Positions 1 to 64,000 of a DNA stretch of 64,000 nt are shown piece after piece. Location of the stretch: the NCBI GenBank assembly GCA_001544595.2, contig FCOH02000005.1, forward strand, positions 62,001 through 126,000. Direction: 5' to 3'. The DNA comes from Caballeronia peredens. GTDB taxonomy: Bacteria > Pseudomonadota > Gammaproteobacteria > Burkholderiales > Burkholderiaceae. The notes under the pieces were generated by a model. It worked only from the letters and a program-made list of their open reading frames with translations. It was not told where the DNA came from and searched no databases. Within the stretch, counting starts at the first letter, position 1. Every line of letters starts with the position of its first letter. A program made the translations under genes and the position numbers.

Positions 1-87
1 GTCAGATCGAGAATTTTTCGTGCTCGCGAAGCCATTGCGGCAAAATTGCGTCCGTTGTTGGACACTCCCGAAGGCAAACGCTGGTAA
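1..87 (+). CDS. rpoE: RNA polymerase sigma-E factor RpoE, C-terminal end (partial)
   Basis: Only the last 28 codons and the TAA stop are in the window, in frame 1 from base 1. The visible tail reads FRAREAIAAKLRPLL then DTPEGKRW, which matches the end of region 4 of ECF sigma factors of the RpoE/AlgU type (the FRARE...A stretch follows the -35-recognition helix). The identification rests on this tail and on the genes that follow: an RseA-like anti-sigma factor, RseB and a MucD protease, the usual order of the sigma-E operon. The start and most of the protein lie upstream. Confidence 0.85.
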   Translation, partial: VRSRIFRAREAIAAKLRPLLDTPEGKRW

Positions 88-168
88 GCGGCGACAATCC
101 ACGGGACAGGGACGCGATATCTGGGTTAGTTGGTGTCACTACGGGGTGTGGTCACGATGGGGAGCATC

Positions 169-795
169 ATGGGGTCGGTCTCGATGCAGAATCAGACGCA
201 AGCAGGTTCGCGCGGCGAACGCATGTCGGCATTCGTCGACGGTGAATCGCTCGACGAAATTGGGAACATCAGCCAGTTTCTCGCGGAACTGAAAAGCGAC
301 GAGCGCGCGGCGTGGTCGGCCTATCACCTGATCGGCGACGCCCTGCGCTCCGACGATCTCGCGGCAAGCCCGGCGCGCAGCAGCGCGTTCATGACCGCAT
401 TCTCCGCGCGGTTCGAAGCCGAGGCGCATGTGCTCGCGCCTGCGGCGCTGCCCGCGAAGGCGCGTGGCGGCATGTTGCGCCGTCGCGTCGTGCCCGCGTT
501 CGCGGTGGCCGCGGCGGCCGCGACCCTGACATGGATCGTCGTGCCGCAGCTGCAAGGCGTGGACAGCCACGGCGGCGCGCAGGTGGCGAGCATCGCGCCG
601 GCGGATTCCGTGCAGCGTGTCGCGCTCGCGTCGGTACCGGCGGCGACCACGCGTGCGCCTGTCGTCGAGGCGAACATCATCCGCGACGCCGATCTCGACC
701 AGTATCTCGTAGCGCATCAGCAGTTCTCGCAGCAGCCTGCGATGCCCGGTTCCATGCCTTTGATTCGCGCGGCGGCTACTTCGCCGGGTCAATAA
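169..795 (+). CDS. rseA: Sigma-E anti-sigma factor RseA (MucA-like)
   Basis: 208-residue protein that would hold RpoE at the inner membrane until envelope stress triggers its proteolysis. The N-terminal cytoplasmic part carries the anti-sigma signature seen in RseA/MucA (ERMSAFVDGE, then a helix with WSAYHLIGDALR). A single hydrophobic segment follows a basic RRR at about residues 100-125, with an Ala/Pro-rich periplasmic tail. The start is uncertain: ATG codons lie in frame at 157 and 169 and a TTG at 130. I chose 169 because GGGGAG lies just before it and the protein then begins MGSVSMQ. It follows the rpoE tail by about 80 bp and precedes rseB by 6 bp, so the three genes are one operon. 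Confidence 0.88.
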   Translation: MGSVSMQNQTQAGSRGERMSAFVDGESLDEIGNISQFLAELKSDERAAWSAYHLIGDALRSDDLAASPARSSAFMTAFSARFEAEAHVLAPAALPAKARGGMLRRRVVPAFAVAAAAATLTWIVVPQLQGVDSHGGAQVASIAPADSVQRVALASVPAATTRAPVVEANIIRDADLDQYLVAHQQFSQQPAMPGSMPLIRAAATSPGQ

Positions 796-801
796 TTTGA
801 T

Positions 802-1842
802 GTGAGTGCGCGGTTGACTAAAACGAACTATTGGGGGCGGCTGCCGGCATTGATGCTTTGTGCAGCCGCGTTGTTGACGGCGGCATCGGGCAGTTTCGCC
901 CAGGGAGACGATCCCGCCGCCGCGCGCAAATCAGCCGTCAGCCTGCTCAACCGCATCCACGAAGCGGCCCAGCAGCAGAATTACGAGGGCACGTTCGTCT
1001 ACCAGCGCGGCGCGACAGTGCAGTCGTCGCGCATCACGCATGTCGCCACGCGCGGCGACGGCGAATACGAATCTCTGGAAAGTCTCGACGGCGCGCCGCG
1101 CAAGATGCTGCGTCACGACGACGACATGTTCACGTTCGTCCCCGAGCGGCATTTGCTGGTGGTCGAGCACCGGCAAAACCGGGACTCGTTCCCCGCGCTG
1201 CTCGCCACGAGCGGCGACCAGGTGCTGTCCGTCTATGAGCCCAAGCTTCTGGGTAGCGATCGCGTCGCGGGCCTGGACAGTCAGGTGCTCGAACTCGATC
1301 CGAAAGATTCCTACCGCTTCGCCTACAAGCTGTGGGCCGACGCGAAAACCGGCCTGCTCCTGCGCGCGCAGACGCTCGATCCCGACGGCCAGGTGCTCGA
1401 ACAGCTGTCGTTCTCGCAGGTGCGCATCGGCGGGCCGATCGACAAGACGCCGATCGCCAACGGCATCCGCAGCACGTCGGGCTGGACCATCGTGCGGCCG
1501 CCCGTGCAGGCGGTGGACATGGAAGCGCAGGGCTGGCAACTGACGCCGAACATCGCGGGCTTTCGCAAGATTCGCGAACTGCGCCGCCCGATGGCGTCGA
1601 GCCAGCCGGGCCAGCCGCCCATTCCGGTCGATCAGGCGGTATTTTCGGACGGCCTCGCGACCATTTCCGTCTTCGTCGAACCGGTCGAAAAGAATACGCG
1701 CAAGGAAGGCGCGGGCAACAGCGGCGCCACGCATGTGCTCGTGAAGCGGCGCGGGGATTTCTGGATTACCTTGTTGGGGGAAGTGCCGCAAGCTACATTG
1801 CAGCAATTTGCTTCTGCCATAGAATACAAGCCTTCCAAGTAA
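802..1842 (+). CDS. rseB: Periplasmic sigma-E regulator RseB/MucB
   Basis: 346-residue secreted protein of the MucB/RseB family, which binds the periplasmic part of RseA and protects it from the DegS-type protease while sensing lipid or LPS signals. It starts at GTG 802 with a signal peptide (hydrophobic core LMLCAAALLTAA, likely cleavage near ASGSFAQ). The body shows the family's N-terminal lipoprotein-carrier-like domain (YEGTFVYQRG, then HRQNRDSFP) and a smaller C-terminal domain from about residue 220 (VFSDGLATISVFVE). It begins 6 bp after rseA and is followed 22 bp later by mucD. No strong Shine-Dalgarno is visible, which suggests translational coupling to rseA. Confidence 0.92.
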   Translation: MSARLTKTNYWGRLPALMLCAAALLTAASGSFAQGDDPAAARKSAVSLLNRIHEAAQQQNYEGTFVYQRGATVQSSRITHVATRGDGEYESLESLDGAPRKMLRHDDDMFTFVPERHLLVVEHRQNRDSFPALLATSGDQVLSVYEPKLLGSDRVAGLDSQVLELDPKDSYRFAYKLWADAKTGLLLRAQTLDPDGQVLEQLSFSQVRIGGPIDKTPIANGIRSTSGWTIVRPPVQAVDMEAQGWQLTPNIAGFRKIRELRRPMASSQPGQPPIPVDQAVFSDGLATISVFVEPVEKNTRKEGAGNSGATHVLVKRRGDFWITLLGEVPQATLQQFASAIEYKPSK

Positions 1843-1864
1843 TCCAGATCCCGGCCTCCAACAT

Positions 1865-3403
1865 ATGAGCAACTTCTCGCTGCGCAAGTTCATCGCGGCC
1901 GCGGCGCTCGCCGTGTGCCTGCCGTTCGTCTCGCAGACTGCGTCGGCGGTGCCCACGGTGAACCTGCCGGACTTCACGACGCTCGTCGACAAAGTGGGGC
2001 CGTCGGTCGTGAACATTCGCACGACTTCGCGCGTCGGTTCCGGCACGGAGCTGCGCGGCATGCCGCCCGGTCTCGATGAAGGCGACATGTCCGAGTTCTT
2101 TCGTCGTTTCTTCGGCATTCCGATGCCCGGCCAGCCGGGCTCGCCCCGTGGCGGCGGTGGCGGCGGCGGAGGCAACAACGGCGGCGGCGATCAAGGCAAG
2201 GGCGGCAGCCGCAGCGCGCCCGACGACAACCAGGACAATTCGGAGCAGAGCAGCGGCGTCGGGTCGGGCTTCATCCTGTCGACGGACGGCTACGTGATGA
2301 CCAATGCCCACGTCGTCGACGATGCCGACACCATCTACGTCACGCTCACCGACAAGCGCGAATTCAAGGCACGGCTCGTGGGCGTCGACGAGCGCACGGA
2401 CGTGGCGGTGGTGAAGATCAGCGCGACCAATCTGCCGGCCATCACCATCGGCGATTCGAACAAGGTGCGCGTCGGCGAGTGGGTGCTCGCGATCGGTTCG
2501 CCGTTCGGCCTCGACAACACCGTGACCGCGGGCATCGTCAGCGCGAAGGGGCGCGATACGGGCGACTACCTGCCGTTCATCCAGACCGATGTCGCCGTGA
2601 ATCCGGGCAACTCGGGCGGTCCGCTCATCAACATGGCGGGCGAGGTGATCGGCATCAATTCGCAGATCTACAGCCGCACCGGCGGCTTCATGGGCATCTC
2701 GTTCGCGATTCCGATCGACGAAGCGATGCGCGTGGCCGATCAGCTGAAGACATCGGGCAAGGTCGTGCGCGGGCGCATCGCGGTGGCGATCGGCGAAGTG
2801 ACGAAGGACGTCGCGGATTCGCTCGGGCTGCCGAAGGCGCAGGGCGCGCTCGTGTCGAGCGTCGAGTCGGGCGGTCCGGCGGACAAGGCAGGCGTGCAGC
2901 CGGGCGACATCATCATGAAGTTCAACGGTTTGAACGTCGAAACCGCGACGGACCTGCCGCGCATGGTCGGCGACACGAAGCCCGGCACCAAAGCCACGAT
3001 CACCGTGTGGCGCAAGGGTCAGACGCGCGATCTGCCGATCGTCGTTGCCGAGATGCAGCCGGACAAGGTCGCGAAGGCCGAGCAGAAGAAGTCGCCGCAG
3101 CCGAAGGAGCGCGCGAGCAATTCGCTCGGGCTCGCGGTGAGCGACATCCCGGCCGAACAGCGCAAGGCGCTCAAGCTCACAGGCGGCGTGCAGGTGGACG
3201 CGGTCGAAGGCCCGGCGGCGCGTGCGGGTTTCCAGAAGGGCGACATCGTCCTGCGCGTCGGCGACACCGATATCACGAGCGCAAAGCAGTTCGAAGCGGT
3301 CGCGCAGAATCTCGACGCCAGCAAGATGGTCCCGATTCTCGTGCGCCGCGGCGACAACACGCAGTTCGTGCCGCTGCGTCCGCGCGTGCCGGCGCAAAAG
3401 TAG
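1865..3403 (+). CDS. mucD: Periplasmic serine protease, Do/MucD family (DegP/DegQ type)
   Basis: 512-residue HtrA-type protease and chaperone that degrades misfolded envelope proteins. The signal peptide ends near TASA-VP (about residue 28). The trypsin-like domain has the full triad: His149 in TNAHVV, Asp179 in RTDVAVV and Ser250 in GNSGGPL. Two PDZ domains follow (about residues 285-385 and 420-505). The Q-loop between residues about 93 and 130 is a Gly/Asn-rich linker followed by an acidic stretch, longer than in most homologues. Placement directly after rseB is the classic algU-mucA-mucB-mucD order and implies sigma-E control. DegP, DegQ or HtrA are equally fair names. Confidence 0.95.
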   Translation: MSNFSLRKFIAAAALAVCLPFVSQTASAVPTVNLPDFTTLVDKVGPSVVNIRTTSRVGSGTELRGMPPGLDEGDMSEFFRRFFGIPMPGQPGSPRGGGGGGGGNNGGGDQGKGGSRSAPDDNQDNSEQSSGVGSGFILSTDGYVMTNAHVVDDADTIYVTLTDKREFKARLVGVDERTDVAVVKISATNLPAITIGDSNKVRVGEWVLAIGSPFGLDNTVTAGIVSAKGRDTGDYLPFIQTDVAVNPGNSGGPLINMAGEVIGINSQIYSRTGGFMGISFAIPIDEAMRVADQLKTSGKVVRGRIAVAIGEVTKDVADSLGLPKAQGALVSSVESGGPADKAGVQPGDIIMKFNGLNVETATDLPRMVGDTKPGTKATITVWRKGQTRDLPIVVAEMQPDKVAKAEQKKSPQPKERASNSLGLAVSDIPAEQRKALKLTGGVQVDAVEGPAARAGFQKGDIVLRVGDTDITSAKQFEAVAQNLDASKMVPILVRRGDNTQFVPLRPRVPAQK

Positions 3404-3415
3404 GCGGCCAGCGCG

Positions 3416-3676
3416 ATGACATCCGTGCCGGGCGCCGCTTTCATCCTTTACGGGCGCGCCTGGTGTCATCTGTGCGAGGATATGCGCGCCGAACTGGCGC
3501 CGATCGCGGCGCGGCACGGTCTCGCGATCGACTGGATCGACATCGACGAAGATCCGGCGCTCGAGGCGCGTTACGACGAACTCGTGCCGGTGCTGACGCT
3601 CGACGGCGTCGAGCTTTGCCGCTACCGGCTCGACGCGCACGCGGTTCAGGCTGCGCTGCAAGCGCGGCGGCCGTGA
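3416..3676 (+). CDS. Glutaredoxin-like family protein
   Basis: 86-residue thioredoxin-fold protein with a CHLC redox motif right after the first beta strand (FILYGRAWCHLCEDM). The cis-Pro position reads LVPVLTLDGVELC, as in the glutaredoxin-like DUF836 family. It probably handles a dithiol/disulfide exchange in the cytoplasm; the substrate cannot be told. It begins 13 bp after mucD stops and is the last gene before the lepA leader, so it is probably cotranscribed with the sigma-E operon. The same position is held by a small glutaredoxin-like gene in related bacteria. Confidence 0.85.
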   Translation: MTSVPGAAFILYGRAWCHLCEDMRAELAPIAARHGLAIDWIDIDEDPALEARYDELVPVLTLDGVELCRYRLDAHAVQAALQARRP

Positions 3677-3687
3677 TTTACCGCTCC

Positions 3688-3710
3688 GGCCACGCTGGCC
3701 ACGCTGGCCA
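3688..3710 (+). repeat. Short tandem repeat, 9-bp unit GGCCACGCT
   Basis: Two full copies of GGCCACGCT and a partial third (GGCCA) lie just past the stop of the glutaredoxin-like gene, in non-coding DNA before the lepA promoter. No function is apparent. Confidence 0.7.
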
Positions 3711-3758
3711 GTTCGGCGGCCGAAAGGCGAAAAGCGCCGGGCCGAAGCCGTTTTCGGC

Positions 3759-3764
3759 TAAAAT
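3759..3764 (+). promoter_or_regulatory. Probable -10 element of a lepA promoter
   Basis: TAAAAT lies in an AT-richer stretch 77 bp before the lepA ATG. No good TTGACA match sits 17 bp upstream, so this is a candidate only. If used, the leader RNA would include the hairpin at 3788-3823. Confidence 0.4.
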
Positions 3765-3787
3765 GCTGAAGTTTTCCCCAATTTTCT

Positions 3788-3823
3788 AAGGCGTGCTCCG
3801 CGTTGGTGAGGGCGCGCCTTTTT
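3788..3823 (+). terminator. Terminator-like hairpin in the lepA leader
   Basis: AAGGCGTGC (3788-3796) pairs with GCGCGCCTT (3812-3820) with one G-T pair, and is followed by a run of T to 3823. It ends 17 bp before lepA. It may end transcription of the mucD-glutaredoxin operon, or act as an attenuator, since it lies downstream of the best lepA -10 candidate. Confidence 0.6.
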
Positions 3824-3840
3824 CGCTTGATCGGCACTGA

Positions 3841-5631
<1,791 letters not shown>

Positions 5632-5697
5632 TGTTTTCGTCGTTCGGCACGCGGGCGCCGCAGCACGGCAAACAACGATAACAACCGGAAGCGATTG

Positions 5698-6591
5698 ATG
5701 AATTTCGCACTGATTCTTTTGATCCTCGTCGTTCTGACGGGAATTGCGTGGGTGCTCGACAAACTGGTTTTTCTGCCGCAACGGCGCCGCGCCGCCGATG
5801 CCGCCGCGGCCGAGTTCGACCGCCAGCAGGAACGCGTGGGCGAGCGCTTCGCCGATGAAAACGCCGCGCAGACGCGCGCCCGCCTGCGCGACGACAAGCT
5901 GCGCCAACCGTGGTGGCTCGAATACACGGCGAGCTTCTTTCCGGTCATCCTCGCGGTGTTCGTGGTGCGTTCGTTCATCATCGAGCCGTTCAAGATTCCG
6001 TCCGGCTCGATGGTCCCGACCCTGCTCGTCGGCGACTTCATCCTCGTCAACAAGTATGAATACGGCCTGCGCCTGCCGATCATCAACACGAAGATGACGC
6101 AGGGCCGTCCGTTGCAGCGCGGCGACGTGGTCGTGTTCCGCTATCCGAAAGACGAGTCGGTCGACTACATCAAGCGCGTGATCGGCCTGCCGGGCGACAC
6201 GGTCGCCTACGAAGACAAGAAGCTCACGATCAACGGCAAGCCCGTGCCGGAAACGCCGCTGCCCGACTATTTCGACGACGAGCGCATCGGCTACGCGAAG
6301 CAGTTCGAAGAAGATCTCGACGGCCGCAAGAACGCGATCCTGAACAATCCGCAAGTGCCGCCGTTCGTCGTCGGCGCGGACGACTTCCCGTTCCGCGACA
6401 ACTGCAACTACAACGCGCAGGGCGTGACCTGCAAGGTGCCGCCGGGCAACTACTTCATGATGGGCGACAACCGCGACAACAGTGCCGACAGCCGCTATTG
6501 GGGCTTCGTGCCGGATCAGAACATCGTCGGTCGTGCGTTCTTCATCTGGATGAACTTCAGCAATCTGAAGCGGATCGGCGCGTTCCAGTGA
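5698..6591 (+). CDS. lepB: Signal peptidase I
   Basis: 297-residue inner-membrane serine protease that removes signal peptides from exported proteins. There are two N-terminal membrane segments (residues about 2-20 and 81-99, the second ending VRSFIIEPF). The catalytic Ser is in [10 protein letters not shown] and the catalytic Lys in [11 protein letters not shown]; the late signature [14 protein letters not shown] is also present. The start at ATG 5698 follows GGAAG at suitable spacing; an in-frame TTG precedes it directly. The gene sits downstream of lepA, as in many proteobacteria. Confidence 0.97.
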
Positions 6592-6745
6592 CGAGCACGA
6601 AGCGCCGGTTTGTCGTCATGCGGCAGCCGGCGTTCGCAACAGATGCAACGAAGCTTCGAAACGGCGTGAAGAAGCGCGGCTAACGCCGTCTCGCCACGCG
6701 TTTTCCGGCGACGGCTGGCGGAATCGTCCGGCCGCGCGCCCGCGT

Positions 6746-6751
6746 TATACT
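6746..6751 (+). promoter_or_regulatory. TATACT -10 element directly upstream of rnc
   Basis: TATACT ends 6 bp before the rnc ATG at 6758, so transcription from it would begin at or next to the start codon and give a leaderless or nearly leaderless mRNA. No Shine-Dalgarno is visible before rnc. No clear -35 is present. Confidence 0.4.
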
Positions 6752-6757
6752 CTCTCC

Positions 6758-7885
6758 ATGCCATCTTCTCCGTTGGAAAGCCGGCTGCGGTATGAATTTC
6801 GCAATGCGGAATTGCTGCGCCAGGCGATGACCCACCGCAGTCACAGCGCCACGCACAATGAACGGCTCGAATTTCTCGGCGATTCCGTTCTAAATTGCGT
6901 GGTGGCCGCGCTTTTGTTCCAACGATTCAGCAAACTCGACGAAGGCGACCTGTCGCGCGTGCGCGCCAATCTGGTCAAACAGCAATCGCTTTACGAAATT
7001 GCGCAAGCGCTCAACGTGTCCGAATGCCTGCGCCTGGGCGAAGGCGAATTGCGCAGCGGCGGATTTCGCCGTCCGTCGATTCTCGCGGATACGCTCGAAG
7101 CCATCTTCGGCGCCATTTTCCTCGACGGCGGTTTCGACGCCGCGCATACCGTCATCAAGCGGCTCTATACGCCGGTGCTGGATCATATCGATCCGCGCAC
7201 CATCGGCAAGGACGCCAAGACGCTGCTTCAGGAATATCTGCAAGGGCACAAGATCGCGCTGCCGACTTACACCGTCGTCGCGACTCACGGCGCCGCGCAC
7301 AATCAGCAATTCGAAGTCGAATGCACGGTGCCCAAGCTCGACATCAAGGTGTCCGGTTCCGGCGCGAGCCGCCGCGCAGCCGAGCAGGCCGCGGCCAAAA
7401 AAGCGCTCGATGAGGTCGTGGCCGCGGCGCCCACGCTCGGCGTGAAGCCGAAGCGCAAAGGCGCGCGCGCCGCGAAGCTGGCCGAAGCCGAAGTCGTGCC
7501 GGGCGTCACCGGCATTCAGGCGGCGCTCGATCTGCGCTCGCCCGACCGGCGTGAGCGTCATCCGGCAGCGCACGGCGCCGCGCATGATGCCGAAGAGCGC
7601 CCGGCCGCCACGCCGCTCGCCGTGATCCGCGCCACGCACGTGGAGCCGTCCGCGGGTACGTACGCCGCGACCGAGAAGGCCGAGCGTCATGTGATCCACA
7701 AGCCGGAGAAAACGGCGAAGGGTGAATCCGCGACTGCCGCCGCAGCCGACAAGCCTGCGTCCGCCGAAAATCGCGAAGATCGGGAAAATCGCGACGCCGC
7801 CGCGTCCGGCGCCGAAGCGCGCGGCAACGCGAGCCCGGACGCGCCGGCCGGCCGTGTCGTGCGCGCCGCCGACGCCGGTCACTGA
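6758..7885 (+). CDS. rnc: Ribonuclease III with long C-terminal extension
   Basis: 375-residue double-strand-specific endoribonuclease for rRNA and mRNA processing. The RNase III domain has the signature [11 protein letters not shown] (residues about 36-46) and the second acidic site in [16 protein letters not shown] dsRNA-binding domain covers about residues 150-225 ([11 protein letters not shown], then [14 protein letters not shown]). E. coli Rnc ends at about 226 residues; here a further 150 or so residues of low-complexity Ala/Glu/Arg-rich, probably disordered sequence follow. Long tails like this are known in Burkholderia-type RNase III, so the stop is probably genuine. The gene heads rnc-era-recO-pdxJ-acpS. 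Confidence 0.96.
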
Positions 7886-7943
7886 CGCGCGCTTTCGCGC
7901 ATCCGGCGCAGCCGCGCCCAACGAAACCTCGCCGCACACATTT

Positions 7944-8843
7944 ATGAACGCTCCTACTTCCTCCGGTTTCCGCTGCGGCATGGTCGCGATCGTCGGCCGC
8001 CCGAACGTCGGCAAGTCGACGCTGATGAACGCGCTGGTCGGCCAGAAAGTAAGCATCACGTCGCGCAAGGCGCAGACGACGCGCCACCGCATCACCGGCA
8101 TCAATACGGTCGACGACGCGCAGTACATCTTCGTCGACACACCCGGCTTCCAGACGCGCCACAGCGGCGCGCTCAACCGCTCGCTGAACCGCGCGGTGAC
8201 CTCGACGCTCACTTCGGTCGACGCGATTCTGTTCGTCATCGAAGCGGGCCGCTTCGGCCCCGACGACCAGCGCGTGCTCGACCTGATTCCGCCCGGCACG
8301 CCGACGCTTCTCATCGCCAACAAGCTCGACCGCGTGGACGACAAGGACTCGCTGTTTCCGTTCATGCAGCAGATGGCCGCGCTGCGCGAGTTCCGCGAGA
8401 TCGTGCCGCTGTCGGCCAAGCATCCGGAGGACATCAAGCGTCTGATGGCGGTGGTGAAACCGTATCTGCCCGAAGGCGAGCCGATCTACGGCGAGGACGA
8501 CCTGACCGACCGCAGCGAGCGTTTCCTCGCGGCGGAAATCCTGCGCGAAAAAGTGTTCCGCTGGACCGGCGACGAACTGCCGTACACGAGCACGGTGCTG
8601 ATCGACAAGTTCGAGACCGAAGGGCGCCTGCGTCGTGTGTTCGCGACGATTCTCGTCGACCGTGACGGCCACAAGGCGATGATCATCGGCCAGAAGGGGG
8701 CAAAGCTGAAGCAGATCAGCACGGACGCGCGCCACGACATGGAACGGCTCTTCGACGGTCCCGTGTATCTCGAAACCTTCGTCAAGGTGAAGAGCGGCTG
8801 GGCCGACAACGAAGCAGGCCTGCGCGCATACGGCTACGAATGA
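7944..8843 (+). CDS. era: GTPase Era
   Basis: 299-residue essential GTPase that binds the 3' end of 16S rRNA and assists 30S assembly. The G domain carries GRPNVGKS (G1), DTPGFQT (G3) and NKLDRV (G4). The C-terminal KH RNA-binding domain has [12 protein letters not shown] at about residues 230-241. The reading frame is open further upstream, but ATG 7944 (MNAPTSSGF) gives the family's usual length and avoids overlap with rnc, which ends at 7885. Confidence 0.97.
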
Positions 8844-8859
8844 CGCGGGAACCGCACCC

Positions 8860-9810
8860 ATGGACGACGGCACGAACGACGCGTGGATGATGCCGCCCGC
8901 CGATGATCGTCCCGACGACGACTTCGACGCGAGCGAGCGCCCGGCGGCGCGCATCGCGAAGAAGCGTGCTCGCGCGGCGGCGCCGTCCGTCGCGAATGAC
9001 GCAAGCGGCACGAACAGCACGAACAGCACGAACAGCACGAACAGCGCGAACAGCACGCATGGCGCGGAGAAAAGGCCGCGCGCCGCGCCGCGTTCCGACT
9101 TCCGGGTCGCGGAGCAACCGGGTTTCGTGCTGCATAGCTACCCGTATCGCGAGACGAGTCTCATCATCGATGTGTTCTCGCGCGATCACGGCCGCGTCGC
9201 GCTCGTCGCGAAGGGCGCGAAGCGTCCGCATTCCGCGTTGCGCGGTGTGCTGCAGACGTTTCAGCCGCTGGGACTGTCCTGGTCCGGCAAGGGCGAGGTC
9301 CGCACGCTGACCACTGCCGAATGGGTCGGCGGCATGCTGCCGCTCGCGGGCGACGCGCTGCTCTGCGGCTTCTACGTGAACGAACTGCTCGTCAAGTTCT
9401 GCGCGCGCGAAGACGCGCATCCGGCGCTCTTCAATCACTACGTTCTGACGCTTTCCCGCCTCGCGCACGACGAGCCCGCCGTACAGGTGCTGCGCTCGTT
9501 CGAGCGCGTCCTGCTGCGCGAAACCGGCTACGCGATGAATCTCGCGCGCACCGTCATGCGCCAGCCGGTCTTGCCGGAAGGCCGCTATGTGTTCGATCCG
9601 GACCGCGGCGTGCGCGAAGCTTCCGGCGATCTGCCCGCGCCCTGGCCGGTGATCGCGGGCCAGACGCTCATCGACATGGAGCGCGACGATTACACGAACC
9701 CGCAGACCGCGGCGCAAAGCAAGACGCTGATGCGCTTTCTGCTGAACCACTATCTGGGCGGCACGCCGCTCGCCACCCGTCAGATTCTGATCGACCTGCA
9801 AAAACTATGA
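8860..9810 (+). CDS. recO: DNA repair protein RecO with low-complexity N-terminal extension
   Basis: 316-residue RecO, which works with RecF and RecR to load RecA on SSB-coated single-stranded DNA. The OB-fold region begins at about residue 85 ([15 protein letters not shown]) and is followed by the family's helical C-terminal part with AFFNHYVL-like and [10 protein letters not shown] sequences. The first 80 residues or so are an extra Asp/Ala/Arg-rich and Thr-Asn-Ser-repeat segment, absent from E. coli RecO (242 residues). ATG 8860 is the only convincing start and lies 16 bp after era. The stop overlaps pdxJ (ATGA), so the two are translationally coupled. Confidence 0.93.
9010..9054 (+). repeat. 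In-frame 9-bp tandem repeat inside recO
   Basis: Five units of ACGAACAGC (the fifth is GCGAACAGC) encode [15 protein letters not shown] at about residues 51-65 of RecO. The unit is a multiple of three, so gain or loss of copies would change length without breaking the frame. Confidence 0.9.
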
Positions 9811-10580
9811 GCTTCTTTCTCTCGTCGCCTGCGAGCGTGATCGATCTGGGCGTGAATATCGATCACGTCGCCACCCTGCGCAATGCGCGCGGCACTTCCT
9901 ATCCCGATCCGATCCGCGCGGCGCTCGCCGCCGAGGACGCGGGCGCCGACGCCATCACGCTGCATCTTCGCGAAGATCGCCGTCATATCGTCGATGCCGA
10001 TGTGCGCACGCTGCGTCCGCTGCTCAAGACACGCATGAACCTCGAATGCGCGGTGACGCGCGAGATGCTCGACATCGCGTGCGAGATCAGGCCGCACGAT
10101 GTCTGCCTCGTGCCCGAAAAACGCGAGGAACTGACGACGGAAGGCGGCCTCGACGTCGCCGGGCAGTTCGAAGCGGTGAAAGCCGCGTGCAGACAACTCG
10201 CCGACGCGGGCGCGCGCGTGTCGCTGTTCATCGACCCGGACGAGACGCAGATTCGCGCCGCGCAGGAAGCGGGCGCGCCCGTCATCGAACTGCATACGGG
10301 AAGCTACGCCGAGGCGCACGAGGAAGCCCGGCAGCGGCGCGAGTTCGAGCGCGTCGCGGCCAGCGTCGATTTCGGCAACGCGCTCGGGCTCAAGGTCAAC
10401 GCGGGCCACGGCCTGCACTACACCAACGTGCAGGCGATCGCGGCGCTGCCGGGGATCGTCGAGCTGAATATCGGGCACGCGATCGTCGCGCATTCGATCT
10501 TCGCCGGCTGGGACAACGCCGTGCGCGAGATGAAGGCGATCATGGTCGCGTCGCGGCTGGCTTCCAGTCACGCGCGCTGA
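9807..10580 (+). CDS. pdxJ: Pyridoxine 5'-phosphate synthase
   Basis: 257-residue TIM-barrel enzyme that condenses 1-deoxyxylulose-5-phosphate with 3-amino-2-oxopropyl phosphate to pyridoxine 5'-phosphate, the last ring-closing step of vitamin B6 synthesis. The family's start [16 protein letters not shown] is present, with HLREDRRHI, the catalytic Glu region [15 protein letters not shown] and the phosphate-binding end [15 protein letters not shown] 9807 overlaps the recO stop by 4 bases. It is followed by acpS, the usual pdxJ-acpS pairing. Confidence 0.98.
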
Positions 10581-10591
10581 GCATCGACATC

Positions 10592-10996
10592 ATGGCGATC
10601 TACGGAATCGGCACGGACGTCGTGCAGGTGAGCCGCGTCGCGGCGGTGATGGAGCGCACCAAGGGCCGCTTCGCCGAAAAGGTGCTCGGCCCCGACGAAT
10701 TGCGCATCTATCACGCGCGGCGCGCGCGCTCGGAAGTGCGCGGCCTCGCGTTTCTCGCGACGCGTTTCTCCGCCAAGGAAGCGTTCTCGAAAGCGATCGG
10801 CCTCGGCATGCGCTGGCCGATGACCTGGCGCGCGCTGCAAACGCTCAACGAACCGAGCGGCAAGCCGATGATCGCGGCATCCGGCGAACTGGCCGAATGG
10901 CTCGCGCAACGCGGCATCACCGCGCAGGTCACGGTCAGCGACGAGCGCGACTACGCGGTGTCTTTCGTGATCGCCGAAGTGCCCGATCCGGTGTAA
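10592..10996 (+). CDS. acpS: Holo-[acyl-carrier-protein] synthase
   Basis: 134-residue enzyme that transfers phosphopantetheine from CoA to the serine of acyl carrier protein. It has the two family signatures: [11 protein letters not shown] at the N-terminus, with the Mg-binding Asp, and [14 protein letters not shown], with the catalytic Glu-Ala. The ATG at 10592 lies 11 bp after pdxJ; the longer open frame upstream is only run-through over pdxJ. Confidence 0.97.
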
Positions 10997-11038
10997 CCCG
11001 ACTTCAATCCAACCCGTATAAAAAGCCAATTGAATCCG

Positions 11039-12067
11039 ATGAAACGCACTCCCGGCCCCGTCATGCTCGATGTCGCCGGTACGACGCTCAACGACGCGGA
11101 TATCGAGCGTATCTCGCATCCGATGACGGGCGGCATCATTCTCTTCGCGCGCCATTATCAGGACCGCGCTCAACTCGTCGCGCTGACCGATGCGATTCGC
11201 GCGGTGCGCGACGACATCCTGATCGCCGTCGATCACGAAGGCGGCCGCGTGCAGCGTTTCCGCACCGACGGCTTCACGGTGCTGCCCGCGCCGGGCAAGC
11301 TCGGCGCCCTGTGGGACCGCGACGTGCTCGCCGCGACCCGCGCCGCGACCGCGTTCGGCTACGTGCTCGCGGCGGAGTTGCGCGCGTGCGGCATCGACAT
11401 GAGCTTCACGCCGGTGCTCGATCTGAACTACGGCCAGTCGAAAGTCGTCGGCGATCGTGCGCTGCACGGCGATCCGCGCGTCGTCACGATGCTCGCGAAG
11501 AGCCTGAATCACGGTCTTGCGCTCGCCGGCATGGCGAACTGCGGCAAGCATTTTCCCGGACATGGTTTCGCCGAAGCCGACTCGCACGTCGCGCTGCCGA
11601 CCGACGACCGGCCGCTCGAGGAAATCCTCGCCGCCGACGTGCGACCGTACGACTGGCTCGGCATGTCGCTCGCGTCGGTGATTCCTGCGCACGTCATCTA
11701 TACGCAAGTGGACGACAAACCCGCGGGCTTCTCGCGCATCTGGCTGCAGGACATTTTGCGCGGCAAGCTCGGCTTCAACGGCGCGATCTTCAGCGACGAT
11801 CTGTCGATGGAAGCGGCGCGCGCCGGCGGCACGCTCACCGAAGCCGCGACGGCCGCGCTCACCGCGGGCTGCGACATGGTGCTGATCTGCAATCAGCCGG
11901 AAGAGGCGGGCCGCGTGCTGGAACAACTGCGCTTTACGCCGCCGAAGATCTCGACGCAGCGTCTGCGGCAGATGCGTCCGCGCGGCAAGGCGCTGCGCTG
12001 GAGCAAGCTGCAGGCGCATCCCGATTATCAGGCGGCGCGCGCGCTGATCAGGGAGACGCTCGGCTAG
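11039..12067 (+). CDS. nagZ: Beta-N-acetylhexosaminidase NagZ
   Basis: 342-residue cytoplasmic glycoside hydrolase of family 3 that removes N-acetylglucosamine from muropeptides during cell-wall recycling; its products feed AmpC beta-lactamase signalling in bacteria that have it. Motifs seen are VDHEGGRVQRF near residue 65, KHFPGHG with the catalytic His region near 170, and SDDLSMEAA with the nucleophile Asp near 255. ATG 11039 is preferred over an in-frame TTG at 11030. It is the last gene of the block and is followed by a terminator. Confidence 0.96.
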   Translation: MKRTPGPVMLDVAGTTLNDADIERISHPMTGGIILFARHYQDRAQLVALTDAIRAVRDDILIAVDHEGGRVQRFRTDGFTVLPAPGKLGALWDRDVLAATRAATAFGYVLAAELRACGIDMSFTPVLDLNYGQSKVVGDRALHGDPRVVTMLAKSLNHGLALAGMANCGKHFPGHGFAEADSHVALPTDDRPLEEILAADVRPYDWLGMSLASVIPAHVIYTQVDDKPAGFSRIWLQDILRGKLGFNGAIFSDDLSMEAARAGGTLTEAATAALTAGCDMVLICNQPEEAGRVLEQLRFTPPKISTQRLRQMRPRGKALRWSKLQAHPDYQAARALIRETLG

Positions 12068-12094
12068 GTCGCAGGCGATCGGGTCGAAAGCAAG

Positions 12095-12127
12095 ACGCCA
12101 CGGCTGCGAACCGTGGCGTTTTTGTTT
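12095..12127 (+). terminator. Rho-independent terminator after nagZ
   Basis: ACGCCACGG (12095-12103) pairs perfectly with CCGTGGCGT (12111-12119) across a 7-base loop, followed by TTTTTGTTT. There is no T-run on the other strand, so it serves nagZ only. Confidence 0.9.
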
Positions 12128-12155
12128 GGCGCGTGGCGTCGTGAATCGAAACGAC

Positions 12156-13553
12156 TCAGGACGATTCCAGCTTCATCCGCTGCAGCTTGTTGTAGAGCGT
12201 CTTCGGGCTGATGCCGAGCAGCGTCGCCGCGCGATGACGCGTGCCGCCGACCGCTTCGAGCGTCGCGCGAATCAGCATGTCTTCGACGTCCGCGAGCGCC
12301 GTGCCGACCGTCACCTGCACGCTGCTGCCGTTCAGGCCGCGCCCGCCCAGACCGCCGGGTTCGTCCACGCGCAACGTTTCAATGGTCTCGCCCGAGGCGT
12401 GATACGCGCGCCGCACGCGTTCGCGAATCTCGCGCACGTTGCCCGGCCAGTCGGTCGCGAAGCATTCGCGGATAAACGCCGGACTGATGCGCTTCGGCGA
12501 CCCGCTCGTGATCCCGGCAATGTGATTTTCGCGATTCAGTTCGTCGACGAGCGTCTCCGCGATCAGCGCGATGTCGTCATCGCGCTCGCGCAACGGCGGC
12601 AGCATGATCGACGAGGCCGACAGCCGCTGGAACAGGTCTTCGCGCATCGCGCCGCTCGCGACCGCTTCGCGCACCGGCGTGCGGGATGCGGCGATCAGGC
12701 GGAAGTCCGTCATGATCCGGTTGCTGCCGCCGACGCGCATGAAGGTCTGCGAGTCGAGCGCGCGGAGCAGCGCCTCCTGTTGCGCGGCCGGGAGCGAATC
12801 GATCTGATCGAGGAACAGCGTGCCGCCGCCGGCCTGTTCGAGCAGGCCCGGCTCGCGATTTTCGGCGCCCGCAAACGCGTTGCGCTCATGGCCGAAAAGG
12901 ACGCTTTCCATCGAGCGCGGCGTGCCGTCGCTGGCGTTGCGCTGGGCGGAGCAGTCGAACGTGACGAACGGGCCCTTGCGCCGGCGGCTCAACTGATGGA
13001 TCGTGCGCGCCGCGATCTTCTTGCCCGTGCCCGGGTCGCCGCAGATCAGCACGGCGGCTTCCGTCGGCGCGGTGTGTTCGATCAGATCGTAGACGTGCTG
13101 CATCGCGGCGCTGCGGCCGATCATGTCGCCGAAGTGGCCGAGTTCGCGCAGCGTCGAGCGCAGCCCCTGAACTTCCTCGGTGAGTTCGTACGGACGCGGA
13201 ATGCGCGCGAGCAGGCTGCGCAGGCGCGGTATGTTGACCGGTTTGAGCAGATAGTCCCAGATGCCGTGCCGCAGCCCTTCGATCGCGCTCTCGACCGTCG
13301 CGTTGCCGGTCATCACGATCACGGGCAGCGCGCCATCCGGCGGTTGCGAGGGCAGGCTCGGCAACAGATCGAGCCCGCTGCCGTCCGGCAGATTCAGGTC
13401 GATCAGCACGACATCGGGGATGAAGCGCGTCAGGGCGGAGCGCGCCTCGGCGAGCGTCGTCGCGGTATCGACGGAAAAGCCGTCTGCCGTCAAGATCGCG
13501 GACAGGCCGGAAAGGCTATTGGGATCGTCTTCGACAATTAGTGCGTGTGGCAT
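12156..13553 (-). CDS. NtrC-family response regulator with degenerate sigma-54 activator domain
   Basis: 465 residues in three domains. The receiver (1-115) has Asp8-Asp9/Asp10, phospho-site Asp52, Thr82 and Lys104, all intact. The AAA+ domain (about 142-375) has Walker A GDPGTGKK (172-179), but Walker B ends in Asp-Gln (249-250) instead of Asp-Glu, and the sigma-54 contact loop GAFTGA reads NAFAGA (225-230). Arg304 and Arg310 of the arginine-finger region and GNVREI are kept. A Fis-type helix-turn-helix lies at 430-461 (GGTRHRAATLLGISPKTLYNKL). By family knowledge these changes should impair ATP hydrolysis and sigma-54 contact, so it may act as a phosphorylation-controlled DNA-binding regulator instead. 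No sensor kinase is adjacent. Start ATG 13553 is chosen over a TTG six codons earlier. Confidence 0.9.
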   Translation of the reverse strand: MPHALIVEDDPNSLSGLSAILTADGFSVDTATTLAEARSALTRFIPDVVLIDLNLPDGSGLDLLPSLPSQPPDGALPVIVMTGNATVESAIEGLRHGIWDYLLKPVNIPRLRSLLARIPRPYELTEEVQGLRSTLRELGHFGDMIGRSAAMQHVYDLIEHTAPTEAAVLICGDPGTGKKIAARTIHQLSRRRKGPFVTFDCSAQRNASDGTPRSMESVLFGHERNAFAGAENREPGLLEQAGGGTLFLDQIDSLPAAQQEALLRALDSQTFMRVGGSNRIMTDFRLIAASRTPVREAVASGAMREDLFQRLSASSIMLPPLRERDDDIALIAETLVDELNRENHIAGITSGSPKRISPAFIRECFATDWPGNVREIRERVRRAYHASGETIETLRVDEPGGLGGRGLNGSSVQVTVGTALADVEDMLIRATLEAVGGTRHRAATLLGISPKTLYNKLQRMKLESS

Positions 13554-13714
13554 GGCGGACCAACGTATCAAAGTGGACTGTAATGCGCCGTCGCGGCGGG
13601 GCGCTCGGGCGTGTCGTGGGCGGGGGCGGCGTCTCGATCCGGCGTTCGGTGCGTCACCCGCTGCGTTTTTTCGTCCTGCGTTATTCGTTCGTTATCTGTT
13701 GTGTTGCGAGCGCG

Positions 13715-14059
13715 TCATTTCGGCCTGAGGTGCAGATCGTTACTCACGGATTGCACGCCCGGCACGCCGCGCGTCAACGCGAGCGCTTTCTGAGTCTGAA
13801 TCTCCGAATCCACATAGCCGGACAATTGCACGACGCCGCGATAAGTCGCGACGCTCACCGGCAAGGATTTCAGCTCCGGGTCCGCGACGAGCGCGGCTTT
13901 CACGCGGGCAGCAAGCGAGGCATCGTCATTGGCGAGTTCGCCCGGCGCGCCCGCCGTCGCCGAAGACGTCGACGTGCAGCCGGCGGTGAGCGCAAACGCC
14001 GGCAGCGCGAGCGCCGCGACGATCAACAACCGGCTTTCGATGTAAGGCGACTTTCGCAT
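13715..14059 (-). CDS. BON-domain lipoprotein
   Basis: 114 residues. There is a signal peptide with lipobox LTAGC, the lipidated residue being Cys28, followed by a short Ser/Thr linker. One BON domain covers about 45-112 (SLAARVKAALVADPEL, then VVQLSGYVDSEIQTQKAL, ending GVQSVSNDLHL). BON domains occur in periplasmic proteins such as OsmY and DolP that bind membranes or stabilise the envelope. ATG 14059 follows AGGA at good spacing. It lies alone between the response regulator and efp, both on the same strand. Confidence 0.87.
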   Translation of the reverse strand: MRKSPYIESRLLIVAALALPAFALTAGCTSTSSATAGAPGELANDDASLAARVKAALVADPELKSLPVSVATYRGVVQLSGYVDSEIQTQKALALTRGVPGVQSVSNDLHLRPK

Positions 14060-14231
14060 GTCGGTCCTGAAATCCTTATCCGCGCATTCGAGCAGGAAAC
14101 GTGCCACGCAGTTAATTTTTCCGATGTAAGCGGATTGCGTGCGCCATGCGCCGGTTTCCTGTTCGGGCGGCCTTCGGGTTAAACGGGGTGCGACCGGTAA
14201 AGTTTGCCTGAATTTGTCAAAAAATTCATGC

Positions 14232-14259
14232 AAAAGAAAAAGCGCCCGTGGAGGGCGCT
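14232..14259 (-). terminator. Rho-independent terminator after efp
   Basis: AGCGCCC (14241-14247) pairs with GGGCGCT (14253-14259) across GTGGA. Read on the minus strand it is followed by TTTTCTTTT, ending transcripts from efp 64 bp past its stop. The plus strand also has a T-run after it. Confidence 0.85.
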
Positions 14260-14322
14260 TTTTTTGGACCGGCTGGATGACATTCAGGCCATCCGGAGGC
14301 TCCGGTTGCAGCGGCGTAAGGC

Positions 14323-14880
14323 TTACGCGCGGCTGCGGTATTCGTTCGTGCGGGTGTCGATTTCGATCTTGTCGCCGATGTTGCAGAAGAGCGGCACTTG
14401 CAGTTCGAAGCCGGTGTTCAGCTTGGCGGTCTTGAGAACCTTGCCCGACGACGTGTCGCCCTTGACGGCCGGTTCCGTGTAGATGATTTCCCGAACCAGC
14501 GTGGTCGGCAGTTCGACGGAGATGGCCTTCTCGTTGTAGAACACGACTTCGCAAGCCATGCCGTCTTCGAGGTAGTTGAGCGCGTCGCCCATCATTTCGG
14601 CTTCAACTTCGAACTGGTTGTAGTCGGCGTCCATGAACACGTACATCGGGTCGGCGAAGTACGAGTAGGTCACTTCCTTGCGGTCGAGCACGACGACGTC
14701 GAACTTGTCGTCCGCCTTGTACACCGTTTCCATGCCGGCTGCCGTCAGCAGGTTCTTGAACTTCATCTTCACGACCGCGGAGTTGCGGCCCGACTTGTTG
14801 TACTCGGCGCGCTGAACGACCATGGCATCGCTGCCGATCATGACGACGTTGCCGACGCGGAGTTCTTGTGCGGTCTTCAT
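14323..14880 (-). CDS. efp: Translation elongation factor P, Arg32 type
   Basis: 185-residue EF-P, which binds between the ribosomal P and E sites and relieves stalling at polyproline stretches. The loop that reaches the peptidyl-transferase centre reads [10 protein letters not shown], with Arg at position 32 where E. coli has Lys34. Arg32 is the residue rhamnosylated by EarP in Pseudomonas, Neisseria and Burkholderia-type bacteria, and earP is the next gene upstream on this strand. The three beta-barrel domains are complete (ending [12 protein letters not shown]). The frame is open beyond ATG 14880, but that start gives the standard length. Confidence 0.98.
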
Positions 14881-15198
14881 AAAACTAGGTCCTGTACGAA
14901 AGGATTTGGCTTGAATGCCTGAAAGTAATCGATCGGACGACGGCGGCGCGTGGTGCTTGTCAGCGCGCGCTGCGACGCTGCCTGCGCGGTTCATCCGCCG
15001 TGCGCTTGTCGTGCGCTTGTCGGTGCCCTGTCGGTGCCCTTATTGCGCTCGCTAGCGCACTGCGTTCGCGACGGGCGCTGTGCGCGTGTCCTGGCTCACG
15101 AGGGTTTCCTCGGATAACCGCTTATTTTAACTGAGTTTTTGCTTATTTGGCCAGTCGAATGGCGCGTCCGGATTCGTGGCGAAGCAGTCCCGGTCCGG
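14881..15198 (-). other. 318-bp intergenic region between earP and efp
   Basis: No gene is seen. It holds two adjacent 11-bp tandem duplications (15001-15040), a small palindrome (15044-15057), and an AT-rich patch at 15121-15140 that reads TTAAAATAAG on the minus strand and could hold an efp promoter. Its length makes a separate efp promoter likely even though earP and efp share a strand. Confidence 0.6.
15001..15040 (+). repeat. Two back-to-back 11-bp tandem duplications
   Basis: TGCGCTTGTCG occurs at 15001-15011 and 15012-15022; GTCGGTGCCCT follows at 15019-15029 and 15030-15040, sharing four bases with the first pair. They lie in the probable untranslated leader region of efp. Confidence 0.85.
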
Positions 15199-16368
15199 TC
15201 ATGGGGCACGTGTGGCGCTCATGCGCGCCGCCACGTGCGTCACGAGATTGCCGGCCAGATCGCCGATGCCCGCCAGTTCCCCGGCCCAGCGCGTCGCCCG
15301 CGCTTCAAGTCCCCGGCGATGCCGCCAGAAATCGGTCCAGTCGGGCGTGCCCGCGCCGTTCCATGCGTGCCAGAAACGCGCGATCGCGTCCTGCGCGGGC
15401 GCGTCGAGTTCGCCCGCGTAATGCGCGAGCGCGGCGTCGAGCTTGGGCAGGTGGGCATCGTCGGATTGCGGATAGATGTGCCACACGAACGGCTTGGCCG
15501 CCCATTGCGCGCGCACGAAGGAATCCTCGCCGCGCACGAAGTTGATGTCGGCGGCCCACAGCAATTCGTCGAAACGCGGCTGCTCGACGAAGCCGAGCGC
15601 GTAAGCCTGCAACGCGCCGGCGCGCGCCGACGTGCCCGCCGCGAACTTCGGCAAGCCGAAAAAGCGCGCGAGCGCCCCGGAAATGCGGCCCTCCGGGACG
15701 AGCAGAACGACCGGCGCGGCGCCGTCGCGCCACTGCGCGAGCAGGGCATCGACGGCCGGATTTTCATACGCGAAGAGCGACACGACGGTCGCGCCTTCAT
15801 CCGGCCGTTCGATGCCGACGCGCTCGCGCCACCACGACGCCGCATCGAAGCGGGCACGCCGCGCGTCGAGATCGCGTTCCTTCAGCACGCCGCCGGTGCC
15901 CGCGCCGAGTCCCGGGAAGAAGAAGCTCTTGTCGAGCGGATAACGCGGATGCGGCGACGGCCGCAAGTGAAAGTCGGCGATCCAGTCTTCGCCGCTCAGA
16001 TATTCGAGATTGATCCACACGGGTTTGGGATCGCGTCGAGCCATGGCGGCGACGTAGGCGTGCGGCAGTTCGCACGCGAACGCTTCGATCACGACATCCG
16101 CGATCTGCAGCGTGTCGCCCGCGTGCGCGGGCTCGCGCCAGTGCTCAATCACGACGCCCGCCGCTTCCTGGCGCGCGAGCGCGGCATCGACTTCGGGGCA
16201 GAGCGCGTGGAACACGTTCAGATCGTCGACGAACAGGCGCACGCGCCAGCCGTGCTCGGCGCGCAACTGCCGCGCGAGGCGCCAGCAGACGCCGATGTCG
16301 CCGAAATTGTCGACGACCGCGCAAAAGATGTCGCAGGCGAGTTCCGGCGAAACGGGGAGCGTGGACAT
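15199..16368 (-). CDS. earP: Protein-arginine rhamnosyltransferase EarP
   Basis: 389-residue member of the EarP (DUF2331) family, a GT-B enzyme that transfers rhamnose from dTDP-rhamnose to Arg32 of EF-P with inversion. The N-terminal signature VVDNFGDIGVCWRLARQL supplies the conserved Asp20 and Asp24, and the C-terminal sugar-nucleotide site is RGEDSF (279-284). It lies directly upstream of efp on the same strand, the arrangement seen across earP bacteria, and that EF-P has the required Arg32. Start ATG 16368 (MSTLPVSPEL) is chosen; the open frame extends further but has no homology-like sequence. Confidence 0.96.
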   Translation of the reverse strand: MSTLPVSPELACDIFCAVVDNFGDIGVCWRLARQLRAEHGWRVRLFVDDLNVFHALCPEVDAALARQEAAGVVIEHWREPAHAGDTLQIADVVIEAFACELPHAYVAAMARRDPKPVWINLEYLSGEDWIADFHLRPSPHPRYPLDKSFFFPGLGAGTGGVLKERDLDARRARFDAASWWRERVGIERPDEGATVVSLFAYENPAVDALLAQWRDGAAPVVLLVPEGRISGALARFFGLPKFAAGTSARAGALQAYALGFVEQPRFDELLWAADINFVRGEDSFVRAQWAAKPFVWHIYPQSDDAHLPKLDAALAHYAGELDAPAQDAIARFWHAWNGAGTPDWTDFWRHRRGLEARATRWAGELAGIGDLAGNLVTHVAARMSATRAP

Positions 16369-16405
16369 GGGACGTTGGCGCGCGGCGTAATGTTCTAAAC
16401 TGGCG

Positions 16406-16411
16406 ATTCTA
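16406..16411 (-). promoter_or_regulatory. Possible -10 of earP
   Basis: Read on the minus strand this is TAGAAT, about 38 bp before the earP start, in the 136-bp divergent region shared with uvrC. No good -35 is seen. Confidence 0.3.
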
Positions 16412-16504
16412 AGACACCGCGCCACTCCGGCACCCGCGCGCGTCCCGACGGACCCGCCGCGCCGCGCCCGACGCACACTCCGAGACACCCGCGAATTTCG
16501 CTGC

Positions 16505-18652
16505 ATGACTGATTCCGCCGCACACGAACCCGCTCACGATCCGGATCCCGCGGATTTCGACCCGAAAAAGACGCTCGCGCAATTGCCGCATCTGCCCGGC
16601 GTGTACCGCTACTACGACCGCGACGGCAACGTGCTCTACGTCGGCAAGGCGCGCAATCTGAAGAAGCGCGTGTCGAGCTACTTCACGAAGACGCTGCATT
16701 CGCCGCGTATCGCGATGATGGTCACGCGCATCCGCAAGATCGAGACGACCGTCACGCGCTCGGAAGCCGAAGCGCTGCTGCTCGAAAACAATCTGATCAA
16801 GGCGCTGACGCCGCGCTACAACATCCTGTTTCGCGACGACAAGTCGTATCCGTTTCTCAAGCTGACCGGCCACAAGTTTCCGCGCATGGCGTACTACCGC
16901 GGCGCCGTCGACAAGAAGAACCAGTATTTCGGACCGTTTCCGAGCGCGTGGGCCGTGCGCGAGAGCATCCAGATCCTGCAGCGCGTGTTCCAGTTGCGCA
17001 CCTGCGAGGACTCGGTGTTCAGCAATCGCACGCGGCCGTGCCTGCTGCATCAGATCGGCCGCTGCACGGCGCCGTGTACCGGCTTGATCAGCGAGGAAGA
17101 TTACGCGCGCGATGTCGCGAATGCATCGCGCTTTTTGCTCGGCCGTCAGGGCGAAGTCATGAAGGAACTCGAGCAGAAGATGCACGCGTTCGCCGGAGAG
17201 CTCAAGTTCGAGCAGGCGGCCGCGGTGCGCAACCAGATGAGTTCGCTTTCGACCGTGCTGCATCAGCAGGCGATCGAAGTGGGCGGCGAGAGCGACGTCG
17301 ATATCCTCGCGGTCGTCGCGCTCGGCGGCAAGGTGTGCGTGAATCTCGCGATGGTGCGCGGCGGCCGCCATCTCGGCGACAAGGCGTATTTCCCGGCGCA
17401 CGTCGAGGCCGCGATGGCGCTCGGCGACGAAGACGATCTGCCCGACGTCTCCGACGATGCGGTGCTGCCGGATGCCGAAGCCGAAGCCGAAGCCGAAGCG
17501 GTGGCCGCCGTGGACGCGCCGGACGAAGACGCAACGGTCGCCGAGTCTCCGGCCGACGCAGGGCTCGAACCGGAAGCCCAGCCGGAAGCCCAACCCCGCG
17601 AAGGCGCGCTCGAATCCGAAGTGCTCGAAGCGTTCATGGCGCAGCATTACATCGGCAATCGCGTGCCGCCGGTGCTGGTGGTGAGCCATGCGCCGTCGAG
17701 CCGCCAGCTCGTCGATCTGCTGATCGAGCAGGCTGGCCACAAGGTCACGCTGCTGCGCCAGCCGCAGGGCCAGAAGCGCGTGTGGCTCTCGATGGCCGAG
17801 CAGAACGCCAGGCTCGCGCTCGCGCGCCTGCTGTCGGAGCAGGGTTCGCAGCAGGCGCGCACGCGCTCGCTCGCGGACACGCTCGGCATGGAGATGGACG
17901 ATCTCGCGCAACTGCGCATCGAGTGCTTCGACATCAGCCACACGATGGGCGAGGCGACGCAGGCATCGTGCGTCGTGTATCACCATCACAAGATGCAGTC
18001 GGGCGAATACCGGCGCTACAACATCACCGGCATCACGCCCGGCGACGACTACGCCGCGATGCGCCAGGTGCTCACGCGCCGCTACGAGAAGATGGTCGCG
18101 CAGGCCGCCGCGAACGCGAACGACGAAGCCACGACGCTTCAGCCCGACGCCGCCGCCGATCCCAACGTCACGCCCGACGCCGCCGAGCCCGTGGCCGCGG
18201 GCGGCACGCTGCCGAACATCGTGCTGATCGACGGCGGCAAGGGACAGGTCGAGATCGCGCGACAGGTGTTTTCCGAACTCGGGCTCGATCACGGCATGCT
18301 CGTGGGCGTCGCGAAGGGCGAAGGGCGCAAGGTCGGACTGGAAACGCTCGTTTTCGCGGACGGGCGATCCGCGCTCGAACTCGGCAAGGAGAGCGCGGCG
18401 CTGATGCTCGTCGCGCAGATTCGCGACGAGGCGCACCGCTTCGCCATCACGGGCATGCGCGCGAAGCGGGCGAAGGCGCGCCAGACGTCGCGGCTGGAGG
18501 AGCTGGAGGGCGTCGGCGCGAAACGGCGCCAGCGCCTGCTCTCGCGCTTCGGCGGATTGCGCGGCGTGCAGGCGGCGAGCGTCGAGGATCTGGCGAGCGT
18601 CGAGGGCATATCGCTTGCGCTTGCACAGCAGATTTATCGTCAGTTGCATTGA
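16505..18652 (+). CDS. uvrC: UvrABC excinuclease subunit C with two acidic insertions
   Basis: 715-residue nuclease subunit that makes the 3' and then the 5' incision in nucleotide excision repair. The GIY-YIG domain spans about 25-105 (GVYRYY, then [12 protein letters not shown]). A UVR motif lies near 220-255, the RNase H-like nuclease domain from about 395 ([20 protein letters not shown]), and a double helix-hairpin-helix at the end ([18 protein letters not shown]). E. coli UvrC is 610 residues. The extra length comes from an Ala/Glu-rich insert at about 310-378 and a second one at about 536-575 inside the nuclease domain. It is divergent from earP and followed by pgsA. Confidence 0.97.
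17474..17497 (+). repeat. In-frame 6-bp repeat inside uvrC
   Basis: Four perfect copies of GCCGAA encode the Ala-Glu run in the first UvrC insert. Change in copy number would keep the frame. Confidence 0.85.
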
Positions 18653-18763
18653 GCCGCGGCGCGTGCTCCGGCGCGCGCCGCGCCCGGCGCCCGCCTTGTG
18701 AGCGCGGGGTCGACGCGGCACAATGGCGGCTTCCTTACGTGTCCCTCCACTCGCGTGTCGCCC

Positions 18764-19360
18764 ATGCCGTTCAATCTACCGATCTTCCTGACGTGGCTGC
18801 GAATCGTGCTGATCCCGCTCGTCGTGGGCGTGTTCTATCTGCCGGACGTGATGATGAGCCCGGAGCATCGCAACCTGCTCGGCATGCTCATCTTCGTGCT
18901 CGCCGCGCTCACCGATTGGTTCGACGGCTTTCTCGCGCGCAAGCTCGATCAGACATCCGCGTTCGGCGCCTTTCTCGATCCGGTCGCCGACAAGCTGATG
19001 GTCACGGCCGCGCTGCTCGTGCTCGTGCAACTGGGGCGCCTGAATGCGGTGATCGCGCTCGTCATCGTCGGGCGCGAGATCACCATTTCCGCGCTGCGCG
19101 AATGGATGGCGCAGATCGGCGCATCGAAGAGCGTCGCGGTGAATCAGCTCGGCAAGTTCAAGACCGTGTGCCAGATGGTCGCCATTCCGATGCTGCTGTT
19201 CTACGGGCCGCTGAAGATCGCGGGCACGCCCTGGCTGATCGACACGCGCGTCTGGGGCCTGTGGCTCATCGTGGTCGCCGCGTTCCTCACTGTCTGGTCG
19301 ATGCTCTACTACATGAAGCTCGCGTGGCCGCAGATCCGCGAGCGCGGCGGCATGCTGTGA
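18764..19360 (+). CDS. pgsA: CDP-diacylglycerol--glycerol-3-phosphate 3-phosphatidyltransferase
   Basis: 198-residue inner-membrane enzyme that makes phosphatidylglycerol phosphate, the committed step to phosphatidylglycerol and cardiolipin. The CDP-alcohol phosphotransferase signature D-G-x2-A-R-x8-G-x3-D-x3-D is seen in DGFLARKLDQTSAFGAFLD followed by PVADK. About five membrane segments are present. Start ATG 18764 gives the family length (E. coli 182). uvrC-pgsA followed by Gly tRNA genes is a widely conserved order in proteobacteria. Confidence 0.96.
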   Translation: MPFNLPIFLTWLRIVLIPLVVGVFYLPDVMMSPEHRNLLGMLIFVLAALTDWFDGFLARKLDQTSAFGAFLDPVADKLMVTAALLVLVQLGRLNAVIALVIVGREITISALREWMAQIGASKSVAVNQLGKFKTVCQMVAIPMLLFYGPLKIAGTPWLIDTRVWGLWLIVVAAFLTVWSMLYYMKLAWPQIRERGGML

Positions 19361-19431
19361 CGCATGGCGCGGATGGCCGAACGAGCCATCGCGAAAATTG
19401 CGCCGAATCAGAAAAATCCTCTCACGAACAG

Positions 19432-19460
19432 TTGACAGGCCTCTTTAGCTTCTCCATAAT
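19432..19460 (+). promoter_or_regulatory. Sigma-70 promoter of the tRNA cluster
   Basis: TTGACA (19432-19437), a 17-bp spacer, then CATAAT (19455-19460). Transcription would begin near 19467, about 54 bp before the first tRNA-Gly. Confidence 0.85.
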
Positions 19461-19520
19461 CTCGTTTCTCTGATGCACGGCGCGACGTAACAAGCGACGC
19501 AGCAGAGGAAAAGCAGTCAC

Positions 19521-19596
19521 GCGGGAGTAGCTCAGTTGGTAGAGCGCAACCTTGCCAAGGTTGAGGTCGCGAGTTCGAGACTCGTCTCCCGCTCCA
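19521..19596 (+). tRNA. tRNA-Gly (anticodon GCC), copy 1
   Basis: 76 nt. The acceptor stem GCGGGAG pairs with CTCCCGC. The anticodon stem CAACC/GGTTG encloses TTGCCAA, giving anticodon GCC. The T loop TTCGAGA is normal and the 3' CCA is encoded. It is identical in sequence to the second copy 79 bp downstream. Confidence 0.98.
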
Positions 19597-19675
19597 GATT
19601 TTGAAGTTTTCGGGGTTCCGGCACTGCAAGTGCAACGAACATCGAAAGCTGACAGCAGTAGCGTTGCAGGACATT

Positions 19676-19751
19676 GCGGGAGTAGCTCAGTTGGTAGAGC
19701 GCAACCTTGCCAAGGTTGAGGTCGCGAGTTCGAGACTCGTCTCCCGCTCCA
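19676..19751 (+). tRNA. tRNA-Gly (anticodon GCC), copy 2
   Basis: 76 nt, base-for-base the same as copy 1, with encoded CCA. The spacer between the copies is unrelated to the flanks, so this is a gene duplicate within one transcript rather than a recent large duplication. Confidence 0.98.
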
Positions 19752-19755
19752 GTCA

Positions 19756-19781
19756 AAGGGGAAGCCAAGCTTCCCTTTTTG
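19756..19781 (+). terminator. Hairpin with T-run after the second tRNA-Gly
   Basis: GGGAAGC (19759-19765) pairs with GCTTCCC (19769-19775) across CAA, extended by flanking A-T pairs, then TTTTT. It lies between tRNA-Gly 2 and tRNA-Cys, so tRNA-Cys is either a read-through product or has its own promoter. The 3-base loop is tight. Confidence 0.65.
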
Positions 19782-19828
19782 TTTGGTGAACTGGCCGGCA
19801 TCACGACCGGCAGCACAGAACTGCATAC

Positions 19829-19902
19829 GGCGCGGTAGCAAAGCGGTTATGCAGCGGCCTGCAAAGCCGTTTAGACCGGTTCGACTCCGGTCCGCGCCTC
19901 CA
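19829..19902 (+). tRNA. tRNA-Cys (anticodon GCA)
   Basis: 74 nt. The acceptor stem GGCGCGG pairs with CCGCGCC. The anticodon loop CTGCAAA gives GCA. The T arm is ACCGG-TTCGACT-CCGGT and CCA is encoded. It lies 77 bp after the second tRNA-Gly. Confidence 0.97.
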
Positions 19903-19907
19903 ACTCG

Positions 19908-19935
19908 AAAGCCCTGATTCGTCAGGGCTTTTTCT
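19908..19935 (+). terminator. Rho-independent terminator after tRNA-Cys
   Basis: AAAGCCCTGA (19908-19917) pairs with TCAGGGCTTT (19922-19931) across a TTCG tetraloop, followed by a T-rich tail. Confidence 0.92.
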
Positions 19936-20017
19936 TTTGCGGTCGGCGGTGCACCATTGATTTTCGCGGGCCTGCGCCGCGCGGCATAATCTGCGTAACA
20001 CCCTGCATCCAAATCCC

Positions 20018-20512
20018 ATGACCGACCGACTCTCTCAACTCGAGTGGCGCTGGAAGCCTTTCGACGACCTCACCACCGCCGAAGTCTATGACATGCTTTC
20101 GGCCCGCAGCGCGGTTTTCGTCGTCGAGCAGAACTGCGTCTATGGCGACATCGACGGGCTCGATGTCGACGCCTGGCATCTCTTCGCGTATGGCGAAGGC
20201 GAGAAGCGGCCCGCGCTCGCGGGCTATCTGCGCGTGCTGCTGCCGGGCTTCCCGGACGACAACGAAAAAGACGTGCGCATCGGCCGCGTGCTGACGACAG
20301 CCGGTTTTCGCGGCCTCAAGCTCGGCAACGCGATGCTCGAGCGCGCGCTCGAACACATTCTGAAACAATGGCCCGACCAGCCTATCAGCCTGCATGCGCA
20401 GGCGCATCTGCAGCGCTTTTACGGCGCGTTCGGCTTCGTGGCTTCGTCGGGTGAACATGACGAAGACGGCATTCCCCACGTGTGGATGCGCCGTCCCGGC
20501 TTCGGCTCATGA
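20018..20512 (+). CDS. ElaA-type GNAT acetyltransferase
   Basis: 164-residue member of the ElaA branch of the GNAT superfamily (COG2153). N-terminal family features are RSAVFVVEQNCVYGDIDGLD, then RIGRVLTTAGFRGLKLGNAM, which is the acetyl-CoA pyrophosphate-binding segment, and AHLQRFYGAFGF. The substrate is not known for the family. A CATAAT at 19985-19990 could be its -10. Its stop overlaps the stop of the convergent ctaG-like gene by 6 bp. Confidence 0.9.
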   Translation: MTDRLSQLEWRWKPFDDLTTAEVYDMLSARSAVFVVEQNCVYGDIDGLDVDAWHLFAYGEGEKRPALAGYLRVLLPGFPDDNEKDVRIGRVLTTAGFRGLKLGNAMLERALEHILKQWPDQPISLHAQAHLQRFYGAFGFVASSGEHDEDGIPHVWMRRPGFGS

Positions 20513-21376
20513 TGCCGTCGCCGTCTTCTCGCTGATGCGCACGGGCGCGCCGCGCTCGCCGCGCAGGCGTGCTCTCGCCGACAGCCGCAACCAGTGACGC
20601 AGCGCGATCAGCGCGCCGATCACGCTCATCATCGAGCCGGGAATCCATAGCAGCAGGCCGCCGATCTGCTGGTCGCGCATCGGCGTGATCCAGGTGAACG
20701 CGCGGCCGCAAATCGAATAGATCGGATAGAGCTCGTGCGGCGTAAAGAAAATGTACGCGCCGAGCAGGATCTGCGGCGGAATCGCGGCGACCACGACGAG
20801 AATCCGTCTGCCGGGCGCGAGGCGCGCGGGCGGCGCCGGACGCGAATCGAGCACGAGCCACCAGAAAAGCAGGCCGTCGATCGCCATGCTCCAGTTCATC
20901 ACGCGATAAAGCCGGTAGTCGAGCATCGCCTTGAAGTGGATCGGCGAAAGCAGCCAGAAGTAGATCAGCCCGACGAACAGCGCGACCGCGACCACCGGAT
21001 TGAACACGACGCCGAAGATCGCGCGCGCGACCGGCGTCTGCGCGGCCGGGCGCAGCCATCGTTGCCGCCACGCGAACGGCACGCCCGCGCGCAATGCCGC
21101 GCCCGGATACGACCACGCGATCAGAAACGGCCCGAGATGATGCAGCACCAGATGTTGCAGCCGATGCATGAAGAACTCGTGCTCGAAGAAATAATCGAGC
21201 CGCGTATGCAGCGCCACATAGAGTCCCGACAAACCGATCCAGAACGCGATGCGCCGCGATATCGATACGCGTGCGTGCCGCGCGCCGCGCGCGAACAGAA
21301 CGGCGGCGGCCAGCACGGCGATCACGACCGTCGGCGACGGCTCCCACGGGTCGAGCCAGTAAAAGAGCGTGCTCAT
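20507..21376 (-). CDS. ctaG: Cytochrome c oxidase assembly membrane protein, CtaG (caa3) family
   Basis: 289-residue polytopic protein with about seven membrane segments, of the caa3_CtaG family linked to copper insertion into heme-copper oxidases. Recognisable features are an N-terminal LFYWLDPWEPS, HRLQHLVLHHLGPFLIAWSYPG with its cluster of histidines, and PPQILLGAYIFF near the C-terminus. It begins 2 bp after the SCO1-like gene ends, so the two form an operon for oxidase copper-centre assembly. The oxidase subunit genes are not in the window. The start is ATG 21376. Confidence 0.88.
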   Translation of the reverse strand: MSTLFYWLDPWEPSPTVVIAVLAAAVLFARGARHARVSISRRIAFWIGLSGLYVALHTRLDYFFEHEFFMHRLQHLVLHHLGPFLIAWSYPGAALRAGVPFAWRQRWLRPAAQTPVARAIFGVVFNPVVAVALFVGLIYFWLLSPIHFKAMLDYRLYRVMNWSMAIDGLLFWWLVLDSRPAPPARLAPGRRILVVVAAIPPQILLGAYIFFTPHELYPIYSICGRAFTWITPMRDQQIGGLLLWIPGSMMSVIGALIALRHWLRLSARARLRGERGAPVRISEKTATAS

Positions 21377-21378
21377 CG

Positions 21379-22008
21379 TCAGGCGCCTTTCGCGCGGATC
21401 ACGCGTGTCAGATCGCTCGCGATGGCGTCGACGGAATCCTGATCGGTGGCGAGCAGGCGCGCGTGGCCGTCGGCATCGAAGATATAGACGGCCGAACTGT
21501 GCGTCACTTCGTAGCTGCCGTCGGGATCGCGCTTCTCCATCTGATACGCGACGCGATAACGCTGCGCCACTTTTTCGATCGCGCGCCCGGTGCCCGTGAG
21601 GCCGACGGCGTGGCGGTCGTCGAAAGCGCGCACGTAGGAGCGCAGCAACTCGGGCGTATCGCGCGCGGGATCGACGGACACGAACACGATGCGCGTCCGG
21701 TCCGCGTCCGGCCCCACGCGCTGCAGAACCTGCATGAGCCGCGCCATGGTTTCCGGGCAGACATCCGGGCAATGCGTATAGCCGAAGTAGACGAGCGTCG
21801 TGCGTCCCGCGAAGGACTGGCCGGTGACGGGCGCGCCGCCATCGTCGACGAGCGAAAAATCCAGATCGGGCAAGTGGCCGGAGACATCGGTCAGATGCCA
21901 CGGCTGCGCGGGCTTCGAGCAGGCGGCGAGTGCACTGAGCGAGAAAAGGGCGACGAGAGCAAGGAGGCGGCGCCAGCGCGCGGGAAAGACGAGGAACGAA
22001 GCGTGCAT
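21379..22008 (-). CDS. SCO1/SenC/PrrC-family copper chaperone lipoprotein
   Basis: 209-residue thioredoxin-fold protein that delivers copper to the CuA site of cytochrome oxidase or acts as a thiol reductase on it. There is a lipobox LAAC with Cys30. The metal-binding set is complete: CPDVC (Cys80, Cys84) and His170 in VTHSSAVYI. The start is ATG 22008; the frame is open further upstream but that part has no signal peptide. It is the first gene of the SCO-CtaG pair. Confidence 0.95.
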   Translation of the reverse strand: MHASFLVFPARWRRLLALVALFSLSALAACSKPAQPWHLTDVSGHLPDLDFSLVDDGGAPVTGQSFAGRTTLVYFGYTHCPDVCPETMARLMQVLQRVGPDADRTRIVFVSVDPARDTPELLRSYVRAFDDRHAVGLTGTGRAIEKVAQRYRVAYQMEKRDPDGSYEVTHSSAVYIFDADGHARLLATDQDSVDAIASDLTRVIRAKGA

Positions 22009-22370
22009 CGGAATGGGCGTTGCAGGATGATTCGATAACGGTGTAGGCCGAAAAAACACACGCCTTTGGCGCGGCGGCCAGCGCATCATCGCGCCATTGG
22101 GCGCTGTTTGCGCGCTATCGGGTGAAATCGGCCTATTTTTGAGACGATTTGCCGCATGATTCAAGCGAGCTGAAAGGGCGCACGGACGACGTTGTAAGCT
22201 AAGAGCTTTCTTAACCGAAAGCCCCCGCGCGGTAAGATGCGCACACTTCGCGCAGGCATGCGATGCCCGCTTCCGACGCGCAGCCGCACTCGCACCATCG
22301 CAGGCAAACGCGCACGCGAGCGCACGCAGCGCACGGACAATCGCGCGGGCAAACTACAGGTCAAAGATCG
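22009..22370. other. 362-bp divergent intergenic region between sco and otsB
   Basis: No gene is supported. It must hold the promoters of the minus-strand SCO-ctaG pair and of otsBA. On the plus strand a TAAGAT near 22232 is a weak -10 candidate. An open frame in phase with otsB starts at 22263, but it encodes a His/Arg/Thr-rich stretch with no resemblance to trehalose phosphatases. Confidence 0.5.
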
Positions 22371-23123
22371 ATGCAAATTCTTCCCGATTCCCTGTCTCTT
22401 GCCGAGACCGCCTTTTTCTTCGATTTCGACGGCACGCTCGTCGAACTCGCCTCCACGCCCGACGGCATTTTCGTGCCGCGCTCGGTGCCGGATATCCTGG
22501 CGGCGCTCAGGCGCGCGACCAACGGCGCGGTCGCGGTCGTGTCGGGGCGCGGCATCGACAATATCGATTCGTTTCTGCAGATGCCCGATCTGCCCGTCGC
22601 GGGCATGCACGGCGCGGAACGGCGCGACTCCAACGGCGACGTGCAGCGCATCGGCTTCAACGACGAACGGCTGCTGCGCATGGAGCATGACCTGGAGAAG
22701 GTTGTCACGGCGAATCCCGGCATGCTGCTGGAGATCAAGGGCGCGGCGCTCGCGCTGCACTACCGCAACGCCGCCGACCGGGAGCCTGCCGCGCGCGCGG
22801 CGACGACGCGTCTCGTGCAGCAATATGCCGATGCGTACGTGCTGCAGCCCGGCAAGATGGTCTACGAGATCAAGCCGAAGGACGTCGACAAGGGCCGCGC
22901 GGTGCGCGCGTATCTGGCCGAGCCGCCGTTTACGGGCCGCAAGCCGGTGTTCATCGGCGACGATCTCACCGACGAAAAAGGCTTCGCCGTCGTCAACGAA
23001 TTCGACGGGCTGTCCGTGAAAGTCGGCCCGGGAGACACCGTGGCGCGCGCGCGCATCGAATCGGTCGAACTGCTGCTCGACTGGCTGCAGGTCATCGCGG
23101 GCACGGCGGGGAAGCACGCGTGA
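22371..23123 (+). CDS. otsB: Trehalose-6-phosphate phosphatase
   Basis: 250-residue HAD-superfamily phosphatase that releases trehalose from trehalose 6-phosphate, the second step of the OtsAB osmoprotectant pathway. HAD motif I is DFDGTL (18-23), followed by VVSGRGIDNI, the lid region MHGAERRD, and motif IV in FIGDDLTDEKGF. ATG 22371 gives the family length. An upstream ATG at 22263 is possible but less likely. The stop overlaps the otsA start. Confidence 0.95.
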   Translation: MQILPDSLSLAETAFFFDFDGTLVELASTPDGIFVPRSVPDILAALRRATNGAVAVVSGRGIDNIDSFLQMPDLPVAGMHGAERRDSNGDVQRIGFNDERLLRMEHDLEKVVTANPGMLLEIKGAALALHYRNAADREPAARAATTRLVQQYADAYVLQPGKMVYEIKPKDVDKGRAVRAYLAEPPFTGRKPVFIGDDLTDEKGFAVVNEFDGLSVKVGPGDTVARARIESVELLLDWLQVIAGTAGKHA

Positions 23124-24502
23124 GCCGGCTGATCATCGTATCGAACCGCGTCGCGCCGATTTCCGAAGGCGGACCCGCGGCCGGCGGGCTTGCCGTCGGC
23201 GTCTACGACGCGCTCAGGGAAACCGGCGGCATGTGGTTCGGCTGGAGCGGCGACGTGCTGTCGTCCGTGCCCGAGGGCATCAAGCTGGAAGAGCACGGAC
23301 CGGTGACCTTCGCGACCATCGGCCTCGTGCGGCGCGATTACGATCAGTACTATCGCGGCTTCTCCAACGCGACGCTGTGGCCGGCGTTTCACTATCGCCC
23401 GGATCTGATCGAGTTCGATCGCCACGAATACGACGGCTATTGCCGCGTGAATCGCTGGCTCGCCGCGCAACTCGCGCCGCTGCTCAGGCCCGACGATGTC
23501 ATCTGGGTGCACGACTATCATCTGATTCCATTCGCGCAGGCGCTGCGCGCGCAGGGCGTCAAGAACCGCATCGGCTTCTTTCTGCACATTCCGTTTCCGG
23601 CGCCGCAGATTCTGCTGAGCGTCCCGCGCCATCAGCAGCTGATGGAAGCGCTGTGCTCGTTCGATCTGCTCGGCTTCCAGACGGAGCCCGACCTGCGCGC
23701 CTTCTGCGATTACATCGCGACGGAGGCGGGCGGCGCGGTGCGGCGCGACGGGACGAAGCCGGCCGAGATTCGCGCGTTCGGGCAAACGCTGCGCGCGGCG
23801 GCGTATCCGATCGGCGTGTATCCCGATGAAATCGCCGCGCTCGCGAAAGACGGCGCGAGCGGACGCGACGTGCAGATCGTCAAGGCGACGCTGCACGAAC
23901 GCAAGCTCGTGATGAGCGTCGACCGCCTGGATTACTCGAAGGGTCTCGTCGAGCGCTTTCGCGCGTTCGAGCGGCTGATCGAGCACGATTCGCATCAGCG
24001 CAACAACGTGTCGTTCCTGCAGATCGCGCCGCCGACGCGCTCGGACGTCGACGCCTATCGCGACATCCGCCTGCAGCTGGAAGCGGAGTCGGGCCGCATC
24101 AACGGCCGCTACGCCGAGCTCGACTGGACGCCGATCCGCTATATCCATCGGCAATACGAGCGGCCGGTGCTGGCCGCGCTGTTCCGCGAGGCGCACGTGG
24201 GCCTCGTCACTCCCTTGCGCGACGGCATGAATCTGGTGGCGAAGGAATACGTATCGGCGCAGGATCCCGACGATCCCGGCGTGCTGGTGCTGTCGCAATT
24301 CGCGGGGGCGGCGCGCGAACTGACGGCGGCGCTCATCGTCAATCCGCTCGATATCGACGGCATGGCGGACGCGCTCGCCGCCGCGCTCACGATGCCGCTG
24401 GCCGAGCGCCGGGCGCGTTACGACGAGATGATGCAGCAGCTTCGCGACAACAACGTCTCCGTGTGGCGCGACAATTTTCTGCGCGATCTGAAGGCGCCCT
24501 GA
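23120..24502 (+). CDS. otsA: Alpha,alpha-trehalose-phosphate synthase
   Basis: 460-residue GT20 glycosyltransferase that joins UDP-glucose and glucose-6-phosphate into trehalose 6-phosphate. The N-terminal loop is [10 protein letters not shown], followed by [15 protein letters not shown], the phosphate/UDP site [14 protein letters not shown] and the C-terminal [17 protein letters not shown] 23120 overlaps the otsB stop by 4 bases, so otsB is translated first and coupled to otsA. Confidence 0.97.
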
Positions 24503-24532
24503 AGTTGCGTTGAAGTTGCGTTGAAGTTGCGC
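24500..24532 (+). repeat. Three 11-bp tandem repeats at the otsA stop
   Basis: TGAAGTTGCGT occurs at 24500-24510 and 24511-24521, then TGAAGTTGCGC at 24522-24532. The otsA stop codon is the first TGA, so the repeat array starts at the stop and ends just before the terminator. Confidence 0.9.
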
Positions 24533-24540
24533 CGAACGAA

Positions 24541-24581
24541 AAAAAGCCGCGTTTCCCGACAGGAAACGCGGCTTTTTTTGC
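24541..24581. terminator. Bidirectional terminator between otsA and the ABC exporter
   Basis: AAGCCGCGTTTCC (24544-24556) pairs perfectly with GGAAACGCGGCTT (24562-24574) across CGACA. A T-run follows on the plus strand and an A-run precedes it, so it can end otsA and the convergent gene. Confidence 0.95.
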
Positions 24582-24591
24582 GCCTGCCGGA

Positions 24592-26490
<1,899 letters not shown>

Positions 26491-27342
26491 GCGTTACGTC
26501 GCCCGATCCGGCGCGACCGACGTCAAACAAGCGACGCTGCGCCGTCTCCATCACTGAATTGTAGCCAGTATCGCGGAGGGGCACGGCGTCTTCGGGCATA
26601 TGATGCTCGGCGCGTGTGGCCGTCCGAACATCGCCAGGGCATGCAACGCACCGCGCTTTGCCGATTGCGTGGCATGTGCGTGCGTGCCGGCGAATTCATC
26701 GGAAGGCTTCTTCGGCGTCGCGCGGGCGGCACGACATGGGCGCGCATTGTAAGCACATCGCACAACTTTTTGCGCTCGAAACACGTCCCGAAGCAAGCAC
26801 CCGATCACGTCAACAGCGAAGTCAAAAGCACGCGCCGCGCCTGATATCGGCGGGAACGCCTGAAAGCTTCAAATTCACGGACGCCGGACAGTCGCCGGTG
26901 CGTGGCGCCGCCCGGGTAGCGCCGGAACCCGTGCTCCAATGTAGAACAACCTTAATAAACAGGGGTTTGCAAAGTGTATCCCGCGTGTAACAAGGTAAAT
27001 AAGTTGAAATGACTCCCCGCGCGGCTCTGTAAAAAGCTCCATAATTCGCTCCGGGTTTCTCCCTAGGCGATTGACAGGTTTTTGCAAGTCCGAGTCAACC
27101 GCCTTGACGGACGTGCGTTAATTGCAGGCGCGCGGCGTTTTTGAGATGTGGAATCGGTCTTGCTTTGTCCGATCCACCGCGCGGAAACCCGGTAATCAGC
27201 GACCCCGCTTTTTTCCTCGAGCAGCAGCCATTGCGCCGCGGCCCCAAGCGCCGCGGAAAGCTTCGCCCGAGCCGAGCGATTCGCTCCCGACGTCAACACG
27301 ACTGAAGTTTTAGCCTGACCTTTCATTAGGAGTTTCACGAAC
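26491..27342. other. 852-bp region without a recognisable gene
   Basis: Open frames here (for example plus 26616-26990 and 27122-27313) are short, Arg/Ser/Pro-rich and show no domain, signal peptide or start context, so none is called. The segment 26940-27075 is clearly AT-richer than its surroundings and holds several promoter-like words (TTGCAA at 26967, CATAAT at 27040, TTGACA at 27071) without a well-spaced pair. It is the longest stretch in the window without a called gene and lies just before a broken glycosyltransferase. Confidence 0.55.
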
Positions 27343-28394
27343 ATGCGAATCGCTCAAATCGCGCCCCTCCACGAAGCTGTTCCGCCGAAGCTGTATGGCG
27401 GCACGGAACGCGTGGTGTCTTATCTGACCGAGGCACTCGTGGATGCCGGACACGATGTGACGCTCTTCGCGAGCGGTGATTCGCAGACGTCCGCCAAGCT
27501 CGAAGCATTCTGGCCGCAGGCGTTGCGCCTCGACCCGACCATCCGCGACACGATGGCGCCGCACATGCTGCTGCTCGAAGAAGTCCGCCGCCGCGCCGAC
27601 GAATTCGACGTGCTGCATTTCCATATCGACTATTACCCGTTCTCGCTGTTCGCGCGCCAGCCGGTGCCGTTCCTGACGACCATGCACGGCCGTCTCGACC
27701 TGCCCGAACTGCAGCCGATCTTCAGCACGTTCAACGACGTGCCGGTCATCTCGATTTCGGACAACCAGCGCCAGCCGCTGCCGCAGGCGAACTGGCTGTC
27801 GACGGTTTATCACGGCTTGCCGGAAAACCTGCTCAAGCCGATTCCGAATATCTGGCGTTCCTCGGCCGCATTTCGCCGGAAAAGCGCGTCGATCGTGCGA
27901 TCCGCATCGCGCAGGCCGCGGGCATGAAGATCAAGATCGCGGCCAAGCTCGACAAGGCCGACCGCGCGTACTACGAAGAAGAGATCAAGCCGCTGTTCGC
28001 GCTGCCGCACGTCGAGTACATCGGCGAAATCAGCGAAGCCGAGAAGACCGAATTCCTCGGCAACGCACATGCGCTGCTGTTCCCGATCGACTGGCCGGAG
28101 CCCTTCGGTCTGGTGATGATCGAAGCCATGGCTTGCGGCACGCCGGTGATCGCGTTCAATCGCGGTTCGGTGCCGGAAGTGATCGAGAACGGCGTGTCGG
28201 GCTTCGTCGTCGAAGACGAATTGAGCGCGATCGCCGCTGTCAAGCGACTCGACACGCTGTCGCGCGCGAAGGTGCGTGCCGCGTTCGAAGCGCGTTTCTC
28301 GTCGAAGGTGATGGCGAGGAACTACGTCAGCGTGTATGAGGAACTGCTGCGCCAGAAGCGCCGCACCGTTCTGCGCGAAGTCAACGCGAGCTGA
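27343..28394 (+). pseudogene. Family 4 glycosyltransferase, frameshifted
   Basis: Two adjacent frames together make one GT4 glycosyltransferase. The first (27343-27927) has the N-terminal Rossmann part (RIAQIAPL, then KLYGGTERVVSYL and LHFHIDYYPF). After LLKPIPN at about 27846 the homologous sequence continues in another frame (EYLAFLGRISPEKRVDRAI) and runs to 28394 with the donor-site motif GLVMIEAMACGTPVI. The change corresponds to a net loss of one base, or of 3n+1 bases. Frame 1 then stops at TGA 27925-27927, overlapping an ATG at 27924 (ATGA), so a second peptide could be reinitiated but would lack about 26 residues. A sequencing error is possible. Start ATG 27343 follows AGGAG. The acceptor sugar is unknown. 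Confidence 0.88.
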
Positions 28395-28434
28395 GTAAGT
28401 CTTGCCGCCCCGTGCGGCATCGACGGCAAAACCA

Positions 28435-28464
28435 CGCCCCGCGCGCCTCAAGGCGCGCGGGGCG
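28435..28464 (+). terminator. Very stable GC hairpin after the glycosyltransferase
   Basis: CGCCCCGCGCGCC (28435-28447) pairs perfectly over 13 bp with GGCGCGCGGGGCG (28452-28464) across TCAA. No T-run follows (GTTGTCG), so it may stop RNA degradation or be a weak terminator rather than a standard one. Confidence 0.6.
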
Positions 28465-28550
28465 TTGTCGTAATAGCACACGGGGACGCACCTTTGGAGC
28501 GCCAGACCGCGCTACGCTGGTGAAACCTCTGACGACATCCGCAATCTCCC

Positions 28551-28556
28551 TATAAT
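28551..28556 (+). promoter_or_regulatory. TATAAT -10 upstream of the membrane-protein pair
   Basis: A perfect TATAAT lies 57 bp before the TTG start at 28613. The matching -35 is poor. It probably drives the next two genes. Confidence 0.5.
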
Positions 28557-28612
28557 GACCGGGCTTCGCTGCGAGCGGAGCGGCATGCATCGTAAGTGGA
28601 CAGGAGTTTCTT

Positions 28613-29443
28613 TTGGCGAGACCCAAGCAAACCAGCGCGATTCCGGCACCCGGCGCCGGCACCGTGTTCGCATTGCGGGCCATCGGGCTGGTGCTCGCGG
28701 CGCGGTGGGCGTTCTCGATGTCGCAGATGGGCTATCTGTCCTCGCTGCGCGCGATGACTTCGTCGCCGTGGGCGTGCCTGAACGTCGTGCTGATCTTCCT
28801 GTTGATCGCGCTGCCGGGCGCGAAGGCGCGCGTCGAACGTCCGCTGCATCCGCTGCCGCAATGGCTGCGGCAGGCGCTGCGCTTTCTCGCGCTGCTCGCC
28901 TTCGGTTTCGCGATGTTCTCGGTCGGCGCCTTTGTCTGGAGTTCGGGCTGGCGGCGCTTCGTGCACGCGCTCGCCGAGACCAATGGCTGGCTGCTGGTCG
29001 GGCCGGCGCTGTATGCGGTCATCATGTGGGTCTGCCGGCCGCGCGCGCTCTGGCGCACCAATGTCGCGGCGCGGCGTTTCGCGATCGGCCGCTACGCCAT
29101 CTCGCTCGATCCGGTCACGCGCACCGCGGTCGTCTGGGCCGAAAGCCGCAAGCTCGGCCAGTACGATGCGCGCGAGCTGTCGGTGAAATGGCCCGCGCCG
29201 CCGGCGAGCGCCGCGCCATCGACCCCGATGCTCGCGCCCGCCACGGAGCCGGCCGCGCCGTCCGTGCGCGCGAGCGGCGAAGCCCGGCGCGGCATCTTCG
29301 CGCGCGCCCCGAAGGTCGAATTGCTGTGGGATTCTCCCGCCGCCGCGGGGCACAATCGCACGACGGTGTTTCGTGCGACCCTCTCGAACGAGGGCGATCG
29401 CAACGCCGCGCGCTCGCTCGACACGACGCTGCGTCAGGTCTGA
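28613..29443 (+). CDS. Predicted inner-membrane protein of unknown function
   Basis: 276 residues. Start TTG 28613 is supported by CAGGAG six bases before it and no better ATG. Hydrophobic segments occur near residues 20-37, 55-70, 88-110 and 125-143 (for example LLVGPALYAVIMWV), so three or four membrane passes. The C-terminal half (about 145-276) is soluble with a Pro/Ala-rich linker (PAPPASAAPSTP), and AISLDPVTRTAVVWAE looks like a small beta-rich domain. I recognise no named family. It may pair with the DUF2214-type membrane gene that follows 74 bp downstream on the same strand. Confidence 0.7.
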   Translation: MARPKQTSAIPAPGAGTVFALRAIGLVLAARWAFSMSQMGYLSSLRAMTSSPWACLNVVLIFLLIALPGAKARVERPLHPLPQWLRQALRFLALLAFGFAMFSVGAFVWSSGWRRFVHALAETNGWLLVGPALYAVIMWVCRPRALWRTNVAARRFAIGRYAISLDPVTRTAVVWAESRKLGQYDARELSVKWPAPPASAAPSTPMLAPATEPAAPSVRASGEARRGIFARAPKVELLWDSPAAAGHNRTTVFRATLSNEGDRNAARSLDTTLRQV

Positions 29444-29517
29444 CGCTCGCCTCGTTCGGTCGGGGCCGTCGGGCCGTCTTTGCCGTACACGTCTTTCTTG
29501 TCGCTTCGGGGGAAAGG

Positions 29518-29991
29518 ATGCTGATACGCTGGTTGTTGGCCGCGCTTCATCTTCTCGCTTTCGGTTTCGCGCTCGGCTCGGTGCTGGCACGCGCGCGCGC
29601 ATTGCGCCGGCTGGACGCCACGCAGTCGATTCAGGCGAACGAACTGCGTCTGCGCGACGTATTTCGCTCCGATTCGGTCTGGGGCATCACCGCGATCGTG
29701 CTGCTCGTGACGGGCGTGATGCGCGCGTTCGGCGGATTCGAGAAGGGCGGTGAATACTATCTGCACGAGCCGCTGTTCCATCTGAAGATGACAGCGCTGG
29801 TCATAATCCTGCTGATCGAAGTGTCGCCGATGCTCGCGCTGATTCGCTGGCGCATCGCGCTCGCGCAGGGCGGCGCGATCGACCTCACGCGCGCACGGCG
29901 CTTCGCCTGGATGAGCGATCTCGAAGCGGGACTCGTGATGGTGATGGTGATCGCCGCGAGCGGGATGGCGCGAGGCGTGTGGGCTTCGTAG
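29518..29991 (+). CDS. DUF2214 family membrane protein
   Basis: 157 residues with four predicted membrane segments (about 5-23, 53-72, 86-107 and 132-152). The sequence resembles the DUF2214 family: DVFRSDSVWGITAIVLLVTGVMRAF, here split as RSDSVWGITAIVLL and VTGVMRAFGGFEKGG, followed by FHLKMTALVIILLIEV. The function of the family is not known. ATG 29518 has a strong GGGGGAAAGG just before it. It is followed by a bidirectional terminator. Confidence 0.8.
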   Translation: MLIRWLLAALHLLAFGFALGSVLARARALRRLDATQSIQANELRLRDVFRSDSVWGITAIVLLVTGVMRAFGGFEKGGEYYLHEPLFHLKMTALVIILLIEVSPMLALIRWRIALAQGGAIDLTRARRFAWMSDLEAGLVMVMVIAASGMARGVWAS

Positions 29992-30024
29992 GCGATTGCG
30001 CGCGCGTGCCGCAGCGGAAAATGA

Positions 30025-30056
30025 AAAAGGCCCGCGTCGTGAGACGCGGGCCTTTT
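30025..30056. terminator. Bidirectional terminator between the DUF2214 gene and tRNA-Val
   Basis: AAAAGGCCCGCGTC (30025-30038) pairs with GACGCGGGCCTTTT (30043-30056) across GTGA. A and T tails on both sides let it work for the plus-strand gene and for the minus-strand tRNA-Val transcript. Confidence 0.92.
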
Positions 30057-30093
30057 GATCTTCGGTGACTTGGCGTTACCAGCACCAGAATTC

Positions 30094-30168
30094 TGGTGGG
30101 TAGTACTGGGATCGAACCAGTGACCCCTGCCGTGTGAAGGCAGTGCTCTACCGCTGAGCTAACCACCC
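30094..30168 (-). tRNA. tRNA-Val (anticodon CAC)
   Basis: 75 nt on the minus strand. The acceptor stem GGGTGGT pairs with ACTACCC with one G-T pair. The anticodon stem CTGCC/GGCAG encloses TTCACAC, giving CAC for GTG codons. The T arm TTCGATC is normal and CCA is encoded. Confidence 0.97.
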
Positions 30169-30181
30169 GAAGAGAAACGAG

Positions 30182-30210
30182 ATTATGTCAGGCGTTTCGG
30201 GTTTCGTAAA
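30182..30210 (-). promoter_or_regulatory. Promoter of tRNA-Val
   Basis: Read on the minus strand: TTTACG (30210-30205), 17-bp spacer, CATAAT (30187-30182), placing the start a few bases before the tRNA at 30168. Confidence 0.7.
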
Positions 30211-30236
30211 GAGCTTCTTAAAGCAATTTCGAAAAA

Positions 30237-30974
30237 TTATGCGGCGATCGCGTCGCCTTCTGCGGGCGCCGGCTCGGTGCGCCACACGCTCGTGCCCTTG
30301 AGCGCGCGATCAAGATCGCTGAGCACCGCTTCGTGCGCCGAGAGTTCATCTGCGCTCGCAGCGATCACCGGCAGGTCGAGATCGTCGAAGGCGGCGCGCG
30401 GCGTGGCCGTTGCTCCTTCGGCGGGCTGATCGCCGAGCATGTCGATGACGAGGCTTTCCTGGCCGCGCGTCATCGCGAGGTAGACCTCCGCGAGCAGCTC
30501 CGAATCGAGCAGCGCGCCGTGCAGCGTGCGATGCGCGTTGCTGATGCCGAAGCGGTCGCACAGGGCGTCGAGCGAATTGCGCTTGCCGGGGAACATCTGC
30601 TTGGCCTGCGCGAGCGAGTCGATCACGCCGCCGCATACTTCCCTGACTTTTGGCCAGCCGAGCTGCGCGAACTCCATGTCGAGAAAGCCGACGTCGAAGG
30701 GCGCGTTATGGATGATCAGTTCCGCGCCGGCGATGAAATCGCGCAGTTGCGCGGCGATCTCCGCGAACTTGGGTTTGTCGCTGAGAAATTCGGTGGTGAG
30801 GCCGTGTACCGCGAGCGCGCCGGGATCGCTGTCGCGCCCCGGGTTCACATAGAGGTGCAGGTTGTTGCCGGTGAGCCGGCGGTTGACCAGTTCGACGCAG
30901 CCGATTTCGATGATCCGGTCGCCCGTCTTGGCGTTCAGGCCGGTGGTTTCGGTATCCAGTATCAGTTGGCGCAT
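30237..30974 (-). CDS. dnaQ: DNA polymerase III epsilon subunit, 3'-5' proofreading exonuclease
   Basis: 245-residue DEDDh exonuclease that proofreads for the replicative polymerase. ExoI is LDTETTGL (Asp7, Glu9), ExoII HNAPFDVGFLD, and ExoIIIe HRTLHGALLDSELLAEVY. The C-terminal 60 or so residues would contact the polymerase alpha subunit. It lies 26 bp after rnhA on the same strand; rnhA-dnaQ neighbours are common in proteobacteria. Confidence 0.97.
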   Translation of the reverse strand: MRQLILDTETTGLNAKTGDRIIEIGCVELVNRRLTGNNLHLYVNPGRDSDPGALAVHGLTTEFLSDKPKFAEIAAQLRDFIAGAELIIHNAPFDVGFLDMEFAQLGWPKVREVCGGVIDSLAQAKQMFPGKRNSLDALCDRFGISNAHRTLHGALLDSELLAEVYLAMTRGQESLVIDMLGDQPAEGATATPRAAFDDLDLPVIAASADELSAHEAVLSDLDRALKGTSVWRTEPAPAEGDAIAA

Positions 30975-31000
30975 GTGATTTCTTGAGTCTGTCCTGCGAT

Positions 31001-31462
31001 TTAACTATCGGCGAGCGAGGTCACGCCGCGATTGGCGAGCGCATCGGCGCGTTCGTTTTCCGGGTGGCCCGAGTGGCCCTTGACCCAGCGCCATTCGACC
31101 TGATGCCGCGCCACGAGATCGTCCAGGCGCTTCCACAGGTCGGCGTTCTTGACCGGCGTCTTCGCGGCCGTCATCCAGTTCTTCTTTTTCCAGCCGTGGA
31201 TCCATTCGCTGATGCCTTTCTGCACGTATTGCGAATCGGTATGGATCACGGCATGGCACGGGCGTTTCAACGCCTCGAGCGCGGAGATCACGGCCATCAG
31301 TTCCATGCGGTTGTTCGTGGTCGCGGCTTCACCGCCGAACAGCTCCTTTTCCAGCGAGCCGAAACGCAAGAGGGCGCCCCAGCCGCCCGGACCGGGATTG
31401 CCCTTGCAGGCGCCGTCCGTATAGATGTCGATTATCTTGTTCGATGCGGATTCTTCAGTCAT
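31001..31462 (-). CDS. rnhA: Ribonuclease HI
   Basis: 153-residue endonuclease that cuts RNA in RNA-DNA hybrids. The catalytic set is complete and spaced as in E. coli: Asp16, Glu54, Asp76, His130 and Asp140, with [16 protein letters not shown] at the N-terminus and [13 protein letters not shown] near the end. The start ATG overlaps the stop of the upstream methyltransferase by one base (TGATG), which points to coupled translation. The frame is open far upstream, but that part is a shadow of the methyltransferase. Confidence 0.98.
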
Positions 31463-32295
31463 CAATGTTCGTTGCGGGTCTCGTTGCGCGTGTGCGGAGC
31501 GGCGACTGGCGCGAGGCCAGGCGCGAGCGCGGTTTTTTTCAGTTTGCGGGGACCGATGAGGCGCATGCCGCGCACGCGCTTCACCGCCGTGATCATGTAC
31601 GCCGCACCGAAGATGGGCCACCAGCGGTCGCCGGCGGCTTCCATGAATTGATAGCGTTGCAGCCATTTGTCGGTGACAAGCGGCGGACGATAGCAGCCGA
31701 AGCGTCCGCGCTCGAGATCGAAACCGAGCAGCTTGATCCAGTCCTTGATACGCGTGAACGCGATCATCTCGTGCGCCGACGGCACGAACGGCCGTCCCGC
31801 CACCTTCCCGAGCGACTGCCGCGCGCCCCACAGGCTCAGCGAATTGAAGCCGAGAATGATCAGTTGGCCCTCCGGCAACAGCACGCGCTCGGCTTCGCGC
31901 AGCAGGCGGTGCGGATCGGGCGAAAACTCCAGCGTGTGCGGCAGCACGAGCAGATCGACGCTCTGCGCCTCGAACGGCAGATCGAGCAGGTCGCACCATA
32001 CGGTGCTGCGGCCGTCCGGCGCGCTCGCGGCGGGCAGCGCGCTCACGCCGGGCATCAGCGCGCGCGGCGGCGTGTAGGGCGCGCTCGATGCGCTTTCGGC
32101 GTCGAGCACGAGCGCGCGGCCGGTCATGCGGTTCTCGCGCAGCGCGTCGAGCTGCGGCATGCCGAGCTGAAGCGCGTGATAGCCGAAGATGTCGGACACC
32201 ACGTGATCGAGCTGCGCCTGTTCCCAGTCGAGCACGTAGCGTCCGGGCGCGGAGCTCGTCCAGGTGGGCCAGTCTATAATTGCTCGGTCAGACAT
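31462..32295 (-). CDS. Class I SAM-dependent methyltransferase
   Basis: 277 residues. The SAM-binding fold is recognisable though motif I is weak ([12 protein letters not shown]); motif II/III reads [26 protein letters not shown], seen here as [19 protein letters not shown], followed by [21 protein letters not shown]. The substrate cannot be told. It is the gene usually found upstream of rnhA-dnaQ and is cotranscribed with them (one-base overlap). The start ATG 32295 lies only 18 bp from the divergent gloB start. Confidence 0.87.
32275..32280 (+). promoter_or_regulatory. TATAAT -10 of gloB, inside the divergent methyltransferase gene
   Basis: A perfect TATAAT 33 bp before the gloB ATG, within the first codons of the methyltransferase on the other strand. 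The -35 region is poor. Confidence 0.55.
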
Positions 32296-32313
32296 GTTCG
32301 GGTTGCCGCATAG

Positions 32314-33156
32314 ATGATCGCTATGGATTCGCTAACGAAGAATTCGCCTGCTCGGGACACGCTGGAATATGTGCCGGTTCCGGCGTTCGAGGACAACTAC
32401 ATCTGGCTCGTGTCGGATTCGCGCGATGCCGTCGTGGTCGACCCGGGCGACGCCGCGCCTGTCGAAGCCTATCTCGCGAAACGCGGCTGGCGGCTGACCG
32501 CTATTTTACTCACGCACCACCATCAGGACCATGTCGGCGGCGTGAAAGCGCTGCTCGACAGCCGGACGGCAGAGGGCGGAATCCCCGTCTACGGCCCGGC
32601 TGGCGAGCGTATCGAGCATCTGACCGGGCGCGTGTCGGGCGGCGATACGGTGCGCATCGCCCACCCGGCGATGACGCTTTCGGTGATCGACGTGCCTGGC
32701 CATACGGCCGGTCATATCGCCTATTTTCAGGCGGGCGGTCAGCACGGCGCGCCGCATCTCTTCTGCGGCGACACCCTGTTCGCCAGCGGCTGCGGCCGTC
32801 TGTTCGAAGGCACGCCCCAACAAATGCTCAGTTCGCTCGATGCGCTCGCAGCGTTGCCCGAAAACACGCAGGTTCATTGCGCGCACGAGTACACGCTCTC
32901 GAATATCCGCTTCGCGCGCGCGTGCGAGCCGGACAACGAGGCCTTGCTTCGCTGGAGCGACGACGCGCAGGCGCTGCGCGCCGCCGGCAAGCCGACTCTG
33001 CCGACGACCATCGCTCACGAAAAGGCGGTAAATCCGTTCCTGCGCGCGGATGTCCCGGCAATCCAGGCCACGCTTTCGTCGCAGTTCGGCACGCCCGTTT
33101 CGGACCGCCTGGAAGCGTTTCGCATGATGCGCGGCTGGAAGGATAAGTTCCGCTGA
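32314..33156 (+). CDS. gloB: Hydroxyacylglutathione hydrolase (glyoxalase II)
   Basis: 280-residue metallo-beta-lactamase-fold enzyme that hydrolyses S-lactoylglutathione, the second step of methylglyoxal detoxification. The binuclear metal motif is THHHQDHVGG, followed by VPGHTAGHIAYF and FCGDTLFASGCGRLFEGT, and the C-terminal glutathione-binding part has CAHEYTLSNIRFA and the final KDKF. The first ATG is 32314; ATG 32323 is an alternative three codons later. Confidence 0.97.
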   Translation: MIAMDSLTKNSPARDTLEYVPVPAFEDNYIWLVSDSRDAVVVDPGDAAPVEAYLAKRGWRLTAILLTHHHQDHVGGVKALLDSRTAEGGIPVYGPAGERIEHLTGRVSGGDTVRIAHPAMTLSVIDVPGHTAGHIAYFQAGGQHGAPHLFCGDTLFASGCGRLFEGTPQQMLSSLDALAALPENTQVHCAHEYTLSNIRFARACEPDNEALLRWSDDAQALRAAGKPTLPTTIAHEKAVNPFLRADVPAIQATLSSQFGTPVSDRLEAFRMMRGWKDKFR

Positions 33157-33242
33157 CCGAAAATTTTCGGGGTCAACTTAATCCGATTCATTGGAAACGC
33201 TGTTAGATGACGGATTTTGCAGGGGTTTTGCGTGCATTCTTA

Positions 33243-33271
33243 TTGACGTCTTAAGTGCGGTTCCGTACCAT
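33243..33271 (+). promoter_or_regulatory. Sigma-70 promoter of mltD
   Basis: TTGACG (33243-33248), 17-bp spacer, TACCAT (33266-33271). Transcription would start near 33278, about 40 bp before the mltD ATG. Confidence 0.7.
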
Positions 33272-33317
33272 CGGCTGCAAATTTCCAAGCATTATCTTTT
33301 GGAAGCCGAGACGTTCC

Positions 33318-34955
33318 ATGCGACTAATTCTTAGCGCGCTGTCCGTCCTGATGCTAGCCGCTTGCGCGAGCCAGGGACCGACAGCGTCTGATCCGACTTC
33401 ATCAACCGCTTCCACCGCCTCGCAGCAACAGCAGCAAAAGGTCGCAGACACCATTCGCCGCACTGCAGCAGCCAAGGAAACCATCAACGTCGACAAGACG
33501 CCCGTCACCTCGCTGGTGGGCTCGGCCGATCTGTGGACCCGTATCCGCAACGGCTATCAGATTCCCGATCTGCAGAGCGATCTCGTCGACATGCAGGTGA
33601 ACTGGTACGCGCAGCGCCCGGACTACGTCGAGCGCATGACCACCCGTTCGCAAAAATACCTGTATCACATCGTCGAGGAACTGGAGCAGCGTCACATGCC
33701 GACCGAACTGGCGCTCCTGCCGTTCATCGAGTCGGCGTTCAATCCGCAGGCGCTGTCGGTCGCGAAGGCCGCCGGCATGTGGCAGTTCGTGCCGGGCACG
33801 GGCCGCGACTACAACCTCAAGCAGAACATGTGGCAGGACGAGCGCCGCGACGTGCTCGCGTCGACGAGCGCCGCGCTCGACTATCTCTCGCGCCTGCACG
33901 ACATGTTCGGCGACTGGCATCTCGCGCTCGCCGCGTATAACTGGGGCGAAGGCAACGTGCAGCGCGCCATCGCGCGCAACGAGGCGGCGGGCCTGCCGAC
34001 CGACTACGAAAGCCTGCGCATGCCCAACGAGACGCGCAACTACGTGCCGAAGCTTCAGGCCGTGAAGAATATCGTCGGCAACCCGCAGATGTACGGGCTC
34101 ACGCTGCCGGACATTCCGAATCACCCGTATTTCGTGACGGTCACGACCGCGCGCGACATCGACGTGACCATGGCCGCGAAGCTCGCCGGCATGAGCGTCG
34201 AGGAATTCCGCTCGCTGAACCCGTCGTTCGCGAAGCCGGTGATTCTCGGTGCAACCAATCCGCAGATCCTGCTGCCGTTCGACAACGCGGCTTCTTTCCA
34301 GCGCAATCTGACGTCGTACACGGGCGCATTGTCGTCGTGGACGACCTATACCGTCACGGAGCGCGCGCGCCCGGCGGCGATCGCCGAGAAAATCGGCGTC
34401 GACGCGGACACGCTGATGTCGGTCAACCGCATTCCGGCGGGCATGCGTCTGAAGCCCGGTTCGACGATCGTCGTGCCGCGCACGGACGACGACGACGAAG
34501 ACATCAGCGCGGACGTCGCCGCCAACGCGATGCTCGCCGTCGAGCGCGACGTGCCCGACACGCGCCGCCTCGTGATCCGCGTGCGCCGCAAGCAGGCGGT
34601 CGCGACGCTCGCGGACCGCTATAACTTGTCGGTGGCGCAGGTGCGTTCGTGGAACCGCACGCGTGGCGACATGTTCATGCCTGGCCAGGTGGTGGTCCTG
34701 CACGTGCCGTACGGTCGTCCGGTGCCGGCCGAGCCGGGTCCGGTGCGCGTAGAGACGGTGGCGGCGTCGAGCCGGTCGTCGGGCGGCGTGTCGAAAATCG
34801 GCACGCGCGTCCCGGACTCGAAGCCGTCGCGCAGCAGCAAGGCGCCGGCGTCGGGGAAAGTCACGAAGGTGTCGGCGTCGCATACCGCGAAGCCTGCCGC
34901 CTCGGCGAAGACCGCCGCGCCGGCAACGGCTGCGAAGAACAGCAAGAAGAAGTAG
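33318..34955 (+). CDS. mltD: Membrane-bound lytic murein transglycosylase D
   Basis: 545-residue outer-membrane lipoprotein that cleaves peptidoglycan between MurNAc and GlcNAc, forming 1,6-anhydro ends. The signal peptide carries lipobox LAAC with Cys16. The SLT domain spans about 115-260, with catalytic Glu138 in PFIESAFNPQAL, then AAGMWQFVPGTGRDY and AAYNWGEGNVQRA. Two LysM peptidoglycan-binding modules follow, from about 350 (YTVTERARPAAIAEKIG) and 430 (RRKQAVATLADRYNLS). A Lys/Ala/Ser-rich tail ends the protein. ATG 33318 is chosen over an in-frame start 21 codons earlier, because it starts the signal peptide. Confidence 0.95.
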   Translation: MRLILSALSVLMLAACASQGPTASDPTSSTASTASQQQQQKVADTIRRTAAAKETINVDKTPVTSLVGSADLWTRIRNGYQIPDLQSDLVDMQVNWYAQRPDYVERMTTRSQKYLYHIVEELEQRHMPTELALLPFIESAFNPQALSVAKAAGMWQFVPGTGRDYNLKQNMWQDERRDVLASTSAALDYLSRLHDMFGDWHLALAAYNWGEGNVQRAIARNEAAGLPTDYESLRMPNETRNYVPKLQAVKNIVGNPQMYGLTLPDIPNHPYFVTVTTARDIDVTMAAKLAGMSVEEFRSLNPSFAKPVILGATNPQILLPFDNAASFQRNLTSYTGALSSWTTYTVTERARPAAIAEKIGVDADTLMSVNRIPAGMRLKPGSTIVVPRTDDDDEDISADVAANAMLAVERDVPDTRRLVIRVRRKQAVATLADRYNLSVAQVRSWNRTRGDMFMPGQVVVLHVPYGRPVPAEPGPVRVETVAASSRSSGGVSKIGTRVPDSKPSRSSKAPASGKVTKVSASHTAKPAASAKTAAPATAAKNSKKK

Positions 34956-34985
34956 GGCGAAGGCGTTTCGCCGCCGCGTTATCCC

Positions 34986-35013
34986 ACGCCGTCACCAAGG
35001 TGACGGCGTTTTC
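34986..35013 (+). terminator. Rho-independent terminator after mltD
   Basis: ACGCCGTCACC (34986-34996) pairs with GGTGACGGCGT (34999-35009) with a small CAAG loop, then TTTCGTTT. Confidence 0.88.
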
Positions 35014-35070
35014 GTTTGGCGACCCCGTTAAACTGGCGTTCCAGAAGAATCGAAGAAGCGCCCGTTCCGC

Positions 35071-36321
35071 ATGCCGTCCTCCGTTCGTCTCCGCGTCTTT
35101 TTCCTGTTCGCCGCCGGTTACTTCGTCTCGTATGTGTTTCGCGGCGTCAATCTCGGCTTCGCGCCGCTCATCACGCACGATCTCGGTTTGTCCGCGGCGG
35201 ATCTCGGTCTGCTGACGTCGCTGTATTTCATCGGCTTCGCGGTCGCGCAGATTCCGGTGGGCGTGCTGCTCGATCATTTCGGCCCGCGGCGCGTGACGGC
35301 CGGCATGCTGATTTTCGCCGCGGCGGGCATCTGGACGTTCGGCGCCTCGCGCGGCCTCGCGGGCCTGATGATCGGGCGACTTCTCATCGGCGTCGGCGTG
35401 TCCGTCTGCCTGAGCGCGGCGTTCAAGGCGTCGGCGCAGCATTTTGCGCTCGCGCGGCTGCCGCTCGTCAATGGTTTCACGATGGCCGTCGGTGGCCTCG
35501 GCGGCGTCGTGGTGGGTTCGCCGCTGGCGTCGCTGCTGCATGTGGCGACGTGGCGTCAGGTCTGCGTCGGTCTCGGCGTGTTCACGCTCGTCATTGCCGC
35601 GGCGATCGTCCTGTTCGCGCCCCGCAAGGCGGAGACCGACGCGCAGCATCGCGCGGACATCGTCACGCAGTTCCGCGGCACCTGGCACATTCTGAAGAGC
35701 GGCGTGTTCTGGAAGATTGCGTCGTTCTCGGTCGTGTCGCAGGGTGTTTTCTTCGCGATGCAGTCGCTCTGGATCCGCCCCTTTCTGCTCGACGTAATGG
35801 GGCTCGCGCCCGCGCATGCGGCGGCGCTCGTCTCGGTGCTCGGCTTCGCGATGATGTTCGGCTGTATCGTCTTCGGCTCGGCGGCGCGCGGCATGGAGCG
35901 GCGCGGCGTATCGGTGTACGCGTTTTGCGGCACCGGCATGGTGCTGTTCGTCGTCACCCAGGCGCTGATGGTGCTGCGCGTGCCATTGCCGCCGTCCGTG
36001 CTGCTTGCGGCGTACGGCGTTTTCGGCGGCACGGGCATTCTGAGCTACGCGGTCGCTGCCGAATACTTTCCGCCGCACATGATCGGGCGCGCGCACACGA
36101 CGCTCACGCTCGTGATCTTTCTGCTGATTTTCGGCTTTCAGGTGGGCGTGGGCGCGATGCTTTCGTTCTGGCCATCGGATGGCGGGCGCTATCCCGTCGC
36201 GGCGCATCTGACGGTGTGGATCGCGCTTATCGCACTGCAGGCGGCGAGCGCGATCTGGTACTTTCTGCCGGGCCGCGTGCTGCGCAAGCACGATCACGAA
36301 ACGGAGCGGGTCGCGTCCTGA
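35071..36321 (+). CDS. Major facilitator superfamily transporter
   Basis: 416-residue inner-membrane transporter with about 12 membrane segments split by a cytoplasmic loop near residues 190-215 (APRKAETDAQHRADIV). The MFS motif A region after helix 2 reads GVLLDHFGPRRV, and the sequence starts with a glycerol-3-phosphate/nitrate-type helix 1 (AGYFVSYVFRGVNLGFAPL). The substrate is unknown; sequence alone only supports MFS. It stands alone, with the mltD terminator before it and a 348-bp gap after it. Confidence 0.9.
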   Translation: MPSSVRLRVFFLFAAGYFVSYVFRGVNLGFAPLITHDLGLSAADLGLLTSLYFIGFAVAQIPVGVLLDHFGPRRVTAGMLIFAAAGIWTFGASRGLAGLMIGRLLIGVGVSVCLSAAFKASAQHFALARLPLVNGFTMAVGGLGGVVVGSPLASLLHVATWRQVCVGLGVFTLVIAAAIVLFAPRKAETDAQHRADIVTQFRGTWHILKSGVFWKIASFSVVSQGVFFAMQSLWIRPFLLDVMGLAPAHAAALVSVLGFAMMFGCIVFGSAARGMERRGVSVYAFCGTGMVLFVVTQALMVLRVPLPPSVLLAAYGVFGGTGILSYAVAAEYFPPHMIGRAHTTLTLVIFLLIFGFQVGVGAMLSFWPSDGGRYPVAAHLTVWIALIALQAASAIWYFLPGRVLRKHDHETERVAS

Positions 36322-36669
36322 ATACCGGATCCATCGCCAAGGCGGCATGCAAGCGGCGCATTCCCAAATCTGGCGAATACGTCGTTTTCGCGCTATAATT
36401 CGAAGGTTTGAGCATTTCAACCCGCACCCTAGCGCCTACCTCCCATTCACCGTCGTTCGCTGCGCCAGCCAGCGCGCGCCGCATGCCGTCATCGCCTGCT
36501 CAGAACCCCGTTTGCCGCGCGCAAGCGAACCGGTCCGAAGCGCGATGCGCGCCCCGCGAGCCGCCGCCGTCACTGCGCGAAGGAAACCCGCGTTCTACGG
36601 GCGACGGGAAGCCAAGCCTGAATTTCGGACAGACAGGTCGGTAACAGGGTGTCCCCCAAGGAGCTTCCC
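36322..36669 (+). other. 348-bp intergenic region and long carA leader
   Basis: No gene is supported. A TATAAT at 36394-36399 implies an untranslated leader of about 260 nt before carA. The leader is GC-rich and able to fold, but I see no clear terminator/antiterminator pair or a leader peptide rich in Arg or pyrimidine codons. Confidence 0.5.
36371..36399 (+). promoter_or_regulatory. Probable carAB promoter
   Basis: TGGCGA (36371-36376, weak -35), 17-bp spacer and a perfect TATAAT (36394-36399). Confidence 0.55.
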
Positions 36670-37812
36670 GTGTTGCCGTCATTTTCCCCCGCACTACTCG
36701 CACTTGCCGACGGCACGGTCTTTCGTGGTCAATCGATCGGCGCGCCCGGTTCGACGATCGGTGAAGTGGTGTTCAACACCGCCATCACCGGCTATCAGGA
36801 AATCCTGACGGATCCGAGCTATGCCCGCCAGATCGTCACGCTGACCTATCCGCACATCGGCAATGTCGGCGTGAACGCCGAAGACGTCGAAGCCACCAAA
36901 GTCCATGCCGCCGGTCTCATCATTCGCGACCTGCCGGTGCTCGCATCCAACTTCCGTTCCGAGCAGACGCTCTCCGATTATCTGAAGGCGCAAGGCGTCG
37001 TCGCGATCGCGGGCATCGACACGCGCAAGCTCACGCGCATTCTTCGCGAGAAGGGCGCGCAGAACGGCTGCATCCTCGCCGGCAGCGACGACGAATCGAA
37101 GGCGCTCGGCCTCGCGCGCTCGTTCCCGGGCCTCGCGGGCATGGACCTCGCGAAGGTCGTGTCGACTGAAAAGACCTACGAGTGGACGCAGACCGAATGG
37201 CGTCTGGGCGAGGGCTACGGCCAACAGGAAGCGCCGAAGTATCGTGTGGTCGCGTTTGACTACGGCGTGAAGTACAACATCCTGCGCATGCTCGCCGAGC
37301 GCGGCTGCCACGTCACCGTGCTGCCGGCGCAAGCCACCGCGGCAGACGCGCTCGCGCTCAATCCGGACGGCATCTTCCTGTCGAACGGCCCGGGCGACCC
37401 GGAACCGTGCGACTACGCGATTGCGGCTACGCGCGAGTTCATCGAGCGCGGCATTCCGACCTTCGGCATTTGCCTCGGCCATCAGATCATGGGCCTCGCC
37501 GTCGGCGCGAAGACCATGAAGATGAAGACCGGCCACCACGGCGCGAACCATCCGGTGAAAGACATGGAAGACGGCCGCGTGGTGATCACGTCGCAGAACC
37601 ATGGCTTCGCGGTCGACGCGGCGACGTTGCCCGCCAACGCGAAGATCACGCACGTCTCGCTGTTCGACGGCACGCTGCAGGGCTTCGCGCTCACGGACAA
37701 ACCGGCGTTCTGTTTTCAGGGCCATCCCGAGGCATCGCCCGGCCCGCACGACATCGCGTATCTGTTCGACCGCTTCATCAAGCTGATGGAAACGCAGAAG
37801 GTCGCTGCTTAA
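36670..37812 (+). CDS. carA: Carbamoyl-phosphate synthase small (glutaminase) subunit
   Basis: 380-residue subunit that hydrolyses glutamine and passes ammonia to CarB for carbamoyl phosphate, the precursor of arginine and pyrimidines. The class I amidotransferase domain has the nucleophile Cys in [10 protein letters not shown] and the His-Glu pair in GHPEASPG. I chose GTG 36670 because AAGGAG lies six bases before it and the protein then begins [15 protein letters not shown]; a GTG at 36649 is also in frame. carB follows after 42 bp. Confidence 0.97.
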
Positions 37813-37854
37813 GCCACGGAACAGATCACCGCACAATATTCATCGAGAGCAGTT

Positions 37855-41109
<3,255 letters not shown>

Positions 41110-41139
41110 GGCTTCGATTACCGGTCTAAGTATCACGAG

Positions 41140-41198
41140 CCGCGGTTAAGCGGCGTCTCCTTTTGTCGGGAGATGCGCTTAACCGCGGTAATTTTTTT
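41140..41198 (+). terminator. Long inverted repeat and T-run between carB and greA
   Basis: CCGCGGTTAAGCG (41140-41152) is a perfect 13-bp inverted match to CGCTTAACCGCGG (41176-41188). Inside it, TCTCC (41156-41160) pairs with GGAGA (41169-41173), leaving a short loop. Seven T follow at 41192-41198. It ends 26 bp before greA and so can end carAB or regulate greA. Confidence 0.92.
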
Positions 41199-41224
41199 GA
41201 CGAGTTTAGTTTTTTGGGTTGTCT

Positions 41225-41701
41225 ATGAGCACGATTCCCTTGACGAAGCGCGGCGCGGAGTTGCTGCGCGACGAATTGCAACGCCTGAAGGCTGTCGAGC
41301 GTCCCGCTGTCATCAATGCGATCGCGGAAGCGCGCGCGCAGGGCGATCTGTCCGAAAACGCGGAATATGATGCCGCAAAGGAAAAGCAGGGTTTCATCGA
41401 GGGCCGCATCGCCGAACTCGAGTCGAAGCTGGCCGCCGCGCAGGTGATCGACCCCACGCAGGTCGAAGCCGAAGGCCGCATTGTCTTCGGCGCGACGGTC
41501 GAACTGGAAGACCTCGAATCGGGCGACACGGTCACATATCAGATCGTCGGCGACGACGAAGCGGACCTCGACCACGGCCTTATCTCGGTCAGCTCGCCGA
41601 TCGCGCGTGCACTGATCTCGAAGTCGGAAGGCGACGTCGCATCGGTGCAGGCGCCGAGCGGCGCGCGCGAGTACGAAATCATCGCCGTGCGCTACGTCTG
41701 A
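41225..41701 (+). CDS. greA: Transcription elongation factor GreA
   Basis: 158 residues, the standard GreA length. It binds the RNA polymerase secondary channel and triggers cleavage of backtracked RNA. The N-terminal coiled coil carries the acidic tip [16 protein letters not shown]. The C-terminal FKBP-like domain ends [16 protein letters not shown] 41225 is preferred to an in-frame TTG two codons earlier. Its stop overlaps the next ATG by one base. Confidence 0.98.
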
Positions 41702-42216
41702 TGGCGCACCGGGTCTTTCGTCTCGTTTCCATGGCATGGGTCGGCAGCCTGCTGACCCTGGGGCTCGTCGCCGCGCCGGTCCTGTTCTCGATGCTCGATC
41801 GCACCACGGCCGGTTCGGTCGCGGCGCAGCTCTTCAGAATCGAGGCGATCATCGGCGTGGTGAGCGCGCTCGTGCTGATCGTGATCGGCAATCGCTTCGT
41901 GAAGAGCGGCATCGGCGATTACAAACGCGTGCGGTGGATCGTCGCGGTGATGTTCGTGTGCGTGCTGCTCGGTTATTTCGCGTTGCAGCCGTTCATGAAC
42001 TCGCTGCGCATGGCCGCGCAGGAAGCCGGCACCGATCTGGCTAGCTCGCCCTATGCACGGCAATTTGCCATGCTGCACGGCGTGTCGAGCGCGATCTATC
42101 TGATCGAATGCCTGTTCGGACTCGCGCTCATCTGGCGTTTGCCGGGCGCCGCGCCCGTTGCGATCGTGCCGAAGAACAAGTCGGCGAAGATGGCGGCCAA
42201 ACGCGCGCGCAGCTAG
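41701..42216 (+). CDS. DUF4149 family membrane protein
   Basis: 171 residues with four predicted membrane segments (about 10-30, 47-64, 79-98 and 126-146) and a basic tail (KNKSAKMAAKRARS). The family signature is visible in WVGSLLTLGLVAAPVLF at the N-terminus. The function is not known. TGATG overlap with greA indicates coupled translation; the greA-DUF4149 pair followed by a convergent YhbY gene is conserved in related bacteria. Confidence 0.85.
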   Translation: MAHRVFRLVSMAWVGSLLTLGLVAAPVLFSMLDRTTAGSVAAQLFRIEAIIGVVSALVLIVIGNRFVKSGIGDYKRVRWIVAVMFVCVLLGYFALQPFMNSLRMAAQEAGTDLASSPYARQFAMLHGVSSAIYLIECLFGLALIWRLPGAAPVAIVPKNKSAKMAAKRARS

Positions 42217-42286
42217 TTTCCGCAGCTAGTTTCTTTTCCCGCCGCGGTGGCGCGTGAGCTTCCCGGAAGCGCACGCGCTCACTGAA

Positions 42287-42823
42287 TCACTTCACTGCCT
42301 GATGCTGGCGCTTCGAGCCGGTTTGCCGCTTTTTCGCGCGCTTGACGTTGCCGCCCGCGGTCACGCGTTCGTTGCCCAGCACCTTGAGCGTCTGCTTTCT
42401 CGGCTTTTTGACGGCAGGCGCGTCGCGTGTGATCTTCACTGCCTTGACGATGCGCGGCGCACGTCCTTTGGTCGGACGCTCGGCGACTTCGCCCGCGCTC
42501 GGCGGCATCGTGCTGCGCGTGCGCGTCGCGCGGCTCTTCGGCGCGGCGCCTTCGGGCCTCCAGATCACCAGCAGCTTGCCGATATGCTGGACAGGCGCGG
42601 CGTTCAGGCGATCGCAGATTTCGTCGTAGATTCCGACGCGCGTCTCGCGTTCATCGCCGAACACGCGAATCTTGATGAGCTGATGCGCCTCGAGGTGGAC
42701 GCCGATCTCCTTGAGCACGGCATCGGTCAGACCCTCCGCACCGACGAGCACGACGGGCTTGAGCGCATGGGCCTGGGAGCGCAGATCGGCGCGCTCGGCG
42801 GGGGAGAGGTTGAGAGCTGGCAT
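42287..42823 (-). CDS. yhbY: CRM-domain RNA-binding protein (YhbY family) with basic tail
   Basis: 178 residues. The CRM domain (about 5-100) has the YhbY pattern LRSQAHALKPVVLVGAEGLT, then EAHQLIKIRVFGDER and HIGKLLVIWRP. YhbY binds pre-50S ribosomal particles in E. coli, where it is 97 residues; here a further 80 Arg/Lys/Pro-rich residues extend the protein. It is divergent from rlmE, another 50S-linked gene, the arrangement found in many proteobacteria. Confidence 0.92.
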   Translation of the reverse strand: MPALNLSPAERADLRSQAHALKPVVLVGAEGLTDAVLKEIGVHLEAHQLIKIRVFGDERETRVGIYDEICDRLNAAPVQHIGKLLVIWRPEGAAPKSRATRTRSTMPPSAGEVAERPTKGRAPRIVKAVKITRDAPAVKKPRKQTLKVLGNERVTAGGNVKRAKKRQTGSKRQHQAVK

Positions 42824-43151
42824 GAGAAATTAGGGACTCGACTAAAATGTGGGCGGCTGTCGGTACGGCACAGTGCGGCACGCAGCGATACGGTGCGGCA
42901 CGCTGGGACGCGGCAGACGGCACGAGCGGAGCGGACTGTGCAATCGGTTCGCTGCTTTCGCGAATCTGGCGCATGGATTGCGCCGCCACCCACCATAAAA
43001 CAAAATGGGCCGGATGCGGAGTTTCGGCGCGCGTTGAGCGCCCGATGACCGGTCCGGCCGACAAGTCGCGTATTATCCGCTAAAAGCATCGCGCGTTGCA
43101 GCAAAATACGCGCCGGGCGCGTAGACCGCGCGCCGAACCAATTCAGTTTCG
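42824..43151. other. 328-bp divergent region between yhbY and rlmE
   Basis: No gene is supported. It holds a cluster of GCGGCAC-type words, including two exact copies of GTGCGGCACGC spaced 20 bp apart (42873 and 42893), and a TATTAT at 43071-43076 that is a plausible -10 for rlmE. Confidence 0.55.
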
Positions 43152-43814
43152 ATGGCAAAAAACCGTTTCAGTCATTCGTGGTTGCACGACCACATCAACG
43201 ATCCCTACGTCAAGATGGCGCAGCGCGAGGGTTACCGCGCGCGCGCCGCATACAAGCTGAAGGAGATCGACGAGCAGGACAAGCTCATCAAGCCGGGGCA
43301 GGTGATCGTCGATCTCGGTTCGACGCCCGGCAGCTGGAGCCAGTACGCGCGCAACAAGCTGGCGCAAGGCCAGAAGCGGGATGCGCAGCGCGAGGGCGGC
43401 ATCGACGGCACGATCATCGCGCTGGATATTCTGCCGATGGAGCCGATTGCAGACGTCACGTTCATTCAGGGCGACTTCCGTGAAGACGACGTGCTCGCGA
43501 AGCTCGATGAAATCGTCGGCGAGCGGCAAGTGGACCTTGTAATCTCGGACATGGCCCCCAACCTCTCTGGCGTAGCGAGCGCGGATGCAGCGCGTATCGA
43601 ACATCTTTGCGATCTGGCGCTTGAGTTTGCGCAAAACCATCTGAAACCGGACGGTGCGCTGCTGGTCAAATGTTTTCATGGCAGCGGTTACAGTCAGATC
43701 GTCGAGAAGTTCAAACAGCAGTTCAAGGTGGTGGCGCCGCGCAAGCCCAAGGCGTCTCGCGACAAATCGTCGGAGACATTCATCCTCGGGCGCCGGCTCA
43801 AGCATCCGGGTTGA
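43152..43814 (+). CDS. rlmE: 23S rRNA (uridine-2552-2'-O)-methyltransferase RlmE
   Basis: 220-residue FtsJ/RrmJ-family enzyme that methylates U2552 in the A loop of 23S rRNA during late 50S assembly. The N-terminus has [15 protein letters not shown] with the catalytic Lys. The SAM motif I reads [14 protein letters not shown], followed by [12 protein letters not shown] with the catalytic Asp and [10 protein letters not shown] with the second Lys. It is followed 185 bp later by ftsH, a conserved neighbour. Confidence 0.97.
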
Positions 43815-43999
43815 TGGACCTGCCTGAATAAAATCGGCGCAATTCAGCGATATTTTCGCGGATTATGCCGAAAATGCCCCGACTGCCGCTATTTGTACGG
43901 TAGTTAAACCTTATGGCAGGGGTTAGCGGTCTGGATTAGAATGCTTCGGTGCGCCGCAAGGTTTATGTAGGCGCCCGTCTATGAGTGAGGAGTGGTGCC

Positions 44000-45886
44000 T
44001 TGAACAACAATATGTTCTCGAAAGCAGCAGTGTGGCTCGTGATCGCACTGGTGCTGTTTACGGTGTTCAAGCAGTTCGATAAGCCCCGCGTGCAGGAAGG
44101 TGTGTCCTATTCGCAGTTCATGGACGACGCGAAGAACGGCAAGGTGAAGAATGTCACCGTTCAAGGGCGGAATCTGACGGTCACTCCGGCAGACGGCCAG
44201 AAATACCAGATCGTGTCGCCCGGCGACATCTGGATGGTCGGCGATCTGATGAAATACGGCGTTCAGGTCAGCGGCAAGGCTGACGATGAACCGAATGCGC
44301 TCGTCTCCGCGCTGTACTACCTCGGACCGACGATCCTGATCATCGGCTTCTGGTTCTACATGATGAGGCAGATGCAGGGGGGCGGCAAAGGCGGGGCATT
44401 CTCGTTCGGGAAGTCGCGTGCGCGGCTGATCGACGAAAACAACAACGCAATCAATTTCACCGACGTCGCCGGTTGCGACGAAGCCAAGGAAGAAGTGTCC
44501 GAACTCGTGGACTTCCTGCGCGATCCGCAGAAGTTCCAGAAACTGGGCGGGCGAATTCCACGCGGCGTGCTGCTGGTCGGGCCTCCGGGTACCGGTAAGA
44601 CGCTGCTGGCTCGCGCCATCGCGGGCGAAGCGAAAGTGCCGTTCTTCAGCATCTCGGGTTCGGACTTCGTGGAAATGTTCGTCGGCGTGGGCGCAGCCCG
44701 TGTGCGCGACATGTTCGAGCAGGCGAAGAAGCACGCGCCGTGTATCGTGTTCATCGACGAAATCGACGCGGTCGGCCGTCATCGCGGCGCCGGCATGGGC
44801 GGCGGCAACGACGAGCGCGAACAGACGCTGAACCAGATGCTCGTCGAGATGGACGGCTTCGAGGCGAATTCGGGTGTCATCGTGATCGCAGCGACCAACC
44901 GCTCCGACGTGCTCGACAAGGCGCTGCTGCGTCCGGGCCGTTTCGACCGTCAGGTGTACGTCGGTCTGCCGGACATCCGCGGCCGCGAGCACATCATGAA
45001 GGTTCACCTGCGCAAGGTGCCCATTTCGAACGACGTCGATGCATCGGTCATCGCGCGCGGCACGCCGGGCTTCTCGGGCGCCGATCTCGCGAACCTCGTG
45101 AACGAAGCCGCGTTGTTCGCGGCGCGTCGCGGCAAGCGCATCGTCGAGATGCAGGATTTCGAGGACGCGAAGGACAAGATCTTCATGGGTCCGGAGCGCA
45201 AGTCGGCAGTCATGCGCGAGGAAGAGCGCCGCAATACGGCGTACCACGAGTCGGGCCATGCCGTCGTCGCGAAGCTGCTTCCGCATGCCGATCCGGTCCA
45301 CAAGGTCACGATCATGCCGCGCGGCTGGGCGCTGGGCGTCACCTGGCAGTTGCCGGAGCATGACCGCGTGAACCTGTATCGCGACAAGATGCTCGAGGAA
45401 ATCGCCATTCTGTTCGGCGGCCGGGCCGCGGAAGAAGTGTTCCTGAACTCGATGTCCACGGGCGCTTCCAACGACTTCGAACGTGCGACCAAAATGGCGC
45501 GCGATATGGTGACCCGCTACGGCATGTCGGATGTCCTCGGCACGATGGTCTACGTCGATACCGAAGACAATGGCATGTTCGGAAAGATGGGCGCGAAGTC
45601 GGTCTCGGAAGCTACGCAGCAGAAGGTCGATTCGGAAATCCGCCGCATTCTCGACGAGCAATACGCACTCGCCCGCAAGCTGCTGGAAGACAACCGCGTC
45701 AGGGTCGAAGCAATGACCAAGGCGCTGCTCGAGTGGGAAACCATCGACGCGGACCAGATCAGCGACATCATGGCCGACCGTCCGCCGCGTCCGCCGAAGA
45801 ATTTGCCGCCGCCGTCGGGCGACACGCCGCCGGGTGGCAGCAGCGGCACCGAGGTCAAGCCGGGCAACGCGCCGGCAACGGCCTGA
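44000..45886 (+). CDS. ftsH: ATP-dependent zinc metalloprotease FtsH
   Basis: 628-residue inner-membrane AAA protease that degrades membrane and regulatory proteins such as LpxC and sigma-32 in E. coli. There are two membrane segments (about 6-22 and 98-118). The AAA domain has Walker A GPPGTGKT (Lys200), Walker [11 protein letters not shown] and the SRH with RPGRFDRQV. The zinc site is HESGH (His416-His420). The tail is Pro/Gly-rich. I chose TTG 44000 because AGGAG lies seven bases before it and the protein then begins [11 protein letters not shown]; a GTG at 43985 is also in frame. It heads ftsH-folP-glmM. Confidence 0.97.
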
Positions 45887-45903
45887 GTTTTCTGCCTCCT
45901 TTC

Positions 45904-45937
45904 ATGGGCCGCCGTGCATCGCACGCCGGCCCATTTT
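45904..45937 (+). terminator. Hairpin with T-run between ftsH and folP
   Basis: A 14-base arm (45904-45917) pairs with 45921-45934 with one C-C mismatch, followed by TTTTC. It could be a partial terminator that lowers folP and glmM expression relative to ftsH. Confidence 0.65.
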
Positions 45938-46036
45938 CACTTTCAGGGCCTCGTTCGACTTCGACCGATGCCAGCCGCACGTCCCGCGCTCATATGAGCG
46001 TCGTTCCCGTTTCTGTCTTTTGCTTTTTCTACTCGC

Positions 46037-46921
46037 TTGACCACATCGACTCCCACTCTTCCCCCGGCCGCGCCGCTTCAGTGCGGACGCTTCACACTGA
46101 CCTTCGAACGCCCGCTCGTCATGGGCATTCTCAATGTCACGCCGGACTCGTTTTCTGACGGCGGCCGTTTCCTTTCCCGCGACGCCGCCCTGGCGCGCGC
46201 CGAGAAAATGCTCGCCGATGGCGCCGACATGATCGATATCGGCGGCGAATCGACGCGTCCCGGCGCGCCGCCCGTTCCGCTCGACGAAGAACTGGAGCGC
46301 GTCGTGCCGATCGTCGAGGCGTTGCGCGCCGTGCACATGCCGATCTCCGTCGACACCTACAAGCCCGCCGTGATGCGCGCCGCGCTCGACGCCGGCGCGG
46401 ACATGATCAACGACATCTGGGGCTTGCGGCAGGAAGGCGCGCTCGAGGCCGTCAGGGACAGCGGTTGCGGGCTGTGCGTGATGCACATGCTCGGCGAGCC
46501 GCGCACGATGCAACTCCACGAGCCGTTTTACGACGACGTGGTCGGCGACGTGCGGGCTTTCTTCTCCGAGCGGCTCGGCGCGCTCGCGCAGGCCGGAATT
46601 GCAAAAGAGCGTGTGAGTCTCGATCCCGGCTACGGCTTCGGAAAGACGGTGGAGCATAATTACGCGCTGCTTGCGCATTTGCGCGCAACGCTGCCCATCG
46701 GCACGAATTTCCCGCTGCTGGCAGGCATGTCGCGCAAATCGATGCTGGGCGCCATTACCGGCCGCGGCGCGGGCGAGCGTCTCGCGGCGAGCGTGGCCGC
46801 GGCGGTCTGCGCGGCGGAACGGGGCGCGGCGATCATCCGCGTGCACGACGTCGCCGAGACCGTCGATGCCCTGAAGGTCTGGGAGGCCACAAAGAATGCC
46901 GCGCCCGGCGGGCATCATTGA
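46037..46921 (+). CDS. folP: Dihydropteroate synthase
   Basis: 294-residue TIM-barrel enzyme that joins p-aminobenzoate to the pterin diphosphate in folate synthesis, the target of sulfonamides. Signatures are MGILNVTPDSFSDGG and MIDIGGESTRPGA near the N-terminus, SVDTYKPAVM, DPGYGFGKTVEHN and, near the end, RVHDVAETVDAL. The only start before the first motif is TTG 46037, without a visible Shine-Dalgarno, so the exact start is doubtful. It lies between ftsH and glmM as in most proteobacteria. Confidence 0.95.
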   Translation: MTTSTPTLPPAAPLQCGRFTLTFERPLVMGILNVTPDSFSDGGRFLSRDAALARAEKMLADGADMIDIGGESTRPGAPPVPLDEELERVVPIVEALRAVHMPISVDTYKPAVMRAALDAGADMINDIWGLRQEGALEAVRDSGCGLCVMHMLGEPRTMQLHEPFYDDVVGDVRAFFSERLGALAQAGIAKERVSLDPGYGFGKTVEHNYALLAHLRATLPIGTNFPLLAGMSRKSMLGAITGRGAGERLAASVAAAVCAAERGAAIIRVHDVAETVDALKVWEATKNAAPGGHH

Positions 46922-47038
46922 CCGTTGGCACGGTTCGGCAAGAATGACGGCGCAGGCGCACGCGCCGGTACAAATCGTCAACACTATTCCGCGGACCTAT
47001 AACAGGCGCCATATGTCCGCGAGGAGGGTCACTCAACA

Positions 47039-48400
47039 ATGGCACGTCAATATTTCGGCACGGACGGCATTCGGGGACGCGTAGGCGTCGCGCCGATCAC
47101 GCCGGACTTCGTACTCAAACTCGGCTACGCCGCGGGCAAGGTGCTCGCGGGCGCGGACCGCGCGCAGCAGAAAAAGGGCAATCGCCCGACGGTGCTGATC
47201 GGCAAGGACACGCGCGTGTCGGGCTACATGCTCGAAGCCGCGCTGGAATCGGGCTTTTCTGCGGCGGGCGTCGACGTGATGCTGGCCGGCCCGATGCCGA
47301 CGCCGGGCGTCGCGTATCTGACGCGCGCGCTGCGCCTGTCGGCGGGCGTGGTGATCAGCGCGTCGCACAATCCGTACAACGACAACGGCATCAAGTTCTT
47401 CTCGGCCGACGGCAACAAGCTGCCCGACGAAGTCGAACTCGAGATCGAGCGCCAGCTCGAGCAGCCGATGGAATGCGCGCCGTCCGAGCGTCTCGGCAAG
47501 GCGCGACGCCTCGACGACGCGGGCGGCCGCTACATCGAATTCTGCAAGAGCACCTTTCCCGCGAGCTTCGACCTGCGCGGACTGAAGCTCGTCGTCGATT
47601 GCGCGCATGGCGCCGCGTACGACGTCGCGCCGCACGTGTTCCACGAACTGGGCGCGGAAGTGGTGTCGATCGGCGCGTCGCCGAACGGCTTCAACATCAA
47701 CGACGGTGTCGGCGCAACCGCACCCGATGCGCTCGTGCGCGCCGTGCTGGAGCACAAGGCCGATCTCGGCATCGCGCTCGACGGCGACGCGGACCGCGTG
47801 CAGATCGTCGATTCGTCCGGCCGTCTCTACAACGGCGACGAACTGCTCTATGTGCTGGTCAAGGACCGCATCTCCACCGACGGCCAGGTGCCGGGCGCAG
47901 TCGGCACGCTCATGACCAACATGGCCGTGGAAGTGGCGCTGAAAGAGGCCGGCGTGCAGTTCGTGCGCGCGGCCGTCGGCGACCGCTACGTGCTTGAGAA
48001 GCTGCGCGAGAACGGCTGGCAGCTCGGCGCGGAGGGTTCGGGGCACATTCTGTCGCTGGACCGGCATTCGACCGGCGACGGCATCGTGTCCGCGCTGCTC
48101 GTGCTGGCGGCGATCCAGCGCAGCGGCAAGTCGCTCGCCGATCTGCTCGACGGCGTGAGCCTGTTCCCGCAGAAACTGATCAACGTGCGCATGAACGCGG
48201 GCGCGGACTGGAAGAACAGTGAGGCGATCCGCCGCGCAGTCGAGCAAGCCGAGCGTTCCCTCGAATCGCACGGGCGGGTCTTGATTCGCGCGTCGGGAAC
48301 CGAACCGGTGCTGCGCGTGATGGTGGAAGCGTCGGCGCAGCAGGATGCGGTTCGGCACGCGGAAACGATTGCGCAGGTCGTGAAGGAAGCGACTTCGTAG
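47039..48400 (+). CDS. glmM: Phosphoglucosamine mutase
   Basis: 453-residue enzyme that turns glucosamine-6-phosphate into glucosamine-1-phosphate for UDP-GlcNAc, the precursor of peptidoglycan and LPS. The start is [12 protein letters not shown]. The phosphoserine loop is [10 protein letters not shown], with the catalytic Ser109. The Mg-binding loop reads DGDADRVQ, the sugar-binding loop EGSGH, and the phosphate-binding loop [15 protein letters not shown] 47039 is preceded by GAGGAGGG. It ends at a TTCG-loop terminator. Confidence 0.98.
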
Positions 48401-48442
48401 GCGTTTACTGAAAGCCGTCACAATTCGCTAAAAGTAGGGCGT

Positions 48443-48468
48443 AAGCGGGCTTCGGCCCGCTTTTTTTA
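48443..48468 (+). terminator. Rho-independent terminator after glmM
   Basis: AAGCGGGC (48443-48450) pairs with GCCCGCTT (48455-48462) across a TTCG tetraloop, followed by a T-run. Confidence 0.95.
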
Positions 48469-48545
48469 ATTGCATCAAGCGCTTGACAAATCGTGTGTGA
48501 TCAAACTTTCAGCGCGTAAGCAGAATGACACGTCTGCTTCACGAT

Positions 48546-48579
48546 CAGTCATATTACTGTCACAGACTCCTCCTATATT
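48546..48579 (+). promoter_or_regulatory. PHO box and -10 of the pst-pho operon
   Basis: CAGTCAT (48546-48552) and CTGTCAC (48557-48563) are two PhoB half-sites 11 bp apart, close to the CTGTCAT consensus. TATATT (48574-48579) lies 10 bp after them, the spacing seen in PhoB-activated promoters where the PHO box replaces the -35. It sits 40 bp before the pstS start. Confidence 0.88.
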
Positions 48580-48619
48580 TCGCGGTGTCGTCTCACACGC
48601 TCACAACCCTGGAGGTCTC

Positions 48620-49651
48620 ATGAAATTGATGCAAACCGCGCTGGCTGGCGTAATTGGCGCTCTGTTCGCCATCTCCGCGCAAGCAGCCGATATTACCGGC
48701 GCGGGCAGCACCTTCGCAGCTCCGATCTATACCAAGTGGGCTGACGCCTACCAGAAAACCGGCGGCGGCAAGGTCAACTATCAAGGCATCGGTTCATCGG
48801 GCGGCATCAAGCAGATCATCGCGAAGACGGTGGATTTCGCAGGCTCCGACGCTCCGCTGAAAGATGACGAACTCGCGAAGGACGGCCTGTTCCAGTTCCC
48901 GACGGTGGTCGGCGGCGTGGTGCCGGTGATCAACGTGCCGGGCGTGAAGGCCGGCGAAGTGACGCTGTCGGGCCAGGTGCTCGGCGATATCTACCTCGGC
49001 AAGATCAAGAAGTGGAATGATCCGGCGATCGCCGCGCTCAATCCGAAGGTCAAGCTGCCGGATACCGACATCGCGGTCGTGCGTCGCGCCGACGGTTCGG
49101 GCACGAGCTTCATCTGGACGAACTATCTGTCGAAGGTGAATCCGGAGTGGAAGTCGAAGGTCGGCGAAGGCTCGACCGTGAACTGGCCGACCGGCACGGG
49201 CGGCAAGGGCAACGACGGCGTCGCGGCATTCGTGCAGCGTCTGCCGGGCGCGATCGGCTACGTGGAATGGGCGTATGCGAAGCAGAACAAGATGACCTAC
49301 GTCGGCCTGAAGAATTCGGCGGGCACGGTTGTCGAGCCGAAGACGGAGACGTTCAAGGCGGCAGCGGCCGGCGCGGACTGGTCGAAGTCGTTCTACCAGA
49401 TCCTCACGAACGAGTCGGGCCAGAACGCATGGCCGATCGTCGGCGCGACCTTCGTGCTGCTGCACGCGACGCAGGACAAGGCGGCGCAAGGCACGGAAAC
49501 GCTGAAGTTCTTCGACTGGGCGTTCAAGAACGGCAATCAGGCAGCCAACGATCTCGACTACATCACGCTGCCGGATTCGGTCGTCGCCGAAATCAAGACG
49601 CAATGGAAGGCGAAGGTGAAGGACGCATCGGGCAAGCCGGTCGCAGAGTAA
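48620..49651 (+). CDS. pstS: Periplasmic phosphate-binding protein PstS
   Basis: 343-residue solute-binding protein that captures phosphate for the Pst ABC importer. The signal peptide ends at AISAQA-AD (about residue 22). The mature start [16 protein letters not shown] is typical of PstS, with ligand-binding [11 protein letters not shown] and [18 protein letters not shown] 48620 follows GGAGG at good spacing; the open frame upstream covers only the promoter. A PHO box precedes it. Confidence 0.98.
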
Positions 49652-49673
49652 GCGCAGCACGCATCGTTTGAAA

Positions 49674-49750
49674 CTGTCCTAAGCTGCTTCAGGCGCGGAC
49701 AGTCAGCAGCAAAGAAAGCCGCGCGCCGGGCCGAGAGGTCTGCCGCGCGG
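49674..49750 (+). other. Two hairpins between pstS and pstC
   Basis: CTGTCC (49674-49679) pairs with GGACAG (49697-49702), and CCGCGCG (49719-49725) pairs with CGCGCGG (49744-49750). Neither has a T-run. Structures like this after a binding-protein gene often protect that mRNA from decay or partly stop transcription, so PstS is made in excess over the membrane parts. Confidence 0.6.
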
Positions 49751-49778
49751 TCTGACACGTAGCGAAACCAAGGCTCCC

Positions 49779-50762
49779 ATGTCGGACATCAATTTAGCGT
49801 CGGCACCGCCGGCGGCGCATACGCAGCGCGCGCCGAGCCGTCTCGGCGACATCATTTTCGGCGGCGTCACCCGGCTTGCGGCCGTCGTGACGCTGCTTCT
49901 GCTGGGCGGCATCATCGTTTCGCTGATCATCGCGTCGATGCCGACCATCCAGAAATTCGGTCTCTCGTTCCTCTGGCGCGCCGAGTGGGATCCACCCAGC
50001 GAAAGCTTCGGCGCCCTCGTGCCGATCTACGGCACCGTTGCGACCTCGATCATCGCGCTCATCATCGCGGTGCCGGTGAGCTTCGGCATCGCGCTCTTTC
50101 TGACGGAGCTCTCGCCCGCGTGGCTGCGCCGGCCGCTCGGCGTCGCGATCGAGCTGCTCGCGGCGATTCCGTCGATCGTCTACGGCATGTGGGGCCTGCT
50201 CGTGTTCGCGCCGATCTTCGCGCAATACTTCGAGAAGCCGCTTGGCCATCTGCTCGGCGACGTGCCCGTCATCGGCATGTTCTTTCAGGGCGCGCCGATC
50301 GGCATCGGCATTCTGTGCGCGGGCGTGATTCTCGCGATCATGATCATTCCGTACATCGCCTCCGTGATGCGCGACGTGTTCGAAGTCACGCCGGTGCTGC
50401 TGAAGGAATCGGCGTACGGCATCGGCTGCACGACCTGGGAAGTGATGTGGAAGATCGTGTTGCCCTATACGCGCGCCGGTGTGATCGGCGGCGTCATGCT
50501 CGGTCTCGGCCGTGCGCTCGGCGAAACGATGGCGGTCACGTTCGTCATCGGTAATACGAATCTGCTCGACAACGTGTCGCTGTTCTCGCCCGGCAACAGC
50601 ATTACTTCGGCGCTCGCCAACGAGTTTGCCGAAGCGAGCCCGGGTCTGCATACGTCGGCGCTGATGGAACTCGGCCTGATTCTCTTCGTGATCACGTTCT
50701 TCGTGCTCGCGCTCTCCAAGCTGATGCTCTTGCGCATGGAACGCGGGGAGGGCCGGAAATGA
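49779..50762 (+). CDS. pstC: Phosphate ABC transporter permease PstC
   Basis: 327-residue inner-membrane permease with about six membrane segments. The ABC permease loop that contacts PstB reads [20 protein letters not shown], followed by the glycine of the EAA motif region. Family features are [15 protein letters not shown] and [15 protein letters not shown]. The stop overlaps the pstA start (ATGA), so PstC and PstA are made together as the channel pair. Confidence 0.97.
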
Positions 50763-51646
50763 GCCGTCCCGCCACGTTCAATCAGGACGACGCCCGCGTC
50801 GAAGCCACGCGTGTCAAGTTGCAGCGCCGCCGCCGCGGCACCAATGCAATCGCGCTGACGCTCTCGCTCGCCGCGATGGCCTTCGGTCTTCTCTGGCTCG
50901 TCTGGATCCTCTTCACGACGCTCAGGCTCGGCATCGGCGGGCTGTCGGTCGATCTCTTCACGCAATCGACGCCGCCGCCGAACACCGATGGCGGCGGTCT
51001 CGCCAACGCGATCGTCGGCAGCCTGATGCTTGTCGTGCTTGCGACCTGCGTGGGCACGCCGCTCGGCATTCTCGCGGGCGTCTATCTCGCCGAGTACGGC
51101 CAGAAGCGCTGGCTCGCGAACGTCACGCGCTTCATCAACGACATTCTGCTGTCGGCGCCGTCGATCGTCGTCGGTCTGTTCGTGTACGCGCTGGTCGTCG
51201 CGAAGGTCGGGCGCTTCTCGGGCTGGGCGGGCGTGATCGCGCTTGCGCTGCTGCAGATTCCGATCGTGATCCGCACGACCGAGAACATGCTGAAGCTCGT
51301 GCCCAACGCGCTGCGCGAAGCGGCGTTCGCGCTCGGCACGCCGAAGTGGAAGATGGTGATGTCGATCACGCTGAAGGCGTCGATCGGGGGCATCGTCACG
51401 GGCGTGCTGCTGGCGATCGCGCGTATCGCCGGCGAAACCGCGCCGCTCCTTTTCACGGCGCTGTCGAATCAGTTTTTCTCGTGGGACATGAGTCAGCCGG
51501 TGGCCAATCTGCCGGTGACGATCTACAAGTTCGCGATGAGTCCGTTCCCGCAGTGGCAATCGCTCGCGTGGGCCGGTGTGTTCCTGATTACGCTCGGCGT
51601 GCTGGGTCTGAATATCCTGGCGCGTGCGATCTTCTCGAAGAAATAA
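50759..51646 (+). CDS. pstA: Phosphate ABC transporter permease PstA
   Basis: 295-residue permease with about six membrane segments. Its EAA-type loop reads [19 protein letters not shown]. Other family features are [36 protein letters not shown] near the end, and a short basic N-terminal cytoplasmic part. It begins by a 4-base overlap with pstC and is followed 15 bp later by pstB. Confidence 0.97.
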
Positions 51647-51661
51647 GGGCGGAGTGATTCC

Positions 51662-52537
51662 ATGAATATGGTCGAAAGTGGTGTCAACCACCTGAATTCG
51701 AAGGTTGAAGCGACGCCGGTCGAGCGCGGTCCGGCGCCGGGCAGCGTGCGTCCCACGCACAGTTCGCAGCCGGCGGATTCGATCAAGCCGAAGATCGAGG
51801 TGAACAACCTCAATTTCTTCTACAACAAGTATCACGCGCTGAAGAACATCAATCTGCGCATTCCCGAGAAGAAGGTCACGGCTTTCATCGGGCCTTCGGG
51901 TTGCGGCAAGTCCACGCTGCTGCGCACGTTCAACAAGATGTACGCGCTCTATCCGGAGCAGCGCGCCGAAGGCGAAATCCTGATGGACGGCGCGAACCTG
52001 CTCGACACGACGCGCGACATTTCGCTGCTGCGCGCACGTGTGGGCATGGTGTTCCAGAAGCCGACGCCGTTCCCGATGTCGATCTACGACAACATCGCGT
52101 TCGGCGTGAAGATGTTCGAGCAATTGTCGCGCTCGGAGATGGACGACCGCGTCGAATGGGCGCTCACGAAAGCGGCGCTCTGGACCGAAGTGAAGGACAA
52201 GCTGCAGCAGAGCGGCTACGGTCTGTCGGGCGGTCAGCAGCAGCGTCTGTGCATTGCGCGCGGCATCGCGATCCGTCCGGAAGTGCTGCTGCTCGACGAA
52301 CCGTGCTCCGCGCTCGACCCGATTTCGACGGGCCGCATCGAAGAGCTGATCGCCGAACTGAAGAGCGACTACACGGTCGTGATCGTCACGCACAACATGC
52401 AGCAGGCGGCGCGTTGTTCGGACTACACTGCCTATATGTACCTCGGTGAATTGATCGAGTTCGGCGACACCGAAAAGATCTTCATCAAACCGGCCCGCAA
52501 GGAAACGGAAGACTACATTACGGGCCGCTTTGGCTGA
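51662..52537 (+). CDS. pstB: Phosphate ABC transporter ATP-binding protein PstB
   Basis: 291-residue ATPase that powers phosphate import. Walker A is GPSGCGKST, the Q loop follows, the signature reads [16 protein letters not shown], Walker [14 protein letters not shown] and the switch His is in [14 protein letters not shown]. The first 40 or so residues are an extra polar extension before the conserved [16 protein letters not shown] start. It is linked to pstA and phoU in one transcript. Confidence 0.98.
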
Positions 52538-52575
52538 TGGCAGCCGGGTCAAACATCAAGGCTTAAGGAGCACAT

Positions 52576-53280
52576 ATGTCCGATAAACATCTCTCGAGCC
52601 AGTTCGACGCCGACCTCAACGCGGTGTCGTCGAAAGTGCTGGAAATGGGTGGTCTCGTCGAGTCGCAGATCATCAACGCAATGCAGGCGCTGAACGAATT
52701 CGACATCGGTATCGCGGATCAGGTGATCGCCGCCGAGGTGCGTCTGAACACGATGGAAGTCGAGATCGACGAGGAATGCAGCAACATCATCGCGCGCCGT
52801 CAGCCGGCCGCGCGCGATCTGCGTCTGCTCATGGCGATCTCGAAGACCATCACGAATCTCGAACGCGCCGGCGACGAAGCCGAGAAGATCGCCAAACGCG
52901 TGAAGCGCATCAACGAAGACGGCGCGGGCCGCACGGTGAACATCGCCGAGATCAAGCTGTCGGGCGAGATGGCGGTGTCGATCCTGCGCCGCGCGCTCGA
53001 CGCGTTCGCGCGTCTCGACACGGTCGCGGCCGCGCAGATCGTGCGCGACGACAAGGCCATCGACGACGAATTCCGCGCCTTCGTGCGCAAGCTCGTCACG
53101 TACATGATGGAAGACCCGCGCACCATTTCGGCGGGCCTCGACTATCTGTTCATCGCGAAGGCGGTGGAGCGCATCGGCGATCACGCGAAGAACATCGCGG
53201 AGTTCATCATCTACATCGTCAAGGGCACGGACGTGCGGCATATCTCGCGCGACCAGCTCGAGCGCGAGGCGTTGAGCTGA
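52576..53280 (+). CDS. phoU: Phosphate-signalling regulator PhoU
   Basis: 234-residue protein of two three-helix bundles with the PhoU metal-binding pattern repeated (RQPAARDLRLLMAISKTITN with ERAGDEAEKIAKR in the first half, ERIGDHAKNIAEFIIY in the second). It links the Pst transporter to PhoR, keeping PhoB inactive when phosphate is plentiful. ATG 52576 follows AAGGAG. It lies between pstB and phoB. Confidence 0.97.
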   Translation: MSDKHLSSQFDADLNAVSSKVLEMGGLVESQIINAMQALNEFDIGIADQVIAAEVRLNTMEVEIDEECSNIIARRQPAARDLRLLMAISKTITNLERAGDEAEKIAKRVKRINEDGAGRTVNIAEIKLSGEMAVSILRRALDAFARLDTVAAAQIVRDDKAIDDEFRAFVRKLVTYMMEDPRTISAGLDYLFIAKAVERIGDHAKNIAEFIIYIVKGTDVRHISRDQLEREALS

Positions 53281-53332
53281 TCAGCGCCGCACGCAAAACG
53301 TTTCACTTCAAGCAAAAGGTCAAGAGGTGCCG

Positions 53333-54034
53333 ATGCCCAGCAGTATCCTCGTCGTCGAAGACGAACCCGCGATCTCCGAACTGATCTCGGTGAATCTCCA
53401 GCATGCGGGACATTGCCCCATTCGGGCGTATAACGCAGAACAGGCGCAGAACCTGATCAGCGACGTGTTGCCAGATCTCGTGCTGCTCGACTGGATGCTG
53501 CCGGGCAAGTCGGGCATCGCGTTTGCGCGCGAGCTGCGCAACAACGAACGCACGAAGCACATTCCGATCATCATGCTCACGGCTCGCGGCGACGAGCAGG
53601 ACAAGGTGCTCGGTCTCGAGATCGGCGCGGACGACTACGTCACCAAGCCGTTCTCGCCGAAGGAGCTGATGGCGCGTATCAAGGCGGTCCTGCGCCGCCG
53701 CGCGCCGCAGCTGACGGAAGACGTCGTCGCGATCAACGGCCTGCGTCTCGACCCGGCAACGCATCGCGTGGCGGCGAGCCATTCGGGCAACGACATCAAG
53801 CTCGATCTCGGCCCGACGGAATTCCGCCTGCTGCATTTCTTCATGACGCATCCGGAGCGCGTGCACAGCCGCACGCAACTGCTGGATCAGGTGTGGGGCG
53901 ATCACGTGTTCGTCGAGGAGCGTACGGTCGATGTGCACATCAAGCGTCTGCGCGCGGCCCTCAAGCCCGCGGGTTGCGATGCTATGATCGAAACGGTGCG
54001 CGGCAGCGGATACCGGCTCGCGAAGAGCGCGTGA
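53333..54034 (+). CDS. phoB: Phosphate regulon response regulator PhoB
   Basis: 233-residue OmpR-type regulator. The receiver has Asp10, phospho-site Asp53, and Lys in YVTKPFSPKELMARIKAVLRR, seen as VTKPFSPKEL. The winged-helix DNA-binding domain spans about 135-230 (TEFRLLHFFMTHPERV, VFVEERTVDVHIKRLR). It would bind the PHO box before pstS. I chose ATG 53333 because AAGAGG precedes it; a GTG two codons earlier is also in frame. phoR follows after 43 bp. Confidence 0.98.
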   Translation: MPSSILVVEDEPAISELISVNLQHAGHCPIRAYNAEQAQNLISDVLPDLVLLDWMLPGKSGIAFARELRNNERTKHIPIIMLTARGDEQDKVLGLEIGADDYVTKPFSPKELMARIKAVLRRRAPQLTEDVVAINGLRLDPATHRVAASHSGNDIKLDLGPTEFRLLHFFMTHPERVHSRTQLLDQVWGDHVFVEERTVDVHIKRLRAALKPAGCDAMIETVRGSGYRLAKSA

Positions 54035-54077
54035 ATCCCGGCTCGCCGCATCAACGACACTCAGTTTCGGCGCCAAC

Positions 54078-55391
54078 ATGAACATCATCTGGACGCGTGC
54101 CATCGTGTCCCTCGCGCTGCTCGCCGCGCTCGGCGTCGCGATCGGTGCATTCGCCGGCGTGCGCGTCGCGCTCGCGTTCGCGGTGCTGATGCTCGTCGTG
54201 CAGGCGTTCTTCGTCACGTATCACACGCAGCGTCTGTGGCGTCTGCTCGACGCGCCGGTCTACGGCGAAGTGCCGAGCGCGCTCGGCATCTGGGGCGAAA
54301 TCTACTATCGCCTGCACAAGCTCGCGAAGCGCTGGCACGCGCAAGTGCGCCAGGTCGAGCAGCAGCATGCGCGTTTCATCCAGGCGATCCAGGCCTCGCC
54401 CAACGGCGTCGCGATGCTCGACGATCACGATCAGATCGAGTGGTGCAACGCCATCGCCGAAAAGCACTTCGGGCTCGATGCCAAACGCGATCTGCGCCAG
54501 CACATCACGCACCTCGTGCGGCAGCCCGAGTTCGTCCGCTACCTGAACGCGCACCACTACGAAGAGATGCTCGTCATGCGCGGCATGGGCGTGAATCGCA
54601 AATACACGGTGTCGGTGCAGGTGTTTCCGTATGGCGACAACCGCAAGCTCATCCTCACGCAGGACATCACCGAACTCGAGCGCACGGATTCGATGCGGCG
54701 CGATTTCGTCGCCAACGTCTCGCACGAACTGAAGACGCCGCTCACGGTGCTCTCCGGCTTTCTGGAGACGATGCGCGAGTTGCCGCTCGACGAAGCCGAC
54801 CGCATGCGTTATCTCGACATGATGGAACAGCAGGCATCGCGCATGCAGAACATCGTGCGCGATCTGCTCGTGCTCGCCAATCTCGAAGGCGACATGCGTC
54901 CGCCCGGCGACGAACTGCTCGACATGCGCGCGGTGATCCGCCATCTGGAAGACGATGCGAACAATCTCTCGAACGGACGGCATCGCATCACGTTCCATAG
55001 CGACGATGCGCTGACCATCGCGGGAGCGGAAACGGAAGTGATGAGCGCGCTCGGCAATCTCGTCACGAATGCGGTGCGCTATACGCCGGACGGCGGCGCG
55101 ATCGACGTGGCGTGGCAGCGCGTGAAGGATCGCGCGGTGTTCACGGTGCGCGACAGCGGACTGGGCATTCCCGCCGAGCACATTCCGCGGCTGACCGAGC
55201 GTTTTTATCGCGTGGACCGCAGCCGTTCGCGGGATACGGGCGGCACGGGCCTCGGGCTCGCCATCGTCAAGCATGTGCTGCAACGGCACAACGCGGAACT
55301 CGACGTGAAGAGCGAAGTGGGGCGGGGGAGCACGTTCATCGTGCAGTTCCCCGCTTCGCGCACGGCGATGAGGAAGTCGCTGGCCGCATGA
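54078..55391 (+). CDS. phoR: Phosphate regulon sensor histidine kinase PhoR
   Basis: 437-residue membrane kinase. Two N-terminal hydrophobic segments (about 5-25 and 30-50) form a hairpin without a large periplasmic domain, followed by a charged linker and a PAS domain (about 95-190, FIQAIQASPNGVAMLDDHD). HisKA has the phospho-accepting His216 in FVANVSHELKTPLTVL. The ATPase domain has N box LGNLVTNAVRYTPDGG and G1/G2 boxes DSGLGIP and GGTGLGLAIVKHV. It phosphorylates PhoB when PstSCAB-PhoU report low phosphate. Confidence 0.97.
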   Translation: MNIIWTRAIVSLALLAALGVAIGAFAGVRVALAFAVLMLVVQAFFVTYHTQRLWRLLDAPVYGEVPSALGIWGEIYYRLHKLAKRWHAQVRQVEQQHARFIQAIQASPNGVAMLDDHDQIEWCNAIAEKHFGLDAKRDLRQHITHLVRQPEFVRYLNAHHYEEMLVMRGMGVNRKYTVSVQVFPYGDNRKLILTQDITELERTDSMRRDFVANVSHELKTPLTVLSGFLETMRELPLDEADRMRYLDMMEQQASRMQNIVRDLLVLANLEGDMRPPGDELLDMRAVIRHLEDDANNLSNGRHRITFHSDDALTIAGAETEVMSALGNLVTNAVRYTPDGGAIDVAWQRVKDRAVFTVRDSGLGIPAEHIPRLTERFYRVDRSRSRDTGGTGLGLAIVKHVLQRHNAELDVKSEVGRGSTFIVQFPASRTAMRKSLAA

Positions 55392-55440
55392 TGCGGCGCG
55401 CTTCGCAGGAGCACATGCGAAGGCGCACGCAGCAGCGGCT

Positions 55441-57504
55441 TCACGAGCAGAACTTGGCGAGCAGCCCCAGTTGCGAGTTGCGAATGGATTTGCCGGGACG
55501 GCGCTTGCGATAGTGTCCGTCGCTCTGCATGACCCAGGCGGCCTGATTGTCGCCGAGACACACCGACAGACCTTCGGCGATCACGCGCCGTTTCAGGCGG
55601 CGGTCGCGAATCGGGAACGCCACTTCCACGCGGCGGAAGAAGTTGCGATCCATCCAGTCGGCGCTCGACAAATACACGTCTTCCCGGCCGTTCGCATAAA
55701 AATAGAAGATGCGATGATGTTCGAGAAAGCGCCCGACAATCGAGCGCACCGTGATGTTCTCCGACAGATCTTCCACGCCGGGTTTGAGCGAACACACGCC
55801 GCGCACGATCAGATCGATCTTCACGCCCGCGTGCGACGCTTCGTAGAGTGCGGCGATCACGGTGGGTTCGAGCAACGCGTTCATCTTCGCGACGATACGC
55901 GCGCGCCGCCCGGCACGCGCATGCTCGGCCTCGGCGCGGATGGCGTCGATGAGCTTTGCGTGTAGCGTGAACGGCGACTGCCACAGCTGATGCAGCGCAA
56001 TCTCTCCGCCAATGCCCGTCAGTTGCTGGAAGACGTGATGCACGTCCTCGCACATTTCCTGATCGGACGTCATCAGGCCGAAGTCGGTATAAAGACGCGC
56101 CGTGCGCGGATGATAGTTGCCCGTGCCGAGATGCGCATAACGCTTCAGCACGAGCTTGCCGCCTTGCGACACGCGCCGCACGATCAGCATCATCTTCGCG
56201 TGACACTTGTGGCCCACCACGCCGTAGACCACATGCGCGCCGACCGCTTCGAGCTGCGACGCCCAGTTGATGTTCGTTTCTTCGTCGAAGCGCGCGAGCA
56301 GTTCGACGACGACCGTCACTTCCTTGCCGTTGCGCGCGGCCTGCATGAGCGCGTCCATCAGCGGCGAATCGGTGCCGGTGCGATAGATGGTCTGCTTGAT
56401 CGCGACGACCTGCGGATCCTTCGCCGCCTGCAACAGCAGTTCGAGCACCGGCTGAAAACTCTCGTACGGATGATGCAGCAGGATGTCGCCCTGATCGATG
56501 GCATCGAAGAGATTCGACGTGTTGACGATCGCCTTCGGCACCGATGGAATATGCGGCACGAACTTGAGGTCCGGCCGGTCCACCATTTCGGGCAGTTGCA
56601 TGAGCCGCACGAGATTCACCGGCCCGTTCACGCGATACAGATCGCGCTCGCTCAACTGGCCTTCGTCGAGCAGGCGGCGCACGAGATGCGGCGGCGTCTC
56701 CGCCGACACTTCCAGACGCACCGCGTTGCCCAGATGGCGCGCCGGCAACTCACCCTGCAGCGCGACGCGCAGGTTCGTGATTTCGTCTTCGTCGACGAAG
56801 AGTTCGCTGTTGCGCGTGATCCGAAACTGATTGCAGCCGCGCACGATGAGATGCGGAAACAGGTCATTCACGAAATGCTGCATGAACGAACTGAGCAGCA
56901 CGAAGCCATGCGGATAACCCGACAATGCCTCGGGCATGCGCACGAGGCGCGGCAGCGCGCGCGGCGCCTGCACGATGCCCATCATCGCCTGACGGCCGAA
57001 GGCATCCGTGCCTTCCAGTTCGACGACGAAGTTCAGGCTCTTGTTCAGCACGCGCGGAAACGGATGCGCGGGATCGAGCCCGATCGGCGTGAGCACCGGC
57101 AAAAGTTCGCTGCGGAAGTAGTCGCGCGCCCACGCGGTCTGCTGCTCGGTCCAGCTTTCCGCGCCGTGAAAGTAGATGCCTTCCATTTCGAGCGCGGGCA
57201 GCACGATGTCGTGCAGCATCGCGTATTGCTGGCGCACGAGCCGCTGCGCGCGTTCGGAGACGAGATCGTAGACGTGTTGCAGCGACATACCGTCCGGCGA
57301 CAGCGAACCGGGGTTGTCGCGCATCTGCTCCTGCAGACCCGCCATACGGACTTCGAAGAACTCGTCGAGATTGCTGCTGGTGATGCAGATGAAACGCAGG
57401 CGTTCCAACAGGGGAACCGTCGTGTCGGCGGCTTGCGCGAGGACGCGCTCGTTGAAACCTAGTATGCCCAGTTCGCGATTGAATAGCGGATAGCGGATGG
57501 ACAT
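55441..57504 (-). CDS. ppk: Polyphosphate kinase 1
   Basis: 687-residue enzyme that makes long-chain polyphosphate from ATP. The N-terminal domain starts NRELGILGFNERVL and has the ATP-binding SSNLDEFFEVR. The phospholipase D-like catalytic domains show HPYESFQPVLELL, KCHAKMMLIVRR with the autophosphorylated His, HLGTGNYHP and, near the end, DWMDRNFFRRVEVAFP. ATG 57504 gives MSIRYPLFNREL, the usual family start; a GTG 19 codons earlier is also open. It is divergent from ppx and ends convergent with phoR, 49 bp apart. Confidence 0.97.
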   Translation of the reverse strand: MSIRYPLFNRELGILGFNERVLAQAADTTVPLLERLRFICITSSNLDEFFEVRMAGLQEQMRDNPGSLSPDGMSLQHVYDLVSERAQRLVRQQYAMLHDIVLPALEMEGIYFHGAESWTEQQTAWARDYFRSELLPVLTPIGLDPAHPFPRVLNKSLNFVVELEGTDAFGRQAMMGIVQAPRALPRLVRMPEALSGYPHGFVLLSSFMQHFVNDLFPHLIVRGCNQFRITRNSELFVDEDEITNLRVALQGELPARHLGNAVRLEVSAETPPHLVRRLLDEGQLSERDLYRVNGPVNLVRLMQLPEMVDRPDLKFVPHIPSVPKAIVNTSNLFDAIDQGDILLHHPYESFQPVLELLLQAAKDPQVVAIKQTIYRTGTDSPLMDALMQAARNGKEVTVVVELLARFDEETNINWASQLEAVGAHVVYGVVGHKCHAKMMLIVRRVSQGGKLVLKRYAHLGTGNYHPRTARLYTDFGLMTSDQEMCEDVHHVFQQLTGIGGEIALHQLWQSPFTLHAKLIDAIRAEAEHARAGRRARIVAKMNALLEPTVIAALYEASHAGVKIDLIVRGVCSLKPGVEDLSENITVRSIVGRFLEHHRIFYFYANGREDVYLSSADWMDRNFFRRVEVAFPIRDRRLKRRVIAEGLSVCLGDNQAAWVMQSDGHYRKRRPGKSIRNSQLGLLAKFCS

Positions 57505-57745
57505 CGGAGGTAGCGAAGGTGTCTCGATCAGATGGGCAAGGGAACTCTCGGATGCTCTCACAGTATGATGTATTTTTTATGACAGAACGATTTTCACAAA
57601 TTCTACTCACAATGCGGATAGCGTCGCTAGCGCGAACGCGCGGTTGCGAACGGCTGCCTGCCGCCAGGGCATAGAATAGAATTCGTGCGCTGCAACAGCG
57701 CCGCTGTGACAGTGCTCTCTCCACTTCACGATTTCGGGATCCCCG

Positions 57746-59257
57746 ATGGTCACACATCCCCATCTACTCGCTGCGGTCGACCTCGGATCGAACAGTTTCC
57801 GTCTGATCGTCGGCCGGGTCGAGGAAACGCCCGCGGGCAGCCAGATCTATCAGGTCGATGCCTTGCGCGAACCCGTCAGGCTCGGCGGCGGGCTTTCAAA
57901 AGACAAGATGCTCGACCGCGCATCGCAGGTGCGCGGCTGGGACGCGCTCAAACGCTTCGGCGAGCGCCTGCGCGACTTTCATCCCGACCAGGTGCGCGCC
58001 GTCGCCACCAATACCTTGCGCGTCGCCAAAAATGCGCCCGATTTCCTCGCCGAAGCGCAGGAAGCGCTCGGCTTTCCGATCGAAGTCATCGCCGGTAGGG
58101 AAGAGGCGCGGCTCATCTACGCGGGCGCCGCGCATTCGGTGCCGGCGATAGCGGGCAAGCGGCTCGTCGTCGATATCGGCGGCGGTTCGACGGAATTCAT
58201 CATCGGCTCGCATTACACGCCGATCCACATGGAAAGTCTCTATATCGGCTGCGTGAGCCATAGCCGCCAGTTCTTTCCCGCCGGCAACGTCGACGAATAC
58301 ACGATGCGTCAGGCCGAACTCGCCGCCAAGCGCGAAATCCAGATCATTTCGCGCGAATACAAGGCGACCGGCTGGGATCAGGCGATCGGCTCGTCGGGCA
58401 CGGCGCGCGCGCTCGCGGAACTGATCGAGGCGAATGGCTTCAACGACGAAGGCATCACGCACGGCATCTCGCGCGGCGGCCTGGAACGGCTCAAGCGCGC
58501 GCTCATCAAGGCGGAGAACGTGAACCGGCTGAAGCTCGTCGCGCTCAAGCCGGACCGCGTGCCGGTGCTGGCGGGCGGCCTGTCGATCATGCTCGGCGTG
58601 TTCGAGGAACTGGGCATCGACTACGCGGATACGACCGACGCCGCGCTGCGTCTCGGCGTGCTCTACGATCTGCTCGGGCGCTCGCAGCATCAGGACATGC
58701 GCACGGTGACGGTGGAAGGCTTCAAGCGCCGCTATGGCGTCGATGCCGCGCAGGCGGATCGCATCGGCGAACTGGCGATCAGCTTCTACGATCAGCTGGG
58801 CGAAGGCGACGAGGACGTGCGCGAAGAGAATCGCATGTTTCTCGCGTGGGCGGCGTCGCTGCACGAGATCGGTTTGTCGATCGCGCACAGCGCCTATCAC
58901 AAGCACTCCGCGTATATCGCCAGCAACGCCGACATGCCCGGCTTCTCGCGCACCGATCAGGCGCGTCTCGCCGCACTCGTGCTCGGCCACGCGGGCAAGC
59001 TCGGCAAGCTGGCGCAGGCGCGCGACATCGACTGGACGTTGTTGTTCTGCCTGCGGCTCGCGGCCTTGCTGTCGCGCAGACGCACGGATGTCGGGCTGCC
59101 GGGCATCGAGGTGACGGCGGCGGGCGGCGGTTTCGACGTGCGCCTGCCGAACGACTGGGTGACGAACAATCCGCTCACCGACTACAGCCTCGTACAGGAA
59201 GCGATGGAGTGGGAGAAGATCGGCCGGCCGTATCGCGTGGTGTATACGGATAACTGA
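57746..59257 (+). CDS. ppx: Exopolyphosphatase (Ppx/GppA family)
   Basis: 503-residue enzyme of the ASKHA fold that removes phosphate from the ends of polyphosphate chains and may also act on pppGpp. The N-terminal ATP-site sequence is AAVDLGSNSFRLIVGR. The second phosphate-binding motif reads VVDIGGGSTEFIIG. The HD-like C-terminal domain covers about 310-503 (FLAWAASLHEIGLSIAHS). The start is ATG 57746. It pairs divergently with ppk; a TAGAAT at 57672-57677 is a possible -10. Confidence 0.95.
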   Translation: MVTHPHLLAAVDLGSNSFRLIVGRVEETPAGSQIYQVDALREPVRLGGGLSKDKMLDRASQVRGWDALKRFGERLRDFHPDQVRAVATNTLRVAKNAPDFLAEAQEALGFPIEVIAGREEARLIYAGAAHSVPAIAGKRLVVDIGGGSTEFIIGSHYTPIHMESLYIGCVSHSRQFFPAGNVDEYTMRQAELAAKREIQIISREYKATGWDQAIGSSGTARALAELIEANGFNDEGITHGISRGGLERLKRALIKAENVNRLKLVALKPDRVPVLAGGLSIMLGVFEELGIDYADTTDAALRLGVLYDLLGRSQHQDMRTVTVEGFKRRYGVDAAQADRIGELAISFYDQLGEGDEDVREENRMFLAWAASLHEIGLSIAHSAYHKHSAYIASNADMPGFSRTDQARLAALVLGHAGKLGKLAQARDIDWTLLFCLRLAALLSRRRTDVGLPGIEVTAAGGGFDVRLPNDWVTNNPLTDYSLVQEAMEWEKIGRPYRVVYTDN

Positions 59258-59296
59258 GCGGATAACCGAGCGAAGAACCGGACCGTCGATGTGCCG

Positions 59297-59336
59297 AGGC
59301 CCCGCGCGATGACTGAGCAGCGGGGCCTTTCTTTTG
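59297..59336 (+). terminator. Rho-independent terminator after ppx
   Basis: AGGCCCCGC (59297-59305) pairs with GCGGGGCCT (59320-59328) across a 14-base loop, followed by TTCTTTT. It ends about 20 bp before the convergent acyltransferase gene. Confidence 0.82.
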
Positions 59337-59357
59337 CGCGGAGGCCTGGGCTTCGGA

Positions 59358-60182
59358 TCAGCGGCTTTGCATGTCGCCGATGAAATGGCGTGCGTAACGC
59401 GCGTTGATGTCGGAAAGGCGGAACAGCGTGAGGAAATCGGCCGTGTTGAAATCGGGATCCCACGCCGGCGCGCCGCAGATCTTCGCACCGAGACGCAGAT
59501 AGCCCTTCACGAGCGGCGGCGGGCTTGCGATCACGCCGGTGCGCAATTCTTCGACCGGCAGCGGCGTATGCGGGAAAGCGCGGTATTCGGGCGCCGTCAG
59601 CGCATCGGCGGGAAGGGAGCAATAGAGGTTTGCCGCGTAGTGGCCGCCGTCGATCATGCCGACGCTCGCGCAGCCGAGCATCGTCTCGTAGCCGTTCTGC
59701 ATCATGTAGGCCGCGAGTCCGCCCCACAGCGACATGATCACCGCGCCGGTGCGATAGTCGGGATGCACGCACGAGCGGCCCACTTCGACGAGCTTCGGGC
59801 GCAGATGCGTGAGGCGCGACACGTCGAACTCGCTCTCCGCGTACAGGCGGCCGATGCGCGCGGCCTGATGCGGCGGCAGCACGCGATACGTGCCGACCAC
59901 TTGCAGCGTATCGAGATCGCGCACGAGAAGGTGATCGCAGTAGGCGTCAAAGGCATCGACGTCGAGGCCGGCGGGGCCCGACAGACGCGCGCCCATTTCT
60001 TCGGAGAACACGCGATAGCGCAGGCGCTGGGCGTCGCGCAGGGCTTCGTCGTCGCGTGCCCACGAGACTTGCAGGCGTTCGCGGCCCGTGACGGTTTCGG
60101 ACGTGCGCGGAAGGTGGCGGCGCGAATCGAGCGAGAGCGATGACGCTCCGGGTTGCAGGAAAGGCGTCGGCAGTTCTTGCAT
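59358..60182 (-). CDS. GNAT-fold N-acyltransferase, OlsB/hemolysin-like (COG3176)
   Basis: 274 residues. The core resembles L-ornithine N(alpha)-acyltransferases of the OlsB type: ALRDAQRLRYRVFSEEMGAR, then DVDAFDAYCDHLLVRD, VVGTYRVL, and EVGRSCVHPDYRTGAVI. OlsB attaches a 3-hydroxy fatty acid to ornithine, the first step of phosphate-free ornithine lipid. The OlsA partner is not in the window, so an acyl-homoserine or other N-acyl amino-acid product is possible. ATG 60182 is chosen; the longer open frame lacks family-like sequence. It sits next to the phosphate and polyphosphate genes. Confidence 0.82.
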   Translation of the reverse strand: MQELPTPFLQPGASSLSLDSRRHLPRTSETVTGRERLQVSWARDDEALRDAQRLRYRVFSEEMGARLSGPAGLDVDAFDAYCDHLLVRDLDTLQVVGTYRVLPPHQAARIGRLYAESEFDVSRLTHLRPKLVEVGRSCVHPDYRTGAVIMSLWGGLAAYMMQNGYETMLGCASVGMIDGGHYAANLYCSLPADALTAPEYRAFPHTPLPVEELRTGVIASPPPLVKGYLRLGAKICGAPAWDPDFNTADFLTLFRLSDINARYARHFIGDMQSR

Positions 60183-60321
60183 TGGCGTTCCTCGACAGGA
60201 CGTGGCTGTGGCTGAGTCCTCGCCAATGTAGTAATGCGCGATGACGCTCGCATGGCATCGCAATGACGTTTCGATGAATCGACATCACGCGCCACGCGAG
60301 CCTGCAGCGTGCGAATCGCGC

Positions 60322-60780
60322 TTACAGCAGGTCGGGATTGACGACCGCGCGCAGCACGGTCTGGCCGTCGCTGCCGCGCGCGCGCGTCTGGAACCACCAG
60401 ATGCCCGCCTTCTTGATCGACCAGTCGGATTCGCGGCCGGTCAAGAGGAGCGCGGCGACGTGGCCGAGCGTCGGCTGATGCCCGATCACCACCACCGTTT
60501 CGCCGATGCCGTCGGGCCAGCCGGCCGCGTCGAGCACGGCCTGCGCGCCGTTGCCGGGCGCGAGCGCATCGACCACGCGATAGCGGTCGCCGAAGGCTTC
60601 GGCGGTCTGGATCGTGCGCGTGGCGGGACTGGCGAGAAAGATGGCGTCGTCGCCGACGCGCGCGCGCAGCCATTTGGCGATGCCTTGCGCCTGCTTGCGT
60701 CCGCGCGACGTGAGCTGGCGCGCGAGATCGCTCGACGCCTGGTCTTCCGCTTCGGCATGACGCCAGAGAATGAGGTTCAT
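60322..60780 (-). CDS. sixA: Phosphohistidine phosphatase SixA
   Basis: 152-residue histidine-phosphatase-superfamily protein. The catalytic RHG-type motif is LILWRHAEAED with His8 as nucleophile; the second His is in VVVIGHQPTLG. In E. coli SixA removes phosphate from the His of NPr in the nitrogen phosphotransferase system and was earlier linked to ArcB. It is transcribed toward the acyltransferase, 139 bp away. Confidence 0.93.
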   Translation of the reverse strand: MNLILWRHAEAEDQASSDLARQLTSRGRKQAQGIAKWLRARVGDDAIFLASPATRTIQTAEAFGDRYRVVDALAPGNGAQAVLDAAGWPDGIGETVVVIGHQPTLGHVAALLLTGRESDWSIKKAGIWWFQTRARGSDGQTVLRAVVNPDLL

Positions 60781-60903
60781 CGATCGTCTCCGTTGATGGG
60801 ACTCGGGGTGGCGGGGCTCGCGGCCCGGAGTCGCGGCCGGCCCCTGCTTCGAACAGAAAGATGCGTACCCGGGTTCGTCGTTTCGATCCACGCAGATCAG
60901 ACG

Positions 60904-60932
60904 TTGCGGGCGCGCATCAGGCACGCTACAAT
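60904..60932 (+). promoter_or_regulatory. Promoter of tRNA-Pro
   Basis: TTGCGG (60904-60909), 17-bp spacer, TACAAT (60927-60932). Transcription would begin about 5 bp before the tRNA. Confidence 0.78.
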
Positions 60933-60943
60933 TCGCGGCTCGG

Positions 60944-61020
60944 CGGAGCGTAGCGCAGCCTGGTAGCGCATCTGATTTGGGATCAGAGGGTCGAAGGTTC
61001 GAATCCTTTCGCTCCGACCA
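60944..61020 (+). tRNA. tRNA-Pro (anticodon TGG)
   Basis: 77 nt. The acceptor stem CGGAGCG pairs with CGCTCCG. The anticodon stem TCTGA/TCAGA encloses TTTGGGA, giving TGG. The T loop TTCGAAT is normal and CCA is encoded. Confidence 0.98.
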
Positions 61021-61030
61021 CCATACACGA

Positions 61031-61067
61031 AGGGGTTACAAGTTTAGGCTTGTAACCCCTTTGTCTT
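61031..61067 (+). terminator. Rho-independent terminator after tRNA-Pro
   Basis: AGGGGTTACAAG (61031-61042) pairs perfectly with CTTGTAACCCCT (61049-61060) across 6 bases, followed by TTGTCTTTT. Confidence 0.92.
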
Positions 61068-61158
61068 TTGTCTCGCCGTATTCAAAGCGCGCATTCAGAG
61101 CGAATTCGATGCGAATGCGGCGAGTTCGAATTTTCAATTCGACGCCACCGGGAGCTTT

Positions 61159-61329
61159 ATGCCGCGTATCGTTTTTACCATTCTCTGTGCGGCGTTCGCG
61201 CTCGGCTTGACCGCTTGCGCCGATTCTTCCGCCACGAAGCATCCGCCGCAGGATCCGCCCGACTACAAAGGCGTGCCGACCGACATGACCCCGCCGTCGA
61301 TGATCGACGCGCCCTCGCAGCCGAAATGA
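61159..61329 (+). CDS. Small lipoprotein, 56 residues
   Basis: ATG 61159 follows GGGAG at good spacing. The N-terminus is a lipoprotein signal peptide (VFTILCAAFALGLTAC) with lipobox LTAC, Cys20, and the mature part is only 36 residues, Pro/Asp-rich (KHPPQDPPDYKGVPTD). There is no recognisable domain. Very small lipoproteins of this kind (LptM-like or entericidin-like) are often missed in annotation. It has no operon partner: the tRNA-Pro terminator lies before it. Confidence 0.7.
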   Translation: MPRIVFTILCAAFALGLTACADSSATKHPPQDPPDYKGVPTDMTPPSMIDAPSQPK

Positions 61330-61339
61330 AGTCGTAGCG

Positions 61340-61363
61340 CCCCGAAGCCCCGAAGCCCCGAAA
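61340..61363 (+). repeat. Three 8-bp tandem repeats
   Basis: CCCCGAAG at 61340-61347 and 61348-61355, then CCCCGAAA at 61356-61363, starting 10 bp after the stop of the small lipoprotein gene. Confidence 0.85.
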
Positions 61364-61487
61364 CGTAGGCGAGCGCGCATTCACGGATCGGAAAGGGTTA
61401 CCCGTCGAACAATTCGGACGATTCATTTAAGCGAAACATTTGCGTCAGAGCTATCATTCAGCAAATTTGTTTCAAGTTGTATCTGCC

Positions 61488-61640
61488 ATGAATCTGTTCT
61501 GGGTATTCGCCGCCGTTGCGCCGCTCGCTTTTGCATCGCTGATTGCGTTTGCGGCGCATATCGATCCGCTCTCGGGCCACTGGCGCGCGCCGGGCGACAA
61601 GCATCGCGACGAGCACGTGACCCGCGCGCAAGACATCTGA
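61488..61640 (+). CDS. Small membrane protein, 50 residues
   Basis: ATG 61488 opens a frame with one hydrophobic segment (about residues 2-23, FWVFAAVAPLAFASLIAF) and a polar, charged tail (GDKHRDEHVTRAQDI). No Shine-Dalgarno is obvious and no family is recognised. The clean single membrane segment followed by a hydrophilic tail supports a real small protein, but evidence is limited. Confidence 0.45.
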   Translation: MNLFWVFAAVAPLAFASLIAFAAHIDPLSGHWRAPGDKHRDEHVTRAQDI

Positions 61641-61657
61641 GCGAACGCCCGCGGGCG

Positions 61658-61978
61658 TCATTGCTTGCAGCGAATCACCATCGAGCGGTTCTTGATGTTC
61701 GCTCCGAAAATGCCGCCTACCGAACCGCCGGCCGTCGCGCCGTTGTCGGCATCCTTGGAAACCACGTCGTAGCCGTAAGCACCGCAGGTTTCACCCGCCT
61801 GCTTGTAACAGGCCGCCCAGGTCGTGCTCGCGTCGCTGCCGCTGCAGTTGATGGCGAAACCGGTGTCGCCGGAGGGCAGGTAGGTCATCGTCGTCGTTTG
61901 CGCGCATCCGGCGAGCGAGCCCGCCAGAGCCAGGGCCGCGCTGATCGCGGCCGCGTTCATCCTCTTCGTCAATCTCAT
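61658..61978 (-). CDS. Hypothetical lipoprotein with four conserved-looking cysteines
   Basis: 106 residues. Signal peptide and lipobox LAGC (Cys25, or Cys26 if the upstream TTG is used). The mature domain has four further Cys (NCSGSD, WAACYKQ, ETCGAY and RCKQ at the C-terminus), which could form two disulfides, and a Gly/Ala-rich stretch (ATAGGSVGGIFGAN). No domain is recognised. ATG 61978 is preceded by AAGGA at good spacing. It lies 27 bp after the NlpD-like gene and may be cotranscribed with it. Confidence 0.78.
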   Translation of the reverse strand: MRLTKRMNAAAISAALALAGSLAGCAQTTTMTYLPSGDTGFAINCSGSDASTTWAACYKQAGETCGAYGYDVVSKDADNGATAGGSVGGIFGANIKNRSMVIRCKQ

Positions 61979-62005
61979 CAATCTTCCTTGTAACGGCCGC
62001 CGGCT

Positions 62006-62707
62006 TCAGCGCGGCGGCAGATAGCGCGCCGGGTCCGCCGAGCGGCCCATGTAGCGCACTTCGAAATGCAGCATCGTGCGATTGCTGTCGGTATCGCCCA
62101 TTTCGGCGATTTGCTGGCCCTGCTGCACCGTCTGGCCTTCCTTCACCAGCAGCACGCGGTTGTGCGCGTAGGCGGTCAGATAGTCGTCGTCGTGTTTGAC
62201 GATCAGCATGTTGCCGTAGCCGCGCAAGCCATTGCCCGCATAGACGACATTGCCGGTCGCCGCGGCGACGACGGGCGTACCCGCCGCATTGGCGATGTCG
62301 ATGCCCTTCGAGTTCTTGCCGTCGAAGCTGCGGATCACGCTGCCCTGTGCCGGCCAGATGAGCGACACGCCCGGCCCGGCCTTGGCCTGCGACAGCGCCT
62401 GCGCGCTCGCGTCGCTTTTTGCCGTGCCCGCGCTTGCCGCGCCGGCCGTGCCCGCCGATTCCGCCGCCGTCGCGCTGCCGGCCGGCGGGGCGACGCGCAA
62501 CACTTGCCCGACTTCGATGGCATCGGGATTCGTGAGCGCGTTCCAGCGCTTGAGATTCGCGACCGTGGTGCGGTTCTCGCGCGCGATCTTGCTTACGGTG
62601 TCGCCGCGCTCCACGCGGTAGAAGCCCGGCGCGACCGGGCCTGAGCCGCAAGCGGCCAGTACTGCGATAAGCGATGCGCAGACGAGCCGTCGAATTCCTT
62701 TATGCAA
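62006..62707 (-). CDS. NlpD-like lipoprotein with LysM and degenerate LytM/M23 domain
   Basis: 233 residues. There is a signal peptide with lipobox LAAC, one LysM module (about 29-73, YRVERGDTVSKIARENR), an Ala/Gly linker, and a LytM domain (about 115-233). The position of the usual HxxxD zinc motif reads KGIDIAN, without the His, as in E. coli NlpD; the late HFEVRYMG is kept. So it is more likely an amidase activator than an active peptidase. The start is TTG 62707 with GAGG before it; no ATG or GTG suits. The usual surE-pcm-nlpD-rpoS context is absent, so this may be a second NlpD-type gene. Confidence 0.88.
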   Translation of the reverse strand: MHKGIRRLVCASLIAVLAACGSGPVAPGFYRVERGDTVSKIARENRTTVANLKRWNALTNPDAIEVGQVLRVAPPAGSATAAESAGTAGAASAGTAKSDASAQALSQAKAGPGVSLIWPAQGSVIRSFDGKNSKGIDIANAAGTPVVAAATGNVVYAGNGLRGYGNMLIVKHDDDYLTAYAHNRVLLVKEGQTVQQGQQIAEMGDTDSNRTMLHFEVRYMGRSADPARYLPPR

Positions 62708-62832
62708 ACCTGACCTCGCAAAGCGTCGCCGCGCCGGGTCGGAAACACAGCCGCGCGGCGGATCGAAAGGCAGGATTTTACCGTCTCGGGTTTCCCCGGA
62801 CAGAAAGGCGCCTCAGACGGGCGCCGCGCGCC

Positions 62833-63735
62833 TCATTCGGCGGGCGTGACGACGAGCCTGAGCGACGCCGTTTCCGTCTTGCCCGGCGCGAGCCAGCGCA
62901 GGCCGCGGCCGTTGTGGATGGCGTCGGGCAAACCGATCCACGGCTCGACGCAATAGAAGTCCGACGTGTCCGATTCGGTCCACGTCGTGACCGCATACCA
63001 GGGCACGGAATCGGGCTGCCGGAGCTCGAAGCCGACGGTGCGCCCGAGTCCGGGCAGATTCAGCAGCACCGGTTCGTCCGATTGTCGCGTGAAGCAATGA
63101 AACGTATCGACGATACTGCTGTCCGCCAGCGAATACCGCGGCAGGCCGGGCTCGGCCTCGCTGATCGAGCCGTCGGCAAGCTGGCGACGACGCTCGGTGC
63201 GCGGCAGCTCGACGCTGCTCTCGCCGCGCTGGCCGTGCGGCAAGTGAAAGTAGAAGTGATGTCCGGCGTAGTAGGGCAGCGCGACTTCGCCTGGGTTCGA
63301 CGTCGTGAGTTCGACCTCGAGCGTGTGCGCATCGACGATGCGGTAGGCCGCCTCGAAGCGGAAAGCGAACGGATAGCCGTCGCGGGTCGCGTCGCTGTCG
63401 ACGAGGGTCATGCGCAGGCCATGGCCGTCGGCGTCGCGCGTGCAGGAGAACGGCAGATTGCGCGCGAAGCCGTGCGTCGGCAGCGCGTGCACGGCGCCGT
63501 CGGGATCGCGCCATTTGCCGATTTCGCCGTCGACGAAATGCCGCCCGAGGAACGGAAAGAGCAGCGGATTGCCGCCGCGGATTTTCGGCGGATTGGACCA
63601 GTCGGGCGCGTCGGGCCAGTGGATGACCGGCTCGCCGCCGACGCGCCAGGTCATGAGCCGGCCGCCCGCGCGCGGCGCGAGGAGGATCGCGGCGCCGTCG
63701 CGCTCGATTTCGATGACGTCTGTTTCCGCTGACAT
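62833..63735 (-). CDS. Aldose 1-epimerase / glucose-6-phosphate 1-epimerase-like protein
   Basis: 300-residue member of the aldose 1-epimerase fold (galactose mutarotase-like). Visible family features are the GGRLMTWRVGGEPVIHWPD stretch, GGNPLLFPFLGR, the substrate His in THGFARNLPF, and PYYAGHHFYF with the catalytic His region; EPWIGLPDAIHN near the end carries the catalytic Glu. Whether it acts on free or phosphorylated hexoses cannot be told. ATG 63735 is chosen. It faces away from the partial gene at the window end. Confidence 0.88.
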   Translation of the reverse strand: MSAETDVIEIERDGAAILLAPRAGGRLMTWRVGGEPVIHWPDAPDWSNPPKIRGGNPLLFPFLGRHFVDGEIGKWRDPDGAVHALPTHGFARNLPFSCTRDADGHGLRMTLVDSDATRDGYPFAFRFEAAYRIVDAHTLEVELTTSNPGEVALPYYAGHHFYFHLPHGQRGESSVELPRTERRRQLADGSISEAEPGLPRYSLADSSIVDTFHCFTRQSDEPVLLNLPGLGRTVGFELRQPDSVPWYAVTTWTESDTSDFYCVEPWIGLPDAIHNGRGLRWLAPGKTETASLRLVVTPAE

Positions 63736-63917
63736 GATGGGCGTGCGCTCCGTTAAATGACCGATGCCGCGCGGAATCGGCGCGGCTCGCAACCCGAGAA
63801 TTCTGCCTGAAATTTTCTACGGAAAAACCCTTTGCGGGAAATTGCGAGTGAGCAAAAGTCATGCGATATGTTGTTATACGCCCCTAGTGTTGGGAATCAG
63901 ACGGACAAGGAGTGATC

Positions 63918-64000
63918 ATGGATCTGGCGATGGCAATGGGCGTCGCGATGTTCGGCCTCTTCGGCGCGAGCACGGCAATCTTTCTCTTCAAGCTGAAGGG
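63918..64000 (+). CDS. Start of an unidentified membrane protein (partial)
   Basis: ATG 63918 follows AAGGAG by five bases, a strong start. The 27 visible residues are mostly hydrophobic (LAMAMGVAMFGLFGASTAIFLF) and look like a first membrane segment or signal anchor. The frame runs off the window. No family can be named. Confidence 0.6.
   Translation, partial: MDLAMAMGVAMFGLFGASTAIFLFKLK

Follow-up and report, generated by a model that had tools for sequence, protein, structure and literature searches.

Loss of the GAFTGA loop from NtrC-type proteins has been described before, and individual regulators of this type are known to have parted from sigma-54. HupR, R. capsulatus NtrC, VpsR and Caulobacter NtrC are all without a working GAFTGA and all act at sigma-70 promoters (PMC3162934, PMC10274813). 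R. capsulatus NtrC requires ATP binding but not hydrolysis (PMC10274813), and Caulobacter NtrC both activates and represses, its own operon being among the repressed targets (PMC10274813). Among known activators, Asn at position 1 and Tyr at position 3 of the loop (as in NAYAGA) are found, and Ser is tolerated at position 4 (PMC3162934). Laboratory variants of PspF bear on both the loop and the Walker B motif. PspF E108Q is a constitutive hexamer, regardless of nucleotide and of T86A, with slow hydrolysis; alone it still remodels, yet this remodelling requires an intact GAFTGA (PMC4132715). Paralogous activators can also meet at one promoter, as VnfA1 and VnfA3 have sigma-54 promoters in common as binding targets and form hetero-oligomers (PMC9542535).

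The gene described here lies within a 64,000-nt stretch of Caballeronia peredens DNA, referred to as the window, whose best match among the named genomes is C. glebae (98%). It is encoded on the minus strand (12156..13553), with its ATG at 13553 and its stop at 12156, and specifies a protein of 465 aa. Pfam searches place Response_reg at residues 5-114 (1.6e-23), Sigma54_activat at residues 144-316 (1e-50) and HTH_8 at residues 420-459, with AAA_lid_14 also present, which is the receiver, AAA+ and Fis-type HTH layout of a sigma-54 activator. The receiver (residues 3-115, 13209..13547) carries the active-site residues E8, D9, D10, D52, T82 and K104, invariant in 42 orthologues, as is expected of a phosphorylatable response regulator. 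The Fis-type HTH (residues 414-461, 12171..12314) is near-invariant among orthologues. Both domains had been described as intact in an initial, sequence-only reading of the window, and this agrees with the Pfam assignments and the conservation. The same reading called the regulator an orphan, and indeed about 41 kb separate it from the closest HisKA kinase on the contig (window position ~54693). Literature searches found no paper on the gene. At 8860-9810 the window also encodes a RecO-like protein, which is extended at its N-terminus by a segment containing a short Asn-Ser-Thr repeat (16 residues).

The AAA+ domain (residues 143-389, 12387..13127) is a mixture of kept and altered motifs, much as first reported. 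Walker A (GDPGTGKK, residues 172-179), the arginine fingers R304 and R310, and GNVREI at residues 371-376 are retained. GAFTGA is replaced by NAFAGA (residues 225-230, 12864..12881), so the Thr or Ser of a sigma-54 activator at position 4 is missing and, like the sigma-70-acting NtrC-type group, the protein has no working GAFTGA. Walker B, in the context LFLDQID, reads LDQID (residues 248-252, 12798..12812), Gln250 replacing the Glu of the usual Asp-Glu pair after D249. In addition, Asp200 (12954..12956) aligns with PspF Asn64, the 'glutamate switch', a position at which the sister copy discussed below has Asn. The genome encodes 18 full sigma-54-activator domains, and that of the regulator scores weakest, with 175 bits against 205 for the next weakest. 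All of the other 17 domains have DE, and all but one (NSFSGA) fit G[AS][FY][TS]GA. Both of the changes first reported are thus present. Since Asn at position 1 and Tyr at position 3 occur in known activators, the damaging change in the loop is Thr to Ala; the Gln by itself may still permit remodelling, as it does in PspF E108Q. Judged from these motifs, the Caballeronia protein is very probably unable to activate sigma-54.

In an AlphaFold2 model most of the AAA+ domain has pLDDT values of 80-95 and the HTH is also well predicted. The receiver falls below 50, probably due to a shallow alignment and a receiver sequence that hardly varies, and interpretation is confined to the other two domains. 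The modelled AAA+ domain matches FlrC, NtrC4, FleQ, PspF and VpsR with Z scores of 25-28, indicating that the predicted fold is kept despite the loss of motifs. The earlier suggestion that this domain serves in oligomerisation or nucleotide sensing is compatible with such a fold.

Orthologues were gathered from named genomes and a family set, and motifs were tallied over distinct sequences. The genus labels used (g7, g8, g11, g15 and so on) are arbitrary numbers; we infer that g11 is Burkholderia sensu stricto and g8 Mycetohabitans. At 136 of 150 loci the gene is flanked by both efp, upstream on the same strand, and nagZ, downstream and convergent. In the window these conserved neighbours are elongation factor P (14323..14880, minus strand), followed by a terminator-like hairpin, and nagZ (11030..12067, plus strand). 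Thirteen further loci show one of the two genes, most being interrupted by a contig end. The remaining locus, the divergent L169 of g17, is situated elsewhere with neither neighbour; its DAFTGA and DE are intact, and it was rejected as a nagZ-efp orthologue and served as an outgroup only.

In each of the 46 distinct Caballeronia orthologues the GAFTGA Thr is replaced by Ala and the Walker B Glu by Gln, which rules out a private mutation. The proposed check, whether NAFAGA and DQ are shared across species, thus finds Ala plus Gln fixed within the genus. In most other genera the Walker B Glu is kept and the GAFTGA Thr has been lost by other routes. Trinickia has Ala at this position with DE intact, and named Paraburkholderia have Ser (19 distinct sequences), Gly, Asn, Ala or Asp there, combined with a Walker B that reads DE, NE or EE. 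GAFDGA predominates in g11, g8 has GAFDGA or GALDGA together with DR, and g16 has EN or DN at Walker B. The loop is deleted, inserted into or unrelated in g25, g15, g7 and two g20 sequences, with NDASPQ, SAIPSL and GIGA among the unrelated or deleted forms in other genera. The first arginine finger has been lost in Paraburkholderia and the second in g15, g7 and two g20 sequences, and in nearly all orthologues Asp replaces the Asn of the 'glutamate switch'. Orthologues with normal motifs, which would have spoken for mutations private to this strain, are confined to two g20 loci (L146 and L147) with full GAFTGA and DE, besides about 20 Paraburkholderia rows with the tolerated GAFSGA. As Ser is tolerated at position 4, the protein may remain sigma-54-competent in some Paraburkholderia, and with the two intact loci sigma-54 activation may survive in some species. 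The promoter of L146 and L147 is CGGCACGGTTTCTGCT, and the stretch of upstream sequence inspected at these two loci did not show the usual palindrome (see below).

A second gene of the same layout was found in the genome. This sister copy (G000:C35:287270-288595) is about 45-49% identical to the regulator, has the same three domains and the same class of Fis-type HTH, and is likewise an orphan receiver protein, its closest HisKA being about 11 kb away. A canonical copy occurs in every orthologue-bearing genome examined, part of g11 excepted, and G[SA]FTGA, DE and the switch Asn are kept in every one. In the tree the regulator and sister clades are sister groups with strong support, and L169, with its intact motifs, is the first branch on the orthologue side. 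The regulator goes back to an old duplication of a canonical sigma-54 activator gene in the same bacteria.

The two copies have fared very differently. Mean pairwise identities across 19 genomes holding both, given as regulator/sister, were 0.88/0.84 for the receiver and 0.90/0.96 for the HTH, but 0.57/0.87 for the AAA+ domain, 0.51/0.99 for the L1 region, 0.63/0.94 for Walker B and 0.51/0.99 for the arginine-finger region. Among four Caballeronia, the dN/dS of the regulator was 0.026 in the receiver, 0.021 in the HTH and 0.158 in the AAA+ domain, the last a sign of relaxed constraint against 0.054 for the AAA+ domain of the sister. On this pattern, input and DNA binding are under selection and coupling to sigma-54 is not. 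Fixation in Caballeronia, varied erosion in related genera, the near-invariant receiver and HTH, and the undecayed sister together indicate that the motif loss, as read from these comparisons, is a fixed functional change. The claim of a fixed rather than private loss of sigma-54 contact and normal ATP hydrolysis was thus upheld, across the genus and under strong constraint. The recognition helices differ (SPKTLYNKL in the regulator, SLKTLYNRL in the sister), and the binding sites of the two proteins may differ accordingly.

An alternative is that loss of any need for the protein has let the AAA+ domain decay, the gene being an incipient pseudogene. The regulator is frameshifted within the AAA+ domain at L170 and L171, in one case near the L1 loop, which may be breakage or sequencing error, and it is truncated in one genome (G035) and absent from another (G036). 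These losses are outweighed by dN/dS values of 0.02-0.03 in the receiver and HTH, by about 120 distinct orthologues with intact full-length frames, by a conserved promoter and by retention of the gene in the reduced leaf-symbiont genomes G018 and G026. With frameshifts at two loci only, the dN/dS values led us to reject this explanation as highly improbable. Equally hard to credit is that sigma-54 activation persists in Caballeronia through a compensated loop. NAFAGA does keep an aromatic residue and the Gly-Ala that follows position 4, and PspF E108Q remodels on its own; yet Thr to Ala impairs PspF engagement, also in combination with E108Q (PMC4132715), and the unrelated or deleted loops of other genera leave the loop without a common function.

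The strongest new evidence, which the initial reading had not noted, points back to sigma-54: the regulator belongs to a putative operon that begins at a conserved sigma-54 promoter, preceded by an enhancer-like palindrome. On the same strand, 161 nt upstream, lies a gene for a 114-aa BON-domain protein (13715..14059; PF04972, 2.8e-18) with a signal/lipobox-like N-terminus. From gene order and spacing, this gene and the regulator are presumed to share one transcript of which it is the first gene. It is preceded by a -24/-12 sigma-54 promoter, TGGCACGTTTCCTGCT (14091..14106, minus strand). Strict TGGCACGNNNNYTGCT sites number three in the 6.7-Mb genome, one each upstream of the regulator operon, rpoN and glnA, the latter two providing an internal positive control for the motif. 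A sigma-54 site was found in 107 of 121 distinct upstream regions of the regulator, compared with none of 121 on the reverse strand and one of 666 control windows. The palindrome GGCAAACTTTACCG (GGYAA-N3-TTACC; 14195..14208, minus strand) precedes the sigma-54 site by 88 nt. Palindromes of this type, GG(C/A)AA-N3-TTACC, are situated about 100 bp upstream of the sigma-54 site and beyond the efp terminator, and all 105 distinct site-bearing promoters score at least 8/10, as opposed to about 9% of shuffled sequences.

What lies between promoter and regulator has been exchanged, as seen in the window and in the upstream regions of L094, L096 and L130: BON is present in Caballeronia and in g7 and g15, CsbD (PF05532) in most Paraburkholderia, and the promoter directly precedes the regulator in Trinickia, g25, g8, g16 and one g20 sequence. 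The BON protein itself diverges fast, with 50-89% identity, next to a far less altered regulator.

If the regulator very probably cannot activate sigma-54, another activator must drive its operon, and the sister copy is a plausible and the likeliest candidate. The 30 sigma-54 sites examined genome-wide had their best palindromes at the regulator operon and at a site 1.6 kb upstream of the sister. Similar palindromes near the sister recur in two other Caballeronia and one g15 genome, and occur upstream of the sister gene at L175/L176, yet none was found near the sister in most other genera. In g11 the regulator has lost both the sigma-54 promoter and the palindrome in front of it; of six g11 genomes examined, two lack the sister and four have only a version about 60% identical on another replicon. 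Ahead of the regulator, g11 conserves a GGTAA-N3-TT-like block whose match to the palindrome is too weak to count. Regulator and sister have both been lost in G036. Similarity and this one single-clade correlated loss are suggestive of a tie between palindrome and sister. Co-variation of the palindrome with the regulator's HTH is uninformative, as that HTH does not vary.

The surroundings of the sister hold further sigma-54 functions. A second rpoN (L174:14924-16506; the genome has two) is close by. It is immediately preceded by a perfect sigma-54 site, TGGCACGGCGGTTGCT, which suggests that this rpoN is controlled by sigma-54 itself. Another BON gene is also nearby. A gene for a receiver-less sigma-54 activator (L174:6074-7673) diverges from a small gene of unassigned function that has a sigma-54 site and a CGTAA-N3-TTACC palindrome. 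This activator gene recurs next to the sister in other genomes, and its product could serve the promoter there.

The reading we favour, with a probability of roughly 45%, is that the orphan regulator binds DNA as a sigma-54-incompetent oligomer and probably exerts feedback at its own sigma-54 promoter, possibly also at the regulon of the sister. An unlinked kinase would phosphorylate the receiver and so control DNA binding. Because both PspF changes occur at the equivalent positions, the Caballeronia protein is predicted to form stable, ATP-loaded, sigma-54-blind rings with little ATP hydrolysis, as PspF E108Q/T86A does. Such rings could occupy the palindrome of the protein's own operon and either block the rings of the activator or join them as a sigma-54-blind subunit. 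The result would be negative feedback, or a tuning element, within a sigma-54 stress-type circuit. Mixed rings with the sister could tune its activity, as may be compared with the VnfA paralogues at shared sigma-54 promoters. A stronger form, in which a duplicated activator has become a dedicated natural antagonist, transcribed by sigma-54 and acting as an ATP-locked, sigma-54-blind ring at its own enhancer that holds down its own operon, and perhaps the sister regulon too, is put forward tentatively and is rather unlikely as a whole.

The regulator may instead act through sigma-70, as the four precedents named at the outset do, activating or repressing elsewhere when phosphorylated or otherwise switched, with the sigma-54 promoter merely setting its level. 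This possibility deserves to be taken seriously, although we doubt it. Besides the precedents, it draws on the HTH being invariant even in g11 despite the loss of the sigma-54 promoter there, which implies a use of the protein in g11 independent of that promoter and hence other targets. Against this, a search for further targets through the palindrome was negative, the exact window sequence having a single copy genome-wide, at the regulator's own operon, and two of the one-mismatch matches (L185 and L186) falling within genes; this is a weak test, the palindrome being a putative target only. A different role for the same protein would be as a non-engaging subunit that assembles with the sister into mixed rings and works at sigma-54 promoters as its required or modulating partner, without any competition. 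Hetero-oligomers are documented for VnfA1/VnfA3, with HrpR/HrpS and FleQ/FleT cited in the same work (PMC9542535), linked wild-type/E108Q PspF dimers are active (PMC4132715), and the AAA+ fold of the regulator is kept. PspF nonetheless needs several intact L1 loops (PMC4132715), and the fast divergence of the regulator's AAA+ and arginine-finger sequences (identity 0.51-0.57 across genera) is not expected of an interface conserved with a near-static sister, which makes a purely cooperative partnership improbable.

New here is the clade-wide record, from a group of soil and plant-associated bacteria, of a duplicate that decays while its sister stays frozen. So are the finding of the PspF T86A/E108Q pair in nature, throughout a genus, and the presence of a sigma-54 promoter before a sigma-54-incompetent regulator. 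The duplicated pair amounts to a natural experiment on the residual value of an AAA+ domain once it is uncoupled from sigma-54, and also probes whether decoy activators can control enhancer-dependent promoters. Since Caballeronia has fixed both of the changes that freeze PspF, the prediction of a stable hexamer without remodelling is directly testable.

The regulator resembles HupR and R. capsulatus NtrC in being an NtrC-type response regulator without a working GAFTGA. In those proteins, however, GAFTGA is deleted or otherwise changed, as opposed to Thr to Ala with Walker B Glu to Gln, and their sigma-70 targets are known, whereas sigma-70 action of the regulator is a candidate only. Caulobacter NtrC is similar in that GAFTGA is missing across a whole genus, but it has a cognate kinase, NtrB, and needs its Walker A and B residues (PMC10274813). 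VpsR of Vibrio cholerae shares a degenerate GAFTGA and acts at sigma-70 promoters (PMC10274813), and its AAA+ domain matches the regulator model (7v2b, Z 25.4, rmsd 2.3 over 241 residues); it differs in binding c-di-GMP, in its genetic setting and in sequence, with about 32% identity. GtrR of Burkholderia cenocepacia (7vbs, Z 24.4) has the same AAA+ fold and was rejected as an orthologue at about 33% identity. The E108Q and T86A variants of PspF carry the same two substitutions at equivalent positions (PMC4132715), but they are engineered and without a receiver, and a further difference of the Caballeronia protein is Asp in place of the switch Asn.
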